From NCBI RefSeq assembly GCF_009389715.1, contig NC_052400.1:19809674-19873673 (forward strand): a stretch of 64,000 nt of DNA, read 5' to 3'. Shown here in pieces: positions 1 to 64,000 of this stretch; position 1 is the stretch's first letter; every line of letters begins with the position of its first letter. The notes under the pieces were generated by a model that was not told the DNA's origin, made no database searches, and worked only from the letters and a program-made list of their open reading frames with translations. The position numbers and the translations under genes were made by a program. This stretch comes from Phoenix dactylifera. Lineage: Eukaryota > Streptophyta > Magnoliopsida > Arecales > Arecaceae.

Positions 1-3000
1 AGATACCTAGAAATATGAGCTGTGGTCCTAGAATGAATGTAAGATCAAACAGCCACCAGTCCACTGAAACTTCATCATGCCACTATTGATCATTCAATAA
101 GCATCACAATTTAGGTCCTGGCTTGGCACCATCATGCGAGCTAATTAGTTTAATGCTTTGGAGCAAATATGCATGTCTGTTTTTGATGTTAGCCGTGGGT
201 TGGCTTTCATTTCAAACTTTCCCTCACTTTAGTTTTCTTCCTGCTCCCTTACTACGACGTTAGTTTGTGACTTCTTGTATATCATGTTAACAATGTTAGT
301 TTTTGTAGAACTTTCCATGTGGGACTTGCATTAATGTTGGCGTTGCCCTTGCGGAGCCATCCTCTCTCTCTCTCTCTCCCCTATTATTTTTTTCCCTCCT
401 CCTCCTCCTCCTCCTCCTCCTTCTTCTTCTTCATCTTTTTGTTCTTCTTCTTCTTTTCTTTCTTCTCGAAACGGCAATTCATATAGCTCTAATGTACATC
501 CTACTAAATCAAAATAAAGTAAAAAGTACAAAGAAGAGGATATGTCTACTGCGGATGTCCAGAAAAACTCTCTGGAGTGTCGGGCGACGAAGGAGGTGAT
601 CTAGTTTACTGCACTGTTCGCCTTCCAAAACACATGTGCTGTCTGAAAATCGCCCACTGTTCTTTTATGCTGATCTTACTTGAGAGTTGTGGCACTCTAC
701 CACGATGACATAAATGAGCAGGTAAGATTCGTTCAATGTGCAGTATTAGCGGAACTCTGGAGTTCATATCTGAAAATAGCACTGTATAAACGCGACATAC
801 GATAAGGGCCATGTACGCTCATTTTGGATTGAGAGATTTAATTGGACAGAAGTGAAATGAAACTGAAGAGATAAATCGATCCATCAACTTTTGTTGGAAA
901 AATAAAATGAGGAGAGAAGAGAACTAAAAAGAAGAGGCTTCAACAGAATCAGAGATTTTTTCTTTTTTCAAAAACCGAATCCATGTAAAATATTAACCGT
1001 GGATCTCAAAAATGTTGAAATTATTGAAGTCATAGACTTTCATCATTCCTCCAACTTCATCTAGCAGCCTGTCCTTTTCACATCGTTTCGCTTGCATGGA
1101 CGAGATGATCTGTTTTTATAGATAATTTAATGTCAATATTTATGAATATTGTTTGAATTTTTTAAGATGCAAACGATAAGTAACGCATAGAGACTTAGAA
1201 CAATAAAGAACATGAGGAGAAATACGTACACACCCAAAAAAAGTATCAAAATAAATTTCCATTATTTTTTTTAAAAAAAAATTGCTTGCCTTTTTGTATT
1301 AGACTGAATCCTATTATAAATTAATTCATATATATCAAACCACTTAACAATTCACTTCTTAGTGACATGGGGGATTATGAGTTGGCCAAGGTACAAACAT
1401 AGGCCTGCAAATGTGGCCGCGTTCATGCATGACCATTCTGAAAGTTTATCAGCATTCTGGACAACATACAAGATCTTAATTTCTTCATTCTTTTGGTTCA
1501 GAAAACCCAAAGCCGCGTGTAGATGCACATGCATGCCCTCATGCTAGATGCATGCATGATGGAACTTCCTTTGAACTCGAGCAAACTCCTGTCTGTTGAG
1601 CTTCTAAATCCAGTCCAAGCGCATGCATTCATGCCAGCAGAGATCTTTATATCATGTAGTGCAGCCATTTGGGAGCACATATGACGCATGTCGATGATTC
1701 AAGCAGAATGCTGCGATCGATCCATGGAGGAATTAATCTTATTTCATAGTCGCATGCATCTGATGGATTGAGAACAGAGTGTTTGAAAGATGACTTGGAT
1801 CCTAACACCCCGACGAAGAAGCATTCGATGCATGGTTGGAATAAAATGGATAATTTTGATCCCTAGAAAGATAAAAATAAACTTAAAATCGACTAATTAC
1901 AATGCACGATCTCTTCAGGAACTTGCAAAAGATTTGTGTATTCAAGGTCCAGGCACGAGGGGACTATTTCGGGTCACAAAATACACTCCCAAATCACTTT
2001 AAATTAGCTTGTTGGCAGCACCTAAATCACAACAGCCAATCTAGACACCTGACCACCAAGGTGAGACTCATGGTTCATATGAATCCAGAGCTAGATGTGA
2101 ACATATGCATTGAAACTAATTTATAAAGACTGGAATAGATCTAAGCAAGCACAATCAGAGCTGATAATGGAAATGATCATATTGAGGCAGCAGAGGCAGT
2201 GCTAGCAAATCAAAGCTTTCATAAAAATTAAAACACACAACACACACACAGGGAGGGAGGGAGAGAGACAGAGGGTTACCTTTCAACTAGCCATCCAAGT
2301 GTAAAATTTGAACCCTGCTTATCGGATACCACAACCATTGATTTTAGCAATTGCACTAGTTGGCATCTACTATTGGAAGTGGACTTCAAAAAGGCTCATG
2401 ATAAATTTAAGTGAAATTTTCTGTTCACTTTGGGAAAGAAGTAATCTTGGGTCTTTGGATCTCTTGGATTGAATCTGTTGTTACTGCTAGCAAAGTGGCA
2501 GTGTTAGTGAATGTATAATTTGGGAATTGGGCTCGGTGTTGCAGAGGCGTTCTTTCAATCCTTTGTTACCCTCTTTCTGCTTCCTGATTTTCCTCTTTCT
2601 GCTTCCCCCACTCTACTGTAAATTTGGTGCATTATGCCCTCTTTTTCCATCAGGAGAAAAGCTACAGCCACAGGCTCCAAGCTACATATCAATCTAACAT
2701 AAATCCAATGAAAACCTGACCTTGAAAACCAATTCAGGATGAAGGTATATGGCACAGGAAAGTCCGATACAATTTACAATCTGCTCTTAACCAGCTTAAT
2801 ATCTCATGAATTTTGAAGTCTGCACATAATCTGATGCCAGCAACCCATACTATCAGGATAGCAACAGACTGACTGTTCTCAAACCATGCTTACTCCAGTC
2901 TCATTGTGAATAATGAAATTCTAGAGCACAAAAGAAACATACTCCAAAAGGGAAAATGCTTACTACTTATTGCAAAATGATAAAAAGATTCTGGTTCTGC

Positions 3001-3459
3001 TCATGATGATGCGATCACGCGCTGTGTAATGTACAGCCTGACTCTATTACACAGGGGGCTAAGTTCATAACTCAAAACAAGACCAAATTCGATGTTCGTC
3101 CTCATGAAAATGAGTTATAGATATCAAATGAGAAAAATAAAATTTTGGAGGTGTCATTCAACAATCAAAATGCACCAACAAATCTCAAGCCTGAAATCTC
3201 CCCAGTATATCACATAAAAACCACTCTTTCAAAGGAAATCTGTTTTCTCCTCTGAACAAAATGCTCCAATTAACTCACCTCGTGCTTTGTAGGTTCGCAG
3301 AAAAATTGTGTGAAGTCTTAGTCTTGGAACTCCATGTCCCCATTGTCGATTGGTTGTGGTTAAAAAAAAAAAAAAAATCCTTGACCCGTGATAAAAATAA
3401 ATTACGAACTCGCCTGCATAAGATACAAATGAGAAATCGGTAATCCAACTGATAAAAAT
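1..3459. other. Intergenic stretch, no gene recognised
   Basis: I see no credible coding region here. It holds CT/CTC-rich simple sequence at 362-440, a (CA)/(GA)-rich run near 2,238-2,275, and on the minus strand at about 2,270-2,370 a weak tRNA-like segment with a B-box-like GGTTCAAATTT, which could be a SINE relic. The short open frames are unlike any family I know and have the base use of non-coding DNA. Confidence 0.5.
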
Positions 3460-3683
3460 AAACATGCGGAAGCCAGGTAAATGAATATGCAAGCTAACTT
3501 ATACCAGCAATAAGCAATATTCAAATATCTATCCCAACCTCCCCCCACACGCTTTTCTGCCTTTTTTTAAACATGCAAAAGCCAGGTAAATGTATATGCA
3601 AGCTAACTTATACCAGGAATAAGCAATATTCAAATATCTCTCCCAACCTCCCCCCCCCCCTCAAGCTTTTCTGCCTTTTTTTT
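3460..3683. repeat. Tandem duplication, 109-bp unit, two copies
   Basis: Two adjacent units begin with AAACATGC at 3,460 and 3,569. They share the text 'agccaggtaaatg.atatgc', 'caataagcaatattcaaatatct' broken by single differences, a C-run and 'cttttctgcctttttt'. They differ at a handful of bases and in C-run length. The block lies just beyond the 3' end of the AIRC relic. Confidence 0.85.
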
Positions 3684-4249
3684 AGTACAGCGTCCTTCAT
3701 GTCCTCTTGGTAAGTGACTACCCTGTCGAAATACAGATATTAAGCAATCATTTTGCAAAAGAATGAATCAGTATTGACCAAATTAAGTTCAAAGGGAATC
3801 TGGGAGGTGAAGAATCCAATCTGTCCCACAAATCAGCATGCCAGATGCCAGGATCCTAACCGCTAGTAAAGCTGCATTTGCAGCATTTCGTATTGCAACA
3901 GTTGCAACTGGGATACCTTGTGGCATCGATATATCAAACAAGCATTAATAACTGCTTTGCTACATTAAATCAAACAACGAATAAAAAGATTAATTATAGC
4001 TGTACAATAAACAATAAAATTTATATACACACGTAAATACATGAACGAATGTGTATATGTATGTATATCAGATCCAGTAGTGGGACAACTAGGTCAGGAC
4101 AATATTTCTTAACAAGATACTATGCATTTTTGTTTTTTACTTTTTGCTAAATTATGCTGTCAGTCTATTTATTCACCAAGATTTATTTTCAAATGCCACA
4201 ATGCATAACTTGGCCAGGTCATCGGTAACTTCCCGCACAAGGGGGGACA

Positions 4250-4680
4250 AGAACAAGGTTCAAAAAATGGCCATTATAATGCTATAGTGGCCATTATAAC
4301 AATTCTGGGTCTCCTCGGTTAAGTTATTATACATAATAACAGGGGAAAGGATAATGGCCTACTGACACAAATAACAAAAATAAAAGCCATTATTATCATT
4401 TTTTCCATTGCTCTAAGCAAAGAACTATTCCTTTTTAAATTCAAACTTTCAACATCAATTTTCCTAATAGGAATACTAGCCTGAAAATAATATTTTTTAT
4501 CAAAAAGTAACACCATTATTTTTCGGTTATTTCCTATTATTTTCAGTTATTTTATAATGGTCATCAGTGATTATTTTAATATTAAAAAATTGAAATAGTA
4601 CCTTTCGAGGAAAATAATGGCTATCATAACGGTTTGAATGGGGGTCTGCTATAATGGAATAAAGGCTTTAAAAGAGAGGG
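4250..4680. repeat. AT-rich MITE-like repeat, related to the one at 54.3 kb
   Basis: The segment is bounded by variants of 'atggccattataa' on the left and, read on the minus strand, 'tatagcagaccccca' on the right. A near copy of the latter, 'tatagcaaaccccca', begins the element at about 54,300. Internal sequence is AT-rich and non-coding. I could not fix exact ends or a target duplication, so the class is uncertain. Confidence 0.35.
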
Positions 4681-5967
4681 CTGCCCCGTCCTTGGATAGG
4701 AAATCAGCCATTTAGTCACCCACAAGAATATGGATTCCTTTGTACTCTATCTGATGACAACCCTTTTGAAAATGAAAACGGAAAATTTAAAGTTTGTCAG
4801 ATCTTCACTATGATATATGCAAATTAAAGTTTACATCAAGGGTTGAGAATATAGAACTATTTAACTGACATCTAGAGGTAATTGAATTCAAAATTCAACA
4901 ATAAGCTGCTATTGACAAATTGTTTTTCTTGATAATAACAACTACGATTGATTCATTTAGGAATTCAAACACCACCCAACATAAAGACAAACTTTTGATA
5001 CGTACTAACATGCATCTTACTGTACAGGAAAGAGTATACTGTGTTGACAAATACACACAATGTATGCTCAAAGATCGAAAATTTTTAACATGAAAACCTT
5101 GTTCTTGTTCTCGAGTTAAACTGGGGATGGAGAATGAATCTCTTAAACCAAAAAAAGAAAAGAATCATTCTTGTTATGGATAAATCATACAACATGATAT
5201 ATATGCTTACCATCAATACATATAGTCATGCACATATAAGGTGATAATTCTATGTACAAGGTGACCGCCGTACCCCAACCCAGCGGCACGAGCTAGGCAT
5301 GTGACAAATAGCTGCATATCTCATAGGGCTTAACCCCAGAAGACTTGCAAGGCCTGCCTGCAGTTCTCAAGTTCAAAATAGATTCTCCAAGAAAAATTGC
5401 TACAAATAAATAGACAGTGGTAAATTTTAGAGCATCCACAAACCCTAACATAATAACTTTAACAGTACATTCAATAATTTCAAAAATATCCAAGTTAAAA
5501 TCTCCATCAACACTATCTCCAAATTACCACTTGACCATATGCAAATTTTTTCAATTCATAATGAAAGTCCAAATAAGGAAACCAAAATTGAACCCTATAT
5601 TCTCCAGCGCAAAGCTCATAACCCAGTCTGCACTACTCCTCAGCACCTAAAAAATGACAATAAAATAAAGCAATGAGCTAACAACCTAGTAAGATACCTC
5701 TAACACCCCTAGCTGGATCAAGCACACATTGAAACTACTTAGATAAGTATACACATTTCCATGAGTTCATAAAGAAAGTAATTTGAAAAAAAAATAAAGA
5801 TAAAAGTTCCATTCCTAGCTCATGCATAATCACATAATTGAAGCAAATAATTTTTCAAAACAAGATTGAAATAGCTAGATTCAATAGAACTATTAAGCAA
5901 CCAACAAATTCATGAAACTCCTAATATATATGTGTGTATAAAGAAAACAGCCCACTCTTAATCTTTG

Positions 5968-6022
5968 TGACTATGGTCATGATCAACCTCGTGATGACTA
6001 TGGTCATGATCAACCTCGTGAT
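5968..6022. repeat. 27-bp tandem duplication
   Basis: The unit starting 'gactatggtcatgatcaac' occurs twice head to tail, essentially identical. It lies between pieces 2 and 3 of the AIRC relic, in former intron sequence. Confidence 0.8.
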
Positions 6023-7224
6023 AAGGCTTGAAATCACATTTGGCCCTACAGTGTAGGTCCAAATTCATACTTAGCCCTATAATAGAGGCGCGAAAGAAAC
6101 TGGTTTCTAAACACATGTATGCCAGTGCATGCTGGCTAGACTTGTATCATGGTCAAAATAGAAAGTAACTATTACTTTGTAAAAATAGACAACCACATAG
6201 AAAGCAAGAATTACTTGGATTATCCTTACTGTAGAAGCCTTAAGTTGGCAATGTATCCCTTGTTGCCCAAGCTTCTCAAGTGTAACAACATCAATGTGCT
6301 CAGTCTCTACAGTCAACAACCTGCACCTATAAGCAAAAGAGAAATGCCTTAAAAGCATCTATCTAATGGAAAAGATATAAAGGTGCAATAAACTAAAATG
6401 AAGTTCAAAAGATACCAAGACCTATTCAACATATTCAGGAGAAACCCACCTTTTTGCAAATTCACAAACTGATTCACCATCATCAAAACTCCCAACAAAA
6501 TGTTATAGGATATTGCATTGGCTGGACAGTTTTTGAGGAGATCTACAGTCACTACTTTGACTGACATTTGACTTGCTGCTTGGTACAGCATTCGACCAAG
6601 CTGAGTTCCTCCCGATACACCTAAAATTGTTTCCAGTACTCCATGAATTAGCATTCCGTCCTCTTAGAAACAGCACCACAATAGATTTCAAAAACACAAA
6701 ATGAACTAGACAAACATCATGGTGCATCAAATAATAAGATCACATCACATACTATCCGTGAAACTCCTTATTTATAACTAAACTGAGATCTGATGCAAGC
6801 ACTAGACAGTCAAATTGATTCTGAAAACCAGACATCTATGTACATTATGATCACATGGCCCAAGCTCTCTTGGTATTTAAATTTCAAGAATTTCAAAAAT
6901 TATAACTACATAGCTCAAGAAAGATAGGGTTGATCAATTTCAGAATAAGTGGTTGGTTCATCTGATTTCCATATGCAGTCATCAATCAACCATGAAGCAA
7001 CTATAGAAAGAAATTTGCATACAAACCCTCCCTCTGTAGATTGGAGCCTTATCTTTCTACCCAAATAATCTACCAAATCCATCCCAAACCCTCTGCAATA
7101 CCTCACCTGAAAGAGGGTACTATAGGCCATTCACCTCCAGATAGGAAATCATCAAATACTTCTGAAAGTTATAAAATAGATAAAAATAATACACAATGTG
7201 CCCATTTTAAATTAAAAGGGGAAA

Positions 7225-7515
7225 AAATCAGCTTGTACTGTCCCAAGAAGATTTCCAAGAAAGCAAAGCAAACCAAGTACTCAATGTATTCCAGAATCTT
7301 GAATTTGAAGGAAAAAAAATCAACTTTTTGCAGGTAAGAAGATTTCCAAGAAAGCTATGCAGAACAGAATACTCAATATATTCCAGAAAATTTGTAGAAC
7401 TTAAAAAAACCAACTTTTGATAGGAAAGAAGATCTATGTAAGTACTCGACATGTTCAACCATTTTAAACAAGAAAGAAATTGATTTTGAACAGGCAAGGA
7501 GATTTCCAAAAAGGA
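7225..7515. repeat. Diverged tandem repeats around a 'gaagatttccaagaaag' core
   Basis: Three to four units of roughly 80-95 bp repeat the core 'gaagatttccaagaaag' followed by 'tactcaat.tattccag' and an A-rich stretch with 'caactttt'. Cores occur near 7,249, 7,341, 7,427 and 7,497, and a further degenerate core lies near 7,783. Copies differ by many substitutions, so the array is old. Confidence 0.6.
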
Positions 7516-7879
7516 AAATGCTCAAGAACACCCGCTATATAGAACGAAACAACGAACGAATTAAAATAAGAGTGCTGCCACGGGTCACCCGCTAATGATC
7601 ACCGCTCACTTCACCGGGGATGTGGAAGTCGGGGAACGGTGCCGTACACCGCGGTTGGTGGTATCAGTCGGGCCCTCCTGCTGCTCAGCCAATCACAGAC
7701 TTCTACATCCCCCGGTAAACCGAGCCGTGATCAACAGCTGGTGATCTCTAGCTTTTTTCCTTAAAATAAACAAACTTCTAGCGAGCAAGAAGACATACAA
7801 GAAAGCTGGGTAGAACGAAAGACAACTGTTCGGCATAATGCCAGAGCGAACATAAAACAACCGCATATACCGCGAAATT

Positions 7880-8170
7880 CTTGGAAAAACTTCAAGAAGC
7901 ATACCTCTCTGAAGCGAAACACTCGTTCCGTTGGATCGATGCTCGGAAACCGGCGGATCAAGCGACAGAAGATGAGAGCGGCAGCATCAAGAATTCTTCT
8001 CATACGTCGAAGGAAACCCTACCGCCTCCTTCCCGCCGGCGAAGGAGGGAATCAGGGGAGCGGAGGGGTCGGAAAACAGGGGGAGGTGATCGCGCGGACG
8101 GCGAGGCACACGGAGGAGGCGTGCTGCGAGGCCATTATTGGACCAGCGCCCGTCAGCGGTAACGGAGAGA
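7880..8170 (-). other. GC-rich patch, possible first exon and promoter on the minus strand
   Basis: This is an isolated CpG- and GC-rich stretch in AT-rich surroundings. On the minus strand an ATG near 8,003 opens a frame beginning MRRILDAAALIFCRLIRRF and running into a GTATGC donor-like site near 7,903. A CCAAT motif lies upstream near 8,140. It resembles the 5' end of a plant gene and faces the AIRC relic, so it may be that gene's first exon. No homology was recognised. Confidence 0.3.
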
Positions 8171-8636
8171 AGGGTTTATTTCCCACGTATCGGAATTTAA
8201 TCCTAAATCTGCACTACTCTCGGCAAACCAGGTACCGAGACAAGTTACGCCAATGCGTCATTCATCAAACCCAGGTCCTAATTACATTTCCTGCTCTTGT
8301 TGAAGGGATATATTAATTTAGAAATTGTTTATAGAATTATATAAATAATAGAAATAAATTAATTAAATATAGATCACAGCCACCCTTGCACTATTGCATG
8401 TGTCCTCTAAATCAATGAATTAATTATACCACAAAAAAGGTATGATATGGTATACATTATATATATCAAGACTTATTTATCAAGAATTTAGGCCGAATCA
8501 ATTAAGGACTCAGATTATATGATTCCCTACATCGATATAACTAATTTATTTTATTTATGATTTACAGTACTACCCAATTGAAAGACCCCAGGGCTCATCC
8601 AAGAAGATACAGTTATAATATTCTATGGCACTATTT

Positions 8637-8745
8637 TATTTTTTTTTTAAATGGATGATTTATACTGCTCTAGTATGAACATATCTAAAAAAAAGTTAAA
8701 AAATAATAATTTTTAAAGGACTCTAAATAGCTTTCTCTTTCCGAC
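8637..8745 (-). mobile_element. Short LINE 3'-end fragment (probable)
   Basis: Read on the minus strand it resembles the 3' ends of the LINE copies at 36.4 and 45.3 kb: a T-rich stretch, 'gatatgttcatactagag' and then an A-rich tail. It is too short to carry any domain. Confidence 0.35.
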
Positions 8746-8749
8746 CCAT

Positions 8750-9956
8750 TGGTACCTTTTTTTTTTTTTTTTTTTTTGATTTATAGAAGGAAACAGCCGG
8801 AGAGGTGAAGGCCTTGTATCCAACATCCCCTCCCCAAGATCTGGCTTGGATCCGCTGCAGTCAATCACCGGCGAACATTAATACAGCTAAGCTTCTCTTC
8901 TTTTACGTGTTATTCTATAAATGTCAAAACAAAATCTCTAATAACATGAGTTGACTGATAATTGAAATTAGTGCAAGTATTAAAAGAAGGGAGGGAGGGA
9001 GTGGGAATGTGAATTGATCCAATGCTTTGCCATTTGGAACAAATATTCCACTCATATGGTTGGGATAGCACTGGCGCAATGAATAGAGTTTGATTTTAAA
9101 CTTTAATAATAATGACCGAGAAAAGAAAAGGATGCCCATTAGGAGCTGATGGAAGAAGAAGGAATACCAATGGATTGTCCAATGAAAATGGAAATGATAG
9201 GTTAGAAGTTTAATGAGAAGAGCAATTAATAGGTAGGTTACACATGTTTTATGATAGGATTGGAACTGCAGAATAAATATTTTCCCCCACAAAGTTCATT
9301 CAAAGGAATACATAATCCTCCCCCACCCCAACAAAATTCATTCAAAGAGATACTATTATCTGGGCCACAGGGAGATGTGACCAACAAAAAGAATATTAAT
9401 CAAATTGTTGCTAAGGAGTCTACTTAGTCTATGATGAATGGTTTTATGCAATACCAATAAAGATTTACCTCTATTACCTTCTCACTTGTAAAAACCTGAT
9501 ATTAATCCATACTTCTCTAGCTTTGTGAGATGTTAATTATTTAGACCTTACTGGCACTACAGGCCCTTGTTTTTCTCACAATTGTGAATTTCGCTTAGCT
9601 TATCAAATTTGGTGGCTGTCACCTTCCATATGTACGTACGTTCGTTCGTACATGCATACATACATACATAATCATTTGGATAGTCCTAAATCCAGTGACA
9701 TATTGCTCCTCTCAATGCACGATGTACTAGTTCACTTTATTCTTTACCAGCCAGTTCCACTCTGGATTAAAGCTTCATCACGCTCTGTTGTTATCTAATG
9801 CTGCCGTTACATCTTTAGGCTTAAATTTCTTCGTTCCCAAAAGTACCAAATGCTAACAGTTGTCTTGTGGCAAGACCCAAGGCTAACATGTTCTTGTGAG
9901 GGGCTCTTTTTTTTTTATGCACGCACACACACAGACACACACACACACACGCACAC

Positions 9957-9989
<33 letters not shown>

Positions 9990-10750
9990 TCAATATGCAA
10001 CAAAAACTGCATTTACTTTTTTTTTTGAGCAAAAAAAAAAAAAAGCTTCACATACTACAAAGCCACCTCCCATTTCCCCAAGCCATGAAATAAGCCTTCC
10101 TGCAGTCACGCACGTACTAAACTTTTTACTGCATGAGGCAATGACATGGAGGAACGCTGACCGTTCCTAAAAGTCACTGGCCATATTACTTTCCCTTGTA
10201 TTTAAACTATACGAGATCAAAACAAAGGTGAGATTTCATCCTTTCCTCCACCACACACATGCCTCAGGATTTGGACTGGTCTCCTGAACCCAGACCATCT
10301 AATAATTTCTCCTGGGAAAGACGGGTGGAAGAAAGTTCCCCATGCACAAGAGCAGCACCCATGGAGAGAAATATACAATGAGAGAGGCTACAGCCCAAGG
10401 CCGCATCTGAAGGACGATATACGTAGAATGGATTAAGGGTTGCAATGACGGAGAAATCTCCCACAACACAATTAAATGTTCCAAAGGGAGAAGTATATGC
10501 CTCCCCCAACAAAAAAACCCTTGGGTATGAACACATGCGCTGCCCACCAAACCAAAACCCTAATGACCCAAAAAGATAAGCCATCTATATGTTCTATGAG
10601 AAAGATGGATGAAGCAGAAAAACACTTACGGAGTCCATGCACCCAGCATGAACTCTACTCCCTCCCCCCTCTCTAATTAACCACTTGATCCCAAAGGAAA
10701 CAAAGGGCAAACAGGCCAGGAGTTTAATTAGTGATTGCTCGCTCGTTGAT
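8750..10750. other. Intergenic stretch with simple repeats
   Basis: No gene was recognised. It contains a T-run near 8,757-8,777, a TACA/TACG-type run at 9,632-9,670, and (CA)n followed by (GA)n at 9,922-9,980. The open frames over these runs are low-complexity artefacts. Confidence 0.5.
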
Positions 10751-11299
10751 CTACTTTGTTATAGCCGGAATGCAGCTCGAGCTCCTTGTGATGCCGCCCC
10801 TCTTCACGCTCCCCCTTTCCGTAGGGCTCCTAGACTTGGCCGTGGCCCCTGTTCCATCCAACCTCGATTTCCTCAGGATTTCCCTCATCGCCTCGGCCTG
10901 GAAGAGAACGGGATGCGTCCTTCCAATTCTGTTGAACCTCACACACACACTCATGTGGGTGTTGAGAGCTTCATCTAGCCTCCCCCCATTCTTTTCCACC
11001 TCCTCCTTCACGGCCTCCGAGCACAGCCCACATATCCACTTGCCGGAGAACTTCTCTCGGACACGGCGGATGTACTCAGGAGTGCACTCCTCGGACATGC
11101 CGCAGCACTCGCACTTGGCATCTTCCACTTCAGAGATGGGTGGAAGCTTGGTGTCTATTCCCTCTTTGCTTAGCTCAAAGGAGAGGTCAGAGATCGCCCT
11201 CTGAAGCCCCTCCATCGAGATCCTCCGGGGCTTCTGAGGCTTGTCAAAGCTTTTCCTTGTGTAGGAAGCAATGAGCGTTCCTCCTCCATTTAGTGCCAT
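10751..11299 (-). CDS. DUF1677 family protein
   Basis: Single-exon gene of 182 residues. The plant-specific DUF1677 family has no settled biochemical role. The conserved core is visible: CECCGMSEECTPEYI (Cys63, 65, 66, 72) followed by KWICGLCSEAVKEE (Cys90, Cys93), a cysteine arrangement that suggests metal binding (inference). A conserved helix-rich stretch with HMSVCVRF follows, and the tail is basic and Ser/Arg-rich, ending RSSSCIPAITK. I chose the ATG at 11,299 because it sits in a strong GCCATGG context; the frame extends about eight codons upstream but only from a TTG. A TATA box lies about 195 bp upstream of the ATG on the minus strand. No frameshift or internal stop is seen. Its neighbours on both sides are intergenic DNA. 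Confidence 0.9.
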   Translation of the reverse strand: MALNGGGTLIASYTRKSFDKPQKPRRISMEGLQRAISDLSFELSKEGIDTKLPPISEVEDAKCECCGMSEECTPEYIRRVREKFSGKWICGLCSEAVKEEVEKNGGRLDEALNTHMSVCVRFNRIGRTHPVLFQAEAMREILRKSRLDGTGATAKSRSPTERGSVKRGGITRSSSCIPAITK

Positions 11300-11490
11300 G
11301 GCAGACAAATGACTTTGAGCCAAGAAAATGATTTAAGGATACTCAGATGCCAGCAACAAGGAAACCTGAGAGAATCGGAGAACCAATTTGAGTTTGTAGG
11401 ATAGGATAGCAAAGGAATCTAGCTCTACTAATCAAGACATGAGATCAACCTTGGTTTCAATGTGAGGGAAGAAGGCCACCCTCTGGAACC

Positions 11491-11500
11491 TTATTTATAG
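11491..11500 (-). promoter_or_regulatory. TATA box of the DUF1677 gene
   Basis: The minus strand reads CTATAAATAA, about 190-200 bp before the ATG at 11,299, a plausible distance for a core promoter with a leader of about 160 bases. Confidence 0.6.
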
Positions 11501-12566
11501 TAGTCACCTTTTCATTTTAAGTACGTTCTTGTGGACCACAGCCTCCCTCCATCGCGTGATCAAATTCAAAAAGAAAACACCTGAAAATCCTAGATTTTTC
11601 GTGAAGGTCTATGAAAAGAACATTAGTTTTTTGAAGGTCATGATAATTATACAGATGATGTTTAATAGAAAGAACCATTGGCGACTCGCTTTGTGAATGG
11701 CTATGATCACACGCCCATGGAACAATTAATAGGCCTTAACCTTTTGGCAGATTGCATGCAGCATTTCGCATGCACGTGAAATTTGATGTCATGACCTGGT
11801 GTTAGCCGATGTGCACCACTACATCTTCTCAACTTAATTACGAGATCACGAACCCCTTCGCTGAACCATAAGAATGGCTTGCAAATGGATAGCAACAGCA
11901 TGGCTTGTAGCCTTTTAATATTTAATACAATGGATTAGGGGCTTCTTATTTGTTTTCAATACAATGGATTAGGGGCTTCTTATTTGTTTTCTCCAGAAGA
12001 ATACGGAAACAAACAACACAAAATGAGTGGTGTATTTCCTTTCGAGCAAAGAGTGGACTATGTTTCAACTGGTTTTTTCCTTCAAAGCAAAATATTTTAT
12101 ACACTATCTACAAATTTGTATTAATTACCATAAAACAAGAGCAAATTGTGAATATCTCTATAGATACGGTCGCCTGATATCATGCCTAAGTATAATTGTT
12201 CTTATTGTTTTAGAGGTGAAAAATGGATATGTTAACCAGGATTATTTTTTAAGAAAATTAAAGGACTGATAACGACAAGAGTAATGCTATTAGTCATGTA
12301 AGTACCAACTTGCACTTAACAATAATTACATAAAGTTAGATTAATATACTTCAGATTGATGCAAAAGGTTTCACGTGTGGAAGTACAAGGGCCATGTATC
12401 CTTAGCTCTTCATCATATCCATATGGTGGATGCAGAATTGCATGGTGACATGGTTCTCTCACCGCCCAGGGATATTCGCATCTTGTAAAAAGAGAAGCGA
12501 TCACGAGAAGCCTGATAGATGACACACACACACACACACACACGATCACGAGAAGCCTGATAGATG

Positions 12567-12634
<68 letters not shown>

Positions 12635-13277
12635 GCAATCACAAGAAACCTAAGAAAACGAGCCTTTGCACTGAACCTGGACTTCATGGGCGATGGTGGA
12701 AAGTGTCAATCTGCCTTTTGAGTAGGTTACCATTATACCCGTTGCTTGAAAGCATGGTGTTCTTTTCACTGGAGAGGTGAGTAAAAGGTTTTTGGTAATT
12801 TGCTTATCCTCTCTTTACAATGCTTGGAAGAGTTTAAGCTGTGTTTCTATAAAAGAATGCTTTAATTGGGTTCCATTTCGTTTAGCTTATTTTGTTCTGG
12901 CTGTGTTTCCATTGATGAGATGAAAAGCTTGATCGGTAGGCATGGTCACATGTTTAGGTACGTATGAACCTTTCCGGTAGTTATTCCCGGAAAAACGAAA
13001 GAAAAGAAAAGAAGCCCACAGTCACATTGAGCAAACAATGGTTCATATGGACTCTCTGGTTTGAATTGGGCTCCCACCATTTAAAGGGTAGGAGCATGTC
13101 ATCCATCTGACCCCATCTTGGATCGAGTTAGATGCAGCTTGACCTTTTTCCAACTCAAATTTTGGATCTCAGATTTAGCTCAAGTCTAACACATGTAGCT
13201 GATTGATCAGATTTGGTTTAAGCTGAAATCTACGGGTTAAACCAACTATGCACTAGTTTGTCTTGGGTCTCTCATCA
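11501..13277. other. Intergenic stretch with small duplications and simple repeats
   Basis: No gene was recognised. A 34-bp tandem duplication ('caatggattaggggcttc' start) lies at 11,930-11,995. A duplicated unit carrying (CA)n, followed by (GA)n, lies at 12,490-12,631. Confidence 0.5.
12490..12631. repeat. Duplicated microsatellite block (CA)n-(CA)n-(GA)n
   Basis: The unit 'gatcacgagaagcctgatag' followed by 'atga(CA)n' occurs twice in tandem, and the second copy runs straight into a (GA)n of about 35 bases. Confidence 0.85.
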
Positions 13278-13319
13278 GTTCACTACAAAAGAAAGGATAT
13301 CTCCCGGCACTTTTTTTGG

Positions 13320-13800
13320 TCTCTCCCGACGCTTTTAAGCGTCGGCGAATTTCCAGCCACGCATCGCAAAGCGTGGGTCAGACGTCGGGCAGGTGGGCGT
13401 GGGTCGGGTTTAACCCGACGCGTCAAAAAAGCGTCGTCGCTCTATGCCGACGCTTTTAAGCGTCGTTCATTTTATACAAACCCGACGCATAAAAGCGTCG
13501 GCGTACTTGAACCGACGCTTCCCACCGTATTTGTGTTGGACTATGCCGACGCTTTTAAGCGTCATTCATTTTATACAAACCCGACGTTTAAAAGCGTCAG
13601 CGTACTTCAACCCACGCTTCCCACCGTATTTTGTGTTTGACTATGCCGACGCTTTTAAGCGTCGTTCATTTTATACAAATCCGACGCTTAAAAGCGTCGG
13701 CGTACTTCAACCCACGCTTCCCACCGTATTTTGTTTTGGACTATGCCGACGCTTAAAAGCGTTGGTTTATGCTACTTGAGCGACGCAATAAAGCGTCGTT
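13320..13800. repeat. CACTA left subterminal array, exact 100-bp period
   Basis: Units beginning 'tatgccgacgcttttaagcg' start at 13,442, 13,542, 13,642 and (partial) 13,742, an exact 100-bp spacing. Each holds two or three copies of a near-palindrome, CGACGC-TTTTAA-GCGTCG or its AAAA variant. Similar boxes at the right end (near 19,075 and 19,125) point to a shared protein-binding site, as known for TNPA in En/Spm. Confidence 0.88.
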
Positions 13801-13809
13801 AAACATCAA

Positions 13810-14385
13810 ACCTATGGGTTGCGAACTTCTGGTAGTTGTGAACTTGAGGTTTGCTTTCTCTGTCTCTATATTGAAGACCACCAGCATCTTCACCATCCAA
13901 GGCTGATGGGTTAGAACGAGGAACTCGTTGCAGTCCTCCAGACAGGTGGGCATGCTGTATTTTCATCCAGACCAAAAAGATTTCTAGAAACAAGTGGATC
14001 AGTTCTTCTTTGAGTATTTCAATTTGAACAGGGTGTCCTATAATTGCTTTGCCATTCAATCTGCTCATCAGAGAAACCAGAGGAACATGCTCACCTTGAT
14101 AACTTGCTTGAACCTTCAAATCCACATCAAACAGCATAGGCCTCGTCCTGTCACTGAGACGAGCAGCATAAACTGTCTCATAACACTCGTCAGAATCTTC
14201 CTGGTATGCCCTACGAGCCACATGATATGGGCCTCCAGATTTCCAGACTGATGGGGAAATCATATGAGAATCATTGTCAGAATCTTTGAAGCTAATGTGA
14301 CTTCTCCCACGATCTCTAGCTGCTTTCAGAACAGAGGAATATCTTCGATTACCATACCCAGTCAATTCTGCACCACCCACATCCT
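13810..14385 (-). pseudogene. Captured fragment of a PWWP-domain (At1g51745-like) protein gene
   Basis: The minus strand encodes GGPYHVARRAYQEDSDECYE, then TVYAARLSDRTRPMLFDVDL, then HVPLVSLMSRLNGKAIIGHP. I recall this run from plant nuclear proteins of the Tudor/PWWP/MBT At1g51745-like group, in the part after the PWWP domain. The frame then slips: the expected text (DPLVSRNLFGLDENTA) continues in another frame near 14,000-13,960, and RVPRSNPSALDGEDAGGLQY returns in the first frame near 13,930. The piece therefore carries at least two frameshifts. The PWWP domain itself is absent. It lies inside the CACTA element next to the subterminal array. Family assignment is from memory of conserved text; the captured status follows from position. 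Confidence 0.65.
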
Positions 14386-14857
14386 TACCAATCAAATCAA
14401 CTTCATCACGAGCATAGTTAAACCTCATACATGAATCAACATAAATTACATAAATTACATAAATTACACTAGTCATCAGATCGCACTATTTCTCCAAATC
14501 AACATAAATTACATGGTTCATAGATATATTATATAAAGTATCATTTGGTTGAAGAGACATAGTTTGCCAAGAAGCACATCCATCATGGAGGCTAGACATG
14601 GAAAAGCAAGCACGTGTTACCTTAAAAACTAAGATTTACCAACAATCAGTGCAGCAGTAGCTCTGTTCCACTGCTTCCAACACTAATTATAACAAGGTAT
14701 GCATTTCTACACCACTGGGATTAGTAAGATAGAACAAGAAGTTCAGTACAGATGACACAAAACATTTAGTCTACGAATACATAAACCATCAAAGTAGCTT
14801 CCAAAAATTCCTGTGGCTTACTTCCACAGCTTACTTCCACTGCAACACCCCCCATTC

Positions 14858-15001
14858 TTACTTCCACAGCTTAACAGACTTGTCATGGCTAGCAGAGGCC
14901 ACCATTCCTGTGGCTTGTGACTGTGCCAATGCTGCAATAAGACCTTCGTGTGCCTGGACCGTCATGGTTTGGTTCTCTATCACATTCCACAGCTCCAAAG
15001 A
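14858..15001 (-). pseudogene. Captured last exon of LEUNIG-type corepressor
   Basis: LEUNIG and LEUNIG_HOMOLOG are Groucho/TUP1-like corepressors with C-terminal WD40 repeats. This 48-codon exon reads [20 protein letters not shown], then [20 protein letters not shown], then KSVKLWK and a stop, matching the very end of the LEUNIG WD40 domain. It begins right after a polypyrimidine-TTGCAG acceptor that is still intact (15,002-15,005). The exon itself is open and ends at the native stop. Nothing upstream of it in the CACTA element encodes the rest of LEUNIG, so it is a transposon-carried fragment. Confidence 0.82.
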
Positions 15002-15220
15002 CTGCAAGAATTGAAAGAATACAGAACAAAAATTAGCAAAAGCACACAATCAAGTAAAATGCAAACGATCAAGATTGCTGGCCAGCAAAATAGAACCACA
15101 AGAATGATCTATCAGGTTTCTCATGTATGACAAGTAGCCCTGCTAACCATCGAAGAAGAACAAGAGGAAGAAAAGCAAAATCTACAGTTTACTTTCATGA
15201 AGAAGATGTATTCCAGTTAC

Positions 15221-15280
15221 CTCATCTAGATCGTGGGAGTCAAGTCGTCCAGCCGGACTGCCTGTCCTGAAACCATGTTC
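15221..15280 (-). other. Unassigned 60-nt exon-like segment inside the CACTA element
   Basis: It is flanked by a TTGACAG acceptor and a GTAACT donor on the minus strand and is open in one frame for exactly 20 codons (EHGFRTGSPAG...DLDE); the other two frames contain stops. It lies between the SERINC and LEUNIG pieces in the same orientation. I do not recognise the protein. It may be a fourth captured gene. Confidence 0.45.
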
Positions 15281-15794
15281 CTGTCAAGTCAATATAGAAC
15301 ATACTAATTAAAGTCCTTTCCAAGATCTATACCCGATCATACTGCAACAACCGCCGCTGTTTTTTTAGTACCAAAAGCCTGCCTAATATTTTCAATAACT
15401 GCGGCTCCCAGTCCAACATGTAAAGCAGAAGAAAGCATACCTTCCTTCCGGCCGAGCAAACAGTAGGATTACCCAATACAAATTGTTCCCATTATCTAAA
15501 GTTTCAGAGAATGAAATCAAAGTTTACCCAGCAAATATTTGCATGTTGCCAGTGAATCATGCACAAGAAAGGATGACCATCTTACTGTTCAATTATGAAG
15601 CACCATGGTTACAATTCCAAACATTATAGCAACATCTCTATCATTCTTGAATCACACATAAGTTTAGCCTGCATCTATAATACAGATTCCTCCACAAATG
15701 CAGCATCGAGAGCTGTGTACAGAGACATGTACAGACTCAATGATACTGGACTTGGGTCCCAAATAATTATTGCATCCTTTTACATACTTGGGAG

Positions 15795-16085
15795 TCAGAA
15801 CTCCCTATCTGGGAAGAGAATGGGAGCAATTAGAGACCAGATGTAGAGAGCTGCTGTGGCCCACCCAGTCACAATCCTGACCCACACAGAGGGCCACCCA
15901 ACATCAACAAGCTTACCACTTTCACCAACGGACGTGGACCAGCCAGTAAGAAGCATAGCCGAGTACATGCTGGCAAGGGAGAAAATGAGGTGGAAGAAGG
16001 AATATGAATAGGAGACAGGCTTAGCCTCATCCTTCTTCCTGTCTTCCTGCTCCTCTACCTTGTCAAAAGGAAGCAAAGGCCTCTG
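15795..16085 (-). pseudogene. Captured C-terminus of a SERINC (serine incorporator/TMS) gene
   Basis: SERINC proteins are multi-pass membrane proteins. The minus strand encodes KPVSYSYSFFHLIFSLASMY, then SAMLLTGWSTSVGESGKLVD, then VGWPSVWVRIVTGWATAALY and WSLIAPILFPDREF with the native stop at 15,795. These are the last two membrane segments and the invariant PDREF-type end of plant SERINCs. The frame is intact. No upstream SERINC exons are present. It begins about 100 bp after the last transposase exon, so a transcript reading out of the transposase would run into it in sense. Confidence 0.85.
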
Positions 16086-16186
16086 GCATAATCGTATTTT
16101 GGAAATTGAGGTAAGTATCAAAAAAAAAATTTAAAACAATCTAAAAACATTCATCTCAAAATCGTAAGTACACAAACTACGATGTA

Positions 16187-16934
16187 TCAAGAGTCGACGG
16201 CATCATCATCTCTACGAGTAGATGAAGTATCAGCAACCTACAAGAAAAAAAATACTTTAGAAACTAAAAATACGGAAGTCATCACGCTCATACAAGAATA
16301 CATTATAATTATATAAAATATTCAAATATATTTAGTTATGTACCGGAGGAGCAAATCTCTGCAAAAAAGATGAAATATGGTCAAGCTGATCCTGCAAAGA
16401 TTGTATCTTCAACTCTTGGCTCTGCTTCAACTCCGCCATATCAGTCATATGACTCTGCCTCATCTCCTCTATCCTTGTCTCATATGACTGCTTTATCTGT
16501 GCCATCTCTGTCTTCAAACTACAAACCTCTGCAGTGCTAGTACCTTGTCTAGCATCTTGGGTATATCGGCTCACTGCAGACAGCTGAGTGGGGGTAACTC
16601 CGATACCGTAACCCCTCACCCGACCATAACGTTCTGGGCCCATCAATTCTGCATAGACCTGAGCCTCGACGCGACTGGCCGCGTCGGATGATGATGACTC
16701 TCCGACGCGCTCTGAAATGAGATTTGTAGCTCTTTCCTATATCTCTCTCAAAAAAATAAACAGTCACATTAATAATTTAAAGGAAGTAAAATTAATAAAA
16801 TAATTATGATCAAATAAAAAATGAATACATACAACTATATCTCTCGACTCGTCCCGGACAAAGCTGCCATCTCGGTGAGTGTGGGTCATCTTATAAAACT
16901 CTACCTCACCAGGCTCCCTTCCATGCTCTACTAT
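16187..16934 (-). pseudogene. CACTA transposase (Ptta/En/Spm type), C-terminal exons only
   Basis: Three exons join in phase on the minus strand. Exon a (16,934-16,833) reads IVEHGREPGEVEFYKMTHTH and ends DESRDIV. Exon b (16,736-16,344) reads ERATNLISERVGES... then PERYGRVRGYGIGVTPTQLS, followed by a heptad-like coiled coil (EMAQIKQSYETRIEEMRQSH). Exon c (16,237-16,187) reads VADTSSTRRDDDAVDS and a stop. This is the usual tail of plant En/Spm-type transposases (Transposase_24). All three exons are open with good splice sites, but the N-terminal and catalytic parts are missing to the right, so no active enzyme is encoded. Confidence 0.8.
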
Positions 16935-17236
16935 CTACACATACGGAAAGTATATTGCTAAACTATATATTATGATACGTGCTATATGTTAGTAGAGTTT
17001 CAAATAGTTTGAAACAAACTTACGAATTCATTTCTACGTCTCGCATAACTCTATACATCACGGGGGAAATGTGGTGCTATGCTCTTAGTCCCAAACGCAG
17101 CTATACATCACGGGGGAATTTGATGTCTCTTATTCATCGGCCATCTCGAAATGGTTAAACTAAAGGCGAACTAACGAGTTGGACAAATCTATTCTCTCCC
17201 TCTTCTGTAGATCTCTGTTTTATTTTGTCTGGCGGC

Positions 17237-17450
17237 TCACAGCCAGATTGTATTACTTGGGACCAACCTAACTAAAACCTGCAACGAACGATGCTAAAAA
17301 TTTCTACCCGGAACTGGACTGCCCACCCAAACCCACACTAAAATCACAGCCAGATTGTATTACTTGGGACCAACCTAACTAAAACCTGCAACCAACGATG
17401 CTAAAAATTTCTACGCGGAACTGGACTGCCCACCCAAACCCACACTGAAA
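17237..17450. repeat. 107-bp tandem duplication inside the CACTA element
   Basis: Two adjacent copies start 'tcacagccagattgtattac' at 17,237 and 17,344 and differ at only a few positions. A smaller duplicated motif, 'ctatacatcacgggggaa', lies just left at about 17,051 and 17,101. No coding role is seen. Confidence 0.9.
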
Positions 17451-18714
17451 TACCCAATTACCAGGAACATCAACCTATAATACAAAGTCTGCAACTCCAT
17501 GCTGATAAGGAAGGAATTGGGAACAAAGGCAGGCTGATGACGAGATCAAATCTAATCGCTGGAGCAAATGAAAGCGAACAGCCTGTTCAAAGTTGGAACC
17601 AAATTTCTGGTGGCAGAAGCATATTTTAAATCCTATTAGTTTTTCACAGCCCACTTTTGAGAATCCTTGACATCATAAGCGGTAGAAATAGCTACATAAT
17701 CTTGCACCGCTCGCTTCCTTCACTATTCCAACGTGTGCGCCGCAGCTGGATTCTGTTCATCCACGATACTGTCACTTTTCTGAATGCCAGTACCCAAGAA
17801 GCAGCAAGCCGGCAGGTGCAAATGAAGGCTGAACAATCACGGGACTCAGCATGTCTTAACCTGCTCTCATCCATCAGTTAAGAAGCAGACAGCACAGTTC
17901 TTTAAACAATTTCACTAATATAATATATTTACAAAAATTAGTTCATGAACTGTCATCAACCTTGACATGTTAATGCATCAACTTGATTTTAAATTATATT
18001 CATAACTAATTGTCCTAAAGCTGGCACTAAATAGTTGGAAAAAGGTTGATGGTTATGGTAGTCTGTAATTGATTGTCCAATAATCAATTAGAATTCCAGA
18101 AGATTGAATAAGAGGAAAACGCTCATTAAAAAATAAAAAAAAAACACTGACTCAATATGCACATACTCAGACTGTTCACTGCCAATAATTATCCATATAA
18201 AAAAAGGTGTGGAACATAAACCAGGTCGACAGCTGCTTTAAGGCCGAAAGTGCAATAGAACCAAATTAACATAATCCAATCTATCGGGGATTGAACTACT
18301 ACATCTTCAAGATTCTCAAAGCGGTTCCTGAATTAATGCAAGTAACGGTATAAATAAAATAGCATAGCACCAAAAGAATTGTGTCCTCAATTGTCATCTA
18401 CAACACCGGCTGCCCTTCTGATGATAACCATCTACCTTCAGCCTAAAAGTGACCAATATATCCAATTTTCTCTTAGTCAACATTTGAACGGGGTAGTTAG
18501 ATTGGATGCTAGGGCTCGATATAATGGAAGGAAATTATAGAATGGGAGTTATTTACGGATCTAAACATAAAAAATATAAAACATGAAATGATCTTTCCGC
18601 ACCTTCTTCGTCTCTTCATCATTTGTCATAGTATCTTAAGAAATTATAGTTCTTCATCTTTCTGTAAAGTATTTAGCTGACAGGAGAAAGAGGGGGCATA
18701 CCTCGAATCGGCGC

Positions 18715-19070
18715 TTCCAAAGAACAAGGAGAAGATCCTCGGGCGGAGAAGAAGCTCGATCAACGCTTGAGGGCCAATCGGTCGGAGCCGGAGAGGAGGG
18801 ACGAGGAGAAGATCCTCGGAAAGATCCTCGGGCGGAGGTGAAGCTCGCTCGAGGCTTGAAGGCTTGTCGGTTGACGCCGGAGAGGAGGGAGGAGGCTTGA
18901 GGACGGAGGCAGCCGCTCGTGCCGGAGAGGAGGGCTAGCTAGGGCTCGATCGGGTGGGTATTTGGGGAGGCGGAGAGCCGGAAAAGGAGGGTGGCTATTC
19001 GGGGAGGCGGAGAGCCGGAAAAGGAGTCCAGGCTAGGGCTCGATCGGGAGGGTCGTATTTGGGGAGGAGC
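18715..19070. repeat. GC-rich repeats at the right end of the CACTA element
   Basis: Phrases such as 'gagaagatcctcgggcgga', 'ggagaggaggga', 'ggggaggcggagagccgg' and 'ctagggctcgatcggg' recur two or three times. This matches a GC-rich subterminal region of a CACTA element, placed just inside the right terminus. Confidence 0.65.
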
Positions 19071-19419
19071 CACCGACGCTTCATTGAAGCGTGAGGAAAT
19101 GTGACGCCTGGGGTATTTTTTCCCGACGCTTGTGGATAGCGTCGGCAAAAAAGGGTCGCCTTTTCCCAATTTTTCTGTAGTGGTTCCAACTAGATCAAAC
19201 TAAATTTTGTTGAACTCGTGTCTGAGCTAATTTTAGGTCTGCCTTCCTTTTTCTGCAACTTTGCTTTTGGCTTCCTCTTAAATAAAAACTTTGCCCTTTT
19301 GTTCTAATCAAAACATAACTCGATTTTTATCACATGCATGAACAATTATGGAGTTAGGCATGTATTATCTCAAGAAAAGCGCCATGATCAGTTTATGTTC
19401 GGCACCAAATAAGTCTATA

Positions 19420-19604
19420 TTGTAATGTTCCCTAATCACTATGATGGCCTGGTCTGCCTTGATACTATTTGTAACGACTAGGACTTTATCGAAAAGTTAG
19501 CTAGAAAGTAGCATTTTAGATTTCTTGGCTCCATATAGATATCCAAAATCTTTCTAATGCATAACCGATGTGGGACTAAGCATATGCCCGCACGGATCCT
19601 CACA
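19420..19604 (-). mobile_element. TRIM-type LTR with adjacent internal remnant
   Basis: The segment 19,470-19,604 starts TGTAACGACTAGG and ends GGATCCTCACA, matching the LTRs of the TRIM copies at 38.1, 51.4 and 53.2 kb. Part of the internal region with the primer-binding-site area lies to its left. It is a relic with no coding capacity. Confidence 0.7.
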
Positions 19605-21029
19605 ATATTTCTGGATAATATAATTTGCTTGAAGTTACATGTCTAAGCCCACACAAAGTCTTGAGCTTAAAAAAACTTGCTAAACGCTATAAGTTGCCAC
19701 TCCTATGAGCTAATATGGCTTTGACCTTTAATTTAAACTCTACAACAAACAAAGTGAGACTCGATTTATTCCACCTCCCACCACTATTGCTTCATCCGAC
19801 ACTATCCTATCCATCGATTTTGGAAAATTATTACAATCCAGCCCTCTAATGTGATGCTAGTTTTTGCGTTGCTTCCATCCTCACCACCCTGCAGCTTTCC
19901 CGCTGCCATTATATTTGCCGGACTAGTGGTCCAATGGACTGATGGCCACTTCACTTGGCTAACCATCCTGTTGTCCATCATGGCAACTTCATAAAATTAT
20001 GGATAAATCACAAACAACATACCTCTCCCAATATTCAAATTCAAGAGACCATAACTAAAGTTATCAAGAAAGTACTCTAGCCAAACTCTTATATTTAACG
20101 TATATAAGAGCAGTATGAACTTATTAATCAGTAATGTGAAACCAGATTGGTTCCTGCACATTAGATTATAACAAAATATTTTGGATAAATGGTCTGATGT
20201 ATCCGGCCAGATTATGAAACCAAAATCGCGAAGCCAAAGCACAAACCAATCCCTTGAGAAGTCTCCCTTCGGTCTATGGAGGTAAGCGGTTCAAGGTATT
20301 TCGATTGGATTGGATACTATCAGCCCCACCAAAAGAATGTGGCTTAAGTTTCTTCATTCCAAAACTCGGCTTGTCTTGCTTTCATGCCATATACGATTGC
20401 TTCATGAATGTTCTGGTCTGCCGATTTTGACATTTCTTATTCGTTAATGTGGGCTTCCAAGTGCTAGCTTGACCCAATTATATCTCTCTATATTTATTCT
20501 ATTATATATGTAATGTAAACGCTTCTAATAACATCATGCATGAGGCATATCTGATCATCCATGTTTGTATTCTATGTTTTTCTATCCAATATTAAATCTA
20601 TATTTCTCATCACTTCGAGACTTTCTTATGGGATGGCACTGGCTCCATTCTGCAGGGTCTCGACTGTGTTTTGTATTCTGATTGCTCGTGGTGTACTCAC
20701 ATTCATGTGTAGTGAGACGCTGGTTTACCAAAAAAAAAAACCAAATTTCCCATAACACTGATCATAGCATATGATTGCTAACTAAGTGGTGAAAGGTTCA
20801 AATCCTTGCTATAACATCTATGATTTCCTTATTTATATAATTTAAGTATTTAAAAGAATACATGCATGCATCATGCCATGCTACGCTGATCCTGCTTTGT
20901 CGTGTTTCCTTTTTCTTCATGGGGATGTTACCTACAATATCAAAAATTTGAATCCTTATTCTAGCATTTACTATTTATATAAATTTAATTATTTATTAAA
21001 AATAAATTAGTATATACATTGCATACAAC
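19605..21029. other. Intergenic stretch, nothing recognised
   Basis: AT-rich sequence with no credible coding region. A weak tRNA-like segment with 'ggttcaaatcc' lies near 20,796, possibly a SINE trace. Confidence 0.5.
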
Positions 21030-21038
21030 GCATTCTAG

Positions 21039-21195
21039 AAGAAATTATATTTTGCACTACATGATGGTGCACCACACCAATCATAACTGCTTGTTTCAGT
21101 GGATCTCATTCATCGAGTGCTCATCTTGGTGCACCATCACAAGAATAAACGGTTGTAATTGGTGTGGTGCACCGCCATGTATTTTATAATTTCTA
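21039..21195. mobile_element. Mutator-like MITE, 157 bp
   Basis: It is flanked by a perfect 9-bp duplication GCATTCTAG (21,030-21,038 and 21,196-21,204), the length typical of Mutator-like elements. The ends form long inverted repeats of about 45-50 bp: AAGAAATTATATTTTGCAC... with GGTGCACCACACCAAT at left, and the inverse TAGAAATTATAAAATACATG...GGTGCACCACACCAAT at right. No coding sequence. Confidence 0.85.
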
Positions 21196-22329
21196 GCATT
21201 CTAGTCTCCTCGATGGCATGCTTGGTCATGACACCTCATGCAAGATGGAATGGGCCGAGCCCATTCTCTAGTACCCCATATTAGGTAGGCTACAAACCTT
21301 ATTGGCCCACCCTATTATTCACGAGTTCCACAGGCCCTTGATATAGCCGGTGTCCACACATAAGAGGAGTATCGAGCTTCCTGTAGATTCATGTCTTGGG
21401 GTCTATTGAATTGCATTAGACTCAACAACTTGGGTTCCATAATATTTGTCTAGGGTTGGTAATTAGAAATTTGGAGTGATGAGTATTTCATTCGGTCCGA
21501 ACTAGAATAGCAGATGTTCATAGGAGTTAAGCAACCAAGTTACATATCGCTCATGCTTTTGTGCACCAATTGTCGTGTTTATTTTCTTTTCTTTCCGCTT
21601 TTTTTTTTTTAAAGTTTATTTATGGACAAGGATGCTTACCAACTAGTAGTTCTGGAGTTTGGTGAGACTAAACCCTAATTTGATACTTTCTTAAGTGATA
21701 GATATATAGGGTGTATGTGTGGAGCATGCGCCAAGAGTTTTTTCTTTGGGAAGAGAGAACCATCTTATTTAGAGATAATGGCCTGTCATATTTCTCTAGT
21801 TTTTATTATCAAAAACTACAAGGCCGGACGCTGTTACTATTGTTGTTTTCTTTATAGTTAGGATGCTACATGGCATGAAGGGATCGATACTTTATACAAG
21901 AAGCCTATCATGAATCCTAATAATTCTCTCAAGACATGTAATATGCGACTATTGAAGAGAAAAATTTTGACACAAAAATTAGAAATTTAACATGAAAACA
22001 AGTTAATAGGATTGGAGTCTTTCCAAATCTACTTATCACAATCATGACGACCATCTTGCATATGACAGTGCGTGAACTACTTAATTGGCTACTCCAATTA
22101 TATCTATAAGAACAAAATTATTGAAGATGAATCAGACCAATGCCACAGCGTCCCACAAGCCATGCCATAAATGACATTCCATGAAACTTTAACGTTGCAT
22201 TCGCCCGTCTCCGGTACAATTGAAATTAACACTTTCTTGGAAGACCAAACATATACCACAAGCAAGTAAATGATAGTAGGAATTGCTGCCTTTCATTTTC
22301 TCTTGGCTACCTGGAGATCAACATTGTTG

Positions 22330-23290
22330 CTTTGATAGGCTAGAGCAATCTAAAAGAAAGTCTACTTGCTGGAAGGTTTCCGGTGGAGAATCCTTCGTTG
22401 CTTAAGTTAGTGAAAATGTAGAGCAACATAAGAAGAGAGAGAGAGAGAGAATAAGAGCAGAAGAGTGTTCGAGAGTGCTCACCCGAGGGTCTTCCGGTCA
22501 ACCCTATATATAGAATGGGACGAGCATCTATTACCTTATTCATCGGGAGGCATGATGACCCCTATGTAATGACGGCCGGTTCATTCGCTTAATGCATAGA
22601 AACGTCTCCTCGCAATATGTCTGCGATGTTAGTTAGGCTGATTATGTGTATTTATGGTTGAGCTGGATTGATCGTTGCTGAGATCAGAATTGCAACTTCT
22701 TCAATAATCCTTGGCATTACTCCACAGCTGGACCGACCAGCATAGCACATCGACCGCTACCGAAGTCATTCATCTCGGTCAATGTCGAAGCCAGAAAGAT
22801 TGAAAGAATCTGAGGTCTGAATGATCAATATTTTCTCCATTAAGAAAATACCTTTAACACGATGCTAACATTTTAATCTAATATCTTGCACATCTGACAA
22901 TACGGGACCTATTGGCCATGCCAAGTGGCACTATCCATCTAATTCCAGCTGGCTCACTCAATGTTCCAACCTGTTTGACACAAGACAGATGAGCAAGTTC
23001 CACTGATAAAAGCTAATAAGCTCCTCTTTTTAAAGTTGTGGCCAGACTTTCCAACCTAGAAGGCCTTCCCTTGGCCCAGCCGATGCACCGCCGGAGACGT
23101 TTTCTTCATGAAGCCAGGTCCTTGACGCGGGACCTGGTTTAAGTCAATCAATAGCGATACATTAATTATCCGGAAAACCATGACGACACAGTCAAGTCAA
23201 ACCGCGGAGCCAGTCAACTTCTTCGGTCGTGGTATACGTTAACCTGCCCCGGCGGACACGCAAACCGGGAATTCCAAACTTCTGTATATT
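22330..23290 (-). mobile_element. Probable Gypsy-type LTR remnant
   Basis: The minus strand has a TATATATAG promoter-like box near 22,505 followed by a CT-rich leader and 'taacttaagcaacgaagga'. This resembles 'gacttaagcatcggaggg' in the plus-strand LTR at 24.2 kb. The right end is unclear. It is a relic fragment with no coding sequence. Confidence 0.4.
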
Positions 23291-23574
23291 TTAGCTATGG
23301 ATTTTGATCTCACCGGCTTATTACTCTCTTGATTTGGATAAGAGTCCGAATATTAGTATCGTACACGCGCAGTGTCGGTGATCTTGGAAAGAGTCTGAAA
23401 TGCTAAAGGTAAAACGAAGCATGAGATCGGCCTCCAATAATGACAAAATAAATAAATAAATAAAGTGGAGTCTGAACTTGGGATGGAGAATGAAATGGGA
23501 GAGTTTACATTTGTAATAGCAAGATATAAATCTCCGAATTTTGGAACTTTCGGTTACGTTTCTATTAATCTATG

Positions 23575-24480
23575 ATGTGAGGTTGGATCCTATTAGAGGA
23601 ATACAGTTTTCCCCCAGTAATATAGGAACCCCACCTCCAAAAGGCCGCATAGCCACCGAGCTTGGACGACTGAGGTCGGCGTCTGACCTCTGAACGTCCG
23701 ACCTCAGAACGTCTGACCTCGAAACGTCCGACCTGGAGAATTCCCGACCCCAAAGGTCTGTCCTTGTCAACCACCTACTACGGCCGAACCCCTCCAAAGT
23801 CCGGCCGAGGGCCATATCCTGCCACTGCCCCAGCATTTATTGCGCATGACCTCTGCAAACCCCCAGTTTACTCAACAATTAATGCGACTCTCCGGCCTAC
23901 TCAACTATTAATGCGCACCTCCGGCTTACTCAACAATTAATACGCATGGCTCCTATTATCTACGGACCTACGGCTCTCCATGGCAAATCAGCTCAGCGGA
24001 GTCCAATCAACTGTGATAAGTCTCTGATCTCGGCCTCACCTCCGACATCAATGCAATGATTCATCCGATCGTTTGCCAGTCCAAGCAACATGCCGAGCCG
24101 TACGACGGCCTCGCCCCGTCACATCACAGGTAAACCGACCCCCCTATAAAAGGGAGCCCTTGCTTCTCAGAGGGGGGGACAAAAAACTCAAAAAATACCG
24201 TTCTCCTCTTTCTCCTTTGAACACAGATAGCCCCCTTCTGACTTAAGCATCGGAGGGCCGGCGCTGGAAAACCCGGCCACCGGCTTTTCTGCAGGCACCC
24301 CGACGGAGGACGCCGCCCATCGACGGACCGCCACTCTCCTGTGTCCACCGCCGCTCCCCCTCCTCGACCGACGATCGCCCCCGGGTCCAATTTCCAGCAA
24401 CAGATTGGCGCTAGAGGAAGGGCCGTGCCCCTTGCCGCAGACTACCCCCTAGGACTGGGAGGCGCCACAGGAACCTTCCC
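23575..24480 (+). mobile_element. Gypsy-type LTR with primer-binding-site region, fragment
   Basis: The segment has a TATA box (CCCTATAAAAGGGAGCC, about 24,142-24,158), a leader containing 'gacttaagcatcggaggg', and an LTR end near 24,400 followed at once by 'gattggcgctagaggaaggg'. This has the layout of an LTR plus primer-binding site of Tat/Athila-like Gypsy elements. Inside, around 23,670-23,735, a short 'aacgtccgacctc' motif recurs four times. No gag or pol sequence follows, so this is an old fragment. Confidence 0.6.
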
Positions 24481-24499
24481 GCTAGGGGGGCTATGTTGT

Positions 24500-24830
24500 G
24501 GGGGGGGTGCACCCGAATTTAGTCCCACATCGGCTAGTAGCGGAAAGGTTCTGTGCCTTAAATGGGGGGTGGAAATCCTTTCCTCTCGAGGGCCCTTTTG
24601 TGGGACAAAACCGTGAGGGCACCAGTCTCCCCCCGTCTGCGCTGGACGCACGGGCCGGAGCGCCCAAAGCGGACAATACCTCGGGAGGAACGCAGTCCTC
24701 TTTCTCTGCTAGCTTAATGTGGGCTAACTGTTGCGTGAGGCTCCGATCAAAGCGTCCGTCCCCGCAACAGATCCGATCTAAATTCGCGATACCCTCAAGA
24801 TCCAACCCCCACCAAAGATTTTGCCACGTG
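24500..24830. repeat. Repeat with TCCCACATCGG and AAAGCGGACAATA motifs
   Basis: The motifs 'tagtcccacatcggctag', 'gggacaaaaccgtgagggc' and 'cccaaagcggacaatacc' occur in order. I know this combination from short plant LTR/TRIM-like repeats. It ends just before the hydrolase promoter. Class uncertain. Confidence 0.4.
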
Positions 24831-25107
24831 GTGTAGGTATAATTTGTCCTAAACCCTTGTTAGTTTTCTACTAAAACCTACTTTACTCCACAAATTGCGG
24901 GTTTCAGCAATTTTGCCATCGTAAACGACAAAAATCCACGTGGCAGCTTGTGAACCCAGAAACACGTCCGGAAATTTCTTCCGCGTGGGAGCAGAAACGA
25001 CCCAACCCCTTCCCAGTTCCCACCCCCGCCCGCGGATACCGAATTAAATGCCCAGGTGAAGAAACGGCAGTTGCCTTTCATCTCTTCTTCCCCTCTCCAT
25101 TCCTTCC

Positions 25108-25115
25108 TATAATAA
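25108..25115 (+). promoter_or_regulatory. TATA-like box of the hydrolase gene
   Basis: TATAATAA lies 66-73 bp upstream of the ATG at 25,181, the only good TATA-like match in the short stretch between the repeats and the gene. A CACGTG G-box occurs near 24,823. Confidence 0.45.
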
Positions 25116-25180
25116 ACGGGCGTCCGCAGGGAGGGAGAGAAGAAAGGAAAGGCATCACCGACCCAAGCGAAAACTAAGAG

Positions 25181-28100
25181 ATGGAGAGGAGCGTCGCGGT
25201 TGAGGAGCTGACGTCCGGTGCGAGCGGCCGCATAATCCCGGTGTTTAGGAATATTCGCCGGTCTGTGCCATCGCCGAGGTCGGTTCTCCGGATATTTGTC
25301 TTCTTCCACGCGATATTTCTCTGGTTTCTCCTCGTCCTCCGCCGGAGCGGGCGGAGCCCGATCTGCTCCAAGGCGGCGGCGGCGTCCTCCCCGCTGGCCT
25401 CGCCGCGGCGGAAAGGGGGAGGACGGGGGCCGAGGAAGGGCTGGAGGGTGGCGAAGGCGGAGGAGGAGGATGTCCGGAGGCGGCGAGCGCTGGCGGAGGA
25501 GCTGTCGATGGTACACCCATCGGACGGGGGGGACGGTGGCTGCAGGTGCGAGACGTTTGTGCTCCTGGGGTCCAGGAGGAACGCCCTCTTCTGCCGGTCG
25601 TGGGTTCCGGCGGCCGGACGTATGAGGTGAGGTCATCTATCTACTGCTTGCCGTTTCTTTTGATCTTCGTGGATTTTGGTTATATTTTGGTCGGGGTTTG
25701 CTCCAGTTGGCAACAAATCGATAGATAAAGTCTGTTTCTAGTCTCAAATTTGGATTTTTAGGGCTTTCTCTTGATTGATTCGCTTCTTATCGGGTATTTT
25801 AGGTTTTCTTAGGTCGCTTTCTCGTATTAATAAAAATGATACCATTTTTTGGATATTCTGTGGAATACTCGATTGGAAAAGTTCTGTTCTTGCTTTCAAA
25901 ATGTTCTTTTTCATCTCGCGAATAATTGGACTGATTTGGGACATCTTACCTTGTAGAAAGCGCAAAATGAGGTACATAATTGTACATTCTTTGTTAACTT
26001 AATTCTTATTATCTAATACTATGAGATTTGGGTTAAGTGACTGCTGTAAGCGTTAGACCGTGCTTAAGCAGCCAGATAACAATTAGAAATTCGTGGTAGT
26101 TGCTTTACCTTCGGTTGACTAGGGAATTATTGTTTTGGTTAAACCTCCAGACAGCTGCCGGCGATAATATTGGTTGTGTGCTTTAGTGCATGATCTCAAT
26201 TTTTCTTGGAATATGGTGTACACATTGTTTTTGGTAAAGTCAAAGTAACACAATCAGAACTTCTCACGTGGTTCCACTGCAAGAAGCTCTGGAGATCTTT
26301 TCAAACTGTGTTTTGCCCTGTTGCTCATTTCTAAGTGCCCCCACAATGAGCAAATTGTTTTGCTAGAATATATTCCGCAAGTATTCATTAAAAAAAAAAA
26401 GAATATATTCCGCAAGTATTTGATATTTTCTCACCTACACAACACTGAGATGTATAGCCCCTGAGGCTTCAAAGGACAACTGACTAATTGGACTCTGTTA
26501 CGAAGCCAGTATGCATAAATGGCTTGCAGCTAGCCAGTTAGAGGCTGAAAGATAAAACCTATTCTTTGTTAAATCAAGCATGGTTTATTAGGTTTAGATC
26601 GCTTAGAGTTCAGTACACCAGAACACCATCTTCCTGTAGTGAAAATAAAATAGCTTCCCCTTTAATACTCTTTCTAAAAGCTCTAATACATTATCTTGTT
26701 TAGTAACAGCATCTTTGGTGCTTTATTCCCTATTAAAGGAAGATGACAAATATATGTCTCAAATTGCTTCAGTTATGCCTTTAGCTTTTAATTTATCTTC
26801 TAATTCAAGGCATACAATGGGTTTTGTTTTGTAATATGTGTAAGATATTGTATGTTAAAGTTTTCCCGTGTTGTGTTTTGTAGGGGTATTTTGGTGATTA
26901 TACATGGGCTCAATGAGCACAGGTAAGGAGTTATTATCGAAATTTTTCTATCTTTATGGTTTCAGATCTCCTATCTTTGCAGTTGCATCCTGCATGATCC
27001 CTCCATGCATTTTGTCTCAGATTGGATGGCTGCCGGTGGCAGGCTCTATGCTTATGATTTATTGGATGTTGGAATCATCACTTTCTAAGTCATAAGCCGG
27101 AGCATGGCACCGTCCAATCTGTCTGATGGTTTTGTTTTGCATGGATCATCACTTTGTTTGATTCTTTTGGCTGGATTTCTGCCAGTCCAATCCAATAGTG
27201 AAAGATGCTTATACCAAAAGTGCACTGGTATAATGTTTAATTATTTAGAATTTTATCTGATTGCTTCCTGGTTTATATTTTCAGTGGCAGATATGCACAC
27301 TTTGCTAAGCAGCTAACATCATGCAATTTTGGAGTCTATGCAATGGATTGGATAGGTGGGTTATTTTGAATGGCTATTTTCAATCATTTATCTGTTTTAC
27401 ACCTGAAGAGTTGCACGTTCATGCTGGTTTCTGTAAGTTAATTAGTTGTCTGTGTGCCTGTGGTAAAGTGGATCCATATAGTGTTGGATGGGAAGTGTAT
27501 ATACACTGCCAGTTTTTGAAATATGGCGCCCATGATATTTGGTGAAAATTATTGCATTGCATCAATTTCTGAGCCACATCAAATTTGCTACTTTGTTCTC
27601 CCTCTTTTTGTGTCTATCAAAATCTACCATTTTTCACTGTCTAATCGTAAGGATTTGATCATAAAATTCTTAGTATGAGAAAAATGGCGAACCAGAATTT
27701 CTATTACATACTTGGTTGATTTCTTTTACTGCATATATGCCCTAGTAATGTTAAAAACCATGTTGGCCTAAAGTATTTTACCAGTATCAGAAAGTAGGTC
27801 GTCATATGCTCATGCACATATATTAGAAAAGCTGGCAGGTTGTATTAGGTAATTCATTCCATTTTTTTCACCTTAAGCTAGTTACATCTTGGCTTCCATT
27901 TAGTGTCTGATTCTGTACCAACTGTTGATTATTGTGCTAAAGTCAGGTAGATATCCTCGTTTTTCTTATAAAAAACTTAGCACATCAAGAAACATGAAGG
28001 GGAGTTAAAAGTAACAAGTATCTTCTGATCTTTGACAGGCCATGGTGGCAGTGATGGATTGCATGGATATGTGCCTTCATTAGACTATGTTGTTGAGGAC

Positions 28101-29974
28101 ACTGTAAGTTACTTGATTGAAGACAATGATAACATGCATGTTTTCTTAAATAGTATGATACTTATTGTCTATCGATATTTGCAGGGAATTTTTGTGGAGA
28201 AAATTAAATCAGAAAATCCTGGAGTACCTTGTTTTCTTTTTGGGCACTCAACTGGTGGGGCTGTGGTTTTAAAGGTAATGCAACAAGATATCATCATGAT
28301 TTAGAGTTGGATTATTACACTTCCTATCTGTTATTAGCCTTTAATAAGTATTGGATTTAACAGGCAGCTTCATGTCCTTGTATTGAGGCCATGTTAGAAG
28401 GGATTATTCTGACATCTCCAGCACTGCGTGTCAAGCCAACGCATCCAATAGTTGGGGTAATTTACTCTCAAACTCTCTTGCGAACTGCACATAATTCATT
28501 CCATATATGCATCTATTCATATGCATGTTTTTTGTAGTACATATTACTGACATATTCATGCACATGTAGTTTGCAAGAATGGCTCCCTGGAATTTTTGTT
28601 TTAATTACTTTAAAAGAAAACCAATAAAGAAAAGACAAATATGTGCATATGCTCTGCAATATGTAATTTTACTTTTGTTGTCGTGGCTGCTCCTGTGATG
28701 TCTAGGATTTACAATAGTCTTACCTGACATGGAAACATGTTTTTATGACATTGGAGTGACATACTGATGTGTTGGTAGAAGGTTGCTTGTTAACTCTATT
28801 TCGTTGAAGGTCTCTTTATGGTCGGTCTTCACACTGTCTGTATAATCAAGTGGGGTAGCTAACAATCCATGCCAATTCAGAGTTTAGAGATTGAGCACGA
28901 TACAGCTCCATGGCTCCTAAAATTTACCTCAAGGATCTACTTCATTCACAGAACTGTTTACTGATGCCCAAATTTTTTGGCTCGTCAGGGTTTGACTGGA
29001 AGTACGCCTTATGAATCCACACCATTCAATATCTCGGTCCATCAGGAGTTCTTTTGACAGCTGTTTGTTTTGGCCAGACTATGATCCTACAATGTCCTTA
29101 AACAGTTTATGTAGATGGTGCCAAGTTTTTGAATAGTATGGCTAGTAACGTACACTTCATTTGATAATAGTTTTAATGACTCTGCATCTGCTTGTGATAT
29201 TTCAGAAGCTGGAGCATAAGACTTGATGCTCAAACTAGTTGACATGCAACTAGTAGTTAGGCATGCAGTGTACTGGTAGTTGTTGAGGAGTGTCTGGAAA
29301 AAAATCATACCATGATTATTTGAGATAATGGCATCCCTTTTCATGACAGTAGCAGTCTATATGTATGGTATATATGAAGTCTAATTTTGCTTCACTAGTT
29401 ATTGGCTGGGCATGATGCGAGCAGGCTGAACAAACTGTGTTTTTGTGTGACTGTAGATAACAAATTTAAGTATCAATCATTTGATCTGCTCCGTTCAAAA
29501 TTACTTGATTGATGAATTTTACTCGAGTACCACCAAGTGAATACTTGCTTCTCTTTCCATTTGTTGCAGGCTGTGGCTCCAATTGTTTCACTTTTGCTCC
29601 CCAAGTACCAATTCAAAGGCGCTAACAAAAGGGGCATTCCAGTGTCCAGGGACCCTGCTGCTATGTTAGCCAAGTACTCCGACCCTTTGGTCTACACTGG
29701 GCCAATTAGGGTTCGGACAGGCCATGAGATCCTACGGATATCTTCCTATCTGTTGCAGAACCTCAAATCAGTTACTATTCCTTTCTTGGTGCTACATGGA
29801 ACAGCGGATAGGGTCACTGATCCTTTGGCTTCACAGGATCTATACAATGAGGCTGCCTCGGTATTCAAAGATATAAAACTCTACGAGGGCTTCTTACACG
29901 ACCTCCTCTTTGAACCTGAACGTGATGAAATAGGTGCAGACATCATTGACTGGATGAAGAAGAGATTACAGTAA
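25181..29974 (+). CDS. Monoacylglycerol-lipase-like alpha/beta hydrolase
   Basis: Seven coding exons join in phase to 402 residues: 25,181-25,626; 26,884-26,922; 27,285-27,355; 28,039-28,103; 28,185-28,274; 28,364-28,456; 29,570-29,974. All six introns are GT-AG. The N-terminus has a hydrophobic segment (about 35-53, VLRIFVFFHAIFLWFLLVL) fitting a membrane anchor or plastid signal, then a Gly/Arg/Ala-rich linker. The hydrolase domain starts near 136 (ALFCRSWVP). It has the oxyanion HGLNEHSGRY, the nucleophile elbow GHSTGG (Ser229), the acid in HGTADRVTD (Asp348) and the histidine in GFLHDLLFEPERDE (His378). This is the plant MAGL/caffeoylshikimate-esterase-like family (Hydrolase_4), of the type with an N-terminal extension. 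It should hydrolyse monoacylglycerol-type or other small esters; the substrate cannot be told from sequence. The promoter is squeezed against LTR-derived repeats. Confidence 0.93.
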
Positions 29975-34227
<4,253 letters not shown>

Positions 34228-34728
34228 TCATTCAGTAGGAGCAACAGCGGGAGGAGCTATGAGGGCTTCTTCCACTCTCCTCGCCATGCCTTCCAAACCA
34301 GTCTGCAGATAAGCAATCAGGCTCTCCTGGGTCCAGCCCTCCACCGGTTCCGACTCGAAGGACCACTCGAGCTTGCATCCAGCCTCTCCCTCCTCCGCGA
34401 GAACCTTGAACGTTGCCATGTACCGGCCGAACCCGATGTTGCTGCCGGTGACCTCGTAGCAGTAGCTACGTGCCACTGGATCGAAACCTAGTAGTTCCTC
34501 CTTAGACCACCTCACGAGCTTCCCGCCGTCGCTCGGCGCGGCAGCGCAGTACCTGACGCAGCCCGGCTGGCCTTCCACGCCGGCCACCTTCTCACACACA
34601 TCGATGGCGGGGAGCCACAAGTGAAGGCTGCAAAAGTTGGAGAGGAGGGACCAGGCTTCATCCGCCTTTGTGTTTGGGACATTGATGGAGGCTTTGCCTT
34701 CCCACTTCTCCGATTGGTTTTGCTCCAT
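34228..34728 (-). CDS. Lachrymatory-factor-synthase-like protein (Bet v 1/START-like fold)
   Basis: Single exon, 166 residues. The family (polyketide cyclase 2/PYR-like, Bet v 1 superfamily) includes onion lachrymatory-factor synthase and many uncharacterised plant homologues that bind small hydrophobic ligands in the cytosol. Visible landmarks are WEGKASINVPNTKADEAWSL at the start, CSLHLWLPAIDVCEKVAGVE, GQPGCVRYCA, WSKEELLGFDPVARSYCYEV, then GSNIGFGRYMATFKVL and a C-terminal helix LIAYLQTGLEGMARRVEEAL. Length is normal for the family. I chose the ATG at 34,728 (MEQNQSEKW): the frame is open 33 codons further up, but that part lacks family similarity. No intron, frameshift or internal stop. 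Only Allium enzymes are known to make lachrymatory factor; here the substrate is unknown. Confidence 0.9.
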   Translation of the reverse strand: MEQNQSEKWEGKASINVPNTKADEAWSLLSNFCSLHLWLPAIDVCEKVAGVEGQPGCVRYCAAAPSDGGKLVRWSKEELLGFDPVARSYCYEVTGSNIGFGRYMATFKVLAEEGEAGCKLEWSFESEPVEGWTQESLIAYLQTGLEGMARRVEEALIAPPAVAPTE

Positions 34729-34828
34729 GGTGAAGGTAGTGAGGGTGGGGTGCCCAATCCGATGCTCTCCTCTTGTAGAGAGGGGAAAAGGGTAACCTAA
34801 TGAATGGGTGGGAATCTTTTTTAGCAAA

Positions 34829-35519
34829 GTGTAAATAATTCCAGGCCGCGCTAATAATAGTTGAGGACGACCGCCATAAAGAAACGAGGATATATTAAAA
34901 AAAAACTATGAAACTGTGTTTCCGCATGCGGCCCAGCGACCCAAAGCACACGTTTTATAGGAAGCTTATCATTTTATTTAAATTGGAGAACATGGCAACG
35001 TTATCTCTGGGACCGCGTCAAGCTTTTGGAAAGCATTAATAGATAGCGTGGCCTGCCAGAGCCGGACAGCAAATCGGTTTGACTGACGTTACTAAAGAAA
35101 ATCTGGCTTAATTCGGACTATGTGAGTCCTAAATCATAATACTTGTTTCAAAAAACAAGGCAAAAGATGACAGAAAATTAAAGCAGGAGGATGAAAAGAG
35201 ATGGTAGGGAGCACATAAAATGGGCCTTTACAACCCATGCTTAAGAGTGACAAAATGATACAACATTAGCTCAACTAATACAACCTAATTATTTTTTCTC
35301 ACTACTGAGTCCACTTCCATATTTACTGAACTGTACTCAGGTTGTTTTTTTTTTTTTTTTTTTTTGCTTTTAGAAACCACTACAGAGCTAGGTAATTTAC
35401 ATTATTATCAGATGATACAACAGCATTGCCCAGTTTAGAACAGGTTTGATTATTGGGATTTGGTTCGATCTTCATGTCTGTTACTAGTAGTTTGGGCCTG
35501 CCTCTGAAACAGTCTCTCC
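34829..35519. other. Intergenic stretch, nothing recognised
   Basis: This is the upstream region of the LFS-like gene and beyond. It contains a T-run at about 35,346-35,366. No clear TATA box was found for the LFS-like gene. Confidence 0.5.
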
Positions 35520-37830
35520 TCGAGAATCAACTGATTGACTTTTTGCGGTCTCTGGGCTGTTTGTTCTGCTTATTATTGTGGGAAAAAGTTGCAGCTTCAT
35601 CATTGGATGTTGATTGAGTTACTGTTAGTTCAGCTGAACCATGGCCATTTTGTTCATCCCCAGTGACATCGGCTGTTTGAGACTTGCTGCATGCCTTCAC
35701 ATCAGCAGGCTCATTGTTACCTGTCCTGCCTATATTATGTTCTTGAGATTCAACAAGTGCCTCACCATTAGGAGTCACAATGCTTGGGGTCTATGACCTT
35801 TTCTGCTCATTGCTATTGGATTAATTTGCAGCTTCATTATTGGAGGTTGTTTCACTCTTTGTTTCTTTGGCAGAATCATCGCCATTATCTTTGGCCTCAT
35901 TAAGATTGCCTATTTGGGATTCACCTGCATCCACATTAGCTGCCTCACTGTTTCCTGGCTTGGCCACATTTTTGTCTTCAGAAGCAAGTGATAAATTTGC
36001 AAGTTTGTCTGTAGACTTCGAATTCACTATTTTTTTATTCATGGGCATCATCAGCAATTACTCAAGCATTCGAAGCATTAACTCCACAGGCTTCAACTTC
36101 TACATTCTTTTGCTCGGAAGCAACAGATGACTTGGGAAGTTCACCATTAGATCCTGTATCAATTCTTGCATCTCCAGAAGAATTAGTAGCCATATTTTCA
36201 GCATCACGAATGCTGTCAACCTAGGATTCAACTGCTTCTATTTTAGGAGCCTCACTATTTCAATTGCTATCTTCAAAAGAATTAGATGAGTTAGTAATCT
36301 GAGCCTCAGATCTTGAGTCGCTTTGCTCTGTTTTTTTCAGCATCAGTATTGTCTCCTTGGGATTCAACAGTTTTCCTTTCGGGAGCCTCATTGCTGGTTG
36401 ACAGTGCATCATTTTCTTCCTCTCTTTTTTTTTCTTTTTTTGCTACAGCGCATGACCCGTATACTTCTAGTATGGATACATCCAAAAAAGTCAAAAAATA
36501 GCAAGTCTTAGAGTGCTCTAAGCAACACCCTTTTTTCAACCCACAGGGCCTCCCAAATGATTAGCCATGTACGAGGCCACCCAATCCATGGACCCATTAG
36601 CCTCTCTATAAATATATTCGGTTTGGCAAGCAACATCGCTACTAACTATAGTCCGAATATCTCGGAGTAGGGGATGGCACCCACCCACACCACCGACGCT
36701 CCCTGGATCTAGCCGATCACTGTGGCCGAGTCATCCTCAAGCAGAACTACTCTGGCCCGCAGAACATGCTGTGTATAACTTAGACCAGCCTACGCCGCCC
36801 TCAGTGCTGCTTCCGGAATAAAAGTGTTGAAGATCTGGCACCTGCCAGCAGCAACCACTCTAGAGTCCGAGCCTCTGATGATGAAGCTTGCACCACCCCT
36901 ACTACTACCATCAAGCATGCATCCATTGAAGTTGATCTAGGTGCATCATTTTCTTCACTAGGAAGGGAGAGACTGGAATGCTCTGTCTGATCTCACATCA
37001 GTATTGGCATGTCCAACCTTGTTTCTGCCACTAATTTCAGCATCTGAATCAATCCTACCTTCAGATTCTGATTCCGCCCTTTTACAGAATTATCATATTC
37101 ATTGACACATCTGCGTTGTTTGGATCACCGTTAAGAGAGGAATTGGATGATCCTTCTGCTTCAGGCATTACTTTATCACTGAATTCAACACCCGTTTCAA
37201 GATGCTCCCTGTTCGGTGCTGCATTTTCACTAGTTTTGGTTTGACTAGTGGAATTTGAAAAGCTCTCCTTATCTGAACTTGTTCCTTCACCACTATCACT
37301 GGTTGCCCCGCTAAGGAAGAAGTTTTCAACGACATGATCATCTTTTGCAAACATGTTTTCTTCAAGGGAGACATCTCTTACATCTCCATTTCCATTTTGA
37401 TCAAAAGAATTATCAGTATCCTTTTGACTCAGCCTTATAATTTCCTCTCTGTCTTCACCTGTACCATCACCAGCACCTGTTTCCACCATTAATTAGAAAA
37501 TCAGCGTTGTTATCTTCGCTGACTTGTTGCTCCTGTTGACTTTGTGTTGTCCTGGTATTTATGATGTCTTCTCGACATTGCTCATGTTCTTTGTCAGGAG
37601 CTGCTGCTTCTTCCTTCTCATCAGTGTGCTGATTGAAAGCATCATCTTGACTCCTCCAGCTTCTTTTGTTTCAGATATTTCCTCGAAGTTTTCTGCATGG
37701 TTGTCCATGAAAATCACATTCTCAGACCCCGTTTTCAGGAATAATTCTGTTTTCAGGTACAATTCTGTTTACGACAATAGCTTGCAAAGACTGACTTTGA
37801 TGGTCATTTGATATGAAAAGTAATAATAAC
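35520..37830 (-). pseudogene. Decayed acidic, repetitive coding region
   Basis: On the minus strand several open pieces encode Asn/Ser/Glu/Asp-rich protein with a loosely repeated phrase: SNEAPERKTVESQGDNTDAE, NSEAANVDAGESQIGNLNEA, NNEPADVKACSKSQT, TSNDEAATFSHNN. Upstream pieces include GDREEIIRLSQKD-like text and SDSGEGTSSDKESFSNSTSQ. Stops and frameshifts separate the pieces (for example ETKEAGGVK at about 37,665 continues in another frame), so the region is unlikely to make one protein. A 521-bp LINE interrupts it. I do not recognise the family; composition alone suggests an intrinsically disordered protein. It could instead be badly predicted exons of a living gene. Confidence 0.5.
36420..36940 (-). 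mobile_element. 5'-truncated LINE (L1-type, RNase H end)
   Basis: It is flanked by a perfect 16-bp duplication GTGCATCATTTTCTTC (36,404-36,419 and 36,941-36,956). On the minus strand it encodes an RNase H-like stretch (INFNGCMLDGSSRGGASFII, then RGSDSRVVAAG, then LLEDDSATVIG) with stops. It ends in a 3' leader 'gatgtatccatactag' and an A-rich tail at 36,420-36,445. Only the last 0.5 kb of the element was inserted, the usual result of target-primed reverse transcription. Confidence 0.9.
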
Positions 37831-38109
37831 CTCATAAACCATTTCACCAAACTTATCTTGTCAGCCTTGATGCATCCAATATATTTATTCTACTATTAAA
37901 AGCAAGCTTCCCTAATTATCATTGTTTGTGAGGTTCCACTTCTTTCAACTCGACTTTTCCAATTTCTGAAAACGCCCTTCAAAAACTAGGTTTACATCAA
38001 CGCTCCTCCTTTCTTCAAATTTCTCTCACTCATGAGTCCAAATACTTGCAACTCCACCCAAACCAATCATTAAAGCTTGAATGCTCAAAGAAAAGATTTC
38101 TAAAAAATT

Positions 38110-38508
38110 ATTCAACTGAAAAGATTATATTAATTCTATATAAGTATCTAAGATCTATTTAACCAATAATCGATGTGGGACTAAATACATATCCGCATGG
38201 ATCCTCACATACTCTTCTATTTAATCCTTGATGTCCTTGTCCGACGAAGGGTCCAAATTAATTCAAATCTAATCATAAGCACCACAATCAGCCTGTGGTC
38301 AGCCTCAATAAGCCTGTGTTGCAGTATCTCCTAATCCATATGGGCTATGGGCTGGGTCAACTCTGATACCATTTGTCCCAACCTAGGGTCTCACCTAAAT
38401 GGCTAGCCGAAAAATATTATTTGGTTCTTTAATCCTGTATAAGTATCTAAGATTTATCCTGCAAATAACCAATATGAGACTAAACATATGCCCGTGCAGG
38501 TTTTCACA
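38110..38508 (-). mobile_element. TRIM element, one end incomplete
   Basis: The right LTR is 38,374-38,508 (TGTCCCAACC...TTTTCACA). The left LTR is partly recognisable and ends at 38,209 (GGATCCTCACA). Between them is a short non-coding interior with a minus-strand primer-binding site, the inverse of 'tctgataccattt' next to the right LTR, fitting tRNA-Met. No coding capacity. Same family as 51,366-51,807. Confidence 0.75.
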
Positions 38509-38604
38509 AATGGAATAATGCCTACATTTTTTAAAAAATCCCGAATTAAAAACAAGGTCCAACGTGTTCTAGCTCATCAAGAACAAGAACAATTCTTTTT
38601 CATT

Positions 38605-38650
38605 AAAACGAAAAAACGAGGTGCTCTACCTAACTGAGCTATAGCCCTTG
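38605..38650 (-). other. Plastid trnV-UAC 5' exon fragment in nuclear DNA
   Basis: The minus strand reads 'agggctatagctcagttagg' followed by 'tagagcacctcgttt', the 5' exon of plastid tRNA-Val(UAC) up to about the point where its group II intron interrupts it. The rest of the tRNA is missing, so it is a plastid-derived insertion and not a tRNA gene. Flanking DNA to about 38,770 could be plastid spacer, which I could not confirm. Confidence 0.65.
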
Positions 38651-41600
38651 TCATAGATATATTAACATATGGATAATTTCTTGTCAAGATGGATATTCCA
38701 TAATAATTCCACATGATAACTCTCTGATCCGTCTACTGTTAACAGATTGGTATAAATCTGACAAAGAAAAAACTATTGATCTCGAACATTAATGTAACCA
38801 CGAACACAATCCAAAGATCTTCAGATCTTATGACATATCTAATCATCGGTGAAGCCAAAAAAAATTCTAAAAGGATTGGAAAATAAAAGAGATAGGGAGC
38901 AAGCATACAAACCATAGATCAGCAATCAAGAGGTTTAAAGAAATAAGGATCAGATCAAGCAAGAAAGATCCCCTAAGCTGCTGGGAGGGAAGTGAGAGGT
39001 GGAGATCCTCCTTCCTTATATTACTCCTTTATATTTTTAGGGAATAACGGGAGAAAAATGACTTTCCAAGATGAGATGCACTGCCTCTAATCCTGTCAGT
39101 CAAATCATTTTTTTTTTTTGAAAAAAATAGTAGCTGGAATCTAAATGCTATGGTTCCCAAAATGGAATAGAAATTCTCTTGTGCACGATAATATCTATGG
39201 GGCGGGGTTCCTATTTTATTATATATTTTTTTCTAATGTCCATCTTAAAGGAAAAAATACAATCCATTAATAGAATCTATTAGGTCAGGTATATACAATC
39301 CAGGGTACATGATCAGATAGTGCACATCGAACTTATAATGAAAAAGAGAGAGAGAGAGAAAAGCACATGCTTGTATAGACCTTAGACGTCCCATTTAGTG
39401 CGATCCTTAATATTATACTTGGTTGTAAGATAAATTTACTTGAATAAATAGGGTTAGCTTGCTCTTAACTCACTTTATTTTAGAGCGGAAAAAATAATCC
39501 CAAAGTCCAGATAAAATAGTTTGCTTTAGGTTAAGTAAAAAAAAAAATAAAGGATAAATCTACTATTTTTTTAAAATGTTCATCTTAAAGAAAATAAAAT
39601 ATTCACTTATAGTTACCTTTTCAAATATTTAAGAAGAACTTTCTCCTTTGACTTTAAAGCAAAGTAAATGAATTTAAATTCCTTGCTCCATTTCAAGTTG
39701 AATTCAACGTAGCCTAGAAGGAGAGGTTTCTACCAAAAAGAACAAATCATTTGATCATCAACGAAATAGATTATTTTGAACTTCACTAAACAAGAATACC
39801 CTGCTTTTGCAATTATTTTATGATATTTTAAAATTGGGATCCCTTCCAAACTTGAACATTAGAGGTCCAAATCCAATTCTTCAATCACTGCGTCGATCTG
39901 CCCATGCAAATATGATAGGATCCACACAGTCCCACTTCTCTCTCTCCCTCCCTCACGTTTCATGCAATGGCTGGTCCCTCCCTCCCTCCTCACGTTTCAT
40001 GCAATGGCTGGACTACGTAATAGAACTGTTAGATCCTTCCCCCAAGATGGTGACACAAAATCTAGAGAGAGGTCTCCAACATTGAAAAATAATTGAGAAT
40101 AATTGAGTTGTTAGTCAAGAAAGGAGGTACGAGAGGTCCCATGGAAGGCTCGTGAGACATCCCCTCCTCGAAGATCTTTTCATTCAACATACATATACAT
40201 ACATACATACATATATATATAGATATATATAATCAATAATTAGGCCCTCATCTCCTTCACACAGCCTTTTCTTTTTCATTGTGCGCATCACTTAGGCCTG
40301 CGATTGATGAATCCTAATCCATTCCACTGAAAAGAGCGATTATTCACAGAAACTTTAGACAACTTATGAGGAATAGGGACCCTCTTGGTTTTAATATGGT
40401 TCCAATATAGGCCAATTGGATGTTGTTTCCACTTTGCAGCTTTATTAGGAGACTTGCCATCTTACCTTCCAAAATCGGATGATCCATCATTTCAAGAAAG
40501 CTCGACATCATATGTCCTGCTATTGTTAGTTATCAGTTATCTAGTCCAATTCGAGCGCTCTTCCCTTGATCGAGTTTTCTTGACTGGCTTCAAAGCTTGC
40601 AAGATGGCATTGCCAAAGAGTACTCATCTCGGTCCCATTCTTTTAGTGGACTATTTATGTTCTTCCTTTTGCCTTTGTGGTGGCCCTGGTGAACTGCCCT
40701 GATAATATATGTACCAGAATGGTTTATCACTTCCCCATGAAAACAGAGTCTGCATGCAGAACTAACAAAACAATGTTAGTGCCAATCTACGAAGTTTAAG
40801 GCATTTGTATGGATTGGGATTCTAACTGGAACCCCACCATAAATGCCGAGAGGTGATCTTACCAAAGCCAAATAAGGAGTTCAGGCAGATAATCTAATCT
40901 CATTCAGGAAAAAGGCAAGGCACAAAAAAGAGTTCACCCTTGAGTTATATACAGAGCAATTAAAGACAAAAATAATGCATGTTGATGTGAATGGCTTCAG
41001 TTCTGTACGGCTACTATTCCGTATGTTAAGAAAGGGTTCTTAAGCATTAGAGTTGTACCTTTTTTTTCAAATATTATAATAGGTCGCCACTTAGGACGGT
41101 CGTACATTCCGGGCTAATGTACTCTGAAAACCTCGTCTAGTTAACTTGAAAAAAGAGAACCGAAAGCCCCTCAGATTCTGAAAGTAAACAGTTAAGACAG
41201 TAGTGCTTGCATTCCCGAATTTAGTAGTTAGAGGGGTGCTCTTTAGGACTTACTTGCAACGAATTTGATGCATCCCTTCTTTGGACTCAAATTTTTATCA
41301 TCAGACTGTTCTGTATCAATGGTTCATGGTCATAAAAAAAGTACAAAAATAAGCCATTCTGGGGCAGTTCAAAGACCAGCTTAATATTATTTTCTGATGA
41401 GATTGAGAGCATGATCAAAATATGCTCATCACTAGTTATGATCGAAATATGCTAATTATAGTTTAGTTTTTCTCACCAAAGATTAATGAAAACCTACGTA
41501 ATCTCTGAATGGAGGATCCTGAAGTCTGAGATGATTCTCTCTTCTTGTTTAGATTTCTGGAAGCATATAATGCATCTACGGAGGAAATGTGGGATCACCC

Positions 41601-42990
41601 ATCTGGCTATGAGAAAGAAAAAGATTCCAATTGCTTATCCACTAAAATAGTTCCAAGTTAGGATAAAGAGATTTATCCAAGTTAGAGGTGCTCTGTCCTA
41701 CATCTCAAAGAGAGCTATTTGACTTTATGTCAGTTCTGGAAGTTGACAATTAGGGCTTTCCTTTTGCTTTAGTTCGAATAAAGAATGGCTTGGATAATAT
41801 ATAATGCCCCCTGGCTCTGCTTTAGGTTTCCTAGTGGATAAGCTCGCAGCAGTAATGCAGATTCTCACCAACAAAGATCATCATTGGGGTTTATTATGAG
41901 TGATAGATGGAGCAAACCGGAGGAAGAATACGACGATGAATGGTGAGCCCTTGTGTGGTCTATGGTCGGTCCGCGACCCCTGGATGCCAAAGGCATCCGT
42001 CGTAGCTTTTATAGAGTGGAGACGATGGGTCGGTTGCATTACTTATAGCTTCTTCATTTGCAGACAAACCTGATTCAAAATTATCTTTCATTCCAAGACA
42101 TAACTTATAATCATGTGTTCCATATTAGCCTGGAGTTCGCTCCCAGCAATATATAGTAGGGGGAGAACAAAGAGAGCCATATTTCATGCAAATACCAATG
42201 TCTCATAAATTATGATGGAAGAAAATCAGATCACATGCAGTGCCAACCATTCGCCAATGATTTGAGATTGCACGATGGAGATTTTAATATATCTACTCAT
42301 GCTTCACATATGGCCTCACTTTTTTATGCATCCTGACATGAGATTAATAGCCAACGTTAAACCTAAATTTGCCGGCCATTTTATGCTTGTTTTTAGTCTT
42401 ATATACATGTATACATAATTGTGTTAAAATAGATATAATTATACAGAGAAATATATAAAAGTATATGCAAATTTAATGTAATTATGTGTAAAACTAATTT
42501 AATTGTTTATAAAGATTAAAAATATAAGGGTTAAATATAAAATGATAATCACATAAAGGATGCGATGTTGAGTTGCTATGTATGACAACCTATATTATCA
42601 AATTATTGATCTTCATTAACAAATATTAATTTTTTTAGAAAAATCTAGAGTAATAATTAGTGTACCATCTTTCTGCACTTGTTTGGGCGTGTCACAAATG
42701 CGGAAGGGCGTAACATGAGCCATCGGTATTCTATATTATGTTTGTTTTTACCGTAAAGTGATGTATGACCATAGATAGTTGCCACATCAGCTATCTCAGA
42801 GATAGGCAGTTATCGCACATCCTCATGATGCACCGTATTTGGTACCCTACATATCCGCCCCCAAGATAGATAATATGGCAGCTATCCAGAATTGTAAAAT
42901 ACACAATGTGGAGAATCCAAACTAATAATATGTGAGGTTGCTAGGTGATTTACCAATATCCAAAGAACATGATTTTATTAGTCTCTCTAT
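38651..42990. other. Intergenic stretch, no gene recognised
   Basis: It holds a (GA)n near 39,345, a duplicated 'cacgtttcatgcaatggctgg' at 39,953-40,013, the dispersed repeat at 40,042-40,165, and a TACA/TATA run at 40,190-40,230. The open frame at 40,385-40,702 resembles nothing known to me. Confidence 0.45.
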
Positions 42991-42999
42991 TTAGCATGA

Positions 43000-43735
43000 T
43001 GTAACACCCAGACCAATCAGAGAGTTGGGCTTCGTCCATTTGACCGGCCCAAATATAAGAGTTTGGCCTGAAAAAAGGCTAGGGGGCAGGGCACGTGCTT
43101 GGCACATGCGATGAGAGAAGAAGACTTCCATCTTCCTCTCAAGTTTGTCAAATAGAATCCGACTCTAGAGCGAATTCCGGCATCCTTCGAGCTCTATTTA
43201 GAGCCTTTCAACCTTCTTTCAATCTTCACCGATGACCCTAGCCTCCGATCGAAGTTCGTTACTGGATTCTTCTTTGATTACCTCTCCGATGATCGACCAT
43301 CACCAACACTATGGTTGTAGGCAGAATATTGCTGGAGGCCAGGTGGGAACCAAGATCCTTCGATTAATCCTTGTTAGCTTCTTTTCAAGTTTATGGATCA
43401 AGTATTATAGTCGGCTATCGCCAAATTTTTTTAAAAAAAAAGCCTAAGCCATGGTTTTCCCCCTTTTTTTGGATCTTTCTGTCCCTAATCTTTCTTTCCG
43501 ACCATTAACACCTGCGAAGCTCGTCGTCGAGGCCTTCATCTGGTTCCTCCCGACGGCTTCCAGCATGAAGCCTCGATCGCCAAATATCATGGTTTGGCGG
43601 GTTAAAGTGCTGAAGTCTTATTTTGGTTCTTTTTCAGCTACCTTTGTCGCCACCCGATTATAAGACCTCCGGCTGCACCACTACTATGACCAGCACATTG
43701 CTGGCCACAGCCACCACCGGCCATGAGGAGGGGTG
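43000..43735. repeat. Possible LTR-like remnant beginning TGTAACACCC
   Basis: The segment starts with 'gatgtaacacccagacc', a common start of plant LTRs, followed by a moderately GC-rich region without coding similarity. Only the start motif supports it. Confidence 0.25.
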
Positions 43736-44080
43736 ATGCATGAACTTTATTTCAATGTTACGCATTAACCTTTAACAAAAGCCGTGTTTGGCTCAAGATG
43801 CAGCTAAGGCTGTTCGGTCCACCGCATCTTGAAAGTGGTGATGGGCTGTAATGCATCTAAGTTTATGGGAGAGTTCTCTGTAAGTAGAGAACCATTTTTC
43901 CTATCCCAATCTCAGATTGGAGGGAAGGAGTGACCCATGAACTTTATTTCCATAGTGCACATTAACCTTTAATAAAAGCTGTGTTTGGCTACAGATGCAG
44001 GTAAGGCTGTCGGGTCCATTGCATGTACGTTGAAAGTGGTGATGGGCTGTAATGCATCTAAAATCTACCATTCATCCCCC
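43733..44080. repeat. Diverged duplication, about 195-bp period
   Basis: The phrases 'catgaactttatttc', 'cattaacctttaa.aaaagc', 'gtgtttggct', 'gaaagtggtgatgggctgta' and 'atgcatcta' appear twice in the same order (near 43,740-43,860 and 43,932-44,062). Function unknown. Confidence 0.7.
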
Positions 44081-45328
44081 TTGATCGCTGCATCTTAAAG
44101 ATTATAAAAGTTCACGTACGGTCTTCCGAGAATCTGCGTACTAACCGGTACTACCCACCGGACTGGAACCAGGGAAGATATCAAAATGTTAAAAAGAACC
44201 CAAAAGCGGCCCCTCCGGGCTCCAACCCACTTGTCCACAGCTTTGCCCCATGCCTCAACGATCCATACATTCATTCCCTCCTTAAATCCAAATGCACTCA
44301 CGCAAGTAAGAAAAAAAAAATCTATTAACAAAAGGTTTAGTTGGAACAAATCTATTGGCTGTATACTGTTAGCATAATTTTAGAAATTAGGAAACAACCT
44401 GCATATCCCATAATTTTTTTTTATTAGTTGATTCTGTATCAATTTATATTATTTTTTTAATTACATAATTTTTTTAGAATAATTTTAGGAATCACATAAC
44501 AACTTGCATCAGTAGGTAATATGGAATAAACCAAATATGATAGGACAAAGAAATAGAATCAATTTTCTTTTTTTTCTGCAAATATTTTAATAATTGTGGA
44601 TGCTATTTGCTGCTAGGGCCTGATTAAACCATTTAAGATTACACTCCAGGTCTTCTAGAAAAGCATTGACTAGTGCTTGAAAACTCCAGTGGTATGATTG
44701 GAGGAGTGGTTGCGGAATTTGAACATGTTTCAGAGGTAGCCGTGGAAATTAGATTTCCACTGGGAGGTCCCCTACATGAATCATGGCATTCTAATCAATC
44801 CGAGCCGGCCATTGAGCGTGCCATCGTTGTCATCCCAATTTCGACTGGCTGTGGAAAGTCTAAATCAAACCCCTAATGCTGGAAAAGCTTTCAAAAGTCT
44901 CCTTGAGCTCCGGGCTTACACGCTTTTGCAAAGGATGGAGAAGAGAAGACGAAGAAAAAAGAAATAAATAAAGCTATTCACTTGGGCGTTAAGCAAGAAG
45001 CTTTATCACATGTGAAATAGAAGCTAGATTTTTATATAGCTTTATGATTAGTAGTTAGTTAGGGACACTTATGAAGTTTGAAAGAAAGTAAAAGGTTGGT
45101 TTTGTTGTTTTTAAGGCAATACGGTAATCATGTCTTCATAGAATAGTTTAAATCTTAAACGAGTTTTGTTTGAGTAGCGCTCCTGTTGGGAACGCGAAAA
45201 GAATACGCTCGTCAGAGATGCATATAGTTTTCTGGTTTAAGATTATTGTGCTTTGAATTATGAAATGATGTTTCATAGGCATAATTTAATCTTTCATTCA
45301 ATTTGGCGAGGAGGCTCGCCATGCCGTT
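44081..45328. other. Intergenic stretch, nothing recognised
   Basis: AT-rich DNA with short open frames that show no family similarity. Confidence 0.5.
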
Positions 45329-45330
45329 AG

Positions 45331-45728
45331 TTTTTTTTTTTTTTTTGCTACGAGCGATAATTCATATAACACGTGCATGGATACATCCAATAAAATCAAA
45401 AAACAAAATATCACGGAGCTCCCGAGGCAGCTCCCCATCCTCTGTTCACACGGTACTGCCAGCGTGGTTGGCCATATAGGTGGCTACCCAGTCGCAAGTC
45501 GCAACCCCATTGACTTCTCTAAATACATGCGTAGTCAGGACAATCCTTTCATTCCTTATCATCATCCAGATGTCATGAAGCAATGGATGGTCATCGACAG
45601 TGACCCTCGGATCCTCCTGGATTCAGCTAATGATCGTAGCCGAGTTACCCTCCAAGATAACTGAACTAGCTGATAGCACACGCTGAACATATCGAAGATT
45701 CGCTCAGGCCATGGTTTCCGGCTCACTG
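45331..45728 (-). mobile_element. 5'-truncated LINE copy, RNase H end
   Basis: On the minus strand it encodes RNase H-like text in shifting frames (VILEGNSATIIS; PRVTVDDHPLLHDIWMMIRN; CDWVATYMANHAG). It ends with 'gatgtatccatgcacgtg' and an A-tail at 45,331-45,348. It is the same family as the copy at 36,420-36,940. I did not find clear target duplications. Confidence 0.7.
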
Positions 45729-45789
45729 TTTTTCAAAATTGAAAAAAAAAAAGTGTGATGAAAACGTTGAATACGTGTGCCAATATATA

Positions 45790-45876
45790 ACACTTGGCAG
45801 AATTATGGCACTCTAAGATAGGTCTGCAGGAACACTTGGCAGAATTATGGCACTCTAAGATAGGTCTGCAGGAACG
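45790..45876. repeat. 43-bp tandem duplication
   Basis: The unit starting 'aacacttggcagaattatgg' and ending 'ggtctgcagg' occurs twice head to tail, almost identical. Confidence 0.9.
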
Positions 45877-46717
45877 GCAAGTGAAGGTGCCATCCTTGGA
45901 TATCACTTCTTTGATGCTCCTCTTTCATTACACTCCATTTGAACCTAAATGTTATTAATTCTCTTAGAAGGCATGTTAACATTAATTTTCTATCACATAT
46001 TTCATATAAATGCTTATTTTTGGTTGCTTGTTAGTCTTAAAATCCTCCTTAATGACTCATGTATACTCGAAGTCTAGAAGATTTGGGGCGGTTCTTAATT
46101 CTTATAAAAGAAAATAAATAAGTTCTTAGCTGGTACTAGAAATTATTAGATGGATCAGGTTCAGTGGACCAGTTCAAATCTGGATGGCACGCTGAATTCT
46201 CAATCTTATTTTAATCTTGAATAGTGTAAATACAGAAAAGATAAAATGGCGAGCAAACAAAGAGGTCCACTGAATCAGCGGCTCGGATTCTCTTTCAAAC
46301 AGATGAGGCGTACACGTCACATTCATGAAGGACCCACATACCTTCCAAATGCCAGGTGGCTTGAGAGGTGTCCGCCGTTCATGCCCACCAACCCGTTTGA
46401 AGCTTCCCAGCTCCCAAGTAAGCTCGATTCTACCACAAAACCCCTTTACTTCCCCTCTAAACATCCACAAATCCCCATCAAATCCTGTTTCTGATAAAAA
46501 AAAAAAAAAGCCGCTAACTGAGCTTAGTATTCCGTGTTTACCCGCCACGTTTCCATCCAGCCGCCATTTCGGAGCCCCTCCAGTCTCCAACGCTCTCCTC
46601 ATGGAGGACGTTTTTGTAATTTCCTCATCAAATAATTAGGAAAAAAATTATCCTTAAATTTGCCATTAAAATAACCCAGCTCATTTTTTTTGGCCTCCTC
46701 TCCCTTTCCGTCGTCTT

Positions 46718-46723
46718 TATAAA
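46718..46723 (+). promoter_or_regulatory. TATA box of the DUF761 gene
   Basis: TATAAA in the context CTTTATAAACCC lies about 220 bp before the ATG, followed by a CT-rich leader. Confidence 0.7.
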
Positions 46724-46786
46724 CCCTGCCCACTTCCCCCACTCTCACTCGCACCCAACCAACGCATTAAATCCTCCTCAAGATAC

Positions 46787-46805
46787 TCCTCCTCCTCCTC
46801 CTCCT

Positions 46806-46853
<48 letters not shown>
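46787..46853 (+). repeat. (CTC)n/(CT)n tract in the 5' leader of the DUF761 gene
   Basis: About seven CTC triplets are followed by about 22 CT repeats between the TATA box and the start codon. CT-rich leaders are common in plants and length changes here could affect expression (inference). Confidence 0.9.
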
Positions 46854-46857
<4 letters not shown>

Positions 46858-46938
46858 CAAAATTCTTCCAAAATTTTCAAGAAACCCCCTCCAGGAAAGA
46901 CGGAAACAGGAGAAAGGACGGAGACCGACACGGCCGAA

Positions 46939-47592
46939 ATGGAACCAAGTAGTGTAACCAAGCGGCTGTGGCACATCATACGGGTGGCGTACTACATGCT
47001 CCGCAAGGGCATCTCCAAGCGCAAGCTCGCGCTGGACCTCCACCTCCTCCTCCACCGCGGCAAGATCGCCGGAAAAGCCCTCGGCGACCTCTTGAACTTC
47101 CACCACCACCACCACCATGGGGCCGCCCCTTCCTCCCCGGGGTTCTCTCGGCGGTCCATGGATCCCACCCTCCCCTTCTACGACACCCGGGAGGTGGAGT
47201 TCAGCTGCAGCAACACCCCCGCCGCCTACCCCGCCAAGCTTTTCCGGAAGAACCGCCACCGCCACGACTACTCAAACTACGATGTCGCCGCCATCGCGAA
47301 GGCCTTTGAGATCCTCAACTCCGAGGTCTCTGATACCGAGTCGGTGATGGCAACGCCATCACCTGCCCCCATTTTGAGCAGCTTCTTGAGGAGTCCCGCG
47401 GTGGTGCGGCAGCTGAGGATAACCGACTCCCCCTTCCCCATAATGGAGGAGGACGGGGTAGCCGACGGCCACGTCGACCGGGCGGCGGAGGAGTTCATTA
47501 AAAGGTTCTACGAGCAGCTCCGGCTCCAGCAAAGTGTGGCGGCCACACCAGACTATACGTGCCGCCGCGAGCCACTGGTCGGCCGGGCTTGA
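46939..47592 (+). CDS. DUF761 domain protein (avr9/Cf-9-elicited 146-like)
   Basis: Single exon, 217 residues. The family is plant-specific; members are small proteins, some induced by wounding or pathogens, with no proven biochemical activity. The N-terminus has the typical basic helical region KRLWHIIRVAYYMLRKGISK, then RKLALDLHLLLHRGKIAGKA, followed by a His-rich stretch (six His at 55-60). The middle holds EVEFSCSNTPA and YDVAAIAKAFEILNSE, both typical of the group. The C-terminal DUF761 motif is VDRAAEEFIKRFYEQLRLQQ, near residues 178-197. The ATG at 46,939 is the first in the leader after a good TATA box, and AATAAA lies at 47,630-47,635. The coding part is GC-rich, as common for intronless monocot genes. 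Open frames on the opposite strand are shadows. Confidence 0.9.
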   Translation: MEPSSVTKRLWHIIRVAYYMLRKGISKRKLALDLHLLLHRGKIAGKALGDLLNFHHHHHHGAAPSSPGFSRRSMDPTLPFYDTREVEFSCSNTPAAYPAKLFRKNRHRHDYSNYDVAAIAKAFEILNSEVSDTESVMATPSPAPILSSFLRSPAVVRQLRITDSPFPIMEEDGVADGHVDRAAEEFIKRFYEQLRLQQSVAATPDYTCRREPLVGRA

Positions 47593-47629
47593 GATGGCCC
47601 ATCCATGGTTAGTTCAGCTGTTCCGCCTC

Positions 47630-47635
47630 AATAAA
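47630..47635 (+). terminator. Polyadenylation signal of the DUF761 gene
   Basis: AATAAA lies about 40 bp after the stop codon. Confidence 0.6.
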
Positions 47636-47639
47636 TGTA

Positions 47640-50600
47640 TGAGAGTGCACTGTAAAAAAAATCTACGCCATTTACTTGGCTCCGCTTTCCAGTAGCTTTG
47701 GTTGTTGGTGGAGGGTGTGGGAGGTGGAGTTTGTCGATGAGTCTTCAGTGTTGGGCCCGGGGGTTCAGCACTTCACTTGCACTTTGTTTTCTTCAGAGGC
47801 TTCATATGATGAACCCCTACTTGCATGCTTATTTTAAGAGTTATTTTGTGCTGGTCCTTTCTTCTTTTTTTTAAGTGAATGTATTTTGTGCTGGTTAAGT
47901 ATCTCTATTTTTTAAATTCGATGATATTCGATCGGTATCACCGTTTAGGTTATAATCTAAGACAACTCATGAATTTCTTAAATTTTTTTATAAAAAAAAC
48001 GAAAAAAATGGACTCCCATCATGATACCAGATTATAGTCCATTTGTTTTCATGTAATTTGGATCTGAAGGTAATTATCTAAAAAAGACTTATGAGTTGCA
48101 ATCCTATTGAGATATTTCAATTATTTTAAGCTTTTGGAATCAATTGATTACTTAATTTGGATTAGAGCTTATATATGCTGAAGATTGCAAGTTCGAATTC
48201 CCTACTAATTAATTATTTATTTGATAATTTTGTAAGACCGAGTCTTTAGTTAACATGGTCATTGTTAATGCCCTTCATCCTCATTACTTATTTAACTAAT
48301 TGAACAGAAGGGATTGACAAACTTATGAAACTTTATGCGTTGGGTTTGTTTAAATAACAAGGTTTATAGATCCTTATATCTAAGATAGATAAAGAAGGTT
48401 TTACCCAATTAAGCAAGCTTCACGCCTTATTTTCTAAAACATGTAACAAGAGGAAAGACCACAAAAAGACAAGTTCTCGTGGGTGTTGTTGGTACGCTGT
48501 CGGAAGACGGCTGCCTTCCGACCAATTGGAAGCAAGCCTCCTTCTAAAGCCAAGAGCTGAGTGGAGGTAGAGATATCGGCGTGGACGGGGGCAGAAAAAG
48601 AGCTGCATACAGCTGTTGCTCACGGGAGAGAGAGTGAGGTAAAAGTATACTGTTTTAGAGAAAATCCTTGGCTGGACTGCTGGAAAACAAGTAGAAAATG
48701 AAAAGCTAAAACATTAGTAGATTGTGGTTTCATGTTCTGACTTTATTGAAGGTGAAAAATCTTCCATCAATTACGCCTCTAGTTACAAATCTTTCAAGTT
48801 TAAGCAAAACACCTTCTTTCTATGTTTCTGAGCCATATATAATCCAACATGAAACACTTCAAAAAAAAACAAAACAAAAAAAGAAAACCATGTGCAATGT
48901 ATATCTTGTTCTGTGCATCTGTAACATTGGTCCTTGTCAAAGAAAATATCTTCGGCGAGGACAAAATTTATGCAATCATGAAATCAATCATGGCCACAAA
49001 CAATATTTTCCTGAAGCGCCACATGTCAAGGCATGAGTTGGCCAAGGCTTGTCTTCTAAACCAACAAAGTAGCAAACACCCAACCCCAGATCTGCTTCTT
49101 TTATAGGTGTGCTAAGAAAACTAAAAAGGAAAAAAACTTGCAACACAATTCATCCAACCCAATATCCTTCTCGCTGCCTTTTCATTGGGTGGAAAGCAAA
49201 GCTCTTCCCACACTAGAGCCACGAGACTAGTGACACTTTGTCTCTTCAATCTGCTTTCAAGGGCCAACAGTTTGATAGCTTGCACAAGGCCATTGTTGAG
49301 TAATATTTTTTCTTCTATGGACTCAACTTTTATTAGGTAAAGTCGAGGTTGCTTTCCTTGTGGTTCACCCACTCACTCAAAGGGCTCGTCACCCTCGGGG
49401 CAACGCCATCGCCGCTGCATCACAACCTGGCCTATTTTTCACAAGGAATTGCACAAAATTGTATAGCTGATAATAATCATAGCACATAAGATCATGTCAC
49501 CTATCAAACAACTCGCAACCATAATTCAATGAATAGGTTGTCAAAAGAACCATGTATCCAGTTATCCCTATATAATTGAACACCATGGATTCCCTTCTTG
49601 ACATATGGTGATCCTACTCAAATGTTTGAAGATGGAAGATTAAGAGTTTAGGAAAGCAAAATTAAATAAAAAAGCTAACATTTTAGAAATGAATTTTAAA
49701 ATCATTTGCGCATCGGAATATTCATGAGCAATTTGGACGTTTCTTATGTTCAGCTGCGACTATTGATTTCAAACGTGCCATTATATGAATACTTTCAGCA
49801 TGTTGGTTATTGAATCTTTAATCATTTTTGGACCCTGATCACCTCAGCTCTAGTAGAGTCACTGATCTCGCCAAGATCTAATTGCTTTATAGGTGGGTAA
49901 TTAGACTTCCAAACTTTGATCGGAGCACTTTATGAAAAGAAGTTGCTTATTTGATTTAAAAGTCAGCATACGCTGGACCACGTTAACAAGAGGACCACGT
50001 CCAGACTGGCCGCCTGGTAGCATATACCAGAGTCCAAGCGGTCCTACATACCAATCATACTATGATAACTTGGAGCCTGGTATAGTAGTAACAAGTGCCA
50101 CATTAGGTGGAGTCTATAAGCTTCCAATAGAGGGTAACCCTAAGGTTGATTCATTGTGAGCCAGATGTTACGGATTCGAAGCATGGAAATAATCTCTTCA
50201 TGTGCGAGTTAAAGTCGCATATATCTGACTCTTTCCAGATCCTACAGTGATAAGAGTCTAGCATACTGGGATGCCTATTACAAGCCCTATGTAGTTGTCT
50301 AGCTAGCTGGCTTGGGGTTATGCGCGTATAATTTTCTCAAACTTAAGGTGATTAATTGCAAATATAAAATGGAAAGCTAACTGAAACTTAAGACTACCAA
50401 CAAGAATAAGATGTAGCTGGTTGCTACCTCCCCCTCCTGCTGGAGAGATTTCCAAGGTTCGAAGTAGATGGTGGCATTCTTCCTGTGTGCTCAACTCTTC
50501 TTTTGTTAAAAAAAGTATCAATGATTAGAGAGAGAGAGAGAGAGATCAGTTTTTGCTCATTAAATAAAAAAAAAATGACAAGTAGTAGGACTGAGAAAGG

Positions 50601-51360
50601 GGAAAGATGGAATAGGTTTTAAGAATTCCATTAATGCGTCCTCCTCTGCTCGGAAAAAGACTCGGAGAAAGTCCTTTGCAGAGTGAACCACAAGGAAGCG
50701 TGTACTAGGATGGTTGGTTTCAAACAGTGAGGCCAATTAGGACTCAATAGTGAAAATCTATATGATCTTAGTTGTAGTAAACTCCTGTACTTAGGAAACA
50801 TCATAAATTTTTATTCATCATATAACTCCAGCTTATGTACAATTCGTAAAATTAGCACCAAGACACTGGCATCTCAATTGGCTCTCTCCCTCTTCTCTTT
50901 TTGTTAAAGATAGGCACACGAATAAAAAGATAATGTTTAATTAAATGGAGGGATCATAGCTGCCCATTCTTCATCTCATGAGCATTGCACGAGACCAGGT
51001 CGATTATAATTGGTTCTCATAAAATTCATCATGCGATCCCATGCAATTGTCTTGTAGATCAATGATTTTTGTAGAACTTAAACTTTAGGACTCGTTTTTT
51101 TTTTTAAAAAAAAAACATACTTTAAGCCTTAAAGTGGTTGTATGGTTTTCATTAGGTTGAACTGAAAGTGTAGTCTTGGTGGAAAGGCTAGAGGAGACAG
51201 CGACCTTATTAAAGAGCACTGTGAGAAGGTGGGGCATTGTATTATTACTGAAAGGTCTCTCTCTTAGCTTTGGTTTTTCTAACCTATATCTCACTTGACT
51301 TTATTACCGACCGATTTGGATGCATCTAGCATGTAATCATGTGCCGTGCATAGCACGCCA
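47640..51360. other. Intergenic stretch, no gene recognised
   Basis: AT-rich with a short (GA)n near 50,528. A minus-strand frame at 49,121-49,372 has a leucine-rich look faintly like armadillo repeats, but it is too short and divergent to call. Confidence 0.45.
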
Positions 51361-51365
51361 CAAGT

Positions 51366-51807
51366 TGTAACAATTCAGGATCTCACCTAAAATGACTATA
51401 GCCGGAAGGTATTATTTGAGTTTCTTGATTCTGTATAAATACCCAAGATCTACCCAACAAATAACCAATATAGGACTAAACACACGCCCATACGGATCCT
51501 CACATACTTCTCTCATTTAAATCCTAACGTCCTCATCAGGCTAAGAGTTTAAATCTATTCAAATCTAATTACAAGCACCACAATCGGCCCATGGGTCAAC
51601 CCCAATATATCCGTATTATAGTGTTCCCTAGTCCACAGGTTATAAACTGGGTATGCTCTGATACCATTTGCAACAACTCAAGACTTCATCCAAAATGACT
51701 ATAGCCGGAAGGTATTATTTGGGTTCCTTGATTCTGTACAAGTATCCAAAATTTATCCAACAAATAACCGATATGAAAGTAAACATACGTCCCTACGGAT
51801 CATCACA
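51366..51807 (-). mobile_element. Complete-looking TRIM element
   Basis: Two LTRs of equal length, 139 bp (51,366-51,504 and 51,669-51,807), start TG(T/C)AACAA and end CATCACA/CCTCACA. The 164-bp interior carries a primer-binding site next to the right LTR: on the minus strand AAATGGTATCAGAGC, fitting initiator tRNA-Met. Flanking 5-bp repeats are CAAGT and CAAAT. With 442 bp and no coding sequence it depends on another element for movement. The LTRs differ at many positions, so the insertion is old. Confidence 0.88.
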
Positions 51808-52159
51808 CAAATTATCGTGATTAACTTGTGATGCCATTCGTCGGACCAAATGCACGCACCAATCAGCACATGATGACAGTAGAAGGATGCAAGCTATGTG
51901 GATTAACGTTATTGCTTAATGCCATCTGCTGACAAATCAGCAAATTTCTAGTGCTTGGATTATGTTAACATTCGGGGGTTGTGTGGCACCAGAGATAACC
52001 CCATCAGATTCAGAAAACTTGGATGGTAGAATTAGACTCTGCTACAAACCCAGAGCTTTGGCATCTGCTTGATTTGATATGATTTCCCCAAGGGTCGCGG
52101 ATTATTCATTTTGGGTCTCAATCACTGACTATTCTCCTATAATCCAAAGGCCCAATCAG

Positions 52160-52250
52160 GAAGCATGTAATAAAACTCCGAGGGGGGCCACGCTGAGATT
52201 TTTTAGCCATTCATACCGAAAAAGGCCACGCTGAGATCTTTTAGCCATTC
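52160..52250. repeat. 38-bp duplication
   Basis: The phrase 'ggccacgctgagat' followed by 'cttttagccattcatacc' (first copy with 'ttttt') occurs twice, near 52,186 and 52,226. Confidence 0.8.
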
Positions 52251-52339
52251 ATACCAAGATTATTTCGGTTGCTCCTAATCTAGAGTTATCTCAGCCATGC
52301 ATAAGCACAACTATGTGGTAGGCAGCGTTTCACATCACA

Positions 52340-52995
52340 ACTAGTTGTGGGCGGCTGGTCATTGGATCAGAGCCCACGCCCCAAAGGCAGCTATTTGCGC
52401 TAATCTTCCTCTAAACCAGCTAAAGTTCTCTTCATTTCTACTCGTAAATCCAGTTTTACTTTTGGTAGCTGTGGAGAAGAGACAAATGAACGCCAAACTT
52501 TGCTACTTCCCCGAGCTTTCTTCTCTCTCTTTTTCCTTGGGCTACGCTGCTTTAGACAAGTGCAATAAAACTAGTCAAGAAAGCCCTGCTCAAGAAAAAA
52601 AAGCAAGAGCCTTTTTGAATCGTAGATCCCTGCTTTTCTTTTGCTTCGAGTTGACAACGCATGCTTGCGGACTCTGAGGGCTAATGCCGATGGCATCGCT
52701 TTTCCTTGCGTTCACCACGGTGCGGTTACTGGATTACAATACCACTAGTGTTTTAATTGGGAAAGCAAAAAGGCCTCGTTGCCGCCCACTTAACCATACA
52801 ACTTTCTTTGCGAGCCAATTAGCGAAGGGCTCGAACCTGGTCCTACCACCCTGTGACTCCTCCCTTAAAGCTATAATTTTAGCTGTAGTAGCCATTGATG
52901 CAGGAAGATCTAGCCACGTGCCTACGACACCATTGCCTCTGGGTGGGCCCAAACCGAGCCTGGGCCAAAATGCCTCAGGGTTCAGACTCTAGACA
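52340..52995. other. Possible organelle-derived (mitochondrial-like) insertion
   Basis: Base composition is more balanced than that of the flanks, and there are two long plus-strand open frames (52,345-52,677 and 52,684-52,992) without family similarity. The texture resembles plant mitochondrial spacer DNA. This is an impression only. Confidence 0.25.
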
Positions 52996-53164
52996 CTGGG
53001 CACGGCTCGTGGGTCTCTATTCTGAGCCCCAGGCGAAATAGTTGCAGATCAGGCCTTATGGGCCATTGGGCCTGCCTAACCCATTGACATCTCTGAATAT
53101 GCTTGCATACTTGAGAAGGTTTCGATTTGAGGGTTATTGGATTTTTTTTTTCCGACAAGACAAG

Positions 53165-53588
53165 TGTGAGGACTTATGTGGGCATATATTTAGTCCCACG
53201 CCGATTATTCGCTGGATAGCTTTGGGGTACTTATATAGGATCAAGGAGCCTAAATAATACCTTTCGGCCAGATCATTGATTGTTACAAATAGTATCAGAG
53301 CGGATCCGACCCATAACCTATGTGAACTAGGAAACATTACAACACGGATCTATTGGTGCTGACATGGGCCGATTGTGGTACTTGTAATTATATTTGAATG
53401 GATTTAAACTCTTAGCTTAATGAGGATGTCAGAGCTTAAACAAGAAGAGTATGTGAGAAGCTGTGCAGATATGTGTTCAATTCTACATCGGTTATTTGTT
53501 AGATAAATTTTGGATGACTATATAGGATCAAGGAACTCAAATAATATCTTTCGGCTAGCCTTTTTAAGCGAGGTTTGGGGTTATCACA
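53165..53588 (+). mobile_element. TRIM element, plus orientation
   Basis: The left LTR is 53,165-53,287 (TGTGAGGAC...GTTACA) and the right LTR is 53,452-53,588 (TGTGAGAAG...ATCACA). A primer-binding-like 'aatagtatcagagcg' directly follows the left LTR. Flanking 5-bp repeats are ACAAG and AAAAG. It is the same family as the copy at 51.4 kb in the opposite orientation, non-coding and old. Confidence 0.82.
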
Positions 53589-55359
53589 AAAAGTTTATCA
53601 GGTTAGTCTCAAATATGGCTCATTTTAAATTGATAAATTATTGAATAATTGATAATAAATTAACATGATATCCAATTTGTGTTTGTTAAAGTTTATACAC
53701 GTTAAGATATAAGAGTAATGTTTAGAAAACTTGCATGTGTTAACTTCACGCTCTTAGCACCACACCCACTGCATCACCTCAAGCTTTATCCTTTTCTAGA
53801 AGCTGCTGCTACTCATAACTAGATGAGCCTATGATAACCTTGATCTTCCATACCAAAAAAATTCAATCATATCTTTTGTTATTTTTTTATCCTCTCCCCT
53901 GCAAGTAATCCTCACTTATATATTTGACCTAAGCCATGTTAATATCTATTTAAAACCCTCCTTTCAAGAAGAATAGTCCGTCCCTATCAAGCCATGATAC
54001 CGTTAGCTGTAGGGTCTTTATTCCTCTCTCCCATCCTTTCGCGCGCTCCTCTCTTTTAATTGCTTCAAGAATCAGGCTTATATAACTAGGCTTCATTCGT
54101 TTGGACCCTATTAGATCTGGAACACATTTTTTAAAACTTCAAATTTAGTCCCTTAAATGTAAAACTGACCCTCAAAAAGATTGCATTTGATTCTAATGTC
54201 GAATAAGTTGGATTTTTAAGAGTTTGAATCTTGAATTTGGATTGTTCATCGTTAAGTTTGGAACGAGTGTGTCAGTTAATTTGAATATGGCATTATCCTA
54301 TTATAGCAAACCCCCACCAAAATCATAATTGAGCATTATAATAATTATAGTGGCCATTATTTCTCTCAAAAAAAAATGTTAAAAATTAATATTAAAAAAA
54401 ATACTATATCTATGATTGTTATAATGGTTTTACAAAATAATAGTTAATAATGAAAAAATTAATGATGGCATCTTTCCTTCAATTTATTAGATGAAACGAC
54501 ATGGAATAGACTCCTAGGCCGCCATCATATAGACGTTGGCACTCTGCCATTTCCCCACCTCTCTTAGAAAAAGTTTTTAAACATATGCTCAAGCTTCAAC
54601 AAAATTTTTTTCGAAAGAATAGTGTTAAACATAAGATAAGCTGAAATAGAGCTAAAGACAACGTCTAAAATAATATGTTATCCCGTTTCCCACAGCCAAA
54701 ACATTATTTATACTCATTAACTGTTACTTCTCTAAAATATATATATATATATATATATTATTTTTAATATTAAAATAAGTATTAAAATAATGGTTATTAT
54801 AGCATTGTTATAGCAAGAAGTACAAGTGAAAATGATAAATATCATATATGTTATAACGGTTTATTATAATAAAAAATAAAAAATAGTGACCGCTGTTTCC
54901 TGATGTATTGTCTTACGCAAATGGAAGGGTCATCGTGTCACGCTGTTTTCGAAAGCAGGCAACAGCCGGAACACAATGTCCGGTACAACCCGCACAACGC
55001 CCATCAACGGTCGTTTGGCCTCCACCAATACAAGTATAATCGTATAATTACAGAGAGCTGCCACGTGTATGATTGTATGCGCTCAGGTACTCCGCCACTC
55101 CACCAAGAATACCGTATCTCCCCAACTCGTCATCCGCGTCGCCTTCTTCCCTCTCCGTTGTCGATGGACTCCAGGACCTCGACCCCAACCTTGCGCCCTC
55201 TCCCTCCCCGCTTCCCCTAAAAATCTCCCTCTCCTCCCTCCTAAACCCTAGGCCGCGATCTCTCCTCCATCAAGTAACCATTACAATCGGAATCCTTCCC
55301 ATTTCCCCTGATCTCCGGCCTTCGGTCTCCACGTCATCCCGAGATTCCTCTCTCGTTCG

Positions 55360-55360
<1 letters not shown>
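53589..55360. other. Upstream region of the kinase gene, intergenic
   Basis: An AT-rich stretch gives way to a CT/CC-rich leader-like region from about 55,090. No convincing TATA box was found. An AT-rich MITE-like repeat lies at about 54,295-54,900. Confidence 0.5.
54295..54900. repeat. AT-rich MITE-like repeat, related to 4.25-4.68 kb
   Basis: It starts 'tatagcaaaccccca' and contains 'atagtggccattatt', both shared in inverted orientation with the repeat at 4.25-4.68 kb. It includes an (AT)n near 54,738. Exact ends were not determined. Confidence 0.35.
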
Positions 55361-55391
<31 letters not shown>

Positions 55392-55401
55392 GGGGAGGGG
55401 G
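55361..55401 (+). repeat. G30 tract followed by AGGGGAGGGGG in the kinase 5' leader
   Basis: Thirty consecutive G (55,361-55,390) are followed by two more G runs, ending 88 bases before the kinase ATG. If transcribed it could fold into stacked G-quadruplexes in the 5' untranslated region. The exact length should be doubted because homopolymers are error-prone in assemblies. Confidence 0.9.
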
Positions 55402-55488
55402 TTCTATCTTTGCAGCGATCGAGCTAGGGTTTCGAGGAACCGGAGGGGAGTCTAGGGTTTTGAGGGGATGGGATTGGATGGGTGAAGG

Positions 55489-58400
55489 ATGCCGGAGCTC
55501 CGCAGCGGAGTGCGCCGGGGCCGGGCACAGCCGAATCCGATAGTCCGGGCAGAGAAGCCAGTCGCCGGAAGGAGGAGGAGGGCGGTGAGGAACAGGCAGC
55601 AGGCGGTGGGGGGCGATGAGAACGTGGTGACGAGGTCGGCCGAGCGGAAGGAGGAGATCAGGTTTCTTGAGGGCGGAGGGGAGATCGGGGAGAGGAGGAT
55701 GGATGAGTTTGACTGTGGTGCGAGGAGCGCTGATAAGCTTCCTGGCGGGGAGGATGAGGGGAGCACTGCGCCGATCCCAGAAAAGGTAACCATTTCTTCT
55801 TTGAACAAGAATTCCTTTTGATTTTTAGCAATGTTTTCATCGATGTACAACAAATGTTGCAGCGGGGATTTCGCAAGTTTGGTTCGCATTAAAAATGCTA
55901 ACCTGTCCTTTCCAAGAAAAAAAAAAGAATTGTATCTTGTTTCATCTTGTGGTTCATTTCTCCGGGACTGAATGACTGGTTTAGGCACCCCCAGCCATTC
56001 TTTTCAGAGTTTTTCCTCTTTTGTACGGAATTTCCCCCTTCAATCTGGCTTTCACTTGTTTGATTTCGGATTCTTGGTATCAACAAATTTGTTCTTCTAA
56101 CTTTTTGCCTGGAGGGAAGATATTAAAAAAAATGAAACAACCATCAGACACCAAACTATTTTTAACCAAACGAATACCGTTAACATGACGACAATGCCTC
56201 ATTTAACATTTAGTATTTATGAGTTTAAGGTCCATCAAGAACCATATCTTCTGTCATGGTGAACTCCAGAAATTACTCAAACTACTTGTCTTATAATCTT
56301 TTATTAATGCTATTTTAAACTCTGCTAAATGCCCCATTTAAGGTTTCCTTCTTTCACAAATGCAGCTCATTTTCTGCTCATGCACATTCTATTTGGCTGA
56401 AGAACATTTATTATAAGATTCATGTCTAGAATAAGTTTCTTAGAATATTTACTTATGCAGAATTTGACAAGAAATTCTAACTGGTTATAGCCTATAGTCT
56501 GATAAGTCCACAAAGATGATATACCTTTTTTGGACCCTTGAGTCTTCAAAGCCAATTTATGTTCTATCTTTGAATTGCTCATTATATGTGCTGGCATATC
56601 TATATTATAGCTTGATATATTTTCTTTTCATGTGTCACTCTTTTCTATTTCTCCCTCTTTTTTAATCACCATTCTTGTAATTTTTCTAAAGAAGTGGAGA
56701 AATGAAATGCAGTCGAACAAAATATAGTTAATCATTATAATATTTTTATTAAAATTTCATTGATGCAATGTCTAGTTGGATTTATTATAAGAGCGTAGAC
56801 AAGGTGAGCATTCAATAGTGGTGAGACTTATGAAAAGAAATTAACCAGATTCATGCAAATAAGGTAATCATTAAATATAAATGAGACTTATAAGGAGAAC
56901 ATTAAGAGGGATCAGATAAGTGAGTAGGGGAGCAAGTGGATCTGCGGCAATACTACCTAGACACTTGGCATGTGTTCCAAGTATTTAGGTGTCGCTGAAT
57001 TCTTGGAACTTTAACCTCCGAAAATCCAGACATGGCTTCAGTTGCATACAATAATGATGGCGGAAAAGAACATTTTAAACTTTATTGGGGTTTTAAAAGG
57101 CGGTTACGATATGTGGGTGAGCAAGGGACCATACTGTGTATGTAAGTATTCGGTTGCAAATGTAAATTGGGGCTTGTCCTAGTGGGCACGCTTGTTTGCT
57201 TAGTGACTAAAGGTTTTAGTTTTATTTCTTGAATGGTGCATCCCAAAGAATTAGGATTTGGGTGGCTATAGTTCAGGCAGGCATCCTCTCCCCTTATCTA
57301 AAAAAATAATAAATAAATAAAATATATTAAATATAATAAAAGAAAGGGTAAACATTTTTTTGGATAAATAATAGCAATATTAGTGATAACAACCAATAAT
57401 TAGTGTTTAGTACCTAATACTAATGACCAAATAGTAATAGTTACAACACAACTAATATGTTAGTATTATTAATAGCTATATTTAGAGAGGGTGGGCTTTG
57501 GTGCAATGGTAAGGTTGCTCCACTGTGATATAAAAGTCTTGTGGGCCCCCGTCAATTTCTTTAAGTTTCATTTTTGTGAACGTACTCCTCAGGTGGGATA
57601 CTTAGTATGTTAGCTACAACACTGCACGGGTCGATACACACAACGCCTAGTATCCATCGTTTACGGTTAGGACTACTGGGGTATCTAATCTCATTTACTC
57701 CCCTAGCTTTCGTCTCTCAGTGTCAGTGTCAGTGTCGGCCCAGCAGAGTGCTTTCGCCATTGGTGTTCTTTCCGATCTCTACGCATTTCACCGCTCCACC
57801 GAAAATTTTCTCTATTGGCTTTGCTAGGCTAGTTATCTGAAGTCAAGCCTTGGACTTAGAATGAAATTGTGACCCATCTTTGGTTGAAAGCCTGGCTCCT
57901 TCATAGTCCGCAGCAGATAGAAGAAGGGTAGGTTTGTGATTCATACCATATGGCTTGCTATTTCATTCGGTTTGAAACATAAAAACAACCTCTCCAAGGG
58001 TAGGGTTGCGTGCATCTGATGCTCCCCAAACCTTGCCATGGCAAGAGCCTCGCGTACTAGGATGTTCTTTTTATTAATAGCTATATGCGGCTTTGTAGAA
58101 ATCAACATTCAGCCTAACCTTAGCTTAAACCTGCTCCATCTTTAAGAGCTCACATGAGAGTAGGCTGATATGTGCCTGCACAATACTGTGGACCACATTT
58201 TTGGTTCATATAGGAAATGTGGCGCAGTCAAGTAATTGCATCTGCATAGGCGGCTAAATGGCATCCACATAGGCGCATTGCATTTTGAAACACTGAATTT
58301 TATTGTAAAGCTTTTATTTAGGTAATTCTAAAGTAGGTTCTAGGGTCTTGTTTTAACTAGGATTAGTGTGCAACAGTCCTACTTTTGGTTCTTCTAACTT

Positions 58401-61400
58401 TTTGCCTGCAAGGAAGATATAAAAAAAAAAATGAAACAACCATCAGACACCAAACTATTTTTAACCGAATGAATACCGTTAACATGACGACAATGCCTCA
58501 TTTAACATTTAGTATTTATGAGTTTTAGGTCCATCAAGAACCATATCTTCTGTCATGGTGAACGTCCAGATATTACTCAAACTACTTGTCTTATAATCTT
58601 CTATTAATGCTATTTTAAGCTCTGCTAAATGCCCCATTTAAGGTTTCCTTCTTTCACAAATGCAGCTCATTTTCTGCCCTTGATCATTCTATTTGGCTGA
58701 AGAACATTTGATTATATGATTCATGTCTAGAATAAGTTTCTTAGAATATTTACTTATGCAGAATTTGACAAGAAATTCTAACTGGTTATAGCCTATAGTC
58801 TGATAAGTCCACAGAGATGATATTACCTTTTTTGGACACTTGAGTCTTCAAAGCCAATTTATGTTCTATCTTTGAATTGCTCATTATATGTGCTGGCATA
58901 TCTATATTATAGCTTGATATATTTTCTTTTCATGTGTCACTCTTTTGTATTTTTCCCTCTTTTTTTAATCACCATTCTTGTAATTTTTCTAAAGAAGCGG
59001 AGAAATGAAATGTAGTCGAACAAAATATAAGTAATCATTATAATATTTTTATTAAAATTTCATTGATGCAATGTCTAGTTGGATTTACTATAAAAGCGTA
59101 GACAAGGTGAGCATTTAATAGTGGTGAGACTTATGAAAAGAAATTAAGCAGATTCATGCAAATAAGGTAATCGTTAAATAGAAATGAGATTTATAAGGAG
59201 AACATTAAGAGGGATCAGATAAGTGAGAAGGGGAGTAAGTGGATCTGCGGCAATACTACCTAGACACTTGGCATGTGTTCCAAGTATTTAGGTGTCGCTG
59301 AATTCTTGGAACTTTAACCTCCGAAAATCCAGACATGGCTTCAGTTGCATACAATAATGATGGCGGAAAAGAACATTTTAAACTTTATTGGTGTTTTAAA
59401 AGGCGGTTACGATATGTGGGTGAGCAAGGGACCATACTGTGTATGTAGGTATTTGGTTGCAAATGTATATTGGGGCTTGTCCTAGTGGGCACGCTTGTTT
59501 GCTTAGCGACCAAAGGTTTTAGTTTTATTTCTTGAATGGTGCATCCCAAAGAATTAGGATTTGGGTAGCTATAGTTCAGGCAGGCATCCTCTCCCCTTAT
59601 TTAAAAAAATAATAAATAAATAAAATATATTAAATATAATAAAAGAAACGGTAATCATTTTTTTGGATAAATAATAGCAATATTAGTGATAACAAATTAG
59701 TACCTAATACTAATGACCAAATAGTAATAGTTACTATACAACTAACATGTTAGTATTATTAACAACTATATTTAGAGAGGGTGGGGTTTGGTGCAATGGT
59801 AAGGTTGCTCCACTATGATATAAAAGTCTTGTGGGCCCCTGTCAATTCCTTTGAGTTTCATTCTTGTGAACGTACTCCTCAGGCGGGATACTTAACGCAT
59901 TAGCCACAACACTGCACGGGTCGATACACACAGCGCCTAGTATCCATCGTTTACGGCTAGGACTACTGGGGTATATAATCCCATTTACTTCCCTAGCTTT
60001 CATCTCTCAGTGTCAGTGTCAGTGTCAGTGTCGGCCCAGCAGAGTGCTTTCGCCGTTGGTGTTCTTTTCGATCTCTACGCATTTCACCGCTCCACTGAAA
60101 ATTTTCTATGTCAACTTTGCTAGGCCAGTTATCTGAAGTCATGCCTTGGACTTAGAATGAAATTGTGACCCATCTTTGATTGAAAGCCTGGCTCCTTCAC
60201 AGTCCGCAGTAGATAGAAGAAGGGTAGGTCTGTGATTCATACCATATGGCTTGCTATTTTATTCGGTTTGAAACATAAAAATAGCCTTTCCAAGGGTAGG
60301 GTTGCATGCATCTGATGCTTCCCAAACGGGCCGGTACGACATACCCTGATATGCAGCTTTGTAAAAATCAACATTCAACCTAACTGTTAGCTTATACCTG
60401 CTCCATCTTTAAGAGCTCACATGATAGTAGGCTGTTATGTGCCTGCACAATGCTGTGGACCACATTTTTGGTTCATATAGGAAATGTGGCGCAGTCAAGT
60501 AATTGCATCCGCATATGTGGCTAAATGGCATCCACAGAGGCGATCACGTGCATTGCATTTTGAAACACTGAATTTTATTGTAAAGCTTTTATTTAGGTAA
60601 TTCTAAAGTAGGTTCTAGGGTCTTGTTTTAACTAGGATTAGTGTGCAACAGTAGTCCTACTTTTGGTACATATTGGGTTGGATTTTAGGTGTCAACCTCT
60701 ATATAGGATAATGTGCAATTCTGAATTCTGCAATTTAGGGAAGATCTTGGTTGTCCATGTAAAGATTGGATATTATTTTTCAAGAGTTCTAGTTTACTTG
60801 TAAATCAAGTTGTGTAAAAAGCTAGGTAGGCCCTATGGTTGGTCATCAGGGGTATGCATGTGTACTATTGGAATGAATGAATGGTTTCTATTGGCCATGT
60901 TCAGCCCTTTATATCCTCTCTCTCTTCCCCTCCTCCTTGATTACCCTTATCTACTTCTATTTTTTCAAATTTTTACTAACATAATCTATCCTTCCATTCT
61001 TCTAAACCTCACTTTTCCTCACATTTTCTGCGGAAGTTAACTTGTGCTAGCTAAATTTTCTGTTGTACGATTATTACAGACAATCACCAATTGAGATATT
61101 ACATTTAGAAACTGATTCTTAGGATCCATATATCCTCTCAAAGCATAAACCGTAATTTTCTTGGACTTTATGGTCTTAATATCATAGGAACTGTGCATTT
61201 TAGGAAAGATTTTGGCTAGAGACTGAATAATTGCTTTCCAAGAGTTCCAGGTTACTTGTGAATCTAGTCATGTAAGAGCTATCAAAGGGCCCTATAGCTG
61301 GCCATTAGAAGTATACTGCATGAACTATTTCAATGAATGAAAGGTTTCAGTTGGCCATGTTCAGCCCTTTCTATTCTCTTTCTCTTCCCCTCCTTGATCA

Positions 61401-62254
61401 CTCGCATCTACCTTTATTTTTTCTGATCTTTACTAATATTATCTATCCTCCCACTCTTCCAAACCTCAGTTTTGCTCTTATTTTCTGCATAAATTGACTT
61501 CTGCTAGCTAAATTTCTGTTATGAGATTATTACAAACAATCACTAATTAACATATTATGTTTAGAAACTTACTCTTGAGATCCATATCTCTTCTAAAAGC
61601 CTAAAACATAATTTTGTTGACCTTTATGGTTTTTAAGATTAGTTAAATCACCTCTTCTGCCCTGTTTTCTGTAATATGACAACAAGGTGATTTCTTCACT
61701 TAAATCCTTGTTTAGTCCCTTCCTGAGGTGCACCTATTGCCTTCGCAGGCCACCCTTAAATGGTCCTGCATCAAATTCAATCTATAAAAAAAATAAGTAT
61801 CTTAAGATATGCTGATGACTAGTTAAGATCCCTTTTTCAATAGGCCTTACATTTATGCCAGATTAACATTAAATAAAAATAGGTGTTACATCTCCGTAGA
61901 AAACTCTACACTTTAAAACTAGTACTGTTAGTGGTAATATGGTTGCAAACTCAAGTGTCATCAAATGCGATAAGGTGCTTTTTGATAAGACACCCAAAAA
62001 AGTGCGAAGTACCTACAATTCTAGCAGATGTGAGACACACCAAATTTGTAGTATAATGGTTTGCCATATTATGTTGTATTAAAGTGCCTAAAAGTATTTT
62101 TACACTTCAAAATTTTCAATTAAGAGAATTAAGATCTACCCTGATTAATTAGGTTATATGATAGAGAGGGAGGGTGACAAGAGTGGAATCTTTTCTAGAG
62201 TTCAGTTATATCAAAAAAGAGGGCTAAGATTAGTATTGATTAATTAGGACTGAC

Positions 62255-62314
<60 letters not shown>

Positions 62315-63971
62315 AGAAAAGTGTGTCAGTTCTTATGAGGGTATGCAGACTCAAATGTGGCTTCCAAGCATCAGCAGATGAGAAAGATGCCTACCTGAAA
62401 TGATGGGGCATTTGGTTTATGATAATTACAATAAAACTGCTACTTTAGTAAATTCATTTGGTTAATAAGAAACTAATAATAGCAAACCTGAGAGAAAAAA
62501 ATCAACAAGTGTATGTGCATGTGCACTCTCTTCACAAAAGGAGCATTTTGAGTAATAATGAGCACAACACAGGGAAGCACAGTACCCGGAATCAATCAGG
62601 AGAACGGGAGGGCGAACTCAAACATAAATCAATCAGTGCTCAGGTAATGCATTAGTGCAAAAATATGGTTCTTGCACCTTGATTCAAACCAAAAAGGAAC
62701 ATATTTACTTTGTGGAAAAAAGAGGTGGAGTTTAAACAAACCTATGGGTTTATGGATTTGGTAGTGGAAGGCGGCTAGTGGGTCAGAATTACATGAAAAT
62801 CATAATCACCATTTGACAGGGAAAAATAAAGGAGGAAGATCTTGATTTTGTAGTTCAGCCATACAGTCTGATTCGAGTGCTTTGAAGGCCTTTAGGTTTT
62901 GTGGAAAATTCACTGACTTGCAAGTAGTTGTCTGTGGTTGACTCACTAGGTTGCCAGTTTAGTGCAAGTTCTTGTCTTGCAATGACATGGGCATGAGAGA
63001 AAGGATATACTCTTCATATCCATTGACGGAATGGACTTTGTATGGATTATTGCATGGTTCGCTGTATCACCGCGAACTACTCGTTTCAGGGCATATTGAG
63101 CTGTATAGAGGGCGAATCGGCATGGTTTCGCCCACAGTTTGACACACCGGAGAGGAAGGGGGAGGGGGAGATGGAAAGAGATAGAGATAGAGAGAGGGAG
63201 AGAGGGAGGGAGGAAGGGAGGGAGAGAGAGGCCGAGAGCCCTCTCCCTCTCCCTCCCTCCCTCCCTCCCTCCCTTCCTTCCTCTTCCTCTCTTTCCTTCT
63301 CCCTCTCCCTTTCCCTCTCCAGCCCCCCTTTGTTGGTACACCACAAGTCAGCACGACACGGTACTGTACCACTGCCCAACTAGCATAGGTTCTGGTACCG
63401 ATTCCGCTGACCTTGGATTATTGTTATTTGGACCTCTCCTATATGGCCCATGGAGCACTTTGGTACCATATAAGAATACAACATATTTGAGAAGTAGCAA
63501 GAAATGTCTCAACTCATTAAAGTGGCTGATCACCCATAGCATTTCTATATAGTAGTGGTGGATTTCCATGGTGTCAAGCATACCATAATGCAAGGATTTA
63601 AAAGAATAGCATTTAAAAGGACTTAGGATTAACCTTTTATGATTACTTAAGTTGTCCCTTTCGTCCATTAACTAAATGTTGGTTCTCATAAATGAAACAA
63701 TATCACTTGAATGGTATGTAAAAACTTTAAGAGCATTCAGTTGTGGACATCATAATTGTTTTCCTGGCTTTTGTTGTCTTATGCTTTCTGAAACATTAGC
63801 TTTGCTCGTGCACCTGTTTTTCCCCTCTCTCCATAGGTCCAGTTTGGCAATTCACCAATATATAGAATTGAAAGGAAGCTCGGTAAAGGAGGATTTGGAC
63901 AAGTATATGTTGGTCGCCGTATTTCTGCTACCAAGGCAAATGATTTGACTACTGGTCCTCATGCTGTAGAG
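55489..63971 (+). CDS. Casein-kinase-I-like protein kinase (HD16/EL1, MUT9-like), first two coding exons, partial
   Basis: Exon 1 (55,489-55,785, 99 codons) and exon 2 (63,837-63,971, 45 codons) join in phase; the gene continues past the window edge. Exon 1 encodes the typical start [14 protein letters not shown] and a basic then acidic leader ending TAPIPEK. Exon 2 encodes [20 protein letters not shown], then [20 protein letters not shown], then PHAVE. The Gly-rich ATP loop GKGGFGQV is at residues 115-122. Both intron borders are good (AAAAG|GTAACC, CCATAG|GTCCAG). The family comprises plant nuclear Ser/Thr kinases that modify histone H3 and photoperiod or hormone regulators (HD16/EL1 in rice, MLK/PPK in Arabidopsis). 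The first intron is 8,051 bp and holds a 2.3-kb tandem duplication with a nested SINE and plastid insertion, a (GA)n, and a purine/pyrimidine inverted repeat. The catalytic core lies outside the window. Confidence 0.93.
57482..58071 (+). mobile_element. tRNA-derived SINE split by plastid DNA (copy A)
   Basis: The SINE head (57,482-57,537) has the A-box text 'ggtgcaatggtaaggttgct'. The SINE body resumes near 57,959 with a B-box-like 'ggtttgaaac', then 'aacaacctctccaagggtag', 'ggttgcgtgcatctgatgct' and 'ccccaaacc', and ends 'ttctttt'. A perfect 15-bp duplication TATTAATAGCTATAT flanks it (57,467-57,481 and 58,072-58,086). Without the insert the SINE would be about 170 bp, a normal size. The text matches the common plant SINE type with 'gggtaaggctgcgtacatct'. 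Confidence 0.85.
57538..57813 (-). other. Plastid 16S rRNA gene fragment (NUPT), copy A
   Basis: The plus strand reads 'gggcccccgtcaatttcttt', 'cactgcacgggtcgatacac' and 'cgcctagtatccatcgttta', later 'ggcccagcagagtgctttcg' and 'atctctacgcatttcaccgc'. This is the reverse complement of plastid rrn16, middle part, about 275 bp. It has many C-to-T or G-to-A changes compared with the plastid sequence as I remember it, and it is not a functional rRNA. The next 145 bp, up to the SINE body, are of unknown origin and may belong to the same insertion. Confidence 0.93.
59828..60108 (-). other. Plastid 16S rRNA gene fragment (NUPT), copy B
   Basis: Same plastid 16S segment as at 57,538, carried by the second half of the tandem duplication. 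It stays closer to plastid rrn16 at several sites (for example 'gtcaattcctttgagtttca' and 'gcgggatacttaacgc'). It has one extra CAGTGT unit compared with copy A. The SINE head precedes it (about 59,772-59,827), but the SINE 3' end is replaced after 'gcttcccaaac'. Confidence 0.93.
60690..61650. repeat. Old tandem duplication, about 480-bp unit, in kinase intron 1
   Basis: Two strongly diverged copies share 'caagagttc.ag.ttacttg', 'ggccatgttcagccctttat' or its variant, 'ctctcttcccctcc', 'ttctgc' and 'gctagctaaatt' in order (around 60,780-61,170 and 61,230-61,640). This one is clearly older than the 2.3-kb duplication to its left. Confidence 0.8.
62257..62313. repeat. (GA)n microsatellite in kinase intron 1
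   Basis: About 28 uninterrupted GA units. Confidence 0.97.
63149..63320. repeat. Inverted purine/pyrimidine repeat (GGGA/CT-rich hairpin)
   Basis: An all-purine block (63,149-63,230, GGGA/GAGA motifs) is followed after about 10 bp by an all-pyrimidine block (63,241-63,320, CCCT/CTCT motifs). The two can pair into a long hairpin and each could form triplex DNA. It ends about 515 bp before kinase exon 2. The multiple open frames across it are low-complexity artefacts. Confidence 0.9.
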
Positions 63972-64000
63972 GTATGTGTATTTTTCTTTGTGGTTATTTT

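Follow-up and report, generated by a model that had tools for sequence, protein, structure and literature searches.

A truncated, probably non-autonomous CACTA element enclosing pieces of several unrelated host genes

Does a 5,902-bp segment of Phoenix dactylifera DNA (13281–19182, inside the 64-kb stretch that was analysed as a whole and is called the window here) constitute a CACTA transposon that has captured pieces of at least three unrelated host genes, and could such a cargo give rise to a chimeric RNA or to small RNAs acting on the parent genes? An earlier note on this DNA, made from the sequence alone, had proposed the capture and raised both effects. Here, we examined the element from its ends inwards, using Pfam and PDB sequence searches, repeat and motif scans, shuffled sequences and comparison with published elements. 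The features discussed below are listed in Table 1.

Table 1. Features of the CACTA element and its flanks, in window coordinates.
Feature	Position	Strand	Basis
Target site duplication (GTT), left copy	13278..13280		Sequence comparison
Left terminal inverted repeat, CACTACAAAAGAA	13281..13293	+	Comparison with right end
Left subterminal repeat region with palindromic CCGACGCTTTTAAGCGTCGG-type motifs	13326..13810		Repeat and motif scans
Third piece, likely C-terminal coding relic	13811..14410	-	Open frame
Second piece, terminal WD40-protein exon, stop TAA at 14858–14860	14858..15001	-	Pfam, PDB sequences, splice acceptor
Presumed intron preceding the WD40 exon, with the 3' flank of SERINC	15002..15794	-	Inferred
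First piece, SERINC C-terminus, stop TGA at 15795–15797	15795..16085	-	Pfam, PDB sequence search
Transposase exon D (final 16 codons plus stop)	16187..16237	-	Splice consensus only; outside the Pfam match
Transposase exon C (Transposase_24 end, coiled-coil-like tail)	16344..16736	-	Pfam, joined exons
Transposase exon B (Transposase_24)	16833..16934	-	Pfam, joined exons
Transposase exon A, 3' remnant	17024..17050	-	Joined-exon Pfam match
18-bp direct repeat (17051–17068 and 17101–17118)	17051..17118		Adjoins the end of transposase similarity
DNA with no Pfam match or long frame	17119..18690		ORF, Pfam and shuffle tests
Right end, GC-rich (60% G+C), containing tandem repeats and the right subterminal motifs	18691..19182	-	Composition, repeat scans
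Right terminal inverted repeat, CACTACAGAAAAA (other-strand reading)	19170..19182	-	End comparison
Target site duplication (GTT), right copy	19183..19185		Sequence comparison

Comparison of the two terminal inverted repeats revealed identity at 11 of 13 bases (13 of 20 over a longer stretch), and GTT is found on both flanks, in agreement with the matched CACTA ends and the GTT duplication claimed in the earlier note. The window contains 28 CACTAC...GTAGTG pairs with a spacing of 100 to 20,000 bp, and a 3-bp duplication accompanies the 13281–19182 pair only. Of 13 CCGACGC motifs counted across the window, 12 fall within the element: nine belong to the left end, two to the right end and one to the transposase. 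The left subterminal region holds 3.2 tandem copies of a 100-bp unit (13442–13762). Because matched ends are combined with the GTT duplication and subterminal CCGACGC-type repeats, 13281–19182 is a real CACTA (En/Spm) element; the features by which such elements are recognized were all found, namely terminal inverted repeats, a 3-bp duplication, subterminal repeats at both ends and a Transposase_24 match. No further copy of the element was detected in the window by blastn (E up to 0.001). A second CACTAC/GTAGTG pair in the window shares 12 of 13 terminal bases and has no duplication.

The transposase lies on the minus strand. Taken alone, its ORFs at 16764–16934 (6.6e-6, 26.8 bits) and 16332–16736 (1.8e-5, 25.3 bits) match Transposase_24, so that exons B and C singly score slightly below the curated cut-off of 28.7 bits. 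When exons B, C and D were joined at consensus splice sites, the match reached 1.4e-17 (64.6 bits), and joining the end of exon A to B and C yielded 5.5e-20 (72.4 bits). Since the joined exons exceed the cut-off, the A/B/C joins are supported, and the earlier claim of transposase C-terminal exons is upheld. The introns are in phase 0, with lengths of 89, 96 and 106 bp, and the stop codon falls at 16187–16189, or at 16332–16334 if the last intron is retained. Similarity to Transposase_24 begins only at profile position 41–42 of 138, at about 17050, and the remainder of the gene is missing. Catalytic Transposase_21, the domain that marks an autonomous CACTA, was not found by Pfam among all 72 element ORFs of at least 40 aa, exons shorter than this lying outside the scope of the search. 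Because this domain was not found, the element appears to be a truncated CACTA that is probably non-autonomous, most likely an internal deletion derivative that would need transposase in trans. The 18-bp direct repeat next to the end of transposase similarity (17051/17101) is a possible deletion junction.

Following the transposase stop, the element carries a SERINC piece, a WD40 piece and a third piece, in this order and all in the orientation of the transposase, before its left end is reached. The SERINC piece (read from 16082 to 15795) matches the Pfam family at 8.8e-32 over profile positions 347–434 of 434, that is, to the last residue, and solved SERINC3 chains in the PDB match it at 1.6e-16 and 2.2e-16, which bears out the SERINC C-terminus with stop that had been reported. 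Its reading frame is unbroken, and the length of the open frame was equalled by 31 of 1000 Markov shuffles.

The second piece consists of one WD40 unit (Pfam 1.8e-5, 25.6 bits, against a curated cut-off of 27) and also matches many solved WD40 proteins among PDB sequences. The splice acceptor TTCTTGCAG and intron DNA lie directly upstream of the exon, from which it follows that this piece came via DNA and not via spliced RNA. Within the DNA between the WD40 exon and the SERINC piece, a possible 60-nt exon (15221–15280) gave no Pfam match. The earlier note had named the second piece the last exon of LEUNIG; a last exon of a WD40 protein, with its acceptor and stop, is indeed present, and the name LEUNIG received no database confirmation, the searches returning WD40 only. 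The exon is a putative C-terminus of LEUNIG. Judged by their titles, none of the papers found for CACTA and LEUNIG concerns capture.

The third piece contains a 210-codon open sense frame over 13811–14440. As none of 1000 Markov shuffles equalled this frame, the piece is likely a coding relic, and this much of the PWWP-protein piece described previously stands; the frame itself found no match in Pfam and none better than E = 0.097 in the PDB. The piece may derive from the PWWP / At1g51745-like family, with which it appears to agree at 14407–14012, probable frameshifts following beyond 14012.

Base composition sets the cargo apart from the rest of the element, which is a compositional mosaic. 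The observed/expected ratio of CpG is 1.87 and 1.07 at the element ends and 0.99 in the transposase; it is 0.35 in the third piece, 0.22 in the second and 0.16 in the first, and the DNA between the pieces gives 0.22 and 0.41. At 17065–18690, the ratio (0.61) equals that of the window. The low CpG of the pieces may merely be general to 3' gene ends. These values bear on the possibility that the third-piece frame is coding DNA of the CACTA family or of another element, in which case only two donors would remain. The frame has no database match and its PWWP name is putative, both of which would suit such an origin; however, the transposase stop and two host pieces all precede it, and its CpG ratio is near that of the other pieces and unlike that of the transposase, making this reading very unlikely.

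Pieces of several unrelated host genes are therefore enclosed by the ends, two of them (SERINC and WD40) identified by Pfam and PDB matches and the third by its open frame. Of the capture of at least three host genes that had been proposed, the element itself, the SERINC and WD40 pieces and the sense orientation are retained; the names LEUNIG and PWWP are putative. It is slightly unusual that each of the three pieces is apparently a sense-oriented 3' gene end. With random orientation, a common transposase direction would be expected in 1 of 8 cases, which gives no evidence of design.

A fourth donor was not established by the Pfam search over the 72 element ORFs. Matches to LPD37 (E = 0.012), CC_CEP152-bind (0.13), UL11 (0.0051), DUF3780 (0.0071), DUF4820 (0.34) and VEG (0.072) were below cut-offs and chance-like, as were matches of exon C to coiled-coil and other families. 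Between the WD40 and SERINC pieces, the frame 15337–15468 had a PDB match of E = 1.6 only, and the longest frame in 15281–15500 was equalled in length by 151 of 1000 shuffles. To the right of the transposase remnant, 17119–18690 includes a 107-bp tandem duplication (17237–17450), and its longest sense frame was equalled by 765 of 1000 shuffles. A plasmid search with 14858–16090 returned no match, as expected for plant DNA. Transposase_24 and other families of plant type likewise speak for a plant host.

We then considered whether the pieces could belong to neighbouring genes, a finding that would have spoken against capture. In tblastn searches of the window (E up to 1), the three cargo peptides matched only themselves, so the pieces are not part of intact genes in the window, and on this point the capture proposal held. 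Based on a Pfam run covering 6 of the 18 window ORFs of at least 150 aa, a DUF1677 frame on the minus strand (10751–11332), about 1.95 kb away, is the closest gene identified. The element may sit in a gene's intron.

Taken together, these observations are very probably explained by a non-autonomous, internally deleted CACTA element that acquired DNA of three or more host genes and generated the GTT duplication at insertion. Host genomic DNA would have been gained between the 3' end of the Transposase_24 gene and the left end, by the element or by an ancestor, and the element would have been mobilized by the transposase of a relative, carrying the cargo along. We infer the pieces to have been duplicated from genes located elsewhere in the genome. 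An ordinary CACTA that later received the gene pieces as a separate nested insertion, for example a Helitron, is unlikely. The borders of the pieces can be fixed only with the parent sequences, which leaves room for such an insertion, and Helitrons, too, carry gene pieces (PMC4290129); on the other hand, the pieces are enclosed by matched ends and a single GTT duplication, and no further set of ends was noticed next to them, Helitron ends lying outside that inspection.

For capture by the CACTA element itself, the DNA may have been acquired by copying other loci during gap repair after excision, or by joint excision of neighbouring insertions. Copying in the repair of an excision gap is a known route of capture. 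A study of Chenopodium elements names the Rubin and Levy mechanism (PMC8978399), and the excision of two adjacent elements as one unit, together with the DNA separating them, is described after Catoni 2019 (PMC8903248, PMC13317346). Short repeats at junctions (17 bp at 14817/14857 and 18 bp at 17051/17101) were weighed as possible traces of gap repair and set aside as evidence of mechanism, because local repeats of this kind also occur outside the element, where 17 were recorded.

With regard to expression, the arrangement makes it plausible that a transcript would start in the GC-rich right end, where a candidate splice donor (18702/18701) suggests a first exon, and would give a chimeric RNA. 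Since the transposase stop precedes the cargo, the pieces would form 3' UTR and not a fusion protein. Each 3' gene end may also supply its own poly(A) site and end transcripts early, making shorter RNAs more likely than one that spans the entire cargo. No inverted-repeat pairs of at least 14 nt were found in the cargo (13811–16090), and hairpin small RNAs from it are consequently not expected; small RNAs produced through general transposon silencing are possible. The suggestion that small RNAs act on the parent genes thus has no pointer in the sequence, the cargo lying in sense and free of such repeats.

That a functional chimeric transcript or small RNAs regulate the SERINC, LEUNIG and PWWP parents is, in our judgement, distinctly unlikely. 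Such a role would fit the sense orientation of the pieces and their position after a transposase remnant whose splice sites match the consensus, and it has parallels in the soybean wp allele, where Tgm-Express1 sits in an intron and spliced chimeric RNAs are described (PMC1947982), and in maize, where captures by Helitrons, Pack-MULEs and Sireviruses are presented as siRNA reservoirs in an account that does not name CACTAs (PMC13317346). Yet the transposase stop lies ahead of the cargo, the cargo contains no inverted repeat, and the isolated Tgm-Express1 transcripts, as described, all start at the host gene promoter and not in the element (PMC1947982). Most likely, the cargo is passive and, if a right-end promoter were active, would be carried as untranslated 3' sequence. 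That the placement of three sense 3' gene ends directly after the transposase stop is no accident, and that the element benefits from 3' UTRs and poly(A) sites taken from its host, by gaining host-like transcript ends and shelter from silencing, seems extremely improbable.

The element resembles several published CACTA captures. In soybean, the CACTA Tgm-Express1 contains pieces of five unrelated host genes (Zabala and Vodkin 2007, PMC1947982); it is similar to our element in size (5.7 versus 5.9 kb), in carrying several unrelated host pieces and in keeping both exons and introns; at its locus, 11 of 12 distinct cloned transcripts hold more than F3H exons (PMC1947982). Tgm-Express1 differs in having five pieces where we found three, and in residing within an F3H1 intron and being transcribed from F3H1. 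In the grapevine element Cactavine-5, host-gene DNA comprising coding and 3' UTR sequence lies behind the transposase (PMC2528002), there from one donor and antisense, here as three pieces in sense. The CACTA elements of wheat chromosome 3B, for which 140 capture events and 17 genes possibly derived from exon shuffling are reported (PMC4290129), and those of Chenopodium (PMC8978399) likewise contain host gene fragments, although the Chenopodium captures described lie upstream of ORF1, in the 5' region, whereas ours lie 3' of the Transposase_24 gene.

Similarity also extends to Pack-CACTA and other Pack-TYPE elements, in which class II ends and a target site duplication surround multi-locus coding DNA (PMC8903248). 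According to the same source, maize Pack-CACTAs hold the most distinct captured loci among Pack-TYPE elements, and for rice, Pack-Mariners are reported as the only type with a significant number of multi-locus elements. Unlike Pack-TYPE elements as described there, our element retains a Transposase_24 remnant, and the packFinder rule assigns any element with a transposase match to the 'autonomous' class (PMC8903248); under that rule, it falls outside the strict Pack-CACTA definition despite the host DNA between its ends. The three donors in about 2.3 kb, regarded in the earlier note as a high load, are within the range known from the captures described for CACTAs of soybean, maize, wheat and grapevine, and are not exceptional, given the five of Tgm-Express1.

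The principle is accordingly unchanged, as a multi-donor CACTA with chimeric transcripts has been in print since 2007 (PMC1947982), and the locus seems to represent a known form of gene shuffling. What it offers is a clean annotated case of host gene pieces in a CACTA element, one that helps to count sense captures of 3' gene ends.

Between the captured WD40 last exon and the captured SERINC C-terminus of the CACTA element lies a 60-nt segment that is preceded by AG, followed by GT, and open in one reading frame. It could be an exon from a further captured gene; a Pfam search of the segment returned no match. A 107-bp unit occurs twice, with 97% identity, in the unassigned section of the element (17119–18690). 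Elsewhere in the window, an inverted repeat pair, with arms of about 280 bp at 78% identity and a spacing of 1.6 kb, is possibly another transposon.

Positions of the repeats, duplication copies and candidate exon
Feature	Position
Candidate exon	15221–15280
107-bp repeat	17237–17450
Inverted repeat pair	51399–53557
Tandem duplication	56088–60667
First copy	56088–58389
Second copy	58384–60667
Direct repeat	60777–61630

The tandem duplication has a unit of about 2.28 kb, the aligned pieces of its copies being 94.3% and 92.5% identical. It is adjoined by a direct repeat (about 400 bp, 80% identity) and by a short stretch that we take to be tRNA-like, with a SINE-like resemblance. Each copy carries a 16S rRNA piece on the minus strand (Rfam RF00177); since only 508–517 nt span model positions 1–1533, the middle of the 16S rRNA is mostly missing in both. 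These pieces probably represent a nuclear copy of organelle DNA.
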